Source: Polyangiaceae bacterium
GTDB lineage: Bacteria; Myxococcota_A; Polyangia; Polyangiales; Polyangiaceae
Assembly (NCBI GenBank): GCA_029261965.1
Contig: JAJDAH010000263.1
Span: forward strand, 1 to 52,805
DNA length: 52,805 bases
Direction of reading: 5' to 3'
Shown: positions 1 through 52,805 of the stretch, piece by piece
Position numbering within the stretch: the first letter of the stretch is position 1
Layout: the number at the start of each line of letters is the position of its first letter
Made by a program: the position numbers and the translations under genes
Notes under the pieces: generated by a model
The model's input: only the letters and a program-made list of their open reading frames with translations
What the model was told of the DNA's origin: nothing
Databases searched by the model: none

Positions 1-306
1 GGAGTCCACCACACTCTGGAAAGAACCGGGACACGGATCAGATCTGTGCCTTTGCCGTCAAGACTCGGCGGCCTCGCCCCGGAGGGGCCGCCGAGTTTCG
101 GAAGCAATCACAGATCCAGGGGAGTAGTCGGCCGAGCAACAAACGTCGGTGGCCACATGGCGGCGGGTGGCGGCGGCGGCCAGCTCGTTCGTGGGCGCCG
201 AGACTCCAAAAATCAGGTGTTTTGCAGGCGATCGAAGGTGGCACGCCGCTCGCAATGGGGCTCTTCGTCCGGCGAGTTTGCCGGCCACCTTTCAAAGGAA
301 GAAGCC
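1..306. other. Intergenic region before the first gene
   Basis: No convincing gene is seen in these 306 bases. They hold a terminator-like hairpin at 63-96 and then the leader of the small gene at 307, which has a GGAAGAAG ribosome-binding site just before its ATG. Bases 1-11 (GGAGTCC-A-CCA) would fit the 3' acceptor strand of a tRNA that begins outside the window, but this cannot be tested here. Confidence 0.5.
63..96 (+). terminator. GC-rich stem-loop, probable terminator of an upstream gene
   Basis: ACTCGGCGGCC (63-73) and GGCCGCCGAGT (86-96) form a perfect 11-bp stem with a 12-nt loop, followed by only three T residues. It would end transcription coming from outside the window. The short T-tract makes strong intrinsic termination uncertain. 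Confidence 0.55.
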
Positions 307-540
307 ATGAACCAAAGCAAACTGAAGATCGTCTACGTCGTCACCTCGCGAAACGAGAAGAGCTTCTGGAATCGAATCGGCTGCGCGTTCGTCAACAGCG
401 ACGGATCACTCAACGTCAAGCTCGACGCTGTGCCGATCGACAAGGAAGCCACCATGCAGATCCGCGACTACGTGCCGCGCGAGGACGGTGAACCCGTCGG
501 CGCGAACGGGGCGCAGGAGTCCGCGGCGGCGAGTTTCTGA
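307..540 (+). CDS. Small conserved protein of unknown function (77 aa)
   Basis: The ATG is preceded by a good purine-rich ribosome-binding site (AAAGGAAGAAG). The protein is predicted to be beta-rich: an N-terminal KIVYVVTSR strand, then WNRIGCAFVNSDGSLNVKLD. The pattern W-x-R-I-G-x-A-F-x-N-x-D-G-S-x-N-V-x-L-D-A-x-P resembles small uncharacterised proteins I know from many proteobacteria, some on plasmids. The last ~15 residues look disordered. The gene ends 12 nt before the ComEA-like gene and is probably cotranscribed with it. No function can be assigned. The longer reading frame that opens at 46 is an artefact, since codon use and similarity only begin at 307. Confidence 0.75.
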   Translation: MNQSKLKIVYVVTSRNEKSFWNRIGCAFVNSDGSLNVKLDAVPIDKEATMQIRDYVPREDGEPVGANGAQESAAASF

Positions 541-552
541 CGGAGCAAGAAC

Positions 553-1251
553 GTGGACGTGGTCGAAATCTGCACCGACCCGGCCGCGAACCGACACGAG
601 TCGCCCGAGCGTCATTCTTCGCTCGAAATGCCCAAAAGAGACGACAAAAAACGTCTCGGGCGGCTCCGCCGGTTCGTCGAAAGATGCCGGGACAACGTCT
701 GGTTTCCGGTCGCCATTCGGGCGACCGCAATGACTGCTGGAATGCTCGGGCTTGCGACAATCGGTGTCGTGAGCGTGCTTTCGGGTCCGGGGCTCGCCCT
801 CGACGTCGATGCCACCGCGCTGACCAGCACCACACGAGCGGGCTTGGCCGCGACTTGGCTCAAGCCCACGGCCAACGGCGCACAGACGGCGGCCGCCAAA
901 GCCGCCCTCGGGCCGGCGTCGGCGAAACGCGCCGTGGAGTCGGCCGTAGCGCTCGCACACCCTCACCAGAGCGAACCCAAAAAGAAAACCAGCGAAGGAG
1001 TCACAGCGGACGGGAAAATCGTCCTGAATCTCGCGAGTGCCGAAGAGCTCACTCGCCTACCGGGAGTCGGCATGAAACGCGCGCAGTCGATCGTGAAGCT
1101 GAGGACGCGGCTCAAGCGGTTTCGACGTGTCTCCGACTTGCTCCGTGTCCGGGGCATCGGTGTCCGTAGTCTCCGCCGGCTCAAACCCCTCGTCGTTCTC
1201 GATCCGCCAACCGAGAAAGACGGGAAAGACAAGCACAGTTCGTCGAAGTGA
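553..1251 (+). CDS. ComEA-like membrane-anchored helix-hairpin-helix protein
   Basis: The 232-aa protein has a basic N-terminus, one predicted membrane segment at about residues 52-83, an Ala-rich linker, and a C-terminal pair of helix-hairpin-helix motifs at about 154-213 (LPGVG at 169-173 and VRGIG at 199-203). In the ComEA family this domain binds double-stranded DNA non-specifically at the cell surface for natural transformation. Similar HhH domains also occur in proteins unrelated to DNA uptake, so a competence role is inferred. GTG at 553 has GGAG 7 nt upstream; an ATG at 628 (MPKRDDKKR) is the alternative start. The protein is longer than classical ComEA at its N-terminus. Confidence 0.75.
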   Translation: MDVVEICTDPAANRHESPERHSSLEMPKRDDKKRLGRLRRFVERCRDNVWFPVAIRATAMTAGMLGLATIGVVSVLSGPGLALDVDATALTSTTRAGLAATWLKPTANGAQTAAAKAALGPASAKRAVESAVALAHPHQSEPKKKTSEGVTADGKIVLNLASAEELTRLPGVGMKRAQSIVKLRTRLKRFRRVSDLLRVRGIGVRSLRRLKPLVVLDPPTEKDGKDKHSSSK

Positions 1252-1378
1252 TTTCGTGCGGCCGGGCGTCGTGCGGGACGGGTTTCCGCAACCGGCGCTC
1301 GGCCGGGCGCTTCGATCTGAGGCGCTGATTCTGAACCGGCCCTTGAGCACGCTGGTGCAATCGCGGTACTCGGTCGGC

Positions 1379-2302
1379 GTGAGGCCGGTCGCGTTCACTA
1401 CGAGCATTTTTTGTGCGGCGCTCATCGGGTGCGGCGCCCAACCCACGGAACCGCCCCCAATGCCGGAAGCCCCCATCCCCAGACGACAGCTACCCCCGCG
1501 GGCGCCAGCAGCTTCGGCGGTGGACGCCGGCGACGCTTCGCCCGACAGCGCGGTGGCCGCTTCCGCGCCGCGTGCCTGCCCCGACGACATGGTGCACATC
1601 GAGAAGGAATTTTGCACCGAGATGCAGCGGCGCTGCTCGAAGAGCGAGTACGACTCCTCCAACCACATCACGATCTGTCACGAGTTCGAAGTGGGAAACC
1701 AGAAATGCATCGGCGAGCGAATCGCGCTCGACTACTGCATCGACCGCTACGAGTTTCCGAACGAGTTGGGGGCGCGGCCGCCGGTCATGGTGGATTGGTA
1801 CGACGCGATGGGCTCGTGTGCCGCGCGGGGCAAACGTCTCTGCTACGAAAGCGAATGGGTGGCTGCTTGCGAAGGCCCGGAGGAAAAGCCCTTTCCCCAC
1901 GGGCACACTCGCGATGCAAAAAAGTGCAACATCGACAACCGGTGGGTCACACCCGAGCTCGGGCTCATCTATTCGAAGGACAAAGCAAAAGCACAAAAGG
2001 AGCTCGACCGGCTCGACCGGAGCGTACCCAGCGGCTCGATGGAGACCTGCAAGAGCGACTACGGGGTCTACGACCTGACCGGCAACATGGACGAGTGGGC
2101 GATCGCCGATCGCGACCGGCCGAAAAAGAAGGCCGTCTTCGCGGCGCTCAAAGGAGGCGCCTGGGGGCACGTCAGAAACGCCTGCCGTCCGGTCACGACG
2201 AGCCACGAGCCCGAATTTCGCTACTACTTCGTGAGCTTTCGCTGCTGTAAGGACCCCACCGGGATGGCGCCGTTCGAGGGGGCGGTGATCGTCGATGACT
2301 GA
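1379..2302 (+). CDS. FGE-sulfatase (SUMF1) fold lipoprotein
   Basis: The start is placed at GTG 1379 because it gives a compact lipoprotein signal (FCAALIGC, acylated Cys at residue 18). After a Pro/Ala linker the mature part has formylglycine-generating-enzyme-fold features: ALDYCIDRYEFPN, AARGKRLCYESEWVAAC, DLTGNMDEW, LKGGAW and a closing FRCC. The fold normally binds or modifies peptides. The spacing and surroundings of the copper-binding Cys pair of true FGE are not clearly kept, so catalytic activity is doubtful. A relative with the same RCC ending lies at 30977-31864. The stop overlaps the recQ start by 8 bases, so the two are probably cotranscribed. Confidence 0.75.
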   Translation: MRPVAFTTSIFCAALIGCGAQPTEPPPMPEAPIPRRQLPPRAPAASAVDAGDASPDSAVAASAPRACPDDMVHIEKEFCTEMQRRCSKSEYDSSNHITICHEFEVGNQKCIGERIALDYCIDRYEFPNELGARPPVMVDWYDAMGSCAARGKRLCYESEWVAACEGPEEKPFPHGHTRDAKKCNIDNRWVTPELGLIYSKDKAKAQKELDRLDRSVPSGSMETCKSDYGVYDLTGNMDEWAIADRDRPKKKAVFAALKGGAWGHVRNACRPVTTSHEPEFRYYFVSFRCCKDPTGMAPFEGAVIVDD

Positions 2303-4193
2303 CGCGGCCCAAGCTACCTCGAGCGGTTCCATCGGGCTCGAAGACGGCCTGAAGAAGCTCGGCTACGAGAGCTTTCGGCCCGGGCAACGCGAGGCGATCG
2401 CCACTCTCGTCGACGGCGGTCGCCTGCTACTCGTAGCACCGACCGGCGGCGGCAAGAGCCTCGTCTATCAGCTTCCGGCGAGCCTGCTACCTGGCACGAC
2501 TCTGGTCGTCTCGCCGTTGATTTCGTTGATGAACGACCAAGTCATCGCGCTCGAAGAACGCGGAGTGCGCGCGACCTATCTCGCGTCGACCCTCGACCGC
2601 ACCGAGCTTCGCGCGCGACTCGAAGGGCTACGTCAAGGAGACTACAAGATCGCGTACGTCGCGCCCGAACGACTCGCCGACCAGGGTTTTCGGTCGGTGC
2701 TCGACTCCATCGATTGCCCGCTCGTGGCCATCGACGAGGCCCATTGCATCAGCGAGTGGGGCCACGACTTTCGACCCGAGTACATGCAAATAGGACAGCT
2801 GCTCCAGAGCTTGCCCAAAGCGCGGATCATCGCGTGTACCGCTACCGCCACGCCGGTAGTTCGCGACGAAATTCTCGCCCGCCTCGGGCTCGGCGCCGAG
2901 ACGCCGCAGCACCTGCGCGGATTCGCGCGACCCAATCTCGCGCTTCGAGCCGCGCGGGCGCCGAGCGACGCTCAGCGATCTTCCGAGGTCGACGCGTTGC
3001 TCGCCGAAGCACTCGGTGGACCGGAGAAGAACGCCGGAACGGCGATCATCTACTCGCCGACACGAAAGCGAACCGAAAAGGAGGCGGATCGCCTCGAAGG
3101 GCTCGGGTGGAAAGTCGCCGCCTATCACGCGGGCTTGTCCGCCGCGGCCAGGGAAACGGCGCAGCAGCAATTCATCCGCGGAGAGCTCGAGCTCGTCGTC
3201 GCCACGAACGCGTTCGGTATGGGCATCGACCGCTCGGACGTGAGGGCCGTCATTCATCTCGGACCACCGGGATCGATCGAGGCGTACTACCAGGAGGTCG
3301 GACGCGCGGGGCGCGACGGCGAGCCGGCTTGGGGATTGCTCTTGTGGTCCGAGCGCGACCTGCCGCTTCGGCGTCGATTGCTCGAAATGCCCGTCAACGA
3401 CCGGATGCCATTGCCAGAGGTGGTCGAACACAAGTGGAACCTCTTTCTCGAGCTCATGCGTTGGGCCGAAGGCGGCAGCTGTCGACACGACGCGATCTTG
3501 CGCTACTTCGGAGACGAGTCCGAGAGTCTCGGCGGGTGCGGCAAGTGCGACGTCTGCGGCCGCTTGGTCGACGACGAAGACGCTTCGACGGAAGAAGTGA
3601 CTTTGATCGTGCGCAAGGCGCTGAGCGGTGTCGCGAGAGTGAATCGACGCTTCGGCCTCAACGCCGCAGCCAAGTTGTTGCATGGGGACACCGACGAGCG
3701 CCTGGCTCGCTCGGGGCTCGATGAAGTTTCCACCTTCGGGATCCTGAGCGAGTACCCGGCAGCCTGGATTTCCAAAGTACTCAACCGCTGCGTCACCGCG
3801 GGCTGGGTGACGTTCAGCGGAGCGGATCGCCCGGTGGTGCAGCTGACTCGCGAGGGGGCCGACGTCATGCAAGGACGTCGGCCGGCGAGACTCATTCTAC
3901 CTTCGAAAGACGAGGCGCTCCCGAGACGCGAGCGTGGGCCCAAACGGCCGAAAGTAGACGTCTCGGATCTCGACGAAAACGGGCGCGATCTGTTCGAGCT
4001 CCTCCGTTTGCACCGCACCGAGCTCGCCCGCGAACAAGGGGTGCCGCCCTACGTCGTGGCGAGCGATCGCACCCTGCGCGAGCTCGCGATGCTGAGGCCG
4101 ACGAGCCACGACGAGTTGTTGACCGTGCACGGCATCGGTCCGAGCAAAGCCGAGCAATACGGCGATGGATTCCTACTAGTGCTACGCGGATGA
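2295..4193 (+). CDS. recQ: ATP-dependent DNA helicase RecQ
   Basis: The 632-aa protein is a full-length RecQ, a 3'-5' superfamily 2 helicase used in recombination and fork repair. Walker A is APTGGGKS at 48-55, the DEAH box is at 147-150 followed by the aromatic loop CISEWGHDFRPEY, and motif VI is QEVGRAGRDG at 333-342. Zinc-binding Cys residues sit at 396, 415, 418 and 421, followed by the winged-helix RQC region. An HRDC domain fills roughly residues 560-630. The ATG overlaps the preceding gene by 8 bases. The stop is 7 bases from the convergent acetyltransferase gene. Confidence 0.97.
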   Translation: MTDAAQATSSGSIGLEDGLKKLGYESFRPGQREAIATLVDGGRLLLVAPTGGGKSLVYQLPASLLPGTTLVVSPLISLMNDQVIALEERGVRATYLASTLDRTELRARLEGLRQGDYKIAYVAPERLADQGFRSVLDSIDCPLVAIDEAHCISEWGHDFRPEYMQIGQLLQSLPKARIIACTATATPVVRDEILARLGLGAETPQHLRGFARPNLALRAARAPSDAQRSSEVDALLAEALGGPEKNAGTAIIYSPTRKRTEKEADRLEGLGWKVAAYHAGLSAAARETAQQQFIRGELELVVATNAFGMGIDRSDVRAVIHLGPPGSIEAYYQEVGRAGRDGEPAWGLLLWSERDLPLRRRLLEMPVNDRMPLPEVVEHKWNLFLELMRWAEGGSCRHDAILRYFGDESESLGGCGKCDVCGRLVDDEDASTEEVTLIVRKALSGVARVNRRFGLNAAAKLLHGDTDERLARSGLDEVSTFGILSEYPAAWISKVLNRCVTAGWVTFSGADRPVVQLTREGADVMQGRRPARLILPSKDEALPRRERGPKRPKVDVSDLDENGRDLFELLRLHRTELAREQGVPPYVVASDRTLRELAMLRPTSHDELLTVHGIGPSKAEQYGDGFLLVLRG

Positions 4194-4200
4194 CACCTGG

Positions 4201-4623
4201 CTACCGGTCGACCGCCTTGCCCATGCTGGTTCGAGGTTCGACCGTGTAGCCAAGGGACTCGTAAAAAGCGACGACACCCGGATCGTCGCTCCTCACCTGA
4301 AGGTTGATCTTGCACGCCCCGAGCAGGACCAATCGTGATTCCAGCTCGACGACGAGGCGTCGCCCGACGCTCCTCAGTCGAAGACCAGGGTCCACGGCCA
4401 CCGCATAGAGCCAGGCTCGGTGTCCGTCGTACCCGCCCATCGCCGTCCCGACTACGTGCTTCTCCTGCAACGCCACCAAGAAGAGCCCGTCGGCGTTGGC
4501 GATTTTCGACCGAATCACGCTCGACGGCTCGTTCCGCGCTTCCGCGTAGGCGAAGGCATTGCGCCAGAGAGAAACGACCCCGGATTCGTGCGTCGGTTCG
4601 TAGTCCACAATCTCGACGGACAT
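4201..4623 (-). CDS. GNAT-family N-acetyltransferase
   Basis: The 140-aa protein has the GCN5-related fold. The pattern LYAVAVDPGLRLRSVGRRL carries the acetyl-CoA pyrophosphate-binding loop in a variant form, and VVAFYESLGYTVEPR is the typical C-terminal helix and strand. Layout and size resemble the YpeA-type subgroup. The acceptor substrate is unknown. The start is placed at ATG 4623 (MSVEIVDYEP), because the 44 residues upstream in the open frame show no conserved character. It is convergent with recQ. Confidence 0.85.
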   Translation of the reverse strand: MSVEIVDYEPTHESGVVSLWRNAFAYAEARNEPSSVIRSKIANADGLFLVALQEKHVVGTAMGGYDGHRAWLYAVAVDPGLRLRSVGRRLVVELESRLVLLGACKINLQVRSDDPGVVAFYESLGYTVEPRTSMGKAVDR

Positions 4624-4779
4624 CGAGTGGAGCGTGGCAGGGCTCGAAGCGTGGTCAACCGTTGAGCAGCCGGCGGCGCACAAACGGCTCGACAACCCGC
4701 TATCCGCCGGGTGGGCGCGTGCTGCCGGCAAACTTCCGGGCCGAATGGACCGCATGGACGCGATGGCGCCCCGGGTGGA

Positions 4780-5390
4780 TCAGGGTTTCTTTTTCGGGGG
4801 GGTGAACTCGAACGGCCACATCATGTTCGTCTTCTTGTCGGACTTCGGGAAGCGCAGCTTTCCGATCTCACCGCGCAGACAATCGATGAAGTCCAAGTCA
4901 CCGCCGAGCGTGAGGTCGGTCGCACGGATCTGAAACGGCGAGCCGGACGCGGTGATCGTCCAGAGAAAAGTCACGCTCCCCCCGCCGCCCTCCTTGGCGG
5001 TGGCGGAAGCGGAGAAACACGAAACGAAGTTGGGATAGGCACGCATGACGGGGACGCACGCCTCGCGAGGCGACAATCCCATCTTGGTTCGGTCGCGGGA
5101 GACACCATCGCAAACGCTCGTGTCGCCGCCAGCATCCACGTCGGCGACTCCGCCGTCTGGTTCCGTCGCTTCTGAGCCCGCCTCGAGCACGTCTTGTTCG
5201 ACCAGATCCCGAGACGTGGAATCAGACCCGGCGTCTGCGATCGCCGCCCGGGACTCGAGCGAAGAAGCGTGGGACCCCGGTGTCGAAACCGGCTTGCCGC
5301 TCGTTTCGGCAGGAACCTTCTCGGCGGCACAATGGAGCGCGCCGACGAGTGGCGCGATCGCGATCAGTTGAAGAAAGGCGTTCGGACGGG

Positions 5391-5394
<4 letters not shown>
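4780..5394 (-). CDS. Secreted protein with AgmX/TonB-like C-terminal domain
   Basis: The 204-aa product starts with a hydrophobic signal segment (LQLIAIAPLVGALHC; Cys is present but His at -1 is not a classical lipobox), then has a long acidic, Asp/Ser-rich linker. The C-terminal 90 residues have paired cysteines (FVSCFSASA, FIDCLRGEIGKLRFP) and a WTITASG strand. This is the pattern of the C-terminal domain shared by myxobacterial AgmX/PglI-like and TonB-like proteins. GTG 5394 overlaps the hisG stop as GTGA, so translation is probably coupled. The role is unknown. The protein ends in KKKP. Confidence 0.65.
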
Positions 5395-7288
<1,894 letters not shown>

Positions 7289-7410
7289 GCTTGTTGGCGG
7301 GCGCGTACGCTTGGGGGCGGTGGCGCGCAACCACGATGCGCGGGAGAGGCGCTTTTGGCAAGAAACCGTGCTCCCGCGACATTTTTCCTCCCATCCGGGT
7401 GGGGCAACAC

Positions 7411-7416
7411 TACCCT
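7411..7416 (+). promoter_or_regulatory. Candidate leaderless -10 box of the TSP3 gene
   Basis: TACCCT lies 7 nt before the ATG at 7424. There is no Shine-Dalgarno and no clear -35, so transcription would start at or next to the ATG. Confidence 0.4.
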
Positions 7417-7423
7417 CTGGGCC

Positions 7424-9349
7424 ATGCGGCGCTCGTTCGGGATCGCGTGGGGCGTCGGCGTTGCGGCACTCCTGACGTCCACTGGTGTCGCCGCTCAACC
7501 CACACCCTCGTTGGACCTCCGACTGTTTCGTCCACCGGTCGATCCGGCGGGCTCGCTCTACCTGGAACCCACGGCGACCCCTGGGCAGGGAAACTGGAAC
7601 GTTGGCGTTTGGTTTTCTCACGCCATCGATCCCATCGTGTTGGAGGACGAGAACGGAGAGGCCGGAAGTGCCATCGCCCACCAATCGTCGGTGGACTACG
7701 TCGCCTCGCTCGGATTGCTCAGCCAGCTGGCTGTGGGTATCACGCTGCCGACCGTCATCTACCAAGACGGGGACGATGTCGGCGGGCTCGCCGGAACCCA
7801 GGTACTGCCCCAGACCGCTGTCGGCGACATCGGCTTCGTGGCCAAAGCCACGCTCGTGCCCACCGAAGCCCTCGGCGGCTTCGGATTGGCGGCGCTCGGC
7901 GAGGTCACCGGTCCGAGCGGAGACCGGCGCTCGTACCTCGGCGAAGGAAAAGCGACCGGTGGCATGCGGCTGCTCGGCGAAATGCGGTGGCCGGGGCTCG
8001 CCGTCCGAGGCACGGCGGGAGCCAAGATCCGAAGCCGCAAGCGCATCTTCGCCAACGAAGAGTTCGGCCACGACCTGCCCTGGGGACTCGGCTTCGCCAT
8101 CAAGCCGCAAGTGATCGGTCTCGACAACTCCGGTCGTTGGGAGGTCATGGCGGAGGCCCGTGGAGCCATTGCCTTCTCCCCCGAGTTCGGTTCCGGCCCG
8201 CAATCGCCCGTCATGGCGGGCCTCAGCACGCGGTTCACCAGCGGGGACATCTCGTTCCTCGCCGGGCTCGAACTCCCGCTCAGCAACGCGGTGGGCGTGC
8301 CAACCGTCCGTCCCGTTTTTTCCGTGGGGTGGGCACCCCGGTTCCTGGACGAAGACGGGGACGGCGTCGGCGACGAGACGGACGAATGCACGGAGCTGGC
8401 AGAGGACCGTGACGGTTTCGAGGACGCTGACGGGTGCCCGGACTTCGACGACGACGACGACGGCGTGCCCGACGACAGCGACCAATGCAAGAGCGAAGCA
8501 GAAGACGAAGACGACTTCGAAGACGACGACGGTTGCCCCGATCCCGACAACGATCGTGACGGCATCGCCGACGAGCAGGACGCGTGTCGCAACGAAGCCG
8601 GCCCTGCCACAGGGGATCCGAAAACGACGGGTTGCCCCGTCTTGGACACCGACGGCGACGGCGTGCTCGACGATGGCGACCGCTGCATCGACCAGCCAGA
8701 AGACGTCGACGGTTTCAAAGACGAGGACGGGTGCCCCGACCCGGACAACGACCGCGACTCGGTGCTCGACGAAGAGGACGCTTGCCCACTCGAACGCGGA
8801 CTCCAGCGGAGCGACCCGGAGCTGAACGGATGCCCGAACCCAGACAGCGACGGCGACACGTTCGACGACAAAGACGACAAGTGTCCGAACAAACCCGAAG
8901 ATTTCGACGGCGTCGAAGACGAAGACGGCTGTCCGGATCTCGACGACGAGAAGCCCGTGTGGCAGCGCGCCAAGCCGCTCGTCGAAGTCGAACAAAAGGC
9001 CGGCGACCTGGTCCTGAAGTGGCGCATTGCGCCTCGTTTCGTCGGTACCGGCAGCGCCACGAACCTCGACCCGAAAACCAGCCCTTCGCTGCGGGCTCTC
9101 GCACAGATGCTCAACACCAACCCGACGTGGATCGTCGCAGTCGGCGTGCGCCCGAGCGCGGACACGTCGGAGGCCGCCCAAGCCGCGCTCGGTCGGTCCT
9201 TTGTCATCGCTCACGAGCTTCGCACGCTGACCCACCGAGACTCGGTAGCCGAGACCGTGGGCTGGGCAGCCGTGAAGCAGCTGCCGAACGCGACGAGAGA
9301 CGGGTTGGGGGTCCTCGTCTTCGCGCCTCCCGGCACCAAGCCGAAGTGA
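7424..9349 (+). CDS. Outer-membrane-associated thrombospondin type 3 repeat protein with degenerate OmpA-like tail
   Basis: The 641-aa protein has a signal peptide ending near residue 24 (STGVAA). A ~280-residue domain follows, rich in alternating strands as in outer-membrane barrels ([25 protein letters not shown]). Residues ~305-520 hold about seven Asp-rich TSP3 repeats (DxDxDGxxDxxDxC and PEDxDGFxDxDGCPD), which bind calcium in known proteins. The last ~100 residues resemble an OmpA-type peptidoglycan-binding domain ([13 protein letters not shown]), but the usual GHTD motif is replaced by GVRPSADT. The role would be structural in the envelope. The stop overlaps the next start as GTGA. Confidence 0.8.
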
Positions 9350-11466
9350 GATCCCGAGCTACGCTAGCGGCCACCGCGTCGCTCGTGCTCGCGGCTCTCC
9401 CAGCGCTTGCCCAATCGCGCGGCGCAGTGCGGCGACCGCCGCGCGCGTTCGCTCAACCCATCGGTCTCGAGGGTGTTCCCACGGTGCCGAACCCGCCATC
9501 GTCGACGGCGCTCACCGACCGTTTGGGAGTCGGCGTCGCCCGGCGGCTCCTGCTTTCGCCAGACCGCGACGAAAGAATCCGCGCGCTCGTCCGCCTGGGG
9601 GTGGTGGGGACGCCACGAGCGCTCGAACACCTCGCTCGGGCGGTTGGTCCCACCGGAAGAGCGCGCACGGCCCACGAGCGACTGGTCGCCGTTCGCGCTC
9701 TGGGGCGACACGCCGCGCGCCCCGAGGTGCGGCAAACCCTCGTCCGACTGATGGCCGGGGTCAGCGGAGCCGAAAAAAACGCCGATCCAGTCGAGAGGTT
9801 GGCGCAGCACGGCGCAGCGCTGGCGCTCGCCGCGGCCGACGATCCGGAGGCGCTGCAAGCGCTCGGAAAATCGCTCCGACAGGAAGGCCCAGCGTCGGAA
9901 GCCGCCGCGGTCGCTCTCGTCGCTCACCCCCCGCGAAACCTCGATCCCATCCTCCACGCTCGCGGCACGCCGAGCCTCGCACTCATCCACGCCCTCGGTC
10001 GACTCGGTGATCAGCGCGCTTTCCATGCCCTCCGCGCCTTCGTGCGCCGAGGCAGCCCCGAGGTGCGCGCGGAAGCGGCCATCGCGCTGACCCGACTCGG
10101 GGATCTCGAAACGGTCGCGCTTGCGCGACAATGGTTGGGCGCTTCCGAACCCCGGCTACGGATAGCCGCGGGTCGCATCTTGCTCATGGCCCGCACCTCG
10201 GACGCCGCGCCCGCGGTGGCCAAGCTACTCGCCGACGACGCCACCCACGAACGCAGCATCGAGCTGGCATTTTTCGCCCCGACCCGAGCGCTGCTCCCAC
10301 GACTCGAAGAGCTGATCGACGATCGCCCCGAGGCCGCCCTCGCCGCCATCGGGCGCGCTGGTGGTCCAAAAGCTGTGAAGAGCTTGATCGCGCGCTTGCG
10401 TGACCCGAAGGTCGCGGACCTCGCCGGCTACGCTCTCTCGCTAGCGGCGGGGGCCGAAGCGACACGGGGCATCGAAGCGGCCATCAGGTCTTCGGAGCCG
10501 AGGATCCGCCGGCTCGGATTGCGCGCCGCCGTGGTGCGACAGCTCGGGCTCGGCACTCGCGTTCACGGCAGCCTCGAGCTGGCCCGCGCGTTGCTCGCGG
10601 CCGAAGCCTCGACGGATCGAGCCGTCGGTGCCTGGGCGCTCATGCTCTTGGATGAGCGGCGCGGGCGGGAGCTGCTGCAAAGCCCCGACCACGTCGTCGT
10701 TCGAGCGGCGGCGCGCGGCTTGGCCGCAGCCAGCGGAGAAACGCTGAAGATTGCAGCCCAGCGCCTCGCCTCGGAAAAAGATCCACTCACCCGCGCGGCG
10801 CTCGGCATGGCGCTGAGAGATGTCACCGTGGCTGACCTCGTGCCCACCAACGTCTTGTTGGAGCAACTGGAGCAAGGCGGGGCGGACGCGCCGCTCGTCG
10901 CGCGCGCGCTTGCTGCGAGGGACGACGAGGCTCTCCGACCTCGACTCGATAGACTGTTGACGAGCGGCGACCCGGTGATCCGGGCACATGTGGCGCTCGG
11001 CCTCGCCTACAGCAAGCGTTCCAGTGTCATTGGGACACTCGAACGAGCGTACCGATTCGAAACCGACGACGGCGTCCGACTCGCCATCGTCGGCGCGCTC
11101 GCTCACCGACCCGAGAGGCAGCGGCGCCGTCCGCTCCAGCTCGCCGCGCGCCTCGACACCGATGGCGAGACGCGAGCGCGGGCGAGACTGGCCCTCGGCG
11201 GGACGCCGATCCGGACCGATGCCACCGGGGTGAGCGTCAGTTGGTTGCGCCTCGTGCCCTCCGGGGGAGAGGAGACGTTGCCCGAGCCGACGGCCGTTTC
11301 GGTACATTCGAGCGGCGGGCTCGCACTACCTGCCGTCGCCGACCCCGACGGCCTCATGGTCCTAACGGGCCTGCCCGCCGGCCTCGTGGACCTCCGGGTT
11401 GCGCCCACGCCCAGGGCCAAGCAGGTTGAAGCGAGCAAGGGGCACCTCGGTGGCAAGAGCAAGTAG
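9346..11466 (+). CDS. Secreted HEAT-repeat protein
   Basis: The 706-aa protein starts at GTG 9346, overlapping the preceding stop, and has a signal peptide ([19 protein letters not shown]). Nearly all of the rest is a chain of ~30-residue helical HEAT or PBS-lyase-type repeats, for example [20 protein letters not shown] and [19 protein letters not shown]. Such solenoids act as protein-binding scaffolds. The last ~100 residues form a beta-rich segment ([29 protein letters not shown]). It is probably exported together with the upstream TSP3 protein and may interact with it; this is inferred from coupling only. Confidence 0.75.
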
Positions 11467-11791
11467 CGAAGTGGATCCTGAGGATCGCGACTCGCAGCTG
11501 TCGTTGACGGGCTCCGACCGGTCCAAGAAGCGCGGCAAGAGAAAAGCAAAGACGTCGAAGCCGGACGAGCCACCGCCCTTCGAGGAATCGGTTCGGCGAC
11601 TCGCTCAAATCGTAGACGAGCTTGAGAGCGGAGACCTCGCGCTGGAAGAGGCGATCGGCGTTTTCGAGGAGGGCGTACGACTCGCACGCACTTCTCAAGC
11701 TCGTCTGGACAAGGCGGAAAAACGGGTCGAGGAGCTACTCGCCGTCGACGAAGACGGCAATCCCGTAGTTCGTGAAATCGATCTGGAGTGA
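11450..11791 (+). CDS. xseB: Exodeoxyribonuclease VII small subunit
   Basis: The C-terminal ~65 residues match XseB, the small subunit of the nuclease that degrades single-stranded DNA: FEESVRRLAQIVDELESGD, LEEAIGVFEEGVRLAR and LDKAEKRVEELL. The 113-aa product carries a ~45-residue basic and acidic N-terminal extension that typical ~80-aa XseB lacks. GTG 11450 has AAGGGG upstream and overlaps the HEAT gene by 17 bases; GTG 11471 is an alternative. The large subunit gene xseA is not in the window. Confidence 0.9.
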   Translation: MARASSEVDPEDRDSQLSLTGSDRSKKRGKRKAKTSKPDEPPPFEESVRRLAQIVDELESGDLALEEAIGVFEEGVRLARTSQARLDKAEKRVEELLAVDEDGNPVVREIDLE

Positions 11792-11794
11792 GCG

Positions 11795-12538
11795 TTGGAG
11801 AAGCAGATCTGTCGAACAGCCGCGGCGATCCTCATCGGCAACGAGCTGTTGAGTGGCAAGATCCGCGAAGCCAACCTGTTCGACTTGGCGAAAACACTCC
11901 GCGCCGTGGGAGTGCGACTCGAGCGTGTCAGCGTGATCGGCGACGACATCGACGTCATCGCCGACGAGGTTCGCGCGATGAGCGGCTCGCACGACGTGGT
12001 GTTCACCAGCGGTGGGGTCGGGCCGACCCACGACGATGTCACCATCGAGGCGGTGGCGAAAGCGTTTGGCGCGGCAGTCGAAACAGATCCCACGATGGAG
12101 GGACTTCTGCGCGACGCCTACGGTGAGCGAATCACCGATGGCCACCTGCGGATGGCTCTGGTTCCTCACGGCGCACACTTGGCGACGACTCCCGAGGTGA
12201 TGTGGCCGACCGTGGTGATGAACAACGTGTGGGTCTTGCCCGGGGTACCGGAGATCTTTCGCATGAAGCTCGCCGTCGTCCGAGACTGGGTGCAGGGAAA
12301 CAGGCCCTTCGTCAGTCGAGCGGTATTCACCAAAATGGATGAAGGCGATCTCAAGCCGCTGCTCGACACCGTCGTCGAATCGCATTCGACGGTGGAGGTC
12401 GGCTCGTACCCCAAATTTTTCGACCCGACCTACAAGACCAAGATTACCTTCGACTCGCAGAAACGAGCCTGCGTAGACGCGGCGCTCGAACAGTTTTTGA
12501 CGTTGCTGCCCGACGGCGAGCCACAAAGCGTCGACTGA
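11795..12538 (+). CDS. CinA N-terminal/MoaB-fold (molybdopterin-binding-like) protein
   Basis: The 247-aa product has the MoaB/Mog fold of the CinA N-terminal half: AAAILIGNELLSGKIREANL near the start, then VFTSGGVGPTHDDVTIEAVA, and WVLPGVPEIFRMK. In CinA and related proteins this domain hydrolyses ADP-ribose or handles nucleotide pyrophosphates; FAD- and molybdopterin-related roles also occur in the family. The C-terminal deamidase domain of full CinA is absent. The start is TTG 11795 with TGGAG 6 nt upstream, 3 bases after xseB. The exact substrate is unknown. Confidence 0.8.
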   Translation: MEKQICRTAAAILIGNELLSGKIREANLFDLAKTLRAVGVRLERVSVIGDDIDVIADEVRAMSGSHDVVFTSGGVGPTHDDVTIEAVAKAFGAAVETDPTMEGLLRDAYGERITDGHLRMALVPHGAHLATTPEVMWPTVVMNNVWVLPGVPEIFRMKLAVVRDWVQGNRPFVSRAVFTKMDEGDLKPLLDTVVESHSTVEVGSYPKFFDPTYKTKITFDSQKRACVDAALEQFLTLLPDGEPQSVD

Positions 12539-12564
12539 GCGCCCGCCGGGGCGATAGTGGCTCG

Positions 12565-12591
12565 GGTGGCGGTGCGCCGGCGGCCGCCACC
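12565..12591 (+). terminator. Stem-loop between the CinA-like gene and radC
   Basis: GGTGGCGG (12565-12572) and CCGCCACC (12584-12591) form a perfect 8-bp stem with an 11-nt loop, 27 bases after the upstream stop. There is no T-tract, so it is at best a weak or factor-assisted terminator. Confidence 0.35.
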
Positions 12592-12660
12592 GCCGCCAGG
12601 GAGAAAAGCCCGTCGAACCCGCGGTTTTTCGCTGGCACGCGGCGTGCTCCTCCTCAGGGG

Positions 12661-13347
12661 ATGAAGAACCGACAGCTCCCCCGCATCGTGCGGCCGGGCC
12701 TCCGCGAACGGGTGCTGGTTTTCGGCGCCGACGGCTTGGCGGACGTGGACCTGCTCGCCCTGCTCATCGGCACTGGCGCCGAGGGGCAAACCGCGACGAG
12801 CATCGCCACCGGAATGCTGGACGACTTCGGACTCGAAGGAATCAGTCGAGCCGGGGCCCACCGCCTCTCGGCCCGCCGCGGGATCGGACCGGCAAAAGCC
12901 GCTCGGATCGTGGCCGCCATCGAGCTCGGTCACCGCAGTACGGTGCGACTACTGGCCGAGGACCGGCCGGATCTCAGCTGTGTGGAGGCGGTGGCCGCGT
13001 GGGCTACGCCGCGGCTGGCAGGACTCGATCACGAAGAGGTTTGGCTGCTATCGGTGGACGCGCGGAACGCTCTCCGGCGGGCCGAGCGCATCGCCCGCGG
13101 CGGCATGCATGGCTGCGCGCTCACCGCCCGCGACGTTCTTCGACCGGCCGTCAGGGATGGCGCGACGGCTTTCGTGCTCGTGCACAACCACCCTAGCGGC
13201 GACCCCGAGCCCAGCCCCGACGACATCGACATGACACGCGCGCTCGCACGCGCCGCGAAGGTCGTCGGCGTCCCGCTGCTCGACCACGTGATCGTGGCCC
13301 GCGAAGGGTCGAGCTCGATGTTGGACCTCGGAGTGCTCGGAGAATGA
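12661..13347 (+). CDS. radC: RadC-family JAMM-domain protein
   Basis: The 228-aa protein has an N-terminal helix-hairpin-helix region (ARRGIGPAKAARIVAAIELG) and a C-terminal JAMM/MPN+ metalloprotease-like domain. The metal-binding signature HNHPSGDPEPSPDD sits at 175-188, with the upstream Glu in LDHEEVW. The family was once called a DNA repair protein; its activity is unresolved. ATG 12661 is the first start in this frame; no good ribosome-binding site is visible. Confidence 0.9.
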   Translation: MKNRQLPRIVRPGLRERVLVFGADGLADVDLLALLIGTGAEGQTATSIATGMLDDFGLEGISRAGAHRLSARRGIGPAKAARIVAAIELGHRSTVRLLAEDRPDLSCVEAVAAWATPRLAGLDHEEVWLLSVDARNALRRAERIARGGMHGCALTARDVLRPAVRDGATAFVLVHNHPSGDPEPSPDDIDMTRALARAAKVVGVPLLDHVIVAREGSSSMLDLGVLGE

Positions 13348-13423
13348 CCCGCGTGCGCTCGGCGGCATCGGCGGGCCGCGATCGGAGCTTTTTCAGAGGC
13401 GAAGCGGCGAGGTTGGGTTTCGT

Positions 13424-13452
13424 TTGGTTGGTTGGGAAACCGGGGGTAACCT
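13424..13452 (+). promoter_or_regulatory. Candidate leaderless promoter of the PP2C-CNB gene
   Basis: TTGGTT (13424-13429), a 17-nt spacer and TAACCT (13447-13452) stand 8 nt before the ATG at 13461. No Shine-Dalgarno is visible. The short GTTTGGTTGGTTGGG run makes the -35 register ambiguous. Confidence 0.5.
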
Positions 13453-13460
13453 GCTCGGCG

Positions 13461-14825
13461 ATGAGCGAGAGCCACACGGTCCAGTTCGCTGCGCTCACGG
13501 ACGTCGGCAGGAAAAGGGAGGCCAACGAGGACAACTTCCTCGTCGACAAGAAGCTCAGCCTGTTTGTCGTCTGCGACGGCATGGGCGGCCACGCCGCCGG
13601 AGAGGTCGCGAGTGCTCTCGCCGTGCGCATCATGCACGAGGAGATCAAAAAAGAGCTCGATCTCATCCACGACTACACGGCAAACAAAAAGGGAGCTGCC
13701 AAGGTCAGCAAGCGCGACATCCTGAACATGCTCGAGTTCGCCGTGAACCGCGCGTCGAGTCGGATTCACGCCGAAGCCCAGAAAGACGAAAAGAAGCGCG
13801 GAATGGGGACGACCCTCGTCGCCATCATGATCGTCGGCACCGAGGCTTTCATCATCTACGTCGGCGACAGTCGGCTGTACTTGCTGCGCGACGACGCGCT
13901 CGAGCAAATGACCGAGGACCACACGGTCTTCAACGAGCTGGTCAAGCGGAAGAAGATGCCCCGCGAAAAGGTGGAAAAGATGGCGCAAAAGAACGCCATC
14001 ACCCGCGCGGTAGGCGTTTACGAGCACGTCGAGCCCGACACGCTCGTCCTCGACATCCTGCAAGGCGACCGTTTCTTACTCTGCTCCGACGGTCTGTGCG
14101 GCTATTTCGAGGAGAATATCGTCGGGCTGGGCAAGCTCGTCTCCGAGCCCGACGGCGACAAAGCCGTGAAGGCGATGATCGACGCCGCGAACAAGGCGGG
14201 CGGCAGCGACAACATCACCGCGCTGTTGGTGACGGTTGGCGAGCTCGGCGCGCGTGACGAGAGTCGGGCCAAGCGGCTGCAACTCAAGCGCGAGATCCTC
14301 GCGAAGATGCCGCTATTCCGCCCGCTCAACGACCGCGAGATTCTCCGCGTGTTGCAGGTGACGGACGTCGTGCCTTTCGAGGACAACGACCCCATCATCA
14401 AAGAGGGCGAAAAGGGCGACGAGCTCTTCATCGTGCTGCAAGGAAAAGCCAAGGTGACCCGCGGGGATGCCGAGCTCGCGACGCTGTCGCCAGGCGAACA
14501 CTTCGGTGAGATGGCGCTCATCAGAAGCCAACCGCGTTCGGCCACGGTGCATTCGAAAGGCAGCTCCGAGCTGATGACGATTCGTCGGGCTGACTTTTTC
14601 GAGATCCTCCGAAAGGAACACCAACTCGCCGTGAAGCTGCTTTGGCAGTTTCTGGGAGTGCTCGCGGACCGTCTCGCCGATACGAGCAAGGAGCTGGGCG
14701 CGGCGAAGGAAGAGCTCGCGGCCGAGGACATCACGGCGGAAATTTTTCCCGAGATGCTCGACGACGACGAGGATCGACCCACGGTGGAAATCCCGCCGCC
14801 GCCCCCGTCGTTGCGATCGAAGTGA
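13461..14825 (+). CDS. PP2C serine/threonine phosphatase fused to a cyclic-nucleotide-binding domain
   Basis: The 454-aa protein is cytoplasmic. Residues ~5-262 are a PP2C (PPM) phosphatase with its metal ligands: ANEDNF at 21-26, DGMGGH at 39-44, VGDSR, CSDG near 208-211 and GGSDN at 247-251. Residues ~285-405 are a cyclic-nucleotide-binding domain whose phosphate-binding cassette FGEMALIRSQPRSATV keeps Gly-Glu (349-350) and Arg359. It could therefore let a cyclic nucleotide control dephosphorylation of Ser/Thr-kinase targets, a strong theme in myxobacteria. The tail is acidic and then Pro-rich. Start ATG 13461 matches the conserved SHTVQFAALTDVGRKREANED opening. The stop overlaps the next start. 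Confidence 0.9.
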   Translation: MSESHTVQFAALTDVGRKREANEDNFLVDKKLSLFVVCDGMGGHAAGEVASALAVRIMHEEIKKELDLIHDYTANKKGAAKVSKRDILNMLEFAVNRASSRIHAEAQKDEKKRGMGTTLVAIMIVGTEAFIIYVGDSRLYLLRDDALEQMTEDHTVFNELVKRKKMPREKVEKMAQKNAITRAVGVYEHVEPDTLVLDILQGDRFLLCSDGLCGYFEENIVGLGKLVSEPDGDKAVKAMIDAANKAGGSDNITALLVTVGELGARDESRAKRLQLKREILAKMPLFRPLNDREILRVLQVTDVVPFEDNDPIIKEGEKGDELFIVLQGKAKVTRGDAELATLSPGEHFGEMALIRSQPRSATVHSKGSSELMTIRRADFFEILRKEHQLAVKLLWQFLGVLADRLADTSKELGAAKEELAAEDITAEIFPEMLDDDEDRPTVEIPPPPPSLRSK

Positions 14826-15766
14826 TTCGACAGCGCCAAGCAGAAGCTCGGCGATCGGCGCGCTTGCTCGTCACCGTACTGGCGGCGGTCGCCGCGATGG
14901 CGTGCAACGACGAGAAAAACGCCAAGCCGGTCGCCTCGGCCACCACCACTCTCGGGGCCGGGCCACCCAGCACCGGCGCACACGGACACGGACAACCTCC
15001 CCCGACGGCGCCAGCGACGCTACCGGGGGCCGAGTGCCGACCCATCAATGTGAGAGGGAAGGTTCATCGATCCGACGGGTCCGCTCTGCGCAAGAACGAA
15101 TCGCTACACGGCCGCGTGTGGCTGACGCTCGAAGAAGGAGCCCGGGTCAACATCAAGGACACATCGAGCGGCCGAGAGTGGACGCTGGTCGGTCCAGCGA
15201 AAGTCCTCCCCTGCCATCGAGGCGGAGAGGAGGTGCTCCTGGCACGGGGTCGGGTGGAGACCGCTCCCACGACCGGGGTGCGCCCCGGCGCCGAATCGCT
15301 CATTTCCACTCCGCTCGGGGCGGTGAGGTACGGCGATGCCCGAGCCGACATCGTGATGGGCGACCGTGGCCTGAGCGTCCTGGTCGGCAAAGGGCGGGTC
15401 CGAGTCATTCCGGCCGACGGGGCAACGCTCGGGGGAGACGAAAACCTGTCCGGTCCCCGCGGAAAAGCCACGGTGACGGCCCCACCCGCGGTGACTAGGC
15501 CCCAGGCTCGACTAAAAACCTGTCAAAAAGCGGCAGAAAACGCGGCTGTGGGGGCCCGGGCGGTCATTTCCGGCGGGAAAGACGCCGGAAAGCTCGGCGA
15601 ACGGGCGGCAGCCCACGTCGGCCTGCGTCAAAAGGCCCGAGCGGCCTGCTCTGTGGCTGGCGCCGCCCTAGGAGCCCTCGAGGACCCGGAGGAGCTGGGC
15701 CGCCTTTGGCCCCTTTTGGACCGGGCACACGCCTCCTGGACCGCCGTGCCAAATGCCCAAAAGTGA
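14822..15766 (+). CDS. FecR-domain-like lipoprotein
   Basis: GTG 14822 overlaps the phosphatase stop as GTGA. The 314-aa product has a basic N-terminus and lipoprotein signal (AAVAAMAC, Cys28), then a His/Pro/Gly-rich linker. The central region has a FecR-like beta pattern: RVWLTLEEGARVNIKD, LLARGRVETAP, STPLGAVRYGDARADI and LVGKGRVRVIP. FecR domains sense or transmit signals at the periplasmic face; here it may also be a scaffold. A helical C-terminal region holds two Cys. Coupling to the PP2C-CNB gene suggests a joint signalling role, which is inference. Confidence 0.65.
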   Translation: MIRQRQAEARRSARLLVTVLAAVAAMACNDEKNAKPVASATTTLGAGPPSTGAHGHGQPPPTAPATLPGAECRPINVRGKVHRSDGSALRKNESLHGRVWLTLEEGARVNIKDTSSGREWTLVGPAKVLPCHRGGEEVLLARGRVETAPTTGVRPGAESLISTPLGAVRYGDARADIVMGDRGLSVLVGKGRVRVIPADGATLGGDENLSGPRGKATVTAPPAVTRPQARLKTCQKAAENAAVGARAVISGGKDAGKLGERAAAHVGLRQKARAACSVAGAALGALEDPEELGRLWPLLDRAHASWTAVPNAQK

Positions 15767-15773
15767 TGTCGTG

Positions 15774-15803
15774 TTGACAGTTTCGCCCCGTCGCCGGTAG
15801 CGT
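15774..15803 (+). promoter_or_regulatory. Sigma-70-type promoter of the outer-membrane protein gene
   Basis: TTGACA (15774-15779), an 18-nt spacer and TAGCGT (15798-15803) lie 16 nt upstream of the ATG at 15820. The leader contains AAGAAG as a possible ribosome-binding site, so this transcript would have a short leader. Confidence 0.55.
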
Positions 15804-15819
15804 CCGCACGGCAAGAAGT

Positions 15820-17415
15820 ATGGGGCTCCGACGCATCAAACCCCGGGAAGCGCTACGCCTGGCTTTGGCCACTGGCGGCGCACTAGGCATCGCCGTGGCG
15901 GCCCCGAGCGCCGTGGCTGAGGAACCTCGTAAAGTCACCGAACCGTCGGTGATGAGCGAACCGACCGAGATCACGAACGTGATCGACGCGTTCGACGGCG
16001 AGGACCCTTTTGACCTCAACATCACGCTCGGCTTTCAACAGTCGTGGCGCACGGCGCGCATCCGGCGGGAGAGCAATGCGAACGTCACCGGGCTCGCTGA
16101 CGGTGGCTTCATTCGCTCCGCGCTCAACGTCGCCGACTACACCGAGACGACGAGTCGACTGAAGACTCGGCTCGACATCGGTGTCTTCAAGGACATCCAG
16201 CTTTACCTCGCGCTCCCTCTCATCCTCAGCCACAACCGTGAGCTCGAAGGATTGAAAGGGAGCGAGGCGCAACAGACGAACATCTTGATGGGCGCCCCCG
16301 GCGAGCAACTGTTCTCGCTCCCACACAAGGCGCCGACCCGCAGCGGTCTCGAGTACGTGGCCATCGGCCTCGACCTCGGCATCATGAACAACGCTCGAAA
16401 CCCGGTGCGTCCAACTTGGATCATCGGAATCGAGGGTCGCTTCAGCGTCGGCACGCCGATGCACGCGTGCAACGACGATCCGCAGAACCTCAATCAGACC
16501 AGCGACATCAACCAACCGGACGGCGTGTTGAGGCAGCGCAAGTGTGCGTTCCCGTCCGACATCAACCGGAACGGTGTTTCGGGTGAGTTCGATGATGTCG
16601 ACCTCAACCAGCCTCTCGAAGGAAACTTCTCCGGCGACCGTGGCGCGGGCGTGAACCGCGGCACGACGGGAATCGAAATCCACACGTATCTGTCGAAGCG
16701 CGTGAAGTACATCGAGCCCTACGGCGGCTTTCATGCGCTGCTCGAGTTCCAGAATGGCTCGAGCGACTTCGGCGCGACGGATCTCGAAGGCTCCCTGGTG
16801 AACCATCCTCCGCTGCGCGGTGGCTTCACGATGGGCATCGCGGTCATGCCTTTCGAAATCCGCGAGAGGTTTCAACGTTTGACCCTCGACTTCCGACTCG
16901 ATGGCACCTACGTGACCGAGGGTCGCGACTACTCGCCGCTATTCGATGCCATCGGCTCGAGCGATGCGCCGACGATTCGTTCTCCCAACTTCGCGAGCTT
17001 CCAGCAGAACCCGGACCCCTCGAGCAACTTCAACTCGGTCGTGAACCCGGGCTCGCAGCGCGTCTACTACACGGGTTTGAGCGACGTGCAGCAGCACGGT
17101 GAGTACAGCATGATGGCCGCGATCACCTTCCAGGCCGGGCAGTACGTGAAGTTCAACGTGGGCGCGACCTACCACGCGACCCAAGGGCACTTCATCACGT
17201 TCGATCAGCCCTGCAACCCGAACTTCAACGACAGCGACAGCGGGCGAGCAGGACCGTGCTCGAGCAGCAGCACGACCGGCGCGACCGGCGTTTCTCGAAT
17301 CACGGGTATCCCCAACCCGAACTATCGGCCGACCGTGAACACGCCGGGCCGACGCTTCAGGGTCGACGACCTTCAGGGGTTCGACGCATTCGTCAACGCC
17401 ACCGTGATGTTCTGA
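15820..17415 (+). CDS. Outer-membrane beta-barrel protein, myxobacterial type
   Basis: The 531-aa protein has a signal peptide cleaved after about residue 33 (AAPSAVA) and ends in Phe, as many barrel proteins do. Alternating hydrophobic strands recur (LNITLGFQQSWRTARI, DIQLYLALPLILSHN, MMAAITFQAGQYVKFNVGA). Long polar loops contain two cysteine-bearing inserts (HACNDDP..RKCAFP and QPCNPNFND..GPCSSS), probably surface-exposed disulfides. No transport substrate can be named. A clear promoter precedes the gene. Its stop overlaps the next reading frame as CTGA. Confidence 0.75.
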   Translation: MGLRRIKPREALRLALATGGALGIAVAAPSAVAEEPRKVTEPSVMSEPTEITNVIDAFDGEDPFDLNITLGFQQSWRTARIRRESNANVTGLADGGFIRSALNVADYTETTSRLKTRLDIGVFKDIQLYLALPLILSHNRELEGLKGSEAQQTNILMGAPGEQLFSLPHKAPTRSGLEYVAIGLDLGIMNNARNPVRPTWIIGIEGRFSVGTPMHACNDDPQNLNQTSDINQPDGVLRQRKCAFPSDINRNGVSGEFDDVDLNQPLEGNFSGDRGAGVNRGTTGIEIHTYLSKRVKYIEPYGGFHALLEFQNGSSDFGATDLEGSLVNHPPLRGGFTMGIAVMPFEIRERFQRLTLDFRLDGTYVTEGRDYSPLFDAIGSSDAPTIRSPNFASFQQNPDPSSNFNSVVNPGSQRVYYTGLSDVQQHGEYSMMAAITFQAGQYVKFNVGATYHATQGHFITFDQPCNPNFNDSDSGRAGPCSSSSTTGATGVSRITGIPNPNYRPTVNTPGRRFRVDDLQGFDAFVNATVMF

Positions 17416-18758
17416 GCGCGGCTCGCGCACTCTCGGCGTTCACCGCCGCGGTGGGGCTATGCTGGCCCACCTCCGTCCTCGCGGGGCCGGACGACGCGGT
17501 GATTTATCCGACGATCGTCAGCGAGGGCGGCAAGCTCCGAAAGAAGTCCGGTGACGAAGCAACCGCGCGGCGCGCCGCAGAACTCGACTCCGTCATCTCG
17601 GATGCCGCGCAAGACCTCGGCTTGACGGTCGAAATTACCGATCGACCCGATGTCGACCCCAGCGGAATCGGTGAAGAGACGCTCGTGCGCCGGGCGAGAG
17701 ACACCTGGGTCGTCTCACCACGTCTAGAGCGGCTCGGCGGCGACCTTCGAATCCGCATCGTCGTCGTGCCTCCCGGCTCGGCGGTAGCCCTCTCCCGAGC
17801 CCAACGCGTGAAACCGGCCAAGCTGGATGTCACGACGCTCCGCATGATGCGTGACCTCGTAGAGGTCGGCCGCGGCAACAAGAGCGAGATCGCCCCTGAG
17901 CCCGAGACCGCGCCGACGGTCGTGCGACGCAGTCGCTCGCCGGGCCGGGCGATCCTCGCCCTGAGCTCCGCGACACTCGGCGGCTACCTCGGTTTCACGA
18001 TCGAACGCGTCAGCGAGTCGGACGACGAGCGCGTGCTGTTCCCGCTCGTGGCCCTTGGCACCGGCTTGGGGCTCGGCGCATCGATGCTCGCGGCCGACGA
18101 GTGGAGCGTGAGCATCGGCGATGCGTGGTACGTGACCGCGGGGACGTGGTGGGGAGCAGCGTCCGGGATCCTCGTGGCGCGCGGCTACAACACCGATACA
18201 GGGGACCGCTACGCTATCGGGCTGGGTGGCGCGGCCGCGGGACTGACGTTGGCCACCGTCTCTCTCAGCTTCGTGGGAAACATGAGCGAGGGCGGCGCCG
18301 TTTTGACGCACTCCGGCGGCGCCTTCGGAATGTTGCTCGGCGGTGTCACCGAAATGAGCGTGCGTGGAGAAACCGGATTCACACCGAACCGGGGCATGGG
18401 CATCGGCGCCGGCGCCGGTCTGGTGCTCTTCGGCACGCTGGCCACGCAGGCGGATCTGACTTCGTCGCGCGTCCTACTCATCGACTTGAGCGCCACCCTT
18501 GGCGCGCTAGCTGGCGCTGCGGTCGGCAGCCCGCTCGTCATCGACGACGAACCGAGCGACGCGCGCGTCCGGGGCTGGATGGGCGCCATTGCGACGGGGA
18601 CTCTCGGCGGCGCTCTCGTCGGTACGTTGGTCACCCGACCTGAGCGGAAGCAGGCCGGATTCTGGGCGATGCCGAGCGCGGGGGCCGTGGCGCTCAGCCG
18701 GGCCAAAGACGGGCGGACGGCACCGGCCTATGGCCTGAGCCTGCGCGGCGGCTGGTGA
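17412..18758 (+). CDS. Glycine-rich envelope protein of unknown function, possible CTG start
   Basis: The reading frame is continuous across the end of the upstream gene. The only start that gives a proper signal peptide (ARALSAFTAAVGLCWPTSVLA) is CTG 17412, which overlaps the upstream TGA. GTG 17451 would remove the basic N-terminal part. The ~448-aa product has a soluble ~150-residue region (IYPTIVSEGGKL, LRIRIVVVPPGSAVALSRAQ), then about ten Gly/Ala-rich hydrophobic stretches (GLGLGASMLAADEWSVSIGD, AGAAVGSPLVI) resembling glycine-zipper or membrane-barrel segments. No family is recognised. It is coupled to the RluA-family gene downstream by GTGA. Confidence 0.65.
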   Translation: MSAARALSAFTAAVGLCWPTSVLAGPDDAVIYPTIVSEGGKLRKKSGDEATARRAAELDSVISDAAQDLGLTVEITDRPDVDPSGIGEETLVRRARDTWVVSPRLERLGGDLRIRIVVVPPGSAVALSRAQRVKPAKLDVTTLRMMRDLVEVGRGNKSEIAPEPETAPTVVRRSRSPGRAILALSSATLGGYLGFTIERVSESDDERVLFPLVALGTGLGLGASMLAADEWSVSIGDAWYVTAGTWWGAASGILVARGYNTDTGDRYAIGLGGAAAGLTLATVSLSFVGNMSEGGAVLTHSGGAFGMLLGGVTEMSVRGETGFTPNRGMGIGAGAGLVLFGTLATQADLTSSRVLLIDLSATLGALAGAAVGSPLVIDDEPSDARVRGWMGAIATGTLGGALVGTLVTRPERKQAGFWAMPSAGAVALSRAKDGRTAPAYGLSLRGGW

Positions 18759-19669
18759 CGACGGCGGACGCCACCAAAGCACGAACCGTCACCTTCGTCG
18801 TCGGCGACGGCGACGACGGGACCCGGCTCGACAAGCTCGTTACGAGACGGGTCGACGGGCTTGGCCGAACCGGCGCTCGTTCGCTGTTCGGTAAAGGCGC
18901 CGTTCTCGTCGATGGCCGGCGCGCGCGCAAAGGCGATCCGGCACGCCGGGGCGAAGAGGTCCGCGTCGAACTCGGTCCCCCGCGGCGGGCGCTCCCCGAT
19001 CCCGAAACTACTCTCGACGTTCGGCACGAATCACGATCGGTGCTCGTCGTGCGCAAACCCGCTGGCCAGCCCACCGCGCCGCTCACCGGCGCGGAGACGG
19101 GCACCATCGCCAACGCTCTCGTCGCCAGGTATCCCGAAACAGCGGCCTTCGGCTTCAGCCCGCTGGAGCCAGGCCTCTTGCATCGACTCGACACCAAAAC
19201 CTCGGGCCTTCTCGTGGCCGCGCGCTCCCGCCGAGCCTTCGAGCATCTGCGAATCCAGTTCGATCGCCTGACGAAGCGCTACGCCGCCCTCGTCGACCCA
19301 CGGGTGCCCGAGTCCGGGTTCATCGAAACTCCGCTGGAACCGGACCCCGACGACCCTGCACGGGTGCGGGTCGCCAAGGCCGGAAAGCCGAGAACGAGTC
19401 GCTACCAGCGTCTTCGCTCGGGGTCGACATGGGCCCTCGTCGAGGTCGAGGTCGGCCGCGCCTATCGTCACCAGATCCGCGTGCACCTGGCGCGAGCCGG
19501 CCACCCCATCGCCGGAGACGTCACCTACGGCGGCGAGCCGGTCGAATCACTGGCCAGCAGACACGCCTTGCACGCGAGCTACATCGCGTGGGCCGGCGAC
19601 GACACGGTCGAGGGATTCGAAGTGAGCGACGAGCTGCCTGCGGAGTTCGAGACCTTGCTGGCCGTTTGA
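18755..19669 (+). CDS. RluA-family pseudouridine synthase
   Basis: The 304-aa enzyme converts specific uridines of rRNA or tRNA to pseudouridine. An N-terminal S4-like RNA-binding domain (LDKLVTRRVDGLGRTGARSL, LVDGRRARKGD) precedes the catalytic domain with HRLDTKTSGLL and Asp146 as the expected nucleophile. RAYRHQIRVHLARAGHPIAGD is the typical family motif III. The target site cannot be told from RluC/RluD. GTG 18755 overlaps the previous stop as GTGA. The last ~90 bases overlap the convergent DUF2207-like gene. Confidence 0.93.
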   Translation: MTTADATKARTVTFVVGDGDDGTRLDKLVTRRVDGLGRTGARSLFGKGAVLVDGRRARKGDPARRGEEVRVELGPPRRALPDPETTLDVRHESRSVLVVRKPAGQPTAPLTGAETGTIANALVARYPETAAFGFSPLEPGLLHRLDTKTSGLLVAARSRRAFEHLRIQFDRLTKRYAALVDPRVPESGFIETPLEPDPDDPARVRVAKAGKPRTSRYQRLRSGSTWALVEVEVGRAYRHQIRVHLARAGHPIAGDVTYGGEPVESLASRHALHASYIAWAGDDTVEGFEVSDELPAEFETLLAV

Positions 19670-21369
19670 CGCGGCCGCGATCGGTTCGTCAACCGAAGAG
19701 AAAGTCGCTTCAAGAGCGCGACGCTGAGCCCGACCGACGGGAGTTTGGGACGGATGAGCGCCACCCGTTCGTCCGCATCGCGCCCCCGACTCCACACGAC
19801 GCTTCGAGGCAGCGATTCGTAGGCGTCCGACCCGTCGACTGCCCGGACGATCGCGCACGGCAAAGAAACGAAACCTCCGGCGCCCTGGTGATATTCGAAC
19901 CCGAGCTCGATCGCGCGCATACCCGAGAGCGGGCGCGTCGGAGTCACCACCAACCGCAGCTCGTCGGGCGCGCTCTGCCCGCTGGCGATCCGGGCGACGA
20001 GCTTCACTGACACTCCGGGCATCTTTCCGAGCTTCTTCTTGACGCGATTCAAGAACCCGAGCGCGCCCTCGACGGGATCGGGCGGCAATTCACTTCGTCG
20101 GCCCGTACAGAAGATCGGCAAGAGGGACGCTGCCCCGAGCGCGAGCATCAGGGCCTGGTACGTCGAGTGGCGCCAGAGCCAGTAGACGCCGCCCCCGAAC
20201 ACCGCCAACAGCCCCAACAGGAATGCGGCGCCGGCGAGAGTCCCAATGTCTAGCACCCCGCCGGGAACCGACGGTGAACGATGAAGCTTCGCGCTTTCGA
20301 CCCACTCGCCCGGACCGCGCATCGAATGGCGGAGGGCCGGCGAGCGGTGCGCAGCCAGCATCATCGCCAAAGCCAAGAGCGCGCCCGCCGCAGTCGGCTG
20401 CGTCGTCAAGACCCCAACGGCCGCTGCTGCCCCGAGAGTGGCACCGCCGAACGCCGCTCGCGCCGCGAGCGGCAGGGCAACGAGTGGGCGCGCCTCGGCT
20501 CCGCGCAGCCGACTCGCTCGACTCACTGCACGAGCCTTCAAGCCCACGAGCAGGGCGTAGAGGACCGCCAAGAGTATCACCCCACCGATCGCGAGGGCGC
20601 GTTCCGCTGGCGGAGTCTGCCTCTCGTAGGGCGCCGGCGCCGGCGAGGCGACCGGCGCCGTCATGCCGAAGATCTTGCCGTCGGCGCGAATCTTCCAGAC
20701 GACGGGCTCCCCTTTCGCCACGTGTGGTCGAATGACCTCGAGCTCGTCATGGGTCTGTCCCCGACGAAGGTTGCTAAGAAAAACACCGTCGATCTCCTCG
20801 ATGAGCCCGAGCCCACGCGGATCCTCCTGGCCCTCGAACAAGTGCGGAGGGTTCTGTGCCGACGGCACGCGAAACAAGACACGGGCCGAATCGATTCCGT
20901 CGTCGAAGCGAGGTCCGACCCAACGGATCTCGACCTCCGAGCCATCCGGACGAATGAGCCCACGCCCACCGAGGCTCGTGCGGTAGCTGAAACGAAACAA
21001 GAAGGTGCCGCGACGGATGCCCTTGGGATGATCGATGGCCAACCGCAGAACGTCGCCATCGATCGTCGGCAAAAGCGGGATGGCACGCGAACGTGAGCCG
21101 TGGCGGGCGGGCGCAACCGAAGCGTCCGGGAGAGCCTCCGCGTCGCTGTCCACCCCTTGCAGTTGCAGCTCGGTCAGCGGACCGCCCCGAATTTTCATCA
21201 GTAGCTCGTGCGTGACGACGGCATTTCCGTCCGAGTCGAGCTCCAGCGTCACGTCATCCGACTTGATGCTCGTCTCGATCCACGCCGACGCCTGCCCGCT
21301 CACCAGGCAAAACGCCGCAAGCAAGGCCAGAGCCACAGCGTGTCGGATGATGTGGGACACTGTAGGCAA
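19579..21369 (-). CDS. DUF2207-like membrane protein
   Basis: The ~596-aa protein has a signal peptide (LALLAAFCLVSGQASA). A ~200-residue extracytoplasmic beta domain follows, starting WIETSIKSDDVTLELDSDG, like the N-terminal half of DUF2207 proteins. Then come four or five membrane segments (AIGGVILLAVLYALLVGL, AGALLALAMMLAA, AGAAFLLGLLAVFGGGVYW, LMLALGAASLLPIFC) and a cytoplasmic ~150-residue domain. Function in this family is unknown. The start is TTG 21369 or GTG 21360; neither has a clear ribosome-binding site. The final ~30 residues are read antisense to the RluA-family gene and look low-complexity. Confidence 0.7.
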   Translation of the reverse strand: MPTVSHIIRHAVALALLAAFCLVSGQASAWIETSIKSDDVTLELDSDGNAVVTHELLMKIRGGPLTELQLQGVDSDAEALPDASVAPARHGSRSRAIPLLPTIDGDVLRLAIDHPKGIRRGTFLFRFSYRTSLGGRGLIRPDGSEVEIRWVGPRFDDGIDSARVLFRVPSAQNPPHLFEGQEDPRGLGLIEEIDGVFLSNLRRGQTHDELEVIRPHVAKGEPVVWKIRADGKIFGMTAPVASPAPAPYERQTPPAERALAIGGVILLAVLYALLVGLKARAVSRASRLRGAEARPLVALPLAARAAFGGATLGAAAAVGVLTTQPTAAGALLALAMMLAAHRSPALRHSMRGPGEWVESAKLHRSPSVPGGVLDIGTLAGAAFLLGLLAVFGGGVYWLWRHSTYQALMLALGAASLLPIFCTGRRSELPPDPVEGALGFLNRVKKKLGKMPGVSVKLVARIASGQSAPDELRLVVTPTRPLSGMRAIELGFEYHQGAGGFVSLPCAIVRAVDGSDAYESLPRSVVWSRGRDADERVALIRPKLPSVGLSVALLKRLSLRLTNRSRPRQTASKVSNSAGSSSLTSNPSTVSSPAHAM

Positions 21370-21411
21370 TGCACATACAGAGCCCCGCCGAACAAGGGCA
21401 AGTTCCGGCTT

Positions 21412-23334
21412 TTACTGCACCGGAGGCGCTGGCATCGGCGACGTGCTGCCATCCGAGCCCAGGGTCATGAAAGCCTTGAACATGGCTCCGACGTCCTCGA
21501 GCGTGCGCTTCGGTAAGAACATTTCATAGGCGACGCTTGGCCCGGTTCCAGCAGTAACGAGGTAGAGCATCGGGGTGCGGCCGCCGTTGGGCATCAGCTG
21601 GCGAGCCTTCGACGCCCGGCGGCGCATGCGTGCACCCGAAGCCGACTCCATGAGCTGCATGGATGAGCCGAGGGACACGTAGCCACCGGCGACCGCCCGA
21701 ACTTGCCCGAGTGGTCTTAGTGGCCCGTTCGGGCTGAGCTTGACGCTGGCGGGAGCCTTCTTCAGGACCTTGGCGAGCTGGGTCGTGAGCACTTTCTTGC
21801 TCGAAGAGAACCCAATCCAGGTGCGCTTGCCATCGGGCAGCACCGCCACGTGCATCGACGCGTCCAGGCGGGGTTGCGGCTTTTCCCCCGGCCGAGTGCG
21901 CGAGCCGAACATCGATTCCGGCATCACGATTTCGTACGACCAGGCGGCGCCCAATCCTGCGAGACGCTGGCGCTTCACCTGCGGCCAATCCCGGGCGGAG
22001 ATCCCGACGTTGTCGAGGTAGCGTTTCACCTCGCGGTCGGTCGCTGCCGTGGCCGCGTCATCCAGCCACTTCTTGTAGCTTCTGGCGTCGTCTTCGATTC
22101 CGACGAGGTGCCAACCGATGGCGGACCGAAACGTCGCCGCACGCCGATGGCGCCAACCGGTCTGCATCGGCGGATCCAACTCCGGCACCGAGCCCATGGC
22201 GTGCACGACGGGGGCATCGCTCGATGGGAGCGTTTCCAACAAACGCACGAGTCGCGTCCTCACCCGAGGGGGTGCCTGAAAATGGTCGAGCGCGGAATCC
22301 GCGAGCTTGCTCAAGGTGTCGCGAATCTCCGCGAAGCGGGCGTGATTCGCGCCGGTCGAGAAGCTGGCAGTAAAAGCATCGCCCGGAAGGTCCCAGTACA
22401 GGGCGGGAGGCGGGCCAGCCCGACGACCGCGGTCGAGCGCACCCTGTGCCGTCCACGATTTCGAGCTGCGAAAGGCGAGCGTGAGCTTGGCCGCGATGTC
22501 CTGAGTGTCGGGGCGCAAACGCACGTCGACGACCGCGCGGTCGAGATCCGCGGCGACCAGCAGCAGCTCGCTGGCCAAGGCGTGCACGGCGTCGCGGGCC
22601 GTGCGATCGAATTCGGGGTGACCAATGAGGAGATCGTTCAACACGATCGGCACGAAGATGTTGCGACCCCGCTCGAGCATGGTGCCGTAGAAATGACGCA
22701 GCGGCTCGGCGCGAACTTCCAGGTGAAGGTCAGCGTCTCCGAGTTGTTCGTTCGGCAGCCCTCGGGTCGCGTAGTCGAGCAAGAAATCCACTGCCTGGCG
22801 GCTGGGTCCGCAAACGAGACGCGCCGGGGCCGCGCCCACCGCAGCCGCTATGATGCACTTTTCGCCCATACGATAGACGCCTGGACTCAACTTGGTCGGC
22901 TCCGCCCGCTTTTTCGCCGCGAACCCGATCGCCCGATCCAGCGAGGTCAATCCAAACGACACCACCATGTGAGGGTTGAAGCCCATGATCGTCTCGCGGT
23001 CGACCGCGAGGATGACGTCGACCGGTGCGTCGAACATCAGCACGCTCTCGATGCCGGGGACTTCTTGGGCCAACATGTCTTTGACGCCAAAAGGAAGGGA
23101 CGCCCATTGCCCGGCCCGATCGAGGCTGGCCTTGGGATTTCTGAGCCGTCCGACGCCGAAAACTTCGGCGGGCGCCGCAACCGGGGAGAGATCGATTTGC
23201 TCTTCGGCGAGGGTCGCCTGCTCGACGGTCGTCGCCGGCGGAGCCTCGGGTGTCACTGGTGGTGGCTTGGTGTCGGTGCAAGCGACCGACGACGAAATGA
23301 CAACGGCGAAAATCAAACGCGCAAAAGACCTCAT
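21412..23334 (-). CDS. Large lipoprotein of unknown function
   Basis: The 640-aa product has a clear lipobox (FAVVISSSVAC, Cys19) when started at ATG 23334; a longer open frame upstream is unlikely. A Pro/Thr/Glu linker follows, then a folded region with recurring patterns such as DVILAVDRETIMGFNPHMVV, LVAADLDRAVVDVRLRPD and YVSLGSSMQLMESASGARM. The composition resembles myxobacterial DUF3352-like surface proteins, but I do not recognise the family with certainty. It ends in Pro/Ala-rich sequence. It stands between the DUF2207-like gene and the flavoprotein gene on the same strand. Confidence 0.7.
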   Translation of the reverse strand: MRSFARLIFAVVISSSVACTDTKPPPVTPEAPPATTVEQATLAEEQIDLSPVAAPAEVFGVGRLRNPKASLDRAGQWASLPFGVKDMLAQEVPGIESVLMFDAPVDVILAVDRETIMGFNPHMVVSFGLTSLDRAIGFAAKKRAEPTKLSPGVYRMGEKCIIAAAVGAAPARLVCGPSRQAVDFLLDYATRGLPNEQLGDADLHLEVRAEPLRHFYGTMLERGRNIFVPIVLNDLLIGHPEFDRTARDAVHALASELLLVAADLDRAVVDVRLRPDTQDIAAKLTLAFRSSKSWTAQGALDRGRRAGPPPALYWDLPGDAFTASFSTGANHARFAEIRDTLSKLADSALDHFQAPPRVRTRLVRLLETLPSSDAPVVHAMGSVPELDPPMQTGWRHRRAATFRSAIGWHLVGIEDDARSYKKWLDDAATAATDREVKRYLDNVGISARDWPQVKRQRLAGLGAAWSYEIVMPESMFGSRTRPGEKPQPRLDASMHVAVLPDGKRTWIGFSSSKKVLTTQLAKVLKKAPASVKLSPNGPLRPLGQVRAVAGGYVSLGSSMQLMESASGARMRRRASKARQLMPNGGRTPMLYLVTAGTGPSVAYEMFLPKRTLEDVGAMFKAFMTLGSDGSTSPMPAPPVQ

Positions 23335-23342
23335 GGGGGCGG

Positions 23343-23370
23343 ACTCTACACGCCCGGGCTCTAGCGGCAA
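23343..23370 (-). promoter_or_regulatory. Candidate leaderless promoter of the large lipoprotein gene
   Basis: Read on the minus strand: TTGCCG (23370-23365), a 16-nt spacer, TAGAGT (23348-23343), then 8 nt to the ATG at 23334. The 8 nt are CCGCCCCC, with no ribosome-binding site. Confidence 0.5.
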
Positions 23371-23379
23371 CCGAGCCCG

Positions 23380-24597
23380 TCAAGAACGAGGCGGCGCGGC
23401 GAGTGGCTTGGTTTCGCTGCTCGAACCACCGATCAGAGCGCGTGCGGTATGCGCGAGCGCTTTCACGCCGGCGCTGGCTACCGAACGCTTCGACCACTTC
23501 TTGCCCGAAAAATGTTCGAGCCCGATACGCACGCACTCGGGCGAATCGAGCAGGTACCTTTCGATGCTGGTCCGATACCGCCCGTAGATGAGCGGAAGAA
23601 ACATCGTTCGTGTGATGAGGTCTCGCCCGATCATCGTCGTTCGGACCTCCGCGCTCCAATCCTCGAAACGCAGATCAGACGCAGCGATTTTCCGTGCGAG
23701 ATAACGACCCGCCACCGCTCCGTACTGAATCGCTTGTGCAATGCCCTCACCGGTCACCGGATCGATGCCGGCCGCTTCACCGACGAGTAGTAATCCCTCT
23801 TGGGAGTACGCCGCGTGCATCTCGTAGCCCCGCTCGGCGAATCGCTTTTTCTTGTGGCCCGACAGTGTGAGGCCTCGAGTCTGAAGCTCCTCGGCGAGCA
23901 CGGCTTCGAGGTCCACTGACTTACCCTGATGTCGCAAGTGGTAGACCCCGCGACATACCAGCTCTCGACCATCGACGATGGTCGGAAAATCCCAGTAGTA
24001 ACCGTCGAGCTCGCGCCGCGACAGATCGAAAAACAGGAGATCTCGCGCCGGATCTCCGTCGACAGGCACCGTGTCGACCTCGATCGCCTGCGCGCGGAAT
24101 CGACCAGACGGCAGACCGACGGCGCGACGGACCACGCTCGTCACGCCGTCGGCGCCAACGACCACCCGCGATCGGAACACGCCGGCGACCGAGTCGAGCT
24201 CGACCCCCTGGCCCGTGAAGCGAACCGAGCGAACGGCTGCCCCTTCAGCGATGCGGATCCCCCGACGCTGAGCCACCTTCGCCAGTGCGTGGTCGAACTC
24301 GATTCGTCGAACCACCCTCCCAGCATTCTCGTCGCGGACCGCCCGGGTTTCGCCCTGCATTCGATAGCCCACACCGTCGACCCACGCCGAAGGCACGTCG
24401 ACCCGCACCCCAATCGACAACAGTAGGCGATCGGCTCGACCGCCGACAGCGCCAGCGCAGAACTTCTCGCGCGGAAAGGTCGCTTTCTCCAGGACGACGA
24501 TCCGGTCGGCCAGATCCGGTGCGGCGTGAGCGAGGAAAAGCGCGGTGGAGATCCCGGCGGGACCACCACCGACGATGAGCACTTCTGCGTTGGTCAT
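23380..24597 (-). CDS. Geranylgeranyl-reductase-family FAD-dependent oxidoreductase
   Basis: The 405-aa protein has an N-terminal FAD-binding Rossmann motif (VLIVGGGPAGIS), the family signature FPREKFCAGAV and the second FAD motif GLLLVGEAAGIDPVTGEGIA. This group of PHBH-fold flavoenzymes reduces isoprenoid double bonds in lipids or quinones, or acts as a monooxygenase or halogenase. The reduced substrate cannot be told from sequence. ATG 24597 is chosen; GTG 24603 is 6 bases upstream. The C-terminal ~50 residues are basic and may touch the membrane. Confidence 0.85.
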   Translation of the reverse strand: MTNAEVLIVGGGPAGISTALFLAHAAPDLADRIVVLEKATFPREKFCAGAVGGRADRLLLSIGVRVDVPSAWVDGVGYRMQGETRAVRDENAGRVVRRIEFDHALAKVAQRRGIRIAEGAAVRSVRFTGQGVELDSVAGVFRSRVVVGADGVTSVVRRAVGLPSGRFRAQAIEVDTVPVDGDPARDLLFFDLSRRELDGYYWDFPTIVDGRELVCRGVYHLRHQGKSVDLEAVLAEELQTRGLTLSGHKKKRFAERGYEMHAAYSQEGLLLVGEAAGIDPVTGEGIAQAIQYGAVAGRYLARKIAASDLRFEDWSAEVRTTMIGRDLITRTMFLPLIYGRYRTSIERYLLDSPECVRIGLEHFSGKKWSKRSVASAGVKALAHTARALIGGSSSETKPLAAPPRS

Positions 24598-24697
24598 CGG
24601 CACGGACGAACGGCCCGCACCACGCGCGCCGTCCGCGAGTCTAGCCTTGCTCGGCCATCTGGTGGCCCGAACCTCGCTGGCGGGCTAAAGAGCCGGC

Positions 24698-26476
24698 ATG
24701 ACTCGACGAATGCATCGGCTGGGCGCCACGGTGGGGATCATCGCCGCCTCGGGCTGCGGCGCCGCAGCGCCGCCACAGGCGGATTCGAAACCGGCCCCGC
24801 CGCCGGAAGAGTTCGGAATGGCGCCGGTGCTCGTCGCAGAACAAAACGAGGAACCAAAACCCGATCCTCCGCCTCCGCCTCCGCCAGACGCGCCGAAGGC
24901 GATCGCCACTCCCGGTCAGTTCGAAATCGGAAAGATCGTAGCGTCACCGTCGTGGGCAGATCGACAGAAAACGACATCGCCCGTACAGACGGTGACGATG
25001 CCGCGCCTGCGTCAAAAATGGTCCGCTACTATCGGCAAGACGACTTTTCGCACGACGATGCTCGTCGTCGGTAAAGAGCTGGTCATCGGCACCCACGGAA
25101 AGTCTCTCAGCGGGAAAAACGAGCGCGACGACGGGGTCTATTTTCTCGACGCGGCCACTGGAAAGCGGAAGCGTTTCGTCAAGACACCAGGGCGCGGTGA
25201 TCTCGACGTCGGAGGAGTCGCCGTCGACACCGCCACGGGCCGGCTCTTCTTCACGACCGACAACGGACAGATCGTCGCTACGACGCTCGACGGCAAGCCG
25301 GTGTGGACGGCGAAGGCCCAGGGCAAAGTCCGCCCCGCGCCCGCCCTTGGACTGTTCAACGACGATCAGACGCTCGACATCGTGGTCGGCGACGAGCGGG
25401 GCGTGCTCCGGGCGCTCGATGGGCAAACCGGCAAGGAGCTCTGGCATGTCGATACCGGCGTCAACGACTACGACGCGCGTGGCTTTCTCGGCGCCGCCGC
25501 CGTCGGCGACCTCGACGGCGACGGGCGAGATGACGTCGTCGCGGGCGCCCGAGACGGCGTGCTCGCCGCATACACCGGCCGCACCGGGCGGGTCTTGTGG
25601 CAGCACGGCAACAGCTCTGGAATACACGCGTCGCCGACCATCGCCGACTTCGATCTCGACGGGCGCCCCGAGGTGCTTTCCGCGTGGTCCTACGGCAACC
25701 TCGCCGTGCTCGACGGTGAAACCGGCGCGTTACGGTGGGGCACCGTGCTTCAGCAGGACGACGGTGGGATCGAGGCGCTCTTTGGCAGCCCGACGCCTCT
25801 TCCAGGCGCGCCGGGGGTCATCGTGTCGGGAACGTCCTGGTGGGGCAAGGACGACGGAGTCATCGGCGTCGGCGTCGATCGACGAATGTTCAAAGCGTTC
25901 GAAGGGCGAACGACGTCGAGCGCTGTCGTGACCGATCTCGACGGCGATGGAAAGCTCGAAGCGATCTTCGGGACGGAGGCGGGCAAGCTCATCTCGCTCG
26001 GACCCGACGGAAGCTACGCCGTTCTCGGCAAGGTCAGGGGTGCGGTCGAAGCACCCACGCTTCTCGCCGACGCCGACGGCAATGGTCAGTGGGAGCTCTT
26101 CGTGGCGTCGAACGACGGCAAGCTCACCTGCTTCGAGACCGGCTCCAAGGCCACTCCGTTCATCTCCCGGTTTCGAGGTGACGACCCTCGTAACCGCGGC
26201 CAGTTGGGCCAGGTGAAGCTCGGCTGGGTTTCCAAGCGAACCGGCGCCGGAGCCGCAGCTCCGCACGGGGGTGGAGGTATCCGCATCGATTACTTGAGCT
26301 GCTGCACCGCGCTCCAGGACTCTGCCCGTCGCGCGCCCGAGCCTCAGAACGTGAACTACCTGAAGGCCGCTGCACTCTGTACCGGACTCGCCGCGAAGAA
26401 CGTCGAACGGTCCGAAGCGCTACGCCGCGTGAAGACATTCACACGCGGCGCACCGCTTCCGGGCGCCTGCCGCTGA
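24698..26476 (+). CDS. PQQ/FG-GAP-type beta-propeller lipoprotein
   Basis: The 592-aa product has a lipobox (GIIAASGC, Cys20) and a long proline-rich spacer (PPPPPPP) that would reach across the periplasm or peptidoglycan. The rest is a beta-propeller with PQQ-type blades (YFLDAATGKRKRFV, VRALDGQTGKELWHVDTG pattern) and embedded Asp-rich FG-GAP calcium loops (GDLDGDGRDDVV, DFDLDGRPEV, DLDGDGKLEAIF). No quinoprotein active site is visible, so a binding role is likely. The C-terminal ~90 residues contain a CC pair (YLSCCTAL) and two further Cys. TAAAGA lies 6 nt before the ATG. Confidence 0.75.
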   Translation: MTRRMHRLGATVGIIAASGCGAAAPPQADSKPAPPPEEFGMAPVLVAEQNEEPKPDPPPPPPPDAPKAIATPGQFEIGKIVASPSWADRQKTTSPVQTVTMPRLRQKWSATIGKTTFRTTMLVVGKELVIGTHGKSLSGKNERDDGVYFLDAATGKRKRFVKTPGRGDLDVGGVAVDTATGRLFFTTDNGQIVATTLDGKPVWTAKAQGKVRPAPALGLFNDDQTLDIVVGDERGVLRALDGQTGKELWHVDTGVNDYDARGFLGAAAVGDLDGDGRDDVVAGARDGVLAAYTGRTGRVLWQHGNSSGIHASPTIADFDLDGRPEVLSAWSYGNLAVLDGETGALRWGTVLQQDDGGIEALFGSPTPLPGAPGVIVSGTSWWGKDDGVIGVGVDRRMFKAFEGRTTSSAVVTDLDGDGKLEAIFGTEAGKLISLGPDGSYAVLGKVRGAVEAPTLLADADGNGQWELFVASNDGKLTCFETGSKATPFISRFRGDDPRNRGQLGQVKLGWVSKRTGAGAAAPHGGGGIRIDYLSCCTALQDSARRAPEPQNVNYLKAAALCTGLAAKNVERSEALRRVKTFTRGAPLPGACR

Positions 26477-26484
26477 GTTCCCGC

Positions 26485-28416
26485 TCAGGAGTCGCTGGTC
26501 TCTTCGAACTCGGCGTCGATGACGTCGCCCTTCTTTTTCTTCTTGTCGTCCGAGCCGGAGTCGCCGGAGTCGTCAGGCGCTCCGTTCGCCCCGTCGTCGC
26601 CGGCCGCTTCCGGCGTGCCCGCGGACTCGTACAGCTTCGATGCCATCTCGTGCGCAGCTTTCTCCAGCCGCTCGAGCACGTCGGTCACCTTGTCGTCGTC
26701 CTGCTGCTCGACGGCCTCGCGACCTTCCTTGATCAGCCCCTCGATGTCGTCGAGATTTGCCCCTTCGAGCTTCTCCTTGTTTTCGCTGATCTGTTTTTCG
26801 AGCGTGTAGCACATGTTGTCGAGCTTGTTCCGACGCTCGATCTCGTCGCGACGCTTGCGGTCTTCTTCTTCGTGCTCCGCTGCCTCCTTGACCATCTTGT
26901 CGATGTCGTCGTCGTTGAGACCGCTGTTCGCGGTGATCGTGATCTGCTGATCCTTGCCGGTGGCGGTGTCTTTTGCGGCAACGCTCAGAATGCCGTTGGC
27001 GTCGATGTCGAACGTGACCTCGATCTTCGGCACGCCGCGAGGCGCCGGCGGAAGACCGTCGAGATGGAAGCGACCGAGGGTGCGGTTGTCCGCCGCTTTC
27101 GCCCGTTCGCCCTGGAGCACGTGGATCTCCACCGAGGGCTGACTGTCGGTCGCCGTAGAGTAGATTTCCTTCTTGTTCGTCGGAATCGTGGTGTTGCGCG
27201 GAATCATCACCGTCATGACTCCACCGAGGGTCTCGACACCGAGCGATAGCGGGGTGACGTCGAGCAGGACGACGTCCTGAACGTCGCCCGCGAGCACACC
27301 ACCCTGGACCGCTGCGCCAACGGCGACAACCTCATCTGGGTTCACGCCCTTGTGCGGCTCTTTGTTGAAGTACGCTTTGACCGTCTCTTGCACGAGCGGC
27401 ATTCGCGTCGAACCGCCAACGAGAACGATTTCGTCGATATCGCTTGGTTTCTTCTTCGCGTCGGCCAACGCCTTCTTTACCGGCTCCATCGTGCGCTCGA
27501 CGAGACCACGCAGCATCTGCTCGAGCTTGGATCTCGTGAGCTGCGTTTGAAGGTGCTTCGGCCCACTCGCGTCCGCCGTGAGGAACGGGAGATTGATCGT
27601 GGTCTCTTGTTTGTTCGAGAGCTCGACTTTCGCCTGCTCAGCGGCGTCTTTGAGTCGCTGGACGACCATCTTGTCGCCAGTCACGTCGATGCCGGTGTCC
27701 TTCTTGAACTGCTCCTGCAGCCACTCCATGACCTTCATGTCGAGGTCGTCGCCACCGAGGTGGGTGTCGCCGTTCGTCGAAATCACCTGGACGACGTTGT
27801 CGCCCACCTCGAGGATTGAGATGTCGAAGGTTCCTCCACCGAAGTCGTAGACCGCGATGACTTCGTTGTTCTTCTTGTCGAGCCCGTAGGCGAGAGCGGC
27901 CGCGGTCGGCTCGTTGATGATGCGTCGCACCTCTAGCCCCGCGATCTTGCCGGCGTCCTTGGTGGCTTGGCGCTGGGCGTCGTTGAAATAGGCCGGCACG
28001 GTGATGACCGCTTCTTCGACCTTTTCGCCGAGGTAGTCTTCAGCGGCCTTCTTGAGCTTCTGAAGAATCTTCGCGCTGACCTCGGGCGGTGCCAGCTGCT
28101 TGCCGCGGGCCTCGAGCCAGGCGTCACCGTTCTTTCCCTTGACGACCTTGTAGGGGACGAGCTTGGTCTCGTCCTTCATTTCGTCGAACCGTCGGCCGAC
28201 GAAACGCTTCGAGGAGTAGATCGTGTTCTCCGGGTTCGTCACCGCCTGGCGCTTGGCGATGGTGCCCACCAAAATCTCGCCCTTCTCGTCCCAAGCGACG
28301 ACGGACGGCGTCGTGCGCGCGCCCTCCTCGTTGACGATGACCTTGGCTTCTTTGCCTTCCATCACCGCGACGACGCTGTTGGTCGTGCCGAGGTCGATGC
28401 CGATGATCTTTCCCAT
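26485..28416 (-). CDS. dnaK: Molecular chaperone DnaK (Hsp70)
   Basis: The 643-aa protein is a complete Hsp70: nucleotide-binding domain with [17 protein letters not shown] at 5-21, [15 protein letters not shown] and [13 protein letters not shown]; linker [17 protein letters not shown]; substrate-binding domain; and a C-terminal lid ending [17 protein letters not shown], the usual DnaJ/GrpE-family-partner tail. It folds and disaggregates proteins with ATP. ATG 28416 has AGGAG upstream. No dnaJ or grpE is adjacent, and no CIRCE operator is seen. The leader is ~140 nt if the promoter at 28563-28590 is used. Confidence 0.98.
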
Positions 28417-28562
28417 CTTGGTCTCCTGGTGAGTTCTTGCGTGTCCCGAGCGACCAGCGTCGCTTCGGTCGGTAGGTTGGGCGGGGGGCAGGCTCAGCGA
28501 GGCGGGCGCCCCGGTCGCTTTTCTTGTGGGAGACGCGAGTTTGCCCCGCGAATCCGAGGGCC

Positions 28563-28590
28563 AAGTTAACCACCGGCGCCCAGCGGTCAA
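28563..28590 (-). promoter_or_regulatory. Candidate sigma-70-type promoter of dnaK
   Basis: On the minus strand TTGACC (28590-28585), a 16-nt spacer and TAACTT (28568-28563). The -35 hexamer and spacer length are the same as in the tRNA-Ala promoter on the other strand. Confidence 0.5.
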
Positions 28591-28656
28591 CCGCACCTCG
28601 CAAGATCCACGCCGCGGCGACCTGGGCCATTTTTCCCCAAAGGCCCCACAGGGCTC

Positions 28657-28684
28657 TTGACCAAGCCGGGCCCGCGACTACTCT
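28657..28684 (+). promoter_or_regulatory. Promoter of tRNA-Ala
   Basis: TTGACC (28657-28662), a 16-nt spacer and TACTCT (28679-28684) lie 43 nt before the mature tRNA 5' end. It is a useful model for the vegetative promoter of this organism. Confidence 0.6.
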
Positions 28685-28727
28685 CCCGCCGTGCCACGGG
28701 CGTCGCCCGGGTATTTCCCGCCAGCTC

Positions 28728-28800
28728 GGGGCCGTAGCTCAGCTGGGAGAGCGCTGCGTTCGCAATGCAGAGGTCAGGGGTTCGATCCCCCTCGGCTCCA
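28728..28800 (+). tRNA. tRNA-Ala (anticodon CGC)
   Basis: The 73-nt sequence folds into a full cloverleaf: acceptor GGGGCCG/CGGCTCC with one G-U pair, D-arm GCTC/GAGC, anticodon stem CTGCG/TGCAG with loop TTCGCAA (anticodon CGC at 28761-28763, reading GCG), and T-arm AGGGG/CCCCT with TTCGATC. The discriminator is A28800. The 3' CCA is not encoded (CCC follows). Confidence 0.95.
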
Positions 28801-28839
28801 CCCGAATCGTCTACAATCGCCGCTCATATCCCGAAGCCG

Positions 28840-28861
28840 GCGGAGGGCCCTCGGCCTCCGC
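28840..28861 (+). terminator. Stem-loop after tRNA-Ala
   Basis: GCGGAGG (28840-28846) and CCTCCGC (28855-28861) form a perfect 7-bp stem with an 8-nt loop, 40 bases after the tRNA and 4 bases from the stop of the convergent protease gene. It could serve both strands. No T-tract is present. Confidence 0.45.
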
Positions 28862-28864
28862 GCG

Positions 28865-30061
28865 TCACGCTTTGCGGCGGCGCCGGGCGATGGCTGCACC
28901 GGCTAGCAGCAACCAACCTGGCCATCGTACTGCATCCTCACTCGCCCCGCGCACACTGCAACCTCCGCCTCCGCCGTCGGCGTTCGGATCCTCTGGGAAG
29001 CACACTTGCAATTCAGCGGCGCAACTGAAGCCCTCAGCGCACGTGGCTCCGCCCGTGCACGACGCGGAGCAAATGGCGTCGCTCGATTCACCGGTGGGCG
29101 TGACGCACGAAAAATCCCCGCCGCAGTCGTCTGACGAGGTGCAAGGTTGGCCTTGAATGTCGGGCGGGTCGGCTGGCGGTGTGACAGCGCCAGTGCCGGC
29201 CCAAGGAGGTGGCTCGTATCCCCCTGCGACAGCAGCATCGAGAGCTGTGCGAACGATGAAGTCTTTGAACGAGGCGACATCCGTATAGACGGGAGAGAGG
29301 CAGAGACTCATTTCGTCTTGGCCACCACGCGAAACGACACCGAACACTCTCCCCTCGGGATCGAGCGCGGGGCCCCCGGAGTCGCCGCCGCAGACGCCGT
29401 CCATACCGAGCCACTCGTTTTCGGTGATGACGTCGAGCAGGCCACATTCCTCTGCACCGCAGACGACGCTCAGACCGCCGAGACGCTTTCGTGCTCCACC
29501 TCGAGCGAAGCCAATCGAGCCGTAGCCCACGGCGGTGTACCCGTCCCCCATCCGCCCCGGCTGATCGATGCGCGGCTCCGCGGGCAGCGTGATGCTCTCG
29601 GGCACGTTGGCGGTCAGCCGCACGAGGGCCATGTCGAACCCACAGATGTCGTTGCCCACCTCCGGCACGAAGACCTGGTCCCCCTGGAACCAACTGCCGA
29701 CGAGTTGGCCAGTACCACCCATGACGTCGATCATGATTTCTGCTTCGGTGGTGACGAAGACATCGGCACCGTCGAACGGTTCGGGGAACGGCTGGTTGCC
29801 GCAATCCACGAATGCGCTCGCCGTGGGGGAGACGCAATGCCGAGCCGTGAGAACGAGGTTCGGCGCGATCAACGTGCCCGAGCAATTGCCGAGTCCGCGC
29901 TCGCCGCGAATGGCCATGCCGATGGCCGCAGTGTTTTCGAAGTCGAACTGACCGTTTTCGATCGGGCTCAGCGTCCGCGCGAGCTGGGCCCGCGGCTTGT
30001 CCTCGGCACACGCGCCGAGGAACAAGACGGCACTCGACGTGAGAAGACAAAGAAAGCGCAT
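28865..30061 (-). CDS. Trypsin-like serine protease lipoprotein with Cys-rich domain and MYXO-CTERM-like tail
   Basis: The 398-aa product from ATG 30061 has a lipobox (AVLFLGAC, Cys18); ATG 30103 with GGAAG upstream is an alternative start. The S1 protease domain has the full triad: His75 (LTARHC), Asp143 (GFDMALVRL) and Ser228 (CGGDSGGPA). A Cys-rich module follows (CTSSDDCGGDFSC, CTGGATCAEGFSC), then GGGGGCSVRG, a hydrophobic segment (WPGWLLLAGAAIA) and RRRRKA. That ending is a variant of the MYXO-CTERM sorting tail. It would act at the cell surface; an N-terminal lipid plus a C-terminal anchor signal is unusual. Confidence 0.85.
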   Translation of the reverse strand: MRFLCLLTSSAVLFLGACAEDKPRAQLARTLSPIENGQFDFENTAAIGMAIRGERGLGNCSGTLIAPNLVLTARHCVSPTASAFVDCGNQPFPEPFDGADVFVTTEAEIMIDVMGGTGQLVGSWFQGDQVFVPEVGNDICGFDMALVRLTANVPESITLPAEPRIDQPGRMGDGYTAVGYGSIGFARGGARKRLGGLSVVCGAEECGLLDVITENEWLGMDGVCGGDSGGPALDPEGRVFGVVSRGGQDEMSLCLSPVYTDVASFKDFIVRTALDAAVAGGYEPPPWAGTGAVTPPADPPDIQGQPCTSSDDCGGDFSCVTPTGESSDAICSASCTGGATCAEGFSCAAELQVCFPEDPNADGGGGGCSVRGASEDAVRWPGWLLLAGAAIARRRRKA

Positions 30062-30176
30062 GAATGCTCGCCAAGACCGGCGCGCGGGCGGCCGCGCCGA
30101 CATCGAGATTACTTCCGTCGCCTCGAGGTGACCACCCTGTCCAGCGCGGCCCGGGGGCCGGCGGCGGGCGACCTGG

Positions 30177-30182
30177 TAACAT
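30177..30182 (+). promoter_or_regulatory. Candidate leaderless -10 box of the SRPBCC gene
   Basis: TAACAT lies 7 nt before the GTG at 30190 (CCGGCGC between). No ribosome-binding site is seen. Confidence 0.45.
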
Positions 30183-30189
30183 CCGGCGC

Positions 30190-30954
30190 GTGAAAATCCA
30201 CCTCGAGCAGCCCGTGGACGCCAGCCAGGCCGAGCTCTGGAAAGCCTGCGCGACCGCCGAAGGGATCGCACGATGGCAGGCGGACGTCGCCAGCGGCGAC
30301 GCGCTCGAAGATGGCCGGCTACGGCTCGAATGGCCGGCGCTCGGTGCGAGCCTCGAACTCGATGTCGTCGCGGCGGAAGAAGGCGAGCGACTCGTGCTTC
30401 GGAGCGGGGATTCGCTTGTGGAGATGACGTTTTCGCCGGGCGCGGTCGAGGTCACGCACGAGGGGATTTCCGGGGACGAGGCCGAGGGAATGACGGCGTC
30501 TTGGCGCGCCGCGCTCGCCCTGCTCGCGCACCACCTCGAGCGCCAGCGGGGTCGGGACCGAGAGGTGCACTGGTTCGTGAGAACGGTCGCCACCAGCGCC
30601 GAAGCCGCTCACGCCTACTTCACCGACGAAGCGGCCCTGGCGAGCTGGCTCACCACCGAAGGCGGCGTGCACACCGAGGGCGCGCGGCACGAGCTGGGAC
30701 TGATCGGCGGCGGCACCCTGTCCGGGCGCGTGCTCGCCAACATCGAAGGGCGCGACGTCGTGCTCACCTGGAAGGAAGATGGCGACTCGGCGCTGACCTT
30801 CCGTACTCTGCCGTCACCGCTCAGCGGGAGCCGCATCGTCGCCGCCGTTTGGTCGAGGTGGACGGACGAGCCGGCGACGGAGAAACGAGCCGCGCAGCTC
30901 GAGGCCGCCGTCGGCCGCCTGGCTAGAGTGCTCGAAAGCGGTGGGAAGGCGTGA
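30190..30954 (+). CDS. Tandem SRPBCC (AHSA1-like) domain protein
   Basis: The 254-aa protein contains two START/Bet v1-like repeats. The first begins KIHLEQPVDASQAELWKACAT (helix-grip opening) and the second VHWFVRTVATSAEAAHAYFT, each followed by the LASWLT-type segment and a strand such as RDVVLTWKEDGDSALTF. The family binds hydrophobic ligands or Hsp90-type partners (Aha1 C-domain relatives); a specific role is not known. GTG 30190 is leaderless-like. It is divergent from the protease and convergent with an FGE-fold gene. Confidence 0.8.
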   Translation: MKIHLEQPVDASQAELWKACATAEGIARWQADVASGDALEDGRLRLEWPALGASLELDVVAAEEGERLVLRSGDSLVEMTFSPGAVEVTHEGISGDEAEGMTASWRAALALLAHHLERQRGRDREVHWFVRTVATSAEAAHAYFTDEAALASWLTTEGGVHTEGARHELGLIGGGTLSGRVLANIEGRDVVLTWKEDGDSALTFRTLPSPLSGSRIVAAVWSRWTDEPATEKRAAQLEAAVGRLARVLESGGKA

Positions 30955-30976
30955 CCGCTCGGTCCGTGGTGCCCTT

Positions 30977-31864
30977 CTAGCGCGAGACCGGCGGTTTCTT
31001 TTTTTCGACGACGAAGTCTCGGCAGCATCGGGTGCCGAGCGAGTAGTCGTAGTACGACGGCCGGTGCCCCGACACCTTCGACTCACAACCCTTGGTCGAT
31101 GCTCGAGCATAAAACCCGCCGACAAAAACCCCACTTTCGTCGGCAACCCATTCGTCAAGGTTGCCGACCATGTCGTACAGCGCGCCTTCGTCTCCCCAGT
31201 CGCTGACGCACGTCTCGGTCGCCGCGGTCAACCGCAGTACTGGGTCCTTGCCTTGCGCCTTGACGAGATTGAGTCGCGGGTCGCGATGCCCAATCGAGGA
31301 GTCGCCGTGCAAGATGAACGCCGGGTGGTAGAAGCGGTAGACGTTGCACTGACGGCGCTGAAACGCGGCGCCGTAGGGAAACTGTCTATTTTGCCGACCC
31401 CGGCACGCCCTCACCCACTCGCTTTCGGTGCAGAGTCTCTTGCCCGCGGCCTCGCACGCGCGCATGGCCAGGTGTTGTGACAAGTAGCCTTGCGGAACAC
31501 GCCCAGGCGCTGAAACGGCTTTGGGCGAGAACTCCGCCGTTTGCTGCCAGGCCGGAATGGGCGGCAGGGGCATCGCGCGGGCCGCGGCGTCGCCGACATG
31601 GTGTCGGTCGAGCTCCCAGACGTTCCACGCCTTTTTCATGAGCGCAGGCGTCGGCGCATAGAACGGCGACAGCGGCTTGCCCGTCTTCACATCCACCATG
31701 TGCGCTTCCCACCGGTCGATACAGTAATCCCCGACGTGAGCCATCTCCTTCGGGCAACTCGGCGCCGGAGACGCCGGCTTTTGCGCGTGCACCGAGGTGC
31801 GCCCCGCGAGCGCCGCAAGCGACACGAGACAGAGCACGGCGAGGCGATGGGAGAAGGGGCGCAA
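30977..31864 (-). CDS. Secreted FGE-sulfatase (SUMF1) fold protein
   Basis: The 295-aa protein has a signal peptide (LAVLCLVSLAALAGRTSVHA). The mature part shows the FGE-fold core: VGDYCIDRWEAHMVD, AAGKRLCTESEWVRAC, DMVGNLDEWV, FVGGFYAR and SLGTRCCRDF. It is related to the protein at 1379-2302 and keeps the same terminal RCC, but the CxxxxC copper site of formylglycine-generating enzymes is not clear, so it may be a binding domain rather than an enzyme. The start is TTG 31864 with no obvious ribosome-binding site. Confidence 0.75.
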   Translation of the reverse strand: MRPFSHRLAVLCLVSLAALAGRTSVHAQKPASPAPSCPKEMAHVGDYCIDRWEAHMVDVKTGKPLSPFYAPTPALMKKAWNVWELDRHHVGDAAARAMPLPPIPAWQQTAEFSPKAVSAPGRVPQGYLSQHLAMRACEAAGKRLCTESEWVRACRGRQNRQFPYGAAFQRRQCNVYRFYHPAFILHGDSSIGHRDPRLNLVKAQGKDPVLRLTAATETCVSDWGDEGALYDMVGNLDEWVADESGVFVGGFYARASTKGCESKVSGHRPSYYDYSLGTRCCRDFVVEKKKPPVSR

Positions 31865-31918
31865 GGGCCCAGGAACCTTTCATGACCGCGGCGGGGAGGG
31901 CAAGATTCGGGCACCGAG

Positions 31919-32596
31919 ATGAGCCCACTGGCTACCGACGCAGGCCGACAGGACGAACGGGGCGCGCTCGTCCGTCGCATGCGCGGGCTCGAGCGGGGCC
32001 TCGACGAGCGAGTGCTCGAAGCGTTCGCCCGGATCCCGCGCCACGAATTCACGCCGCCGTCTCAATCGAACGCGGCCTATGAAGACCGGGCTCTGCCCCT
32101 CGCGCTCGAACAAACGATCAGTCAACCGACGATGATCGCCATCATGCTGACCGAGCTCGCGCCGGGGCCGACCGATCGCGTGCTCGAAGTGGGTGCGGGC
32201 TCAGGGTATGCGGCCGCGTTGCTCGCCGAGCTCGTCGAGCACGTCGACGCCATCGAGGTACTCCCGACGCTTGCCGAACGAGCCCGACAAGTGCTGGCGA
32301 GGATCGGGGTACGCAACGTGACGATCCACACCGGCGATGGACGTCTCGGGCTGCCGGACCGGGCGCCGTTCGAGCGGATGCTGGTGAGTGCCGGCGCACC
32401 CGACGTGCCGAACGCTTTGGTCGAGCAGCTGGCGCCCCGGGGACGTCTCGCGATCCCGGTCGACGTCGACATGGGCGGACAAGTGCTCCGGATCGGCGAC
32501 AAGAGCGCAGGGGGCGAGATGAGTTGGCGGCAGAGCGTCGCCTGCACGTTCGTCCCGCTCGTCTCGACCGCGCCCGCGGTCCGAGAAGCAGACTAG
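31919..32596 (+). CDS. pcm: Protein-L-isoaspartate O-methyltransferase
   Basis: The 225-aa enzyme methylates isoaspartyl residues of damaged proteins with SAM, starting their repair. Family features are the substrate loop ALEQTISQPTMIAIM, SAM motif I VLEVGAGSGYAAALLAEL, and GRLGLPDRAPFERMLVSAGA. ATG 31919 is the natural start. The gene ends in a convergent intergenic stretch of unusual AT-rich sequence. Confidence 0.93.
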   Translation: MSPLATDAGRQDERGALVRRMRGLERGLDERVLEAFARIPRHEFTPPSQSNAAYEDRALPLALEQTISQPTMIAIMLTELAPGPTDRVLEVGAGSGYAAALLAELVEHVDAIEVLPTLAERARQVLARIGVRNVTIHTGDGRLGLPDRAPFERMLVSAGAPDVPNALVEQLAPRGRLAIPVDVDMGGQVLRIGDKSAGGEMSWRQSVACTFVPLVSTAPAVREAD

Positions 32597-32631
32597 CTGC
32601 TGAGTTAGCTTAGTTAGTTAGCTATAGCTAG
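32593..32631. repeat. AT-rich TTAG-repeat and palindrome between convergent genes
   Basis: This stretch contains repeated TTAG units (GAGTTAGCTTAGTTAGTTAG), a perfect palindrome TAGCTATAGCTA (32619-32630) and outer inverted arms CTAGCT (32593-32598) and AGCTAG (32626-32631). It lies between the pcm stop and the yqgE stop and differs sharply from the GC-rich surroundings. Confidence 0.6.
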
Positions 32632-33206
32632 GCCAAACCGACGGTGCGCGTCGTGAAAGCCATGGGCGTCGTTCCCACACGCTCGTAGGCGCGCCTCCAA
32701 ATCTCTTCGCGCGGTACGTCGAAAACGATGGCCGCTTCGGCATCGGTCGGAAGCCACGCTCCAGCACGGATCTCGTTCTCCAGCTGGGTCGGCGCCCACC
32801 CGGCATACCCGACCAAACCGAGCACGCTGGGTGGCGCTTCACCTTTGGCGGCGGCTTCCAGCACCTTGGCCGACGCCGACGCGGTGATACCGCATCCGAC
32901 GTCGAACTGACCGTCTAGCGACTCTGGCTTCTGATCGGTTCGGTAGACCAGCCAGACCTGCTCGGTGCTGACGGGTCCGCCGACTCTCACCGGTCGCTCG
33001 ATGCCTTCCACCGGGCTCGTGTGTATTTCGGCGTTGATGATGAGCTCGCGCAGCGACATCAGCTCGCGCCCGTTGATGATCCAACCGAAGGAGCCCTCCG
33101 GGCCGTGCTGAGCCAGCAAGACCACCGACTGATCGAAGTTGGGATCACCGAGCGGCGGGGCGGCTACGAGCAGCCCCGGAGCCAACGGGGACGACACGCT
33201 GTTCAT
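32628..33206 (-). CDS. yqgE: YqgE/AlgH family protein
   Basis: The 192-aa protein has the conserved opening LAPGLLVAAPPLGDPNFDQSV, the segment GSFGWIINGRELMSLRELI, the VRVGGPVSTEQVWLVYRT motif and GYAGWAPTQLENEIRAGAWL. The family is widespread; its molecular function is not established, although AlgH was linked to alginate regulation. ATG 33206 is certain. Its stop is 31 bases from the convergent pcm stop. Confidence 0.93.
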   Translation of the reverse strand: MNSVSSPLAPGLLVAAPPLGDPNFDQSVVLLAQHGPEGSFGWIINGRELMSLRELIINAEIHTSPVEGIERPVRVGGPVSTEQVWLVYRTDQKPESLDGQFDVGCGITASASAKVLEAAAKGEAPPSVLGLVGYAGWAPTQLENEIRAGAWLPTDAEAAIVFDVPREEIWRRAYERVGTTPMAFTTRTVGLA

Positions 33207-33214
33207 CTCGCCTC

Positions 33215-33220
33215 AAGCTA
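33215..33220 (-). promoter_or_regulatory. Candidate leaderless -10 box of yqgE
   Basis: On the minus strand TAGCTT (33220-33215) precedes the ATG at 33206 by 8 nt. The intervening GAGGCGAG could alternatively act as a weak ribosome-binding site. Confidence 0.35.
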
Positions 33221-33242
33221 CCACGGGTGAGAACCGTGAAGC

Positions 33243-34052
33243 TCAGGAAACGACGAGACCGGCATAGCCGACGACACGCTGGTAGTCGCCAGAGACGTCT
33301 CCGGAATTGCCGTACCTGACGAGCTCTGCGTGCTCGGCGCCGAGCTCGAGCGCGGCGAACAGCGCGACGGTCGTCGGAATGAAACCGCACATCGAAATGT
33401 CGTGGCGAGTCACCGTGCGGTAGAGGCCTTCGGGATCCAACTCTTGGACTCGAGCCAAAGCCATCTGGTCTCTCTCCCGCGCCGCTTCCGCGGAGATGTA
33501 GTGAGACATGTCGGTACTGGCCACCAGGAGCACCTCGCCGTCGGTCTCGCGGACCGCGCTGGCGATGCCGTGTCCGATGCTCCGGCACTCTTCGAGCTCG
33601 AGAGGTCCGAGGCAGATCGGGACGAGCGAAACGTGCGGCTGCCGCGCGCGAAGAAATGGAAGGTGCACCTCGAGCGAGTGCTCCTGCTGGTGAGCCCGAT
33701 GGTCGTCTTCGAGATCCGCCATGCGACGAACGCGTTCTGCGAGCTGCTCGTCGATGGGAACGAGGTCGCCAGGGATTTTCCATGCGCCCCGCGCCCAAAG
33801 TGCTCGCCGCGCGCCCATGCCGGTGTGGTTCGGCCCGAGCAGGATGACGCGCATCGGCACCTCGACCCGAGCGTAAGCCTCGCCGGCAATGGCGCCGCTG
33901 TACACATAGCCGGCGTGGGGACCAACCACCGCCAGCGCCGGCGAGCCGGCGCTCGGGCCGAGCAATCCGTCGATTTCCCGCCGAAGCTCGCTCGCCCGAG
34001 CGGGGTAGAAACGCCCGGCGACGGCCGGCTCTCGAACCAATTCCACCTTCAC
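33243..34052 (-). CDS. amrB: MEMO1 / AmmeMemoRadiSam system protein B family
   Basis: The 269-aa protein matches the MEMO family, a fold related to class III extradiol dioxygenases. Key motifs are REPAVAGRFYPARASEL at the start, VVGPHAGYVYSGAIAGEAY with a conserved His, LLGPNHTGMG, QEHSLEVHLPFL, VASTDMSHY and GFIPTTVAL. In prokaryotes it often sits with an AMMECR1 gene and a radical SAM gene; neither is in this window. The start is GTG 34052. The next gene upstream is an MBL-fold hydrolase on the other strand. Confidence 0.9.
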   Translation of the reverse strand: MKVELVREPAVAGRFYPARASELRREIDGLLGPSAGSPALAVVGPHAGYVYSGAIAGEAYARVEVPMRVILLGPNHTGMGARRALWARGAWKIPGDLVPIDEQLAERVRRMADLEDDHRAHQQEHSLEVHLPFLRARQPHVSLVPICLGPLELEECRSIGHGIASAVRETDGEVLLVASTDMSHYISAEAARERDQMALARVQELDPEGLYRTVTRHDISMCGFIPTTVALFAALELGAEHAELVRYGNSGDVSGDYQRVVGYAGLVVS

Positions 34053-34162
34053 AGCTTACCGTGCGAGCTGCGCGGATTTGGCTCGATGAGCCAAAAAACA
34101 CGGTGGATAGCCCGCCCGAGGGCCCCGGGCGGGAGGGGATCGATCCAGAGCGGCGGTTGCTC

Positions 34163-34168
34163 TATGGT
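34163..34168 (+). promoter_or_regulatory. Candidate leaderless -10 box of the MBL-fold gene
   Basis: TATGGT lies 9 nt before the ATG at 34178. No -35 is apparent. Confidence 0.35.
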
Positions 34169-34177
34169 GAGCGACCC

Positions 34178-35026
34178 ATGCGGGCAACGTTCTACGGCGT
34201 ACGCGGGTCGATCCCCGCTCCGGGCCCCGCCACGGCGAAATATGGGGGTAACACCTCGAGTGTCGAGCTCCGCCTCGATGACGGGACGACCGCGCTATTG
34301 GACGCCGGGACGGGGCTACGCGAGCTCGGTGGCAAGCTCGCCACCGAGGGCTATGGGCCGCTGCACTTGCTCTTGAGTCACGTGCACTGGGACCACATCC
34401 AAGGACTGCCATTCTTCGGGCCCATCTGGAACAAGGACACCCAGCTGGTCGTGCACCCACTCGCCAACGGTCTCCAGGAACGATTCCGCAAACAGCTCAC
34501 GATCTTCGACGAGATCCACTTTCCCGTGCGAGCGCGGGACATTCCGTGCACCATCGATTTCCTCGACCACGACTCCGAGGTGTGGCGAGTCGGATCGGCC
34601 GAGATCACCCGCATCTCGCTCAACCACCCCGGCGGTTCTCAGGGGTTCCGCATCGTCGACGACAGTGGTCACAGCGTGGCGTACCTGACGGACAACGAAA
34701 TTTCTGCGCCGGACGTCGTCACCCCGATCGACGAGCTCGCCAAATTCGCCGAGGGGGTCGACCTGTTGATCCACGACTCTCAATACCTTCCTGAAGAGAT
34801 GCCGTTGAAACGAGGCTGGGGACACTCCGTGGTGGACGAAGTCTTCGAGCTCGGGAAAAAGGCGCAGCCGAAAAAGCTGGTGCTGTTCCATCACGATCCG
34901 GGCCGGAGCGACGCTCAACTCGACGCCGTCGGCAAGCGGGCGAGCCAGTGGTTCACCGACAACTGTCCCGGGACCGAGGTGGTCGTCGCCACCGAAGGTC
35001 AGAGCTTCGATCTTGCCAAGCTCTGA
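34178..35026 (+). CDS. MBL-fold metallo-hydrolase
   Basis: The 282-aa protein has the metallo-beta-lactamase metal site LSHVHWDHIQGLPF (His68, His70, Asp72, His73), LLDAGTGLREL upstream, LNHPGGSQGF, and LIHDSQY and LFHHDPGRSD downstream. This layout resembles phosphodiesterase-like MBL enzymes of the cyclic-nucleotide or tRNase Z side of the superfamily. The substrate is unknown. ATG 34178 fits the conserved RATFYGVRGSIPAPGP opening; an in-frame extension upstream is poor in family character. The gene overlaps the convergent propeller gene by 28 bases. Confidence 0.88.
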   Translation: MRATFYGVRGSIPAPGPATAKYGGNTSSVELRLDDGTTALLDAGTGLRELGGKLATEGYGPLHLLLSHVHWDHIQGLPFFGPIWNKDTQLVVHPLANGLQERFRKQLTIFDEIHFPVRARDIPCTIDFLDHDSEVWRVGSAEITRISLNHPGGSQGFRIVDDSGHSVAYLTDNEISAPDVVTPIDELAKFAEGVDLLIHDSQYLPEEMPLKRGWGHSVVDEVFELGKKAQPKKLVLFHHDPGRSDAQLDAVGKRASQWFTDNCPGTEVVVATEGQSFDLAKL

Positions 35027-36432
35027 GGGCGGCGGCGACGCGCCCCGCCTGCCAGCAGCAGCAGAACGAGACCGGCGACGGAGCCACCAGCGTGACCGCT
35101 CGGCGTCGAACGACACGACGCGCCCCGGGCTCGAATCACCGCCCTGCCCGCATCGGACGCGCCGGCGCCACCGCCTCCCTGCCCCGCCTCGGTCGCGGCT
35201 CCGGCGTCCGCCGTACCGCCATCGGCCGCGCAGCGAGCAATGAGCTCACAGAGCTCCGGCCATCGCGAGGGACAGCGGTCTCCGGACGACGTGCCCGCCG
35301 GGCAGTCGACCACGCCCTCGGCATCGCGGAGGTTCATCAGAATCGTGAACGGCGCCGCGTCGGCGAGGGTGAAGCTCGGGCTCGGAGCGAACCCGAGCTC
35401 GAAACCGACGGAGAATTCCGACGAGCAGACGTAGACTCCGGCCGGGGTCCAAGCCGCGCAAGTGATCGATCCGTCGAAGATTTTCTCGAAGACGAAATCG
35501 CTCGTCGACGCGCGCCACAAACCGAGCGCGGCCGAGTCGACGACCGTCCCATCGAGCGGGTTACCGTAGCCGATCAGGACTTCGGCACCGTCCGGCGAGA
35601 GGGCGAATCCGAGCATCTTGCCGCCGGCGCGGTGGACCTCGACCCAGCTTTCGCCGGCGTCGTTCGTCACGAGCAACACGTCGTCGGCTGCGACGCCGTC
35701 GTTCGACGTGCGGAAGCCGCTGACGCGCACGAATACCCGGTCGGCATCGGTCGGGTGCACGGCGCCGATGAACGATGACGCGTCCGAGCCGGTCCCCGGC
35801 ACGGGGAACGATTCCCAACTAACACCACGATCCGAGCTTCTGAAGATCGCTCCGCCGCCGATGGCCTGACTGGTCACGTAGATCCGGCTCGGATCCGACG
35901 GCGCGGGGTCGAGCGTGAGACCGAGCATGTTTTCTTCGAGGTTGGCGCCCGCCTGGGTCCACGTCACACCGTTGTCCGGGGACTGCCAGACTTGGTTCAA
36001 GAACCGCCCTCCCCCCAGCCCCTCGCTGATGAGCGCGAGGCTGCTGGTCGGGTCTTCCTTCTCGACGGTGACGTCGATGACGAAACGGGCGTCCAACCCC
36101 GACTTGACGAAGTCGAACTGGCACCCGAGATCGTGAGAAACCCCGAGTCCGGAGAACATGCCCGCGATGATGGTGCCGTCAGCCGTCACACCAACTGCCG
36201 GATCTTCCGTCCCTCCGTATCCGACCGACTCTTCACAGATGATTTGCCACGTCCGCCCGGCATCGACGCTTCGGAGAACTCCGAAGGTGGTCCGCAGTAT
36301 CAGCCGATCGGGATTACTCGGGAACTCGACGAGCTGCTGGGATTGCGGAAAGCGGCCATTCGCGGCTGCCGGGACCGCGAGCGCAAACGCAGCGAGCAAC
36401 GCCCCGGCGCTGACGAGCGAGCGAACCAGCAT
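34999..36432 (-). CDS. Secreted NGRFP beta-propeller protein with MYXO-CTERM tail (copy 1)
   Basis: The 477-aa protein has a signal peptide (GALLAAFALAVPAAA) followed directly by NGRFPQSQQLVEF. The body is a sortilin/BNR-type propeller with repeated Asp-box-like motifs (SVDAGRTWQIIC, SPDNGVTWTQAG, SSDRGVSWESFP, TNDAGESWVEVH). A Cys-containing spacer (CPAGTSSGDRCPSRWPELC), a Gly/Ala linker, ASCRSTPSG, a hydrophobic segment and RRRRP form a MYXO-CTERM-type anchor. It is a paralogue of the protein at 41324-42820. Function is unknown. TACCCT lies 10 nt before the ATG. Confidence 0.8.
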   Translation of the reverse strand: MLVRSLVSAGALLAAFALAVPAAANGRFPQSQQLVEFPSNPDRLILRTTFGVLRSVDAGRTWQIICEESVGYGGTEDPAVGVTADGTIIAGMFSGLGVSHDLGCQFDFVKSGLDARFVIDVTVEKEDPTSSLALISEGLGGGRFLNQVWQSPDNGVTWTQAGANLEENMLGLTLDPAPSDPSRIYVTSQAIGGGAIFRSSDRGVSWESFPVPGTGSDASSFIGAVHPTDADRVFVRVSGFRTSNDGVAADDVLLVTNDAGESWVEVHRAGGKMLGFALSPDGAEVLIGYGNPLDGTVVDSAALGLWRASTSDFVFEKIFDGSITCAAWTPAGVYVCSSEFSVGFELGFAPSPSFTLADAAPFTILMNLRDAEGVVDCPAGTSSGDRCPSRWPELCELIARCAADGGTADAGAATEAGQGGGGAGASDAGRAVIRARGASCRSTPSGHAGGSVAGLVLLLLAGGARRRRPQSLARSKL

Positions 36433-36442
36433 GTTCGATCAC

Positions 36443-36471
36443 AGGGTAGGCTCGCGCACCGAGCACGACAA
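36443..36471 (-). promoter_or_regulatory. Candidate leaderless promoter of propeller copy 1
   Basis: On the minus strand TTGTCG (36471-36466), a 17-nt spacer, TACCCT (36448-36443), then 10 nt to the ATG at 36432. Confidence 0.45.
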
Positions 36472-36597
36472 GCTCACCGCAGCGCTTTCCGACGTGACCG
36501 CCGCCGGAGGCAACGCGCGTGACACAACGTGTGTCTTTTGCAGATCGACATGCATGCGCGCGGTCGTTCTACTAGACTGACACGAGGGTTCTCGACG

Positions 36598-38118
36598 TTG
36601 CAGGATTCGAAAAAGGTCACGCTGAGACGCACGGCGCTCACCGCGTTCGTCGTGGCGTCTCTCGGCGGCGCCTCCTCGATGGCCTGCAGCGCCGATGGCG
36701 ACAAAAAGATTCTGTCTCGGCAAGAGCTGCTCGATCCCGAGACATGCAAGGAGTGCCACGCGGACCACTACCGCGAGTGGTCCGGCAGCATGCATGCTTA
36801 CGCGGCCGATGACCCGGTATTCCTCGCGATGAATCGCCGTGGCCAGGAAGAAACCAACGGCGCCCTTGGCGACTTTTGCATCAACTGCCACGCCCCGATG
36901 GCAGTGCGCGAAGGCGCAACGACCGACGGGCTCAACATCGACGAGGTGCCCCGAGAGCTCAAGGGGATCACCTGTTACTTCTGCCACAACGTCGAGAGCA
37001 TCGACGGCCAGCACAATAACCCCCTTGTGCTGGCGAACGACCAGACGATGCGTGGCGGGATCCGAAATCCGGTCGAAGGCGCCGCGCACGACTCGGCCTA
37101 CTCGGCGCTGCACGATTCGCAGACCGTGGAGAGCTCACGGCTGTGCGGCACCTGCCACGACATCACGGTGCCGTCCCCGCCGGGGCCGGCCGAGGTCGAG
37201 CTCGAGCGCACGTTCAAGGAGTGGCAGGGGTCGGTTTTTGGGCCGGAGATTGCTCCGGATTCCGTGGTCCCGTGCGGGAGCAGTTGCCACATGACCCCGA
37301 GCGAGCGCCCGGTTGCCGAAGTCGACGGGGTCGACGTGCCGATTCGGTTCGCCCACGGCCACGAGTTCGCCGCGGTCGACGTGGCGTTGACGCCATTTCC
37401 GGAAATGGACCGCCAGCGGCAGCTCATTCAGGAGGCGCTCGACACCACGCTGCGTGTCGATGTCTGCGTCGAGACGTTGCCGAACGGCTCCGCGATTAGG
37501 GTCGTTCTCGACAACGTCGGTCCTGGGCACCGTTGGCCGTCGGGCGCCTCCCAAGATCGACGCGCCTTCGTGGAAGTCCGTGCTTTCGAGGGTCCAGAGG
37601 TCGTCTACGAGAGCGGTGTGCTCGCCGACGACCGACAGGCGCTCGACCTAGACGAACCCGATCTGTGGCTACTACGAGACCGTCTCATCGGGAAGAACGG
37701 CGAAGAGGTTCACATGTTTTGGGAGGTGGCGAGCGTCATCGAAGAAACAATCCCGGCGCCGATCACTGCTGACAGGTCGAATCCCGATTTCTTCGTGACG
37801 CACGTCCGCCGAGATTTTCCGAACTCGGGCATCATCGCTGACGCGTTCGTCGACCGTGTGACCGTGCGCGTCCGCATCCGCCCGATGGGATTCGACGTTC
37901 TGGACGACCTCGTAGCGTCGGGTCATCTCGACGCGGCCGTGAAGGACGAGATGCCGATATTCGACCTCGTACCCAACCGTCACATCCCGAGCGTCGAAAG
38001 CGTCACCTTCGAATGGAGCGAGGAGACACGAAACGATCCGCGATTTCAGACTTTCTTCGACACGACAGTACCGGGTCGCCGTTTCGACTGCATCGGCATG
38101 CGGACGAACGCCCGCTGA
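36598..38118 (+). CDS. Multihaem cytochrome c lipoprotein (cytochrome c554-like)
   Basis: The 506-aa product from TTG 36598 (GAGGG upstream) has a KK..RR n-region and a lipobox SSMAC (Cys30). ATG 36550 is an in-frame alternative. Haem c sites CxxCH occur at 50-54 (CKECH), 94-98 (CINCH), 126-130 (CYFCH) and 183-187 (CGTCH). A fifth, CGSSCH at 226-231, has three residues between the Cys. The first ~240 residues resemble the c554-type fold. The remainder is a ~260-residue beta-rich domain with no further haem motif. It would carry electrons at the outer face of the inner membrane or in the periplasm; the partner is unknown. Confidence 0.8.
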   Translation: MQDSKKVTLRRTALTAFVVASLGGASSMACSADGDKKILSRQELLDPETCKECHADHYREWSGSMHAYAADDPVFLAMNRRGQEETNGALGDFCINCHAPMAVREGATTDGLNIDEVPRELKGITCYFCHNVESIDGQHNNPLVLANDQTMRGGIRNPVEGAAHDSAYSALHDSQTVESSRLCGTCHDITVPSPPGPAEVELERTFKEWQGSVFGPEIAPDSVVPCGSSCHMTPSERPVAEVDGVDVPIRFAHGHEFAAVDVALTPFPEMDRQRQLIQEALDTTLRVDVCVETLPNGSAIRVVLDNVGPGHRWPSGASQDRRAFVEVRAFEGPEVVYESGVLADDRQALDLDEPDLWLLRDRLIGKNGEEVHMFWEVASVIEETIPAPITADRSNPDFFVTHVRRDFPNSGIIADAFVDRVTVRVRIRPMGFDVLDDLVASGHLDAAVKDEMPIFDLVPNRHIPSVESVTFEWSEETRNDPRFQTFFDTTVPGRRFDCIGMRTNAR

Positions 38119-38120
38119 AT

Positions 38121-38624
38121 CTACTGCGGACCGGTGATCGCGAACTCGCCGTTCAAGCAGAAGCTGAACACCGTCTTCTCCACCGTGCCGTCGCTGAGCT
38201 CCGCGTTGACGGTGATCTCCCAAAGGCCCGGCATGAACAGGTTCACCGGTTCGAGCACGTACTCGCCGTCCGCGAGCTCGGTCGTCGTAATGGCCTTCGG
38301 CGAAGCGTGTCCGTGGTCGGGCATCCACGTATCGGCAAACGTCACCGCGCCCGCCACCGGCATGCCCCCGGAATCGCTGACCTTGACCGTCCACGTGTTG
38401 TCGAACTGCTCCGGCGGCGCGGGGTTCGCCGCGACGAGCTCGAAGGTGGCCAGCCCCTCGTCGCCCAGCTGACTGAGGCCCACGGCGATGCCCTTGCCGG
38501 CGCCGCTACATACCGGCGCTTGCGTACCGTCCGGTCCGTTGCCCGGCTCGCTGCCGCCATCGCTGCCACAGGCCGGGAGGGTGACGGTGACGGCGATGAG
38601 CAGTAGCGAATATTTCGAGAACAT
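38121..38624 (-). CDS. YtkA/FixH-like lipoprotein
   Basis: The 167-aa product has a lipobox (TVTLPAC, Cys19) and starts at ATG 38624, with GAGGTAA upstream. The mature domain is an Ig-like beta sandwich with the segment PVAGAVTFADTWMPDHGHAS. The MPxHGH pattern is typical of YtkA-like proteins, which are proposed to bind copper. Two Cys (PVCSGAG, FSFCLNG) may form a disulfide. It is convergent with the cytochrome gene, separated by only 2 bases. A triple 15-bp repeat lies just upstream of its start. Confidence 0.75.
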   Translation of the reverse strand: MFSKYSLLLIAVTVTLPACGSDGGSEPGNGPDGTQAPVCSGAGKGIAVGLSQLGDEGLATFELVAANPAPPEQFDNTWTVKVSDSGGMPVAGAVTFADTWMPDHGHASPKAITTTELADGEYVLEPVNLFMPGLWEITVNAELSDGTVEKTVFSFCLNGEFAITGPQ

Positions 38625-38633
38625 CGGTTTACC

Positions 38634-38678
38634 TCGGTCCAGCGCCAATCGGTCCAGCGCCAAGCGGTCCAGCGCCGA
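38634..38678 (-). repeat. Three tandem 15-bp repeats upstream of the YtkA-like gene
   Basis: On the plus strand TCGGTCCAGCGCCAA occurs at 38634-38648 and 38649-38663, and GCGGTCCAGCGCCGA at 38664-38678. They end 10 bases from the start codon. They could be operator iterons or a slippage product; in the open frame they would read ALDRL repeats. The rest of the gap up to 38856 shows no other gene. Confidence 0.75.
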
Positions 38679-38856
38679 GCGTACGGTCTACGCCCGCAGC
38701 GGTTACCCTCATTCTGCCCCTAACTCGAGAGCGGTCAACGCGACGGGATGTCGCACTCTCGGACGACACGCGTGTCCGACCTGAGGGTCTGTTTCGAGAG
38801 TAACAATCGCAACTGCTCTAGACTTCCCCCGTTTCCTTGGGCGCCCGCAGGGAGAC

Positions 38857-39909
38857 TCAGTGGGTCAGCGCGTGAGATCCGGTGAAGAGCTCGACCCGAT
38901 CGGCGTCGGGCAGGCGCCGAAGGGCGAGCACTTCGGCGGACTCGCAGCTTCCGGCCACCGTCGGAGAAGTCGTGGTGAGGATCCACTGAACCGTGGGCAA
39001 TGCGGCCCGGAGCGCCGCCACGAGCCCGCTCTGCACGACAGGATCCAAATGCTGGTCGACTTCATCGATGACCACGACACCTTCGGACTCGCGCGGATCT
39101 CGACCCGGATAAGCCGCCCAGAGCGTACGCGTCGGCAACGCCGCGAAAGCGACCAAGTGCCGCGCTCGAGTGGGGAGCGAGTCGAAGGGTAGTCCCCGTC
39201 CCGCCTCGTCGACGAAGATGGGCTCGAACGAGCAGGGGTCTAGGCCGTCGTAGCCGAAGCCGGCCAACGCCACGAGCTGCTGCACCGTCGCCCTCATCGC
39301 CGATCCGAGCAGGTCGAACCCCTCGTGAAGCGACGCGTTCGAGGTGCGAGCCAACGCCGAAGCCAGCTCGGCATACGCCAAAGCCTGTTTGGTTTCGCGC
39401 GCGAGGTCGGCGCGGGTCGCATCTTCGAGCCCCGTCGGCGAACGCACGTCGTATCGCGCTACCGTCCTCAGCGGAGCGTTGAGCAAAATCGGCTGGCGCG
39501 AAAACCACCGGACGCTCGGCAACGCGACGAACGCGAAACCCCCGCTTCTCGCGAGCCGGTCGAACAGAGCCTGCTCTCGGCGCTGAAGAACCGACGCTTC
39601 ATCGTCGGGGGCCCGCTTGGTGCTCGGTGTCGTCACACGCAACGAGTGTGGACGGTCCGCGTCGTCTTGGCCGAGCCCCCACTCGCTGGACACGTGCGGC
39701 GCGGCGCCCTCGGCGCGCCCCCGGGCGGGCTGCACGACGGCGTACCCCGGACGCGTCGTTGCGATCGCGCTCAGCAGTGTCGTCTTGCCGACACCGCCGC
39801 CTCCGTGCACGACCGTGACGGCGCGGGCAGCGCCCGCATCATCGCAGAAGCGGAAAGTCTCGCCGTCGAAGGGTCCGACTCCCGTCAATTGCAGCTGCAG
39901 CAATTGCAT
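38857..39909 (-). CDS. Stand-alone AAA/ABC-type ATPase (RecF/SMC-like head)
   Basis: The 350-aa protein has Walker A VVHGGGGVGKTTLLS (GKTT 41-44) and Walker B GVVVIDEVDQHLDP (277-290). A short signature-like segment (SLPTRARHLVAF, 244-255) and a switch TTTSPTVAGS complete an AAA_21/OLD-like ATPase fold. No nuclease domain and no adjacent effector gene on the same strand are present, so defence or repair roles remain open. The ATG at 39909 has a strong TAAAAT box 9 nt upstream. Confidence 0.8.
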   Translation of the reverse strand: MQLLQLQLTGVGPFDGETFRFCDDAGAARAVTVVHGGGGVGKTTLLSAIATTRPGYAVVQPARGRAEGAAPHVSSEWGLGQDDADRPHSLRVTTPSTKRAPDDEASVLQRREQALFDRLARSGGFAFVALPSVRWFSRQPILLNAPLRTVARYDVRSPTGLEDATRADLARETKQALAYAELASALARTSNASLHEGFDLLGSAMRATVQQLVALAGFGYDGLDPCSFEPIFVDEAGRGLPFDSLPTRARHLVAFAALPTRTLWAAYPGRDPRESEGVVVIDEVDQHLDPVVQSGLVAALRAALPTVQWILTTTSPTVAGSCESAEVLALRRLPDADRVELFTGSHALTH

Positions 39910-39918
39910 CGGGCGCGC

Positions 39919-39924
39919 ATTTTA
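39919..39924 (-). promoter_or_regulatory. Candidate leaderless -10 box of the ATPase gene
   Basis: On the minus strand TAAAAT (39924-39919) matches the consensus at 5 of 6 positions and stands 9 nt before the ATG at 39909. No ribosome-binding site is present. Confidence 0.5.
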
Positions 39925-40011
39925 GCGTGATTTGCTCATGAGCGCAGCGTCGACGAGAAACGGCTAAATGTGAGCACTTGATCGATTCGGATGTGGGCGA
40001 CGGGTGGCTTG

Positions 40012-40017
40012 TATAGT
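40012..40017 (+). promoter_or_regulatory. Candidate leaderless -10 box of the flavoprotein gene
   Basis: TATAGT (5 of 6 consensus matches) stands 8 nt before the ATG at 40026, with GCTCGGCC between them and no ribosome-binding site. Confidence 0.5.
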
Positions 40018-40025
40018 GCTCGGCC

Positions 40026-41315
40026 ATGAAGGTCGTGGTGGTTGGCGCGGGGATCGCAGGCTTGGGCGCGGCGACGTACGCGGCGAAAAAAGGGCACGAC
40101 GTCCAGGTGATCGAAGCATCCGGCCACGTCGGTGGCCGCGCGATCACTCTGAAGAACCACAAGAACGGCGACAGCTGCGACGTCGGGACTCAGTACTATC
40201 ACTCGACCTACTCTCGCGCGCTCGGCCTCATCGAAGACGTGGGCCTCGGCGGCAGGCTCGCGTCCATCTCCGGCGACACACGTTTTTTCGACGACCGCAC
40301 GCCCAAAGGCTCGTTCCTGGTCGGGCACCGACTGCCGTGGTTCTCGCCGGCGGGAGTGCTGGGCAACCTGAAGATGGGCTGGTTCTTGCTCCATCGCATC
40401 GCGCGCCACCGCATGGATACGTTTGCGCTCGAAAGTCACCCCGAGCTCGACAGTGTCGCCGCCTACGACGTCGTCAAGGACCCGATGCTGCGCGAATTCA
40501 TGGTGCGCACGCTACACATCGCCGGCGGCCTCGCAGAGCCAGAAAACACCAACGTCTGTTTGATGCAGCTCATGCGGCTCATTCGCATCATCGTCTTGAC
40601 CGACTATCTCGCGCTCGAAGGCGGCACGGCGTCGCTGCACGAAGCGCTGGGCAAACGCCTCGACGTACGGCTCGAAAGTCCCGTCGAGCGACTCGTCGTC
40701 GAGGGCGGCAAGACCCGGGGGGTGGAACTAGAGGGCGGAGAGGTCGTCAAAGCGGACCACGTCATCGTCGGGGCGACGGCGCCCCGCGCCGCCACCATGG
40801 TTCCCGACGAATGGAAGACGGAAAAAGAATTTCTGTCCGGCGTTCGGATCCCGCCGGGGCTCATCATCACGTTTTTTCTCGATCGGCCCTTGGAGAAGGG
40901 CGTGTGGTCGTATTTCTCCCAAGCCGGAACCGGCAAGCGGGTGAGCTTCTGCACGGACATTTCCCAGAAGACGCCGGCCATGGTGCCATCGGGCAACGCG
41001 GTTCTTCAGGCGTGGATCGTATTTCCCGCTGCAGACTCACTCGTCGATTCGAACGACGACACGATCATCGACGCCGCCCGGACCGAGCTCGAGGACCGTT
41101 TCGACGGGTTCTCGTCTTGGATCGAAGCGGCCTACGTCACACGGCACCAGTACGGCGTGCCGTGGCATCCCGTCGGACACCACTCCCGAGCCATCGAGTT
41201 CATGGCGAGCGCCGACGAGCGCCCCGGGGTTTCTTTCGTGGGCGACTATTTTTCCGGCGGCTACCTCGAGCCCGCGCTTTGGAGCGCGGAACGAGCAGCA
41301 GCTCGGCTCGGCTGA
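40026..41315 (+). CDS. FAD-dependent amine-oxidase/phytoene-desaturase-type oxidoreductase
   Basis: The 429-aa protein opens with the dinucleotide-binding motif VVVVGAGIAGLGAATYAA (GAGIAG 7-12), continues with VIEASGHVGGRAIT (the second FAD contact typical of the amine oxidase/PPO/phytoene desaturase group), and ends with GVSFVGDYFSGGYLEPALWS, the C-terminal FAD motif. It may desaturate or oxidise an isoprenoid, amine or porphyrin; the substrate cannot be deduced. It is convergent with propeller copy 2, with 8 bases between the stops. Confidence 0.85.
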   Translation: MKVVVVGAGIAGLGAATYAAKKGHDVQVIEASGHVGGRAITLKNHKNGDSCDVGTQYYHSTYSRALGLIEDVGLGGRLASISGDTRFFDDRTPKGSFLVGHRLPWFSPAGVLGNLKMGWFLLHRIARHRMDTFALESHPELDSVAAYDVVKDPMLREFMVRTLHIAGGLAEPENTNVCLMQLMRLIRIIVLTDYLALEGGTASLHEALGKRLDVRLESPVERLVVEGGKTRGVELEGGEVVKADHVIVGATAPRAATMVPDEWKTEKEFLSGVRIPPGLIITFFLDRPLEKGVWSYFSQAGTGKRVSFCTDISQKTPAMVPSGNAVLQAWIVFPAADSLVDSNDDTIIDAARTELEDRFDGFSSWIEAAYVTRHQYGVPWHPVGHHSRAIEFMASADERPGVSFVGDYFSGGYLEPALWSAERAAARLG

Positions 41316-41323
41316 CGCGGCAG

Positions 41324-42820
41324 TCAGCCTCGGCGTCGACGCCGAACCGCTAGAGCAACCCCGCCGAGCATCAGCACAAGTGCGCCGACCGACGCCGCCG
41401 AGCCCTTGGCTGGCGCGCGACAAGAGCACCCGCCGCTGTCCCCCGCCGTGCCGTCGTCGTCGACCCCTACTCCGCCGGATCCACCGCTGCCGGTCACTCC
41501 CCCTCCGGTACCCTGGCCACCGGTGCCCGAGCCAGCAGCGCCACCGTCGGGGCAATTGCTCAAGAGCTGGCAAATGTTCTCCGGAGTATCGGCGCATTCT
41601 GTCGCCACGTCGGTGCCCGCTCCACACTGCTCGATCGCGCCGAGCCCGTCGAAATCGAGAAGCCCCGTCAAGGGGCTCGGGTCGTTCACGGTGAAGTCGA
41701 CCCCCTGCGTCTCCCCGAGTTCGAAGCCTTGTACGAACTGGGAGCCGCACACGTAGATGGTGTTGCCGGACCAGGTGAGGCAGCTCACGGGGTCCGAAAG
41801 GATCTGCTCGAATTGCAACGCTCCACCAGTGGCAACTGGCGCCGTGTCGGCTTTGAACACGCCGAGAGCATCCTGGTCGACACTCACCTCCGGGTTTTTC
41901 GGATCGCCGAACCCGGCGAGCACCGTCCCCCCGTCTGGCGAAAGTGCAAAACCGAGCAGCCGGGCGTCCGCGCCCATGGATCGCGTCCACGTCTGACCGC
42001 CGTCGGTGGTGACGGTGAGGAAATCGTCGGCTCGAATCGCCTTCGTGTCGCCGGGCTCCGGATTGCTGTTGGGCTTTTCGCCGTCGACCCGCACATAGAC
42101 GATGTCGGGGTTGGTCGGATGCACGGCACCGATGAACGCGTTGTGCGACATGTCGGTTCCGGGGATGTCGAAGCTCTGCCAGTTTTGCCCGCGGTCGGTC
42201 GTGCGCATGAGCAGGCCTTGGTCGCCATTTCTCGCCGTCACGTAGATGGTGTTCGGCTCCGAGGGCGCTGGATCGTGAGTGAACAAGATGAGACCGGAAT
42301 CGAGGTCGGCCCCGAGCTGTTGCCAGGTGCGTCCGTCGTCACCGCTGGCCCAGAGCTGATTGATGAATCCGCCGCCCACAGCACCGCCGGCGGAGACGAT
42401 GACGAGAACGTTGCTGGGATTCTGACGCTCGACCGAGACGTCGGCGATGAAACGCGTCCCGAACTCGTCTGTTGGAAATTCCCAGTCGCAGCGGTCGTGA
42501 CTGAGCGAGAGACCCTTGAAGATCCCGGCAAAAATCGTCCCGTCGCCGCTCACGCCAATCGCCGGGTCTTCGGTATCGCCGTAGCCGACCGCGCCCTCGC
42601 ACATGATGAACCAGTTCTGACCGCGGTCGGGCGAAGTCACTATTCCGTAGGTCGCCCGAAGCACGATTCGATCCGTGTTGCCGGGCTGAACTAGCAGTTG
42701 CTGCGCGCGTGGAAACCGACCGTTCGCGAGTGCGGGGGTCGATATCGTCGTCGCCGCAATCAACGTCGACACCGCGATCGCCGAGGTCAGCGCGACACCG
42801 AGAATTTTCGCGGAACTCAT
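41324..42820 (-). CDS. Secreted NGRFP beta-propeller protein with MYXO-CTERM tail (copy 2)
   Basis: The 498-aa protein has a signal peptide (TLIAATTISTPALA) followed by NGRFPRAQQLLVQP. The propeller repeats are SPDRGQNWFIMC, SGDDGRTWQQLG, TTDRGQNWQSFD and TTDGGQTWTRSM. A Cys spacer (QCGAGTDVATECADTPENIC) and a Gly-rich linker lead to a canonical MYXO-CTERM ending: GGCSCRAP, hydrophobic ALVLMLGGVALAV, RRRRRG. MYXO-CTERM proteins are exported through the type II pathway and anchored on the surface after Cys-directed processing. It shares almost every conserved block with copy 1 (for example GYGDTEDPAIGV). Function is unknown. Confidence 0.85.
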   Translation of the reverse strand: MSSAKILGVALTSAIAVSTLIAATTISTPALANGRFPRAQQLLVQPGNTDRIVLRATYGIVTSPDRGQNWFIMCEGAVGYGDTEDPAIGVSGDGTIFAGIFKGLSLSHDRCDWEFPTDEFGTRFIADVSVERQNPSNVLVIVSAGGAVGGGFINQLWASGDDGRTWQQLGADLDSGLILFTHDPAPSEPNTIYVTARNGDQGLLMRTTDRGQNWQSFDIPGTDMSHNAFIGAVHPTNPDIVYVRVDGEKPNSNPEPGDTKAIRADDFLTVTTDGGQTWTRSMGADARLLGFALSPDGGTVLAGFGDPKNPEVSVDQDALGVFKADTAPVATGGALQFEQILSDPVSCLTWSGNTIYVCGSQFVQGFELGETQGVDFTVNDPSPLTGLLDFDGLGAIEQCGAGTDVATECADTPENICQLLSNCPDGGAAGSGTGGQGTGGGVTGSGGSGGVGVDDDGTAGDSGGCSCRAPAKGSAASVGALVLMLGGVALAVRRRRRG

Positions 42821-42826
42821 GGGCAA

Positions 42827-42832
42827 ATAGTA
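42827..42832 (-). promoter_or_regulatory. Candidate leaderless -10 box of propeller copy 2
   Basis: On the minus strand TACTAT (42832-42827) stands 6 nt before the ATG at 42820, with no ribosome-binding site. Confidence 0.4.
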
Positions 42833-42964
42833 TCTGCATCGCCCGCCGAACGCTAACCCTCGGATCGAGCTCGTGCTGCCCCCCAAGCCACGAGACGAGA
42901 CACTCGAATCCCCCTTGTTAATCCGGCCGCGAACGACCGCCTGCAGCCCGGTTGCTGCCTTCGG

Positions 42965-42970
42965 TATAAG
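42965..42970 (+). promoter_or_regulatory. Possible -10 box and ribosome-binding site of the fusion gene
   Basis: TATAAG lies 6 nt before the GTG at 42977, but the overlapping AAGGGGA is also a good Shine-Dalgarno sequence. The two readings exclude each other. Confidence 0.3.
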
Positions 42971-42976
42971 GGGACC

Positions 42977-45922
42977 GTGACGCAATCGAGCGAGCATCCA
43001 CCGCGCAAACGCCGCTCCCGGCGCGGCTGGCGCTCCGGACTCGGGAAAGTTCGCGCTGGGGCGCAAAACGCGCTCGAGATCATGCGACTCGGACGTCTCA
43101 ACCCTCGGCAGGGCGCAAGCTACGAAGTGGCGCACGTCGGCAAACACTATCGGCTGCGTCGCTACGAAGGACCCGGGCGCGCCGAGGGTCCGCCGATCGT
43201 TCTCATTCCACCGCTGATGATGACCGCCGAGGTCTACGACGTTGCGCCCGAGGCCAGCGCGGCGGCCACGCTCGTCGCTGCCGGGGTCGATACCTGGGTC
43301 GTCGACTTCGGCTCACCCGAAGAAGAAGAGGGCGGCATGACCCGCACTCTCGATGACCACATTCACTCGGTAGACGAAGCGGTCGACCGCGTCCGCTCGA
43401 CTACCGGGCGGGACGTGCACCTCGGGGGGTACTCGCAGGGAGGCATGTTCGCCTATCAAGTCGCTGCCTACCGCCGGAGTGAGGGCATCGCTTCACTCAT
43501 CACCTTTGGTAGCCCCGTCGACATCCATCGCGGGCTGCCCAAGATAAGCACCGACCTCACGGCACGCATGATCCGTGGGATGCGCCCTTTCGTCGAGCCG
43601 ACGCTGAAGCGAGTCGAAGGCCTTCCAGGCATTCTGACCAGCACCGGGTTCAAAGTGATGAGCTTCCGGAAGGAGCTCGGTCAGATCGTGGATTTTCTCG
43701 CAAAGCTCCACGACCGCCGTGCGCTCGAAAAACGGGAAAACCGTCGGCGGTTCTTGGGCGGCGAAGGGTTCGTCGCATGGCCCGGCCCGGCGTTGCTCAA
43801 GTTCATCGAAGAGTTCATCGTGCACAATCGCATGACGTCCGGCGGTTTCGTCATCGACGGACGCGCCATCACCCTCGCCGACATCACCTGTCCAATCCTC
43901 TACTTCGTAGGATCACGGGACGACGTCGCGCGGCCACCCACCGTGCGGGCAATCAAAGAAGCCGCGCCCCGAGCCACCGTCTACGAAGTCATGATCCCCG
44001 CGGGTCATTTCGGCATGGTGGTCGGATCGACGGCGATGCGCGAATCGTGGCCGACGGTCATCGAGTGGTTGACCTGGACCGAGCAGGAGGGAGGGCTACC
44101 GAAGCTCTTGGCACCGGAAGAACCGATGGTGGACGACGACGCCGTCATCGAGGATCTCGCCTTCGGTGACGGGCTCGACTTCGAGCTCTTCTACGACGTC
44201 GCCATACGCACCGCGGAATCGGCATGGAATTGGGTCGGCGACACCGCCGAGGACGCTGGCGACACCTTCGACCAGGTCCGCTACCAAGTCCCCCGCCTGC
44301 TCAAGCTCAGGAACATCCCGGACGACGACCGGATCAGCCCATCGCTGGCCCTTGCAAAACAAGCCAAGAAGATCCCCGACGGCACGGTCTTCATCTACAA
44401 GGGCCGCGCGATCACCTACGCGCAAGCGGACGAGCGCGTCGACCATGTCGTGCGCGGACTGATTCACTCCGGCGTTTACCCCGGAGAGCGAGTGGGCGTC
44501 TTCATGCGAAGCCGACCGAGCTACCTGTCGACGGTCGGCGCTCTCTGCCGCCTCGGCGCGGTCCCGGCATTGATGCCCCCGGATCTCGACACTGACGAGC
44601 TACGCCGCGCTGTCAACGTCGGCGAGCTTCGATTCATTCTCACCGATCCGGAGCACGCCGAACGTGCGCGCGACGGGTTCGCCGGCAAAGTGTTGGTGCT
44701 CGGCGGCGGGCCGGACCGCGACGTCGTCAGCGGTGTAGTGGACATGGAGCAGATCGATCCCGCGAGAGTAAAGCTGCCGAGCTGGTACCGACCGAACCCG
44801 GGTCGTGCCGCGGATCTGGCGATGATTTTCATCACCATCGGGCAGGGTCGAGATCGGGCGGCGAAGATCACCAACCGCCGGTGGGCTTTTTCGACCTTCG
44901 GCGCCGCAGCAGCCTGCACTCTGACTCCGAGAGACACCGTCTACTGTTGCTTGCCGCTGCATCATCCCGCCGGCCACTTGGTCAGCGTCGGGGCGGCGCT
45001 CGTCGGTGGCGCTCGGCTCGCGTTGGCGACGAGCTTCGAGCCGACGGTTTTCTGGGACGAGGTGCGACGCTCGGGCTCGACGGTCGTGTTCTACGCCGGC
45101 GAGATGGTGAGAGAGCTCGTCGATGCGCCGTCCAGACCGGGGGAGACGGGCAACCCGCTCCGGCTTTTTGCGGGCAGCGGCATGCGCGCCGACGTGTGGC
45201 GACGTGTGCAAGCGCGTTTCGACACCGGTGTGCTCGAGTTCTACGCCGCCACTGAAAACAACGCCGTGCTCGCCAACGCTTCGGGCAAGAAGCTCGGCGC
45301 CCTCGGCAGGCCGCTGCCGGGCACGGCGGAAACCGCAGTCGGCGTCTGGGACTTCGAGGCCGAAGATTTTGCACGCGACCAGGCCGGTAGAATCTTGCGC
45401 GCAGAAGTCGACGAGGTGGGGATCCTCCTGAGCCGCATGAGCCCAACGCAGCCCAAACCCGACGAAGGGCGTGTGGTGATGGATGCGTTCGAACCCGGGG
45501 ACCGCTGGTACGTGACGCGCACGTTGATGCGGCAAGATGCGGACGGGGACTTCTGGTTCGTCGACCAGCTCGGCAACGTCATCCGTACCCCCGACGGCCC
45601 CGCGTTCACTCGTCCGATCGAAGACGTATTGTACGAGCTGCCGGCGGTTCAGCTCGCCGTCGTCTACGGCGCCGAAAACGGCGGGCCAGCAGCGCCTGAA
45701 GCGGCGCTTCTTCTGCGTGCAGGCGAGCGATTCGACCCAGCGGAGCTTCTCGACCTGCTGCGCCAGCACGGAACGGCGATCCTGCGAGTCGTGCGCATCG
45801 TGCGCAGCATCCCGATGACCGACGGCTACCGGCCGCTCAAATCCGAGCTTCGCAAGGGGCGCGTCGACGCGGAACGCATCTACCGCTACGACGAAGCCGC
45901 CGGGGCCTACGTCGAACTCTAG
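42977..45922 (+). CDS. PhaC-like alpha/beta hydrolase fused to an acyl-CoA ligase-like (ANL) domain
   Basis: The 981-aa protein has two halves. Residues ~50-375 resemble PHA synthase (PhaC)-type alpha/beta hydrolases with nucleophile elbow GYSQG (Ser153 instead of the usual Cys), an Asp at 315-316 and His344. Residues ~450-980 resemble very-long-chain acyl-CoA synthetases (FATP/FadD type): YKGRAITYAQADERVD, YAATENNAVLANASG at 756-770 and a C-terminal GYRPLKSELRKGR with the expected lysines. The ATP-binding P-loop (TSGTTGxPK in relatives) reads TIGQGRDRAAK at 620-630 and is poorly conserved. Similar fusions are known in actinobacteria. It may hydrolyse and reactivate an acyl chain, but ligase activity is doubtful. 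GTG 42977 has AAGGGG upstream. Confidence 0.85.
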   Translation: MTQSSEHPPRKRRSRRGWRSGLGKVRAGAQNALEIMRLGRLNPRQGASYEVAHVGKHYRLRRYEGPGRAEGPPIVLIPPLMMTAEVYDVAPEASAAATLVAAGVDTWVVDFGSPEEEEGGMTRTLDDHIHSVDEAVDRVRSTTGRDVHLGGYSQGGMFAYQVAAYRRSEGIASLITFGSPVDIHRGLPKISTDLTARMIRGMRPFVEPTLKRVEGLPGILTSTGFKVMSFRKELGQIVDFLAKLHDRRALEKRENRRRFLGGEGFVAWPGPALLKFIEEFIVHNRMTSGGFVIDGRAITLADITCPILYFVGSRDDVARPPTVRAIKEAAPRATVYEVMIPAGHFGMVVGSTAMRESWPTVIEWLTWTEQEGGLPKLLAPEEPMVDDDAVIEDLAFGDGLDFELFYDVAIRTAESAWNWVGDTAEDAGDTFDQVRYQVPRLLKLRNIPDDDRISPSLALAKQAKKIPDGTVFIYKGRAITYAQADERVDHVVRGLIHSGVYPGERVGVFMRSRPSYLSTVGALCRLGAVPALMPPDLDTDELRRAVNVGELRFILTDPEHAERARDGFAGKVLVLGGGPDRDVVSGVVDMEQIDPARVKLPSWYRPNPGRAADLAMIFITIGQGRDRAAKITNRRWAFSTFGAAAACTLTPRDTVYCCLPLHHPAGHLVSVGAALVGGARLALATSFEPTVFWDEVRRSGSTVVFYAGEMVRELVDAPSRPGETGNPLRLFAGSGMRADVWRRVQARFDTGVLEFYAATENNAVLANASGKKLGALGRPLPGTAETAVGVWDFEAEDFARDQAGRILRAEVDEVGILLSRMSPTQPKPDEGRVVMDAFEPGDRWYVTRTLMRQDADGDFWFVDQLGNVIRTPDGPAFTRPIEDVLYELPAVQLAVVYGAENGGPAAPEAALLLRAGERFDPAELLDLLRQHGTAILRVVRIVRSIPMTDGYRPLKSELRKGRVDAERIYRYDEAAGAYVEL

Positions 45923-45929
45923 CGCACCG

Positions 45930-45964
45930 CCGAGCGTCGCCCGGCGCGGTAGTGAGCCGCTCGG
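45930..45964. terminator. Stem-loop between convergent fusion gene and PilZ gene
   Basis: CCGAGCG (45930-45936) and CGCTCGG (45958-45964) form a perfect 7-bp stem around a 21-nt loop, just before the PilZ stop. No T-tract is present. Confidence 0.35.
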
Positions 45965-45965
45965 G

Positions 45966-46451
45966 TTAGCTCAACAGAGCGCCGAGCGGCTGCAGGCTCC
46001 CGACCCAACGGTTGCTCGGCGCGACGCCGCCCGACAGCCTGGCGAGTCGATGGATCGCGTCGGCCGAATCACGCCGACCCGGGCGGCACCCCGGTGGGCT
46101 CACCGGCCACCACGGCAAGTTGGCTTCGAGCAACCGGCGGGAGAAGGAGTCGATGTGGTCGAACACGAGGCCAAGCGACCGCTTGAACTCGCCCGGACGG
46201 CGCCCGTGCACCACGCGGCTCACCGTGCATTCGGCGTCTACCCATCGGCGCGATAGCGGCGCCTTGAAGGAAACGATGAGCTTTTCACCCGTCAGAACGG
46301 GGTCCGACGGAGAAACGAGCATGCCGCGGCTCGATAAGTTCTCGATCTGGTCGGCGATGAGTCGAAAATCCCGTTCCCGAACGACCTGACACGGCATGCG
46401 GACGGCGTGGCGAAGCGGGCGGGGGCGGTGGTCGGACTGGGCTCGGCGCAT
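45966..46451 (-). CDS. PilZ-domain protein
   Basis: The 161-aa protein starts at ATG 46451, with an excellent GGAGGA ribosome-binding site. The PilZ domain binds c-di-GMP through an N-terminal Arg motif and a D/NxSxxG motif. Here RPLRHAVRMPCQV provides the basic part and NLSSRGMLVS the second motif, so binding is plausible though the Arg spacing is not canonical. Around position 85 RRWVDAECTVSRVVHG continues the barrel. The C-terminal ~55 residues look unstructured. Confidence 0.75.
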   Translation of the reverse strand: MRRAQSDHRPRPLRHAVRMPCQVVRERDFRLIADQIENLSSRGMLVSPSDPVLTGEKLIVSFKAPLSRRWVDAECTVSRVVHGRRPGEFKRSLGLVFDHIDSFSRRLLEANLPWWPVSPPGCRPGRRDSADAIHRLARLSGGVAPSNRWVGSLQPLGALLS

Positions 46452-46573
46452 GATTCCTCCGGAACGTAGCGGTGCAAACGGACGACGTTTTCTCGTGAAA
46501 TGATCGTAGGCCGGGCCGGATCCAAAGGGCCAAATCCCGGGTGCTATGACGGCGCGCGAGCAGGGACAGTCGG

Positions 46574-48010
46574 CTACACGAGCTCGAGGTGCCCCTCGTC
46601 GTACCCCGAAGCGCCGGCGACGATGGCTTCGAGTCTTTCGCGACGCTCGGTCGAGATGGCGTCCAGGGTCTCGAGGATCTGAGGGTGAGTCATGATGACC
46701 TGGCGGAACTCCTTCGCCGGGAGCTGGAGAGCAAAGCACTTGTCCCGAGCACTCACCGTGGCGAGCGCAGGCTCTTGACTGAGAAGCGAGATTTCCCCAA
46801 AGAGATCGCCGGCGCCGAGAGTGGCGAGACGATGACGAGCCTCATCCTGCTCGCGCTCGACTCGGACCGACCCACTCAACAACACGTAGAGCCCTTCGGC
46901 GTCCGCCCCCTGCTCGACGAGCACCGCGTCCCGCTCGACCTCGAGAAACTTGAACCTCGCCGCCAGCGCGCGGCGCTCGCCCCCGCTGTAAGGGGTGAAC
47001 AACTGGTTGGTCTTTACCAGTCGATCGATCAGGCGATCTCGAAGGAACCGCAGCAAAACCGCCAGCACGCTGGGCTCGGCTTCGATGAGCTCGTTGATGG
47101 CCTGCGGCACCAGCATGAGCAGTTGGGTTTCCTCCACCGCTCGCGCGGTCGCAGTTCGAGGCTGATTGCTGACGAGGCCGATCTCACCGAAGAACTCCCC
47201 TTCCCCGAGCCGGTGCAGCTCTCGCTCGACCCCGTCCACCGCGGTGACGATGGCCACTTGCCCTTCGGCAATGACATAGAGCGCAAAAGCCGGATCTCCC
47301 TCCTCGAACGCCACTTCACCCGGATCCAGCTGCACGAAGCCGAGCTTCTCGATGAGCCGTTCGAGTGATTCCTGACCGAGATCGCTGAAAAGTGGCAACT
47401 CCGGCAGCAGGTCCCTCGCGACGAGCTGCGCTTCTTCCTCCGGGCTGAGCTCACTCTCCTCGCTCTCGTCCTCTTCCCAATCCATGTCTTCGAGCGGGAT
47501 TTCGTGAACTCCGATCTTCGGCAAGTCCGGAGAGCTCTCGAGCGGTTTCGATCCCTGGACCACCTCGTTCAGAGAGGCGTTTTGCAGACCGCCGCGAGTA
47601 GCCACCATTTGTCGCGCGGCCTCGCCGCGGATCCGCGACATGCCCATGCGCCGCCTCGAGCCGAGCTCGGCGAGCCGCGCCTGCGTCGCCTTGTGTTCCG
47701 GGTCGATGGTCAAGATGACCTTGCACATGGCGATCGCCTTCAGGAAAAACTCGCCCTTCAGGTAGCCGTCGGACGCCCGGGCCAGAGCTTTGATCGCTTT
47801 CTTCTTCTCCCCTGCGCGGCGGTAGCTCTCCGCCGCGCGCCTCGCCCAATCCGGATCCGGATCGACCTGTTCTAGCCGTCCGTACACGTCGCCGGCATCC
47901 GCGTGCTTGCCCTTCTCGACGAGCTTGGCCGCCTCGGTTCGAAGGACTGTCGGGTCGTTGCTTTTCTTTTTCCTGCCGAACACGGAGCCGGCGAGTATAT
48001 CCGACATCAT
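46574..48010 (-). CDS. Double cyclic-nucleotide-binding-domain protein with helical N-terminus
   Basis: The 478-aa protein has a TPR-like helical region at ~25-115 (HADAGDVYGRLEQVDPDPDW, KAIAMCKVILTIDPEHKAT), an acidic linker at ~172-195, and two CNB domains (~203-325 and ~335-455). Cassette A is FGEIGLVSNQPRTATA (Glu276, Arg285). Cassette B is FGEISLLSQEPALATV, where the phosphate-binding Arg is replaced by Ala415. No DNA-binding helix-turn-helix follows, so it is a receptor or scaffold, not a CRP-type regulator. The start is ATG 48010 (or 48007). It is divergent from the GST gene. Confidence 0.85.
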   Translation of the reverse strand: MMSDILAGSVFGRKKKSNDPTVLRTEAAKLVEKGKHADAGDVYGRLEQVDPDPDWARRAAESYRRAGEKKKAIKALARASDGYLKGEFFLKAIAMCKVILTIDPEHKATQARLAELGSRRRMGMSRIRGEAARQMVATRGGLQNASLNEVVQGSKPLESSPDLPKIGVHEIPLEDMDWEEDESEESELSPEEEAQLVARDLLPELPLFSDLGQESLERLIEKLGFVQLDPGEVAFEEGDPAFALYVIAEGQVAIVTAVDGVERELHRLGEGEFFGEIGLVSNQPRTATARAVEETQLLMLVPQAINELIEAEPSVLAVLLRFLRDRLIDRLVKTNQLFTPYSGGERRALAARFKFLEVERDAVLVEQGADAEGLYVLLSGSVRVEREQDEARHRLATLGAGDLFGEISLLSQEPALATVSARDKCFALQLPAKEFRQVIMTHPQILETLDAISTERRERLEAIVAGASGYDEGHLELV

Positions 48011-48176
48011 CCCGTGGCGACGATCCGACCCGCTCGCCACGAGGATCGACGGATGGCTCCGCCCGATCTGCGACGGCGTGAACATGCCGCCGGACTCGAC
48101 CTCGCACCGCGAGTCGCGATGGATCTCGCGCTTCGGGGCCCTTGATCGCCCGCCGAACGTGGGGCATGACCGATCT

Positions 48177-48800
48177 ATGCCGAAATTCGAGCTTTCGTAC
48201 TTCGACTTCCACGGCGGCCGCGGCGAGCCTGCGCGGCTCGCGCTTTTCATCGGTGGCATCGACTTCGACGACGATCGCATCCCGCTCAGCGAATGGCCGA
48301 GCCGCAAACCCAACACGCCGTTCGGCGCCGTTCCCGTTCTTGGCGTGGATGGCCAAAAGATCACGCAGTCGAACGCCATCAACACCTACGTGGGGAAGCT
48401 CGGCGGCCTCTATCCCGAAGATCCTCTCCAGGCGCTCTACTGCGACGAAACCATGGGTGCCGTCGAGGACATCTCGAACAAGGTCGTCGCCACCTTCTCC
48501 ATGTCGGGGGACGCACAGAAAACCGCCCGGCAAGAGCTCTGCGACGGCCCGCTCAAGTTCTATCTCGAAAGGATCGAGGGCCTGTTGGTGCGGGGCGGCG
48601 GCGAGTTCTTCGCCGACAAGCGTCTGACCGTCGCCGATCTCAAAGTGTTCTGTTGGATCCGGCACACTCGATCCGGCAATCTGGACCACATCCCGACGGA
48701 TCTCGTCGACCGTGTGGCTCCGAAGCTCGCCGGGCATTGCGACCGAATCGCGAAGAACACCGATGTGGTCCGCTACTACGAAAGTCGGAGCGCAAAATAG
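48177..48800 (+). CDS. Glutathione S-transferase, sigma-like
   Basis: The 207-aa protein matches the GST fold: an N-terminal thioredoxin-like domain with the catalytic-region Tyr (LSYFDFHGGRGEPARLAL) and the VPVLGVDGQKITQSNAI glutathione-binding loop, then the helical C-terminal domain (FFADKRLTVADLKVFCWIRH). It resembles sigma-class or prostaglandin-D-synthase-type GSTs, which conjugate or isomerise using glutathione. Substrates are unknown. Its stop is 20 bases from the convergent HD-domain gene. Confidence 0.9.
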   Translation: MPKFELSYFDFHGGRGEPARLALFIGGIDFDDDRIPLSEWPSRKPNTPFGAVPVLGVDGQKITQSNAINTYVGKLGGLYPEDPLQALYCDETMGAVEDISNKVVATFSMSGDAQKTARQELCDGPLKFYLERIEGLLVRGGGEFFADKRLTVADLKVFCWIRHTRSGNLDHIPTDLVDRVAPKLAGHCDRIAKNTDVVRYYESRSAK

Positions 48801-48810
48801 CCGCGCGACG

Positions 48811-48840
48811 CGGAAGACCGCTAGCCCGGCCCGTCTTCCG
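48811..48840. terminator. Bidirectional stem-loop between GST and HD-domain genes
   Basis: CGGAAGAC (48811-48818) and GTCTTCCG (48833-48840) form a perfect 8-bp stem with a 14-nt loop. It covers the end of the HD gene and follows the GST stop. Confidence 0.5.
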
Positions 48841-49432
48841 AAGCGTAGATGCTCCGACGCGGTGCCGAGCAAATTCGACGAACCATCGGCTCGAAGTCAG
48901 CGAGCGGCATCGACTCGTAGCTCGGATCGAACGAGGCCTGATCGTACAGCTCGCAGAATTCCGCAGTGAAGTCGAACCATTCGTGATCGCGAAAACGTTC
49001 ACGCATGTCGCGATCCAGCCCGAAGTGCTCGAAGTAGTAGTAGCCCTGAAAGACGGCGTGGTGCTGCACCATCCAGTGATTTTGCTCCGAAACGAAAGGC
49101 TGGAGCATCGCGGCGGCGAGATCCTGATGGTTGAAGGTACAGAGGTCGTCTCCAATGTCGTGCAGTAGCGCGCACACGACGTACTCCTCGTCCCGTCCGT
49201 CTCGCAGCGCTCGCGTGGCCGTCTGCAGCGAGTGCTCGAGACGGTCCACGGCGTAGCCCGCGTGGTGGCCACGCAATCCTTCGAGGTAGGTGAGGATGCG
49301 GCCGGCTAGTCGCGTGCTGTAGTCGATGCCGTGCACCAAAACGACTCGCCACTCGTCCGCCGAGCCGTCCTTCATCTGGGTGAAGTTGGCGCGCCGAGCG
49401 AGGCTGGGATCTTCGATTCGAGGTGTCTCCAT
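48821..49432 (-). CDS. HD-domain phosphohydrolase or PhnZ/MIOX-like oxygenase
   Basis: The 203-aa protein has the metal ligands of the HD/MIOX superfamily in order: RLEHSLQTATRAL (His), CALLHDIGDD (His-Asp), NHQDLAAAML (His), MVQHHAVFQGYYY (His) and CELYDQASFDP (Asp). This arrangement is the one used by PhnZ-type mixed-valent diiron oxygenases and by some predicted HD phosphohydrolases; the position after HDIG is Asp rather than His. The substrate is unknown. ATG 49432 overlaps the possible AraC ATG 49431 (CATG), and a 14-bp palindrome lies in the shared region. Confidence 0.75.
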   Translation of the reverse strand: METPRIEDPSLARRANFTQMKDGSADEWRVVLVHGIDYSTRLAGRILTYLEGLRGHHAGYAVDRLEHSLQTATRALRDGRDEEYVVCALLHDIGDDLCTFNHQDLAAAMLQPFVSEQNHWMVQHHAVFQGYYYFEHFGLDRDMRERFRDHEWFDFTAEFCELYDQASFDPSYESMPLADFEPMVRRICSAPRRSIYASEDGPG

Positions 49433-49463
49433 GCTCGGATCCTGGCGCAAACTCGCACTGCTG

Positions 49464-49477
49464 GCTTCGCGCGAAGC
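49464..49477. promoter_or_regulatory. 14-bp perfect palindrome, candidate operator
   Basis: GCTTCGCGCGAAGC reads the same on both strands and lies 32 bases upstream of the HD-gene ATG and 28 bases upstream of AraC GTG 49506. A dimeric regulator could bind it, possibly the AraC protein itself or another one. Confidence 0.45.
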
Positions 49478-49488
49478 GCCCGACTTGT

Positions 49489-49494
49489 TATCAT
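49489..49494 (+). promoter_or_regulatory. Candidate -10 box of the AraC gene
   Basis: TATCAT lies 11 nt before GTG 49506 in a short AT-rich stretch. Confidence 0.3.
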
Positions 49495-49505
49495 TTGGTG
49501 CCGCC

Positions 49506-50348
49506 GTGCCCCACGAGACCCTGGACCAGTGGAACGTCCCACGCACTCTGTCGGGAGTTGCGATCTTCGAAGACTTCTCTGGCGGGTACACGGGCAACCT
49601 CGAGGCGCACACCCACGCCGAGCTCGAGCTGCACCTGATACTTCGCGGCAGTTGCTCCTTCATCGTCGAAAACGAACGTTTCGATGCCCCGGCCGGCTCG
49701 TTGGTCTGGGTCCCGCCGAAAGTCGATCATCACGTGTTCGACGTCGAACCGAACTTTCGACGTTGGGTGGCGTTATTTCGGCCGCACGCCATCCGGGCCG
49801 TGTTGCCACGCACCGACGCGCGTCGGCTTCTCAGGAGTCGAACGGCGGCAGCGCTCACGCGCCAGCTCACGGTGCCCGTCGCCCGCGGACTCGAACGCAA
49901 CCTCGCCGAAGCTCGCGACATGGCCTTCGGCGAACCCTCGATACACAACGCGGGTGTCCACTTCGCGCTCGCCAGGGCGTGGCATGTGTTCGGTCGAGAA
50001 AACCGGATCCCGTCGGCGTCCCCGCTGCACCCCGCAGTCGTGCGCGCGGTTCATGCTCTGCGACACGAAAGTTCGCCCCACTCGGTCCGTCAGCTCGCCA
50101 AGCAGTGCGGCTCGAGCCCGGCCCGCCTGTCGCGACTGTTCGCCGAGCAAGTCGGTTCGAGCATCACCGACTTTCGCAACCGCCTGCGAATCGAGCGCTT
50201 CATCGAAATCTACGGCGGTGGCGAGCGACACACGATGACGTCAGCTTCACTCGAAGCCGGGTTCGGCAGCTACGCTCAGTTCTATCGCGTGCTCCGCCAG
50301 GTACTCGACGTGACGCCCGCGGAATTTCGAAGGCGAGCTCCTGGATAG
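49506..50348 (+). CDS. AraC-family transcriptional regulator with cupin domain
   Basis: From GTG 49506 the product has 280 aa. An N-terminal cupin ligand domain (NLEAHTHAELELHLILRGSC, APAGSLVWVPPKVDHHVFD) is followed by the two helix-turn-helix motifs of the AraC/XylS fold (VRQLAKQCGSSPARLSRLFA and SLEAGFGSYAQFYRVLRQVL). ATG 49431 would add 25 residues and overlap the divergent HD gene; the downstream start leaves room for the palindrome and a -10 box. It may control the divergent HD gene and respond to a small ligand. Confidence 0.85.
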   Translation: MPHETLDQWNVPRTLSGVAIFEDFSGGYTGNLEAHTHAELELHLILRGSCSFIVENERFDAPAGSLVWVPPKVDHHVFDVEPNFRRWVALFRPHAIRAVLPRTDARRLLRSRTAAALTRQLTVPVARGLERNLAEARDMAFGEPSIHNAGVHFALARAWHVFGRENRIPSASPLHPAVVRAVHALRHESSPHSVRQLAKQCGSSPARLSRLFAEQVGSSITDFRNRLRIERFIEIYGGGERHTMTSASLEAGFGSYAQFYRVLRQVLDVTPAEFRRRAPG

Positions 50349-50351
50349 AGT

Positions 50352-50370
50352 CCGGGGCTCTCGACCCCGG
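50352..50370. terminator. Bidirectional stem-loop between AraC and zinc-ribbon genes
   Basis: CCGGGG (50352-50357) and CCCCGG (50365-50370) form a perfect 6-bp GC stem with a 7-nt loop between two convergent stops that are only 25 bases apart. Confidence 0.5.
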
Positions 50371-50373
50371 CGC

Positions 50374-50841
50374 TCAGTCGTCGTCGTCTGACCCCGGTAC
50401 GACGTCGGCCGGCGGTGGCACGGAACCGCCGGGACCATCGCGAAACGCTTCGACGGGAACTCGTACGGCCTTGAGCCGCATCGTGGCTTTGTCGTGGAAT
50501 TGTCGAGTCACTTCGCTCTGGATCTTGCCGGTTTCGATTCGAGTGGTCGGTATGCGCTGAAGGTGCTCGGTGGGATTCGGAACGACGGGCGTAGCCGATG
50601 GGGCCGGGGCCGTATCGGAATCGACTTCGACGCCCATGATCTTCACCGACGGCTTTCTCTTCGGCGGGTCGGCGGCCGGTTTTGGCTCGTCATCACGCGG
50701 CTCTCGGCCGTCGATGTCGATCCGCCCCTGGCAGCTCTTGCACTTCAGCGCGGTCTGCTTGCCGCGAACGCGGCGATCCCAAATCTGGTCGGAGATCTTG
50801 ATCTTTTTTTGGCAGCTTGGGCACTGGACCGAATGCGGCAC
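50374..50841 (-). CDS. MJ0042-type zinc-ribbon protein with acidic tail
   Basis: The ~155-aa product from GTG 50841 begins with the zinc-finger pattern C7-P-S-C10 and C34-K-S-C37, including the KIKISDQIWDRRVRGKQT segment typical of MJ0042-family zinc ribbons. The rest is Pro/Lys-rich, then beta-poor (SEVTRQFHDKATMRLKA) and ends in SDDDD. In myxobacteria such N-terminal ribbons are often found on regulatory or gliding-motility proteins. Function is unknown. TATACT stands 9 nt before the start codon. Confidence 0.7.
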   Translation of the reverse strand: MPHSVQCPSCQKKIKISDQIWDRRVRGKQTALKCKSCQGRIDIDGREPRDDEPKPAADPPKRKPSVKIMGVEVDSDTAPAPSATPVVPNPTEHLQRIPTTRIETGKIQSEVTRQFHDKATMRLKAVRVPVEAFRDGPGGSVPPPADVVPGSDDDD

Positions 50842-50850
50842 GGTCCGGCG

Positions 50851-50856
50851 AGTATA
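50851..50856 (-). promoter_or_regulatory. Candidate leaderless -10 box of the zinc-ribbon gene
   Basis: On the minus strand TATACT (50856-50851) matches the consensus at 5 of 6 positions, 9 nt before GTG 50841. Confidence 0.45.
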
Positions 50857-50997
50857 GGGGATCCGCGCAGAAGCAAAGCCGCGGTCTTTTCGGGCCGAGC
50901 CCCGGGATCCAGCCATCGACCTCTGGTTGGAGGCGGCCCGCCGGGCGGCGTCTCCACGCGTTTGCCCCCCGGCGTGCAAGCCCGCCGGCTCCGTGAG

Positions 50998-52227
50998 CTA
51001 CGGATCCTGAAGGAACACAAAAACGCCCTTCTTGTTCGCAAGGACAACGTCGGGGCGCGAATCATCGTCGAGATCGCCCGCGACGACCTGCGTGCCGACG
51101 CCGGAGGCGTCGTCGATTCGGTGCGGAACGAAGGTTACGGTTTCGCCTCGCCGAAGCTCGAACCAGTAGAGGGTCGCTGGCGCACCGAAATCGGGATCCC
51201 CTTCAGGCACGTGGCCCCAGAAGCGTTCGCCCGTAACGATGTCGAGCAGTCCGTCCCCGTTCATGTCGTGCAGCGTCAACGCATGGGGCTCGAACAACGC
51301 CACGCCGCTCGGGCCCTCGTCGCCGGGTGTTCCGGAGATGCGATGCTCCAGGAAACCGTCGTCGAGCTGCTCGAACCAGGAGACACCATAACCATGAGCA
51401 GCGATCGTCGTGACGACGTCCGCGTCGCCATCGCCGTCGACGTCGTAGGAGAACATCTGAGCGCCCCCCTGACCGAAATCCTGCTCGTGGCGCGTCCAAT
51501 CGCCGCCGTCTAGAGTTCGAGGCTGCTGCCAGTAGCCCGCGGCGTCGATGACGTCGGCGCGTCCGTCGCCGTCGATGTCGCCGACCCCGAGTCCGTGAGT
51601 GAAATGCTGCCACGGTCCAGGCGGCGACAGCGAAACGAAGGTCCAAGGTCGCTCGGGCGCGCTCCAATCCACCGCAGCCCAACCGAACATGCCGCCGGAG
51701 TTCATCACGAGCTCCGGCAGACCATCTCCGGTGACGTCGGCGAACGTCGGCGCCTCGTTCCCGACGATTTCGAACACCCGGTGGGCGGCCCAATCGGATG
51801 CGGCAGAGTCGCCGGGGTTCTGAAACCAGGTCGCGTCTTGGCCGGGGAAAGCGATTATCAAGATGTCGTCCCAGTCGTCGCCATCGAAATCGTGGACGAA
51901 AGCAAAAAAATTGTTCGAATACCCCCTAGGGTCGAAGATCGCTTCCGGGTAGTACTCGTGCCGATCCTCGAAGAGCGGGCCCTCGTACCAGTGGGGTCCC
52001 GCAACGACGTCCGTGACTCCGTCGCGATTGAAGTCGCCGAAGCTCGCCCCTTCCGCGACAAACTCGGTCTCCAAAACCAGGCGCCGAAAGCTCGCTGATG
52101 CGGGCGCGAAGGCGTCACTGAAGCCGGCGTCGTTGGAGCCAGCGTCGTCGGCCTCGACCACCGCTGGCTGGGCGTCCGAGCACGCCGAAAGACAGAGACT
52201 GAAAGCTAAGATTGGTCGAAGGATCAT
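50998..52227 (-). CDS. FG-GAP/VCBS-repeat lipoprotein
   Basis: The 409-aa product starts at ATG 52227 and has a lipobox (LAFSLCLSAC, Cys16). An acidic Asp/Ala/Gly linker is followed by a seven-blade-type propeller with FG-GAP repeats (GDFNRDGVTDVV, HDFDGDDWDDILI, ADVTGDGLPELV, GDIDGDGRADVI, DVDGDGDADVV, DMNGDGLLDIV, GDLDDDSRPDVV). These loops bind calcium in integrin-like proteins. Between them are PxxWYxG segments. The role is probably surface binding. A 17-bp inverted repeat lies just upstream of the start. Confidence 0.85.
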   Translation of the reverse strand: MILRPILAFSLCLSACSDAQPAVVEADDAGSNDAGFSDAFAPASASFRRLVLETEFVAEGASFGDFNRDGVTDVVAGPHWYEGPLFEDRHEYYPEAIFDPRGYSNNFFAFVHDFDGDDWDDILIIAFPGQDATWFQNPGDSAASDWAAHRVFEIVGNEAPTFADVTGDGLPELVMNSGGMFGWAAVDWSAPERPWTFVSLSPPGPWQHFTHGLGVGDIDGDGRADVIDAAGYWQQPRTLDGGDWTRHEQDFGQGGAQMFSYDVDGDGDADVVTTIAAHGYGVSWFEQLDDGFLEHRISGTPGDEGPSGVALFEPHALTLHDMNGDGLLDIVTGERFWGHVPEGDPDFGAPATLYWFELRRGETVTFVPHRIDDASGVGTQVVAGDLDDDSRPDVVLANKKGVFVFLQDP

Positions 52228-52242
52228 GGTGTCACCAGCATG

Positions 52243-52259
52243 CGGCACAATGTGTGCCG
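52243..52259. promoter_or_regulatory. Inverted repeat CGGCACA-N3-TGTGCCG
   Basis: The perfect 7-bp arms (52243-52249 and 52253-52259) begin 16 bases upstream of the FG-GAP lipoprotein ATG at 52227. The size and spacing suit an operator for a dimeric regulator. It lies in the ~137-base divergent region before the edge gene at 52365. Confidence 0.5.
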
Positions 52260-52364
52260 GTTTACGAGCGCTCGAGCGACGAAATCGATGCTGTCGGGGA
52301 CAAAGCAAGGCCTGTGCCCGCAGGATGAGGAAGCTTCTCGATCGCTCCGGCTTATGACGCACAC

Positions 52365-52805
52365 ATGAACGAGCGAATGATTCTCGTCGGGGCCATCTTG
52401 TCCGTCGGGTCGGGGTGCATCGTGATGCCGCCACCCGCAGAGCCGGGCTCGACCCCGGCGCCCGAGCCCGGGACGCCCGAGTCGGCGACTTCCGCACCCG
52501 CCGCGGGGGCGTCCGCCGCTGCTCCACCCACCGATGCGCCAGCGCCGACGACGGAGAAACCCTCGGGGCCGGTGGTCGTCTCGGTAAACATCAAGAACGA
52601 CTGCAAGCAGACCGTGAAGCTCTTCTACGGCAAGAAACCCAAATTCGGGAGCGGCACGTACTCGAGCATCGGCAGCAACACACGCACATCGAAATCGATG
52701 AAAGAGGGAGAAATGATCTGGATAGTCGACGACAGTCAGAACGGCGTCGGCGCAGTCACGGTTTCGAGCGGCGCGCCGAACGTCTCGATCCTCGACAGTT
52801 GCACC
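52365..52805 (+). CDS. Lipoprotein, incomplete at window edge
   Basis: The reading frame starts at ATG 52365 and runs off the window at 52805 without a stop (147 residues so far). It has a lipobox (VGSGC, Cys18) and a long Pro/Ala/Thr/Ser linker (about residues 20-68). A beta-rich domain follows (VSVNIKNDCKQTVKLFYGKK, GTYSSIGSNTRTSKSM), with two Cys seen. TATGAC lies 6 nt before the ATG. Function unknown. Confidence 0.7.
   Translation, partial: MNERMILVGAILSVGSGCIVMPPPAEPGSTPAPEPGTPESATSAPAAGASAAAPPTDAPAPTTEKPSGPVVVSVNIKNDCKQTVKLFYGKKPKFGSGTYSSIGSNTRTSKSMKEGEMIWIVDDSQNGVGAVTVSSGAPNVSILDSCT

What the first reader, a model, noticed from the sequence alone, without database searches (positions are those of the whole stretch)
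42977..45922. Hydrolase/ligase fusion with a degenerate ATP-binding loop
The ligase half keeps the overall ANL layout and the C-terminal lysines, but the TSGTTGxPK-type P-loop reads TIGQGRDRAAK (620-630). The hydrolase half has a Ser nucleophile (GYSQG) in a PhaC-like fold. The ligase may have lost adenylation activity or may use a changed mechanism, for example acyl transfer or binding.
Basis: partly seen in the sequence, partly recalled or inferred. Interest (0 to 1): 0.55.

Follow-up and report, generated by a model that had tools for sequence, protein, structure and literature searches.

The report
Lipase fused to dead acyl-CoA synthetase
This bacterial gene joins a fat-splitting enzyme to a fatty-acid-activating enzyme whose ATP site looks erased, and relatives sampled from mycobacteria and other bacteria share the loss although the family is still named as an active synthetase.

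Summary
The 981-aa ORF (42977-45922, +) belongs to NCBIfam PRK07868, which I take to be the family of the mycobacterial lipid-droplet 'lipase / acyl-CoA synthase' (Rv1683/BCG1721). TIGQGRDRAAK replaces the ATP-binding P-loop, and this is no local mutation: of 98 fusions sampled, 92 lack the loop and all 92 carry Arg where ANL enzymes have the catalytic C-terminal (A10) Lys; the other six, from Myxococcota, keep loop and Lys. So 'C-terminal lysines kept' is wrong at the residue that matters. In the ligase-half tree, rooted on stand-alone synthetases, the degenerate proteins form one clade and the intact fusions lie outside; the hydrolase-half tree agrees with weaker support. The simplest history is one ancient loss after fusion. 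The lipase triad is invariant (60 of 60), the dead half is under purifying selection and models as a complete ANL fold. In four Myxococcota loci a FATP-type synthetase gene with normal motifs lies directly beside the degenerate fusion (one has an in-frame stop). Best reading: a neutral-lipid lipase carrying a repurposed, non-adenylating synthetase domain. Loss of canonical chemistry is well supported by sequence; the new role is inferred. Published 'bifunctional activity' statements are the main counter-evidence.

The parts
42977..45922 (+). Fusion gene, 981 aa: N-terminal PhaC/lipase-like hydrolase plus C-terminal degenerate FATP-type acyl-CoA synthetase
   Evidence: NCBIfam NF005898/PRK07868 976 bits, cut-off 925; full-length homologues
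43109..44101 (+). Hydrolase half, residues 45-375
   Evidence: Pfam Abhydrolase; TIGR01836 110.9 bits; model matches PhaC (Z 23.9) and a monoglyceride lipase (Z 23.8)
43433..43435 (+). Ser153, nucleophile of GYSQG
   Evidence: S in 60 of 60 fusions of the full-length alignment; codon checked
43919..43921 (+). Asp315, proposed triad acid
   Evidence: D in 60 of 60 fusions; codon checked
44006..44008 (+). His344, proposed triad base
   Evidence: H in 60 of 60 fusions; codon checked
44303..45868 (+). Ligase half, residues 443-964, complete two-subdomain ANL fold
   Evidence: PF00501 141.7 bits; model residues 443-964 align with 5ie0_A, Z 38.5, rmsd 2.6, 468 residues
44834..44866 (+). Erased A3 P-loop, TIGQGRDRAAK (620-630)
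   Evidence: loop pattern absent in 92 of 98 fusions
45236..45256 (+). A5 motif EFYAATE (754-760): Tyr, Thr and Glu kept, Gly to Ala
45518..45523 (+). A7 Gly-Asp replaced by Arg848-Thr849
45563..45610 (+). A8 region DQLGNVIRTPDGPAFT (863-878): the GEN of FRWKGENVST is gone
45830..45832 (+). Arg952 at the A10 catalytic Lys position
   Evidence: R in 92 of 92 loop-less fusions, K in 6 of 6 intact fusions and 8 of 8 stand-alone FATP-type ligases

Best explanation
The gene encodes a serine lipase/esterase of neutral-lipid storage whose C-terminal half is an ancient pseudo-acyl-CoA-synthetase. An intact hydrolase-FATP fusion existed first (six living myxobacterial examples are shown; ancestry is inferred from trees). 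In one lineage the ATP P-loop, the A10 Lys and much of the A8 loop were lost together, Lys becoming a fixed Arg (correlation shown, single event inferred). The fold and a remodelled pocket were kept under selection (shown). The half most likely no longer makes acyl-AMP or acyl-CoA (inferred from motifs). It probably binds fatty acid or acyl-CoA, or docks to the lipid droplet or to an active synthetase partner, and so controls or positions the lipase (inferred, not shown).
For: P-loop and A10 state co-segregate: 92 rows loop-less with Arg, 6 rows loop with Lys, of 98 fusions (3 truncated or odd rows set aside). Degenerate rows form one clade in the ligase-half tree built without the motif columns (SH-aLRT 100, 52 rows; 96/99, 28 rows) and, with weaker support, in the hydrolase-half tree (SH-aLRT 89). 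Three intact fusions scanned score 560-601 bits to the FATP-type model PRK08279, three degenerate ones 287-322. Ligase-half dN/dS 0.08-0.53 in 10 degenerate pairs, 9 of them below 0.36. Lipase triad unchanged in 60 of 60. In 4 of 33 myxobacterial fusion loci with at least 2 kb held upstream, a FATP-type ligase gene with normal motifs lies directly beside the fusion on the same strand; three are open, the G191 copy has one in-frame stop. Full fusions co-occur with WS/DGAT genes, 30 of 40 genomes against 71 of 195 (Fisher p 8e-6, not corrected for kinship); this genome has two.
Against: [quoted passage not shown] the primary paper was not held, so what was measured is unknown to me. A5 Glu is kept in 31 of 34 myxobacterial rows (E or D in all 45 and 13 actinobacterial rows) and A7 Asp in 29 of 34 myxobacterial rows, so part of the nucleotide/metal site remains. 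No ligand was modelled. The adjacent-synthetase pattern is confined to one clade; none of the 48 loci of the first scan shows it, 44 of them with 2 kb or more upstream. 10 of 40 fusion genomes have no WS/DGAT match. The hydrolase-half tree puts two odd, loop-less fusions (G183, G121) with the intact G128 and a third (G199) apart, while the ligase tree puts all three beside the degenerate clade, so more than one loss is possible.
Confidence: 0.62

Rival explanations
1. The ligase half is still an active acyl-CoA synthetase that works without the usual P-loop and with Arg instead of Lys.
For: Published descriptions of dual activity or dual effect of BCG1721 (passages); A5 Glu/Tyr and a complete fold are kept; purifying selection.
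Against: P-loop and A10 Lys are lost together in 92 of 98 fusions, while the 6 intact fusions and 8 stand-alone ligases compared keep the motifs. The loop drifts freely in sequence and length, unlike a new catalytic loop.
Confidence: 0.13
2. The hydrolase half is an acyl-CoA-dependent acyltransferase or thioesterase and the ligase half captures acyl-CoA for it.
For: Closest folds include PhaC, one entry with bound CoA, and the acyltransferase/thioesterase RhlA; reported TAG increase on overexpression (passages).
Against: A Ser nucleophile and a fold equally close to monoglyceride lipases; S150A of the mycobacterial homologue is reported to impair TAG lipolysis (passages); the A8 loop, which contacts CoA in ANL enzymes (recalled), is lost.
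Confidence: 0.12
3. The ligase half is a structural remnant that only stabilises the lipase or anchors it to the lipid droplet; no ligand is involved.
For: The ligase half changes relatively faster than the hydrolase half in degenerate proteins (median distance ratio 1.18 in Myxococcota, 1.26 in Actinobacteria, against 0.98 in intact fusions).
Against: Replacements are fixed at motif positions of the former active site (Arg952 100%, Ser734 98%, Ala757 98% of 54 rows), which plain relaxation would not readily give.
Confidence: 0.1
4. The odd loop is a local mutation, frameshift or assembly error in this genome.
For: The assembly is in 480 contigs.
Against: The frame is open over 981 aa and is matched end to end by homologues with the same loss.
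Confidence: 0.01

Closest known systems
NCBIfam NF005898 / PRK07868 'acyl-CoA synthetase' (taken to be the Rv1683 / BCG1721 / MSMEG_3767 family)
   Same: Same domain order and similar length; above the equivalog cut-off; loop-less with A10 Arg like the 45 and 13 actinobacterial rows.
   Different: The model is named as a synthetase; this sequence is myxobacterial, and its A7 Asp is also gone, unlike most myxobacterial members (kept in 29 of 34).
FATP-type long-chain acyl-CoA synthetases (PRK08279, FadD6/FACL6, FATP2)
   Same: Closest solved structures by sequence (FATP2, E 1.3e-47) and likely parent family of the ligase half.
   Different: The 8 stand-alone FATP-type rows keep the P-loop, A7, A8 and A10 motifs; here they are lost. 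FACL6 is reported as an acyl-CoA synthetase that supports TAG storage (PMC4260918, abstract).
PHA synthase PhaC / monoglyceride lipases
   Same: Hydrolase-half fold and TIGR01836 similarity.
   Different: Below the PhaC cut-off; Ser where PhaC has Cys (recalled); no TIGR01836 match over cut-off in this genome.
DIP2 FLD2 of eukaryotes
   Same: An ANL domain with degenerate adenylation motifs kept in a protein that controls neutral lipids (PMC9342972, passages).
   Different: Tandem FAAL-like domains, no hydrolase fusion named in the passages; another ANL subfamily.
Inactive NRPS A domains complemented in trans (e.g. albicidin)
   Same: A dead adenylation domain with a separate active one encoded in the same cluster (PMC8949500, passages).
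   Different: No carrier domain found here; the candidate partner is a FATP-type ligase, seen in 4 loci only.

Membership tests
PRK07868 / NF005898 (Rv1683-type fusion) | Full-length profile score above the curated cut-off | tested here: met
   976 bits, cut-off 925, residues 22-978
PRK07868 / NF005898 (Rv1683-type fusion) | Acyl-CoA synthetase activity, as the family name says | not testable with these tools
   Sequence argues against it: P-loop and A10 Lys absent here and in 92 of 98 fusions
PRK07868 / NF005898 (Rv1683-type fusion) | GXSXG lipase half with Ser-Asp-His | tested here: met
   S153, D315, H344 invariant in 60 of 60
FATP-type acyl-CoA synthetase (PRK08279) | Profile score above cut-off 625 | tested here: not met
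   287 bits
Active ANL adenylating enzyme | A3 P-loop (T/S)SG(T/S)TGxPK | tested here: not met
   TIGQGRDRAAK
Active ANL adenylating enzyme | A10 catalytic Lys | tested here: not met
   Arg952
Active ANL adenylating enzyme | A5 Tyr/Thr/Glu | tested here: met
   EFYAATE, Gly to Ala
Active ANL adenylating enzyme | A7 Asp | tested here: not met
   Thr849
ANL superfamily fold | Two-subdomain ANL fold | tested here: met
   AlphaFold model, mean pLDDT 78; Z 38.5 to 5ie0_A over 468 residues
PhaC class III | TIGR01836 above cut-off 365.3 | tested here: not met
   110.9 bits
PhaC-like / lipase alpha-beta hydrolase | Fold similarity | tested here: met
   PhaC Z 23.9, rmsd 3.8, 273 aligned; Rv0183 lipase Z 23.8, rmsd 2.8, 239 aligned; residues 213-274 of the model are low confidence

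The most novel reading that the evidence does not exclude
The 'acyl-CoA synthase' half of the Rv1683/BCG1721 lipid-droplet lipase family is an ancient pseudoenzyme. Its ATP site was converted, with Arg952 replacing the catalytic Lys, into a sensor for fatty acid or acyl-CoA (lipase product or its activated form) that gates the fused lipase, in some lineages as a partner of an active FATP-type synthetase encoded next door. It would be a bacterial parallel to the degenerate ANL domain of eukaryotic DIP2.
Probability: 0.35. Interest if true: 0.78.

Novelty: new variant of a known kind. Interest (0 to 1): 0.6.

Why it matters
Rv1683/BCG1721 is cited in several papers as a bifunctional synthase/lipase of the triacylglycerol stores linked to mycobacterial dormancy and drug tolerance (passages). 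If the synthase half is dead, models of that pathway need correction and the real acyl-CoA supplier must be sought elsewhere (for example FACL6). The set also gives an unusually clean evolutionary series, from stand-alone enzyme to intact fusion to pseudoenzyme fusion, in which the cause and use of a lost active site can be tested directly.

Tried and rejected
Local mutation or assembly error: rejected. Conserved operon: in 40 myxobacterial loci I saw no neighbour shared widely; the larger clusters c1 and c2 are mostly ORFs lying over the fusion itself in other frames, and other sharing is mainly between close relatives. Only 10 neighbours or companions were scanned against Pfam. What stands out is the adjacent FATP-type gene in 4 of 33 fusion loci with 2 kb or more upstream. 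A FATP-type gene beside the 48 loci of the first scan: none outside the fusion (which replaces the coarser filter; 44 of 48 have 2 kb or more upstream). PHA storage as the role: no TIGR01836 match over cut-off in this genome. Three fusions were left out of the 98-row count: G183 (ends at a contig end), G121 (870 aa, no C-terminal part) and G199 (761 aa); none matches the loop pattern and the two trees place them differently. L010 and the G149 copy are nearly identical, and the 13 drawn actinobacterial genomes include that of L014, so the rows are not all independent, though no two strings are identical. The first scan used six peptides of the query, so it favours near kin; the phylum draws do not depend on them. 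The support for all intact-motif rows on one side of a branch is 88/96, not starred. Literature searches for a published pseudo-synthetase reading (open-licence PMC only, lists capped) showed none in the titles and abstract openings listed or in the passages read; the primary BCG1721 paper was not held. Model coordinates were not in the script box, so no pocket was measured. Structure jobs used 34 of 49 and 24 of 49 available sequences. That Rv1683/BCG1721 belongs to this family is inferred from the papers' descriptions and from one match per genome in the actinobacterial genomes; its own sequence was not fetched. That the window's phylum is Myxococcota is inferred from named loci. ANL motif names A3-A10 and their roles, the Cys of PhaC and the CoA contact of A8 are recalled.

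Mended on re-checking: the adjacent synthetase gene of G191 has one in-frame stop and is no longer called intact; the dN/dS bound and one bit score were corrected; the hydrolase-tree placement of the odd rows was added.

Full report
What is there. The ORF at 42977-45922 (+) encodes 981 aa from a GTG start. It is a full-length member of NCBIfam PRK07868 (976 bits, cut-off 925), a hydrolase-plus-AMP-binding fusion family. The hydrolase half models as an alpha/beta hydrolase closest to PHA synthases and monoglyceride lipases, with Ser153, Asp315 and His344 invariant in 60 of 60 aligned fusions. The ligase half models as a complete ANL enzyme (residues 443-964, Z 38.5) and is closest in sequence to FATP-type synthetases (FATP2 is the top solved-structure match by sequence).

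The observation. The string TIGQGRDRAAK lies at residues 620-630, where FATP-type enzymes have TSGTTGxPK. Of 23 AMP-binding matches in this genome at E <= 1e-10, 22 have a recognisable P-loop; this is the one that does not. A7 Gly-Asp and the A8 GEN stretch are also gone. Pfam's AMP-binding_C is not reported for this protein; it is reported for 6 of 6 intact fusions (5 over cut-off, the sixth 24.4 against 24.5) and for 1 of 3 other degenerate ones scanned.

Family-wide, not local. A scan of genome contigs with six query peptides gave 51 loci, of which 48 are full fusions. By my reading, 40 of 235 genomes of the window's phylum hold a full or near-full fusion: 31 degenerate, 6 intact, 3 truncated or odd. 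In Actinobacteria 13 of 296 genomes hold a match at E <= 1e-100. Across 98 fusions (101 rows less the 3 odd ones), 92 have no P-loop and Arg at A10, and 6 have the P-loop and Lys; no row mixes the states. Other positions change less uniformly (Myxococcota n=34, Actinobacteria list n=45, draw n=13): A5 Gly to Ala in 33, 44 and 13; A8 Glu to Gly in 29, 44 and 13; A5 Glu kept in 31, 7 and 7 (Asp in 38 and 6 of the two actinobacterial sets); A7 Asp kept in 29 of 34 Myxococcota and 4 of the 13 drawn Actinobacteria, and not among the five commonest residues in the list of 45. The loop itself varies in sequence and length. This is an erased loop around a remodelled site, not a new conserved loop.

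History. In the ligase-half tree with the motif columns removed, stand-alone FATP-type ligases, intact fusions and degenerate fusions separate, and the 52 degenerate rows form one clade (SH-aLRT 100; 96/99 for 28 rows in the careful tree). All rows with intact motifs lie on one side of a branch (88/96, not starred). The hydrolase-half tree, rooted on one long-branched stand-alone hydrolase, also groups the 52 degenerate rows (SH-aLRT 89, not starred) with intact fusions outside, but it puts the odd fusions G183 and G121 with the intact G128, and G199 apart, whereas the ligase tree puts these three beside the degenerate clade on long branches. So one main loss is the simplest history, and further separate losses are possible. 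Actinobacterial proteins nest inside the degenerate myxobacterial ones, which suggests transfer of an already degenerate gene; this is inference. Three intact fusions score 843, 777 and 729 bits to PRK07868 and 591, 601 and 560 to the FATP model PRK08279, against 287-322 to PRK08279 for three degenerate ones including this protein.

Still selected. Ten close degenerate pairs give ligase-half dN/dS of 0.08-0.53 (9 of 10 below 0.36; NG86, with synonymous saturation a concern) and hydrolase-half 0.02-0.27; the one intact pair gives 0.25 and 0.29. Ligase-to-hydrolase distance ratios are 1.18 and 1.26 in degenerate sets against 0.98 in intact fusions: mild relaxation, not decay. Between intact fusions and the degenerate clade the ligase half has three fixed switches (A639S, N734S, K952R) and the hydrolase half none, so the fixed change is confined to the ligase half.

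Surroundings. The gene stands alone here, between a minus-strand BNR-type protein and a minus-strand PilZ protein. In 4 myxobacterial loci (G191, G065, G200, G205), of 33 fusion loci with 2 kb or more upstream, a FATP-type ligase gene with normal motifs lies directly beside the fusion on the same strand. Three are open over their whole length; the G191 copy has one in-frame stop. The G200 copy, the one scanned, scores 743 bits to PRK08279, cut-off 625. Full fusions co-occur with WS/DGAT genes (30 of 40 against 71 of 195 genomes, Fisher p 8e-6, not corrected for relatedness), and this genome has two. This fits neutral-lipid storage; 10 of 40 fusion genomes lack them.

Literature. Papers describe BCG1721/Rv1683 as a lipid-droplet protein whose overexpression raised TAG in non-replicating cells and lipolysis on reactivation, the latter impaired by S150A (PMC10699116, passages), and as having both activities (PMC6572852, passages). 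Two of four benzoxaborole-resistant isolates carried changes in Rv1683 (PMC5571309, part 1 of 2 of the text read). The primary BCG1721 paper was not held. I saw no paper that calls the synthase half inactive, within the searches named. A eukaryotic parallel exists: DIP2's second ANL domain has degenerate motifs, and mutating them did not abolish function (PMC9342972, passages).

Verdict. Loss of canonical adenylation in this protein and in its clade: about 0.85 likely from sequence. That the half now serves as a binding, gating or docking domain for the lipase: about 0.6. A fatty-acid or acyl-CoA sensor specifically: about 0.35. The family is known; its likely pseudoenzyme nature and the surviving intact fusions are the new part.

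Noticed in passing
window 34999-36432 (-) and 41324-43147 (-): Two BNR/VPS10-like proteins that look related and secreted; MYXO-CTERM sorting model matches at 18.1 and 22.7 bits (cut-off 20). The second ORF as listed overlaps the fusion's start, but its likely signal-peptide start lies further in (by eye).
   Followed up: partly
window 36529-38118 (+) and 38121-38663 (-): Cytochrome c554-like protein convergent with a YtkA-like protein.
   Followed up: no
literature on Rv1683: Two papers give opposite domain orders for Rv1683/BCG1721 (PMC10699116: synthase N-terminal; PMC11980559: lipase N-terminal; passages). The sequences here have the lipase first.
   Followed up: yes
L101 (G183), L105 (G121), L107 (G199): Three further fusions with other degenerate or truncated ligase halves on long branches, placed differently by the two trees; possibly independent losses or assembly breaks.
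   Followed up: partly
L110, L113, L115, L118: A FATP-type acyl-CoA synthetase gene with normal motifs lies directly beside the degenerate fusion on the same strand; the L110 copy has one in-frame stop.
   Followed up: yes
L108 (G090) 9244-10335: A stand-alone hydrolase of the same subfamily (332 bits to positions 18-360 of the fusion model) with no ligase-half match in its 19.9-kb locus; possibly the pre-fusion state or a secondary split.
   Followed up: partly
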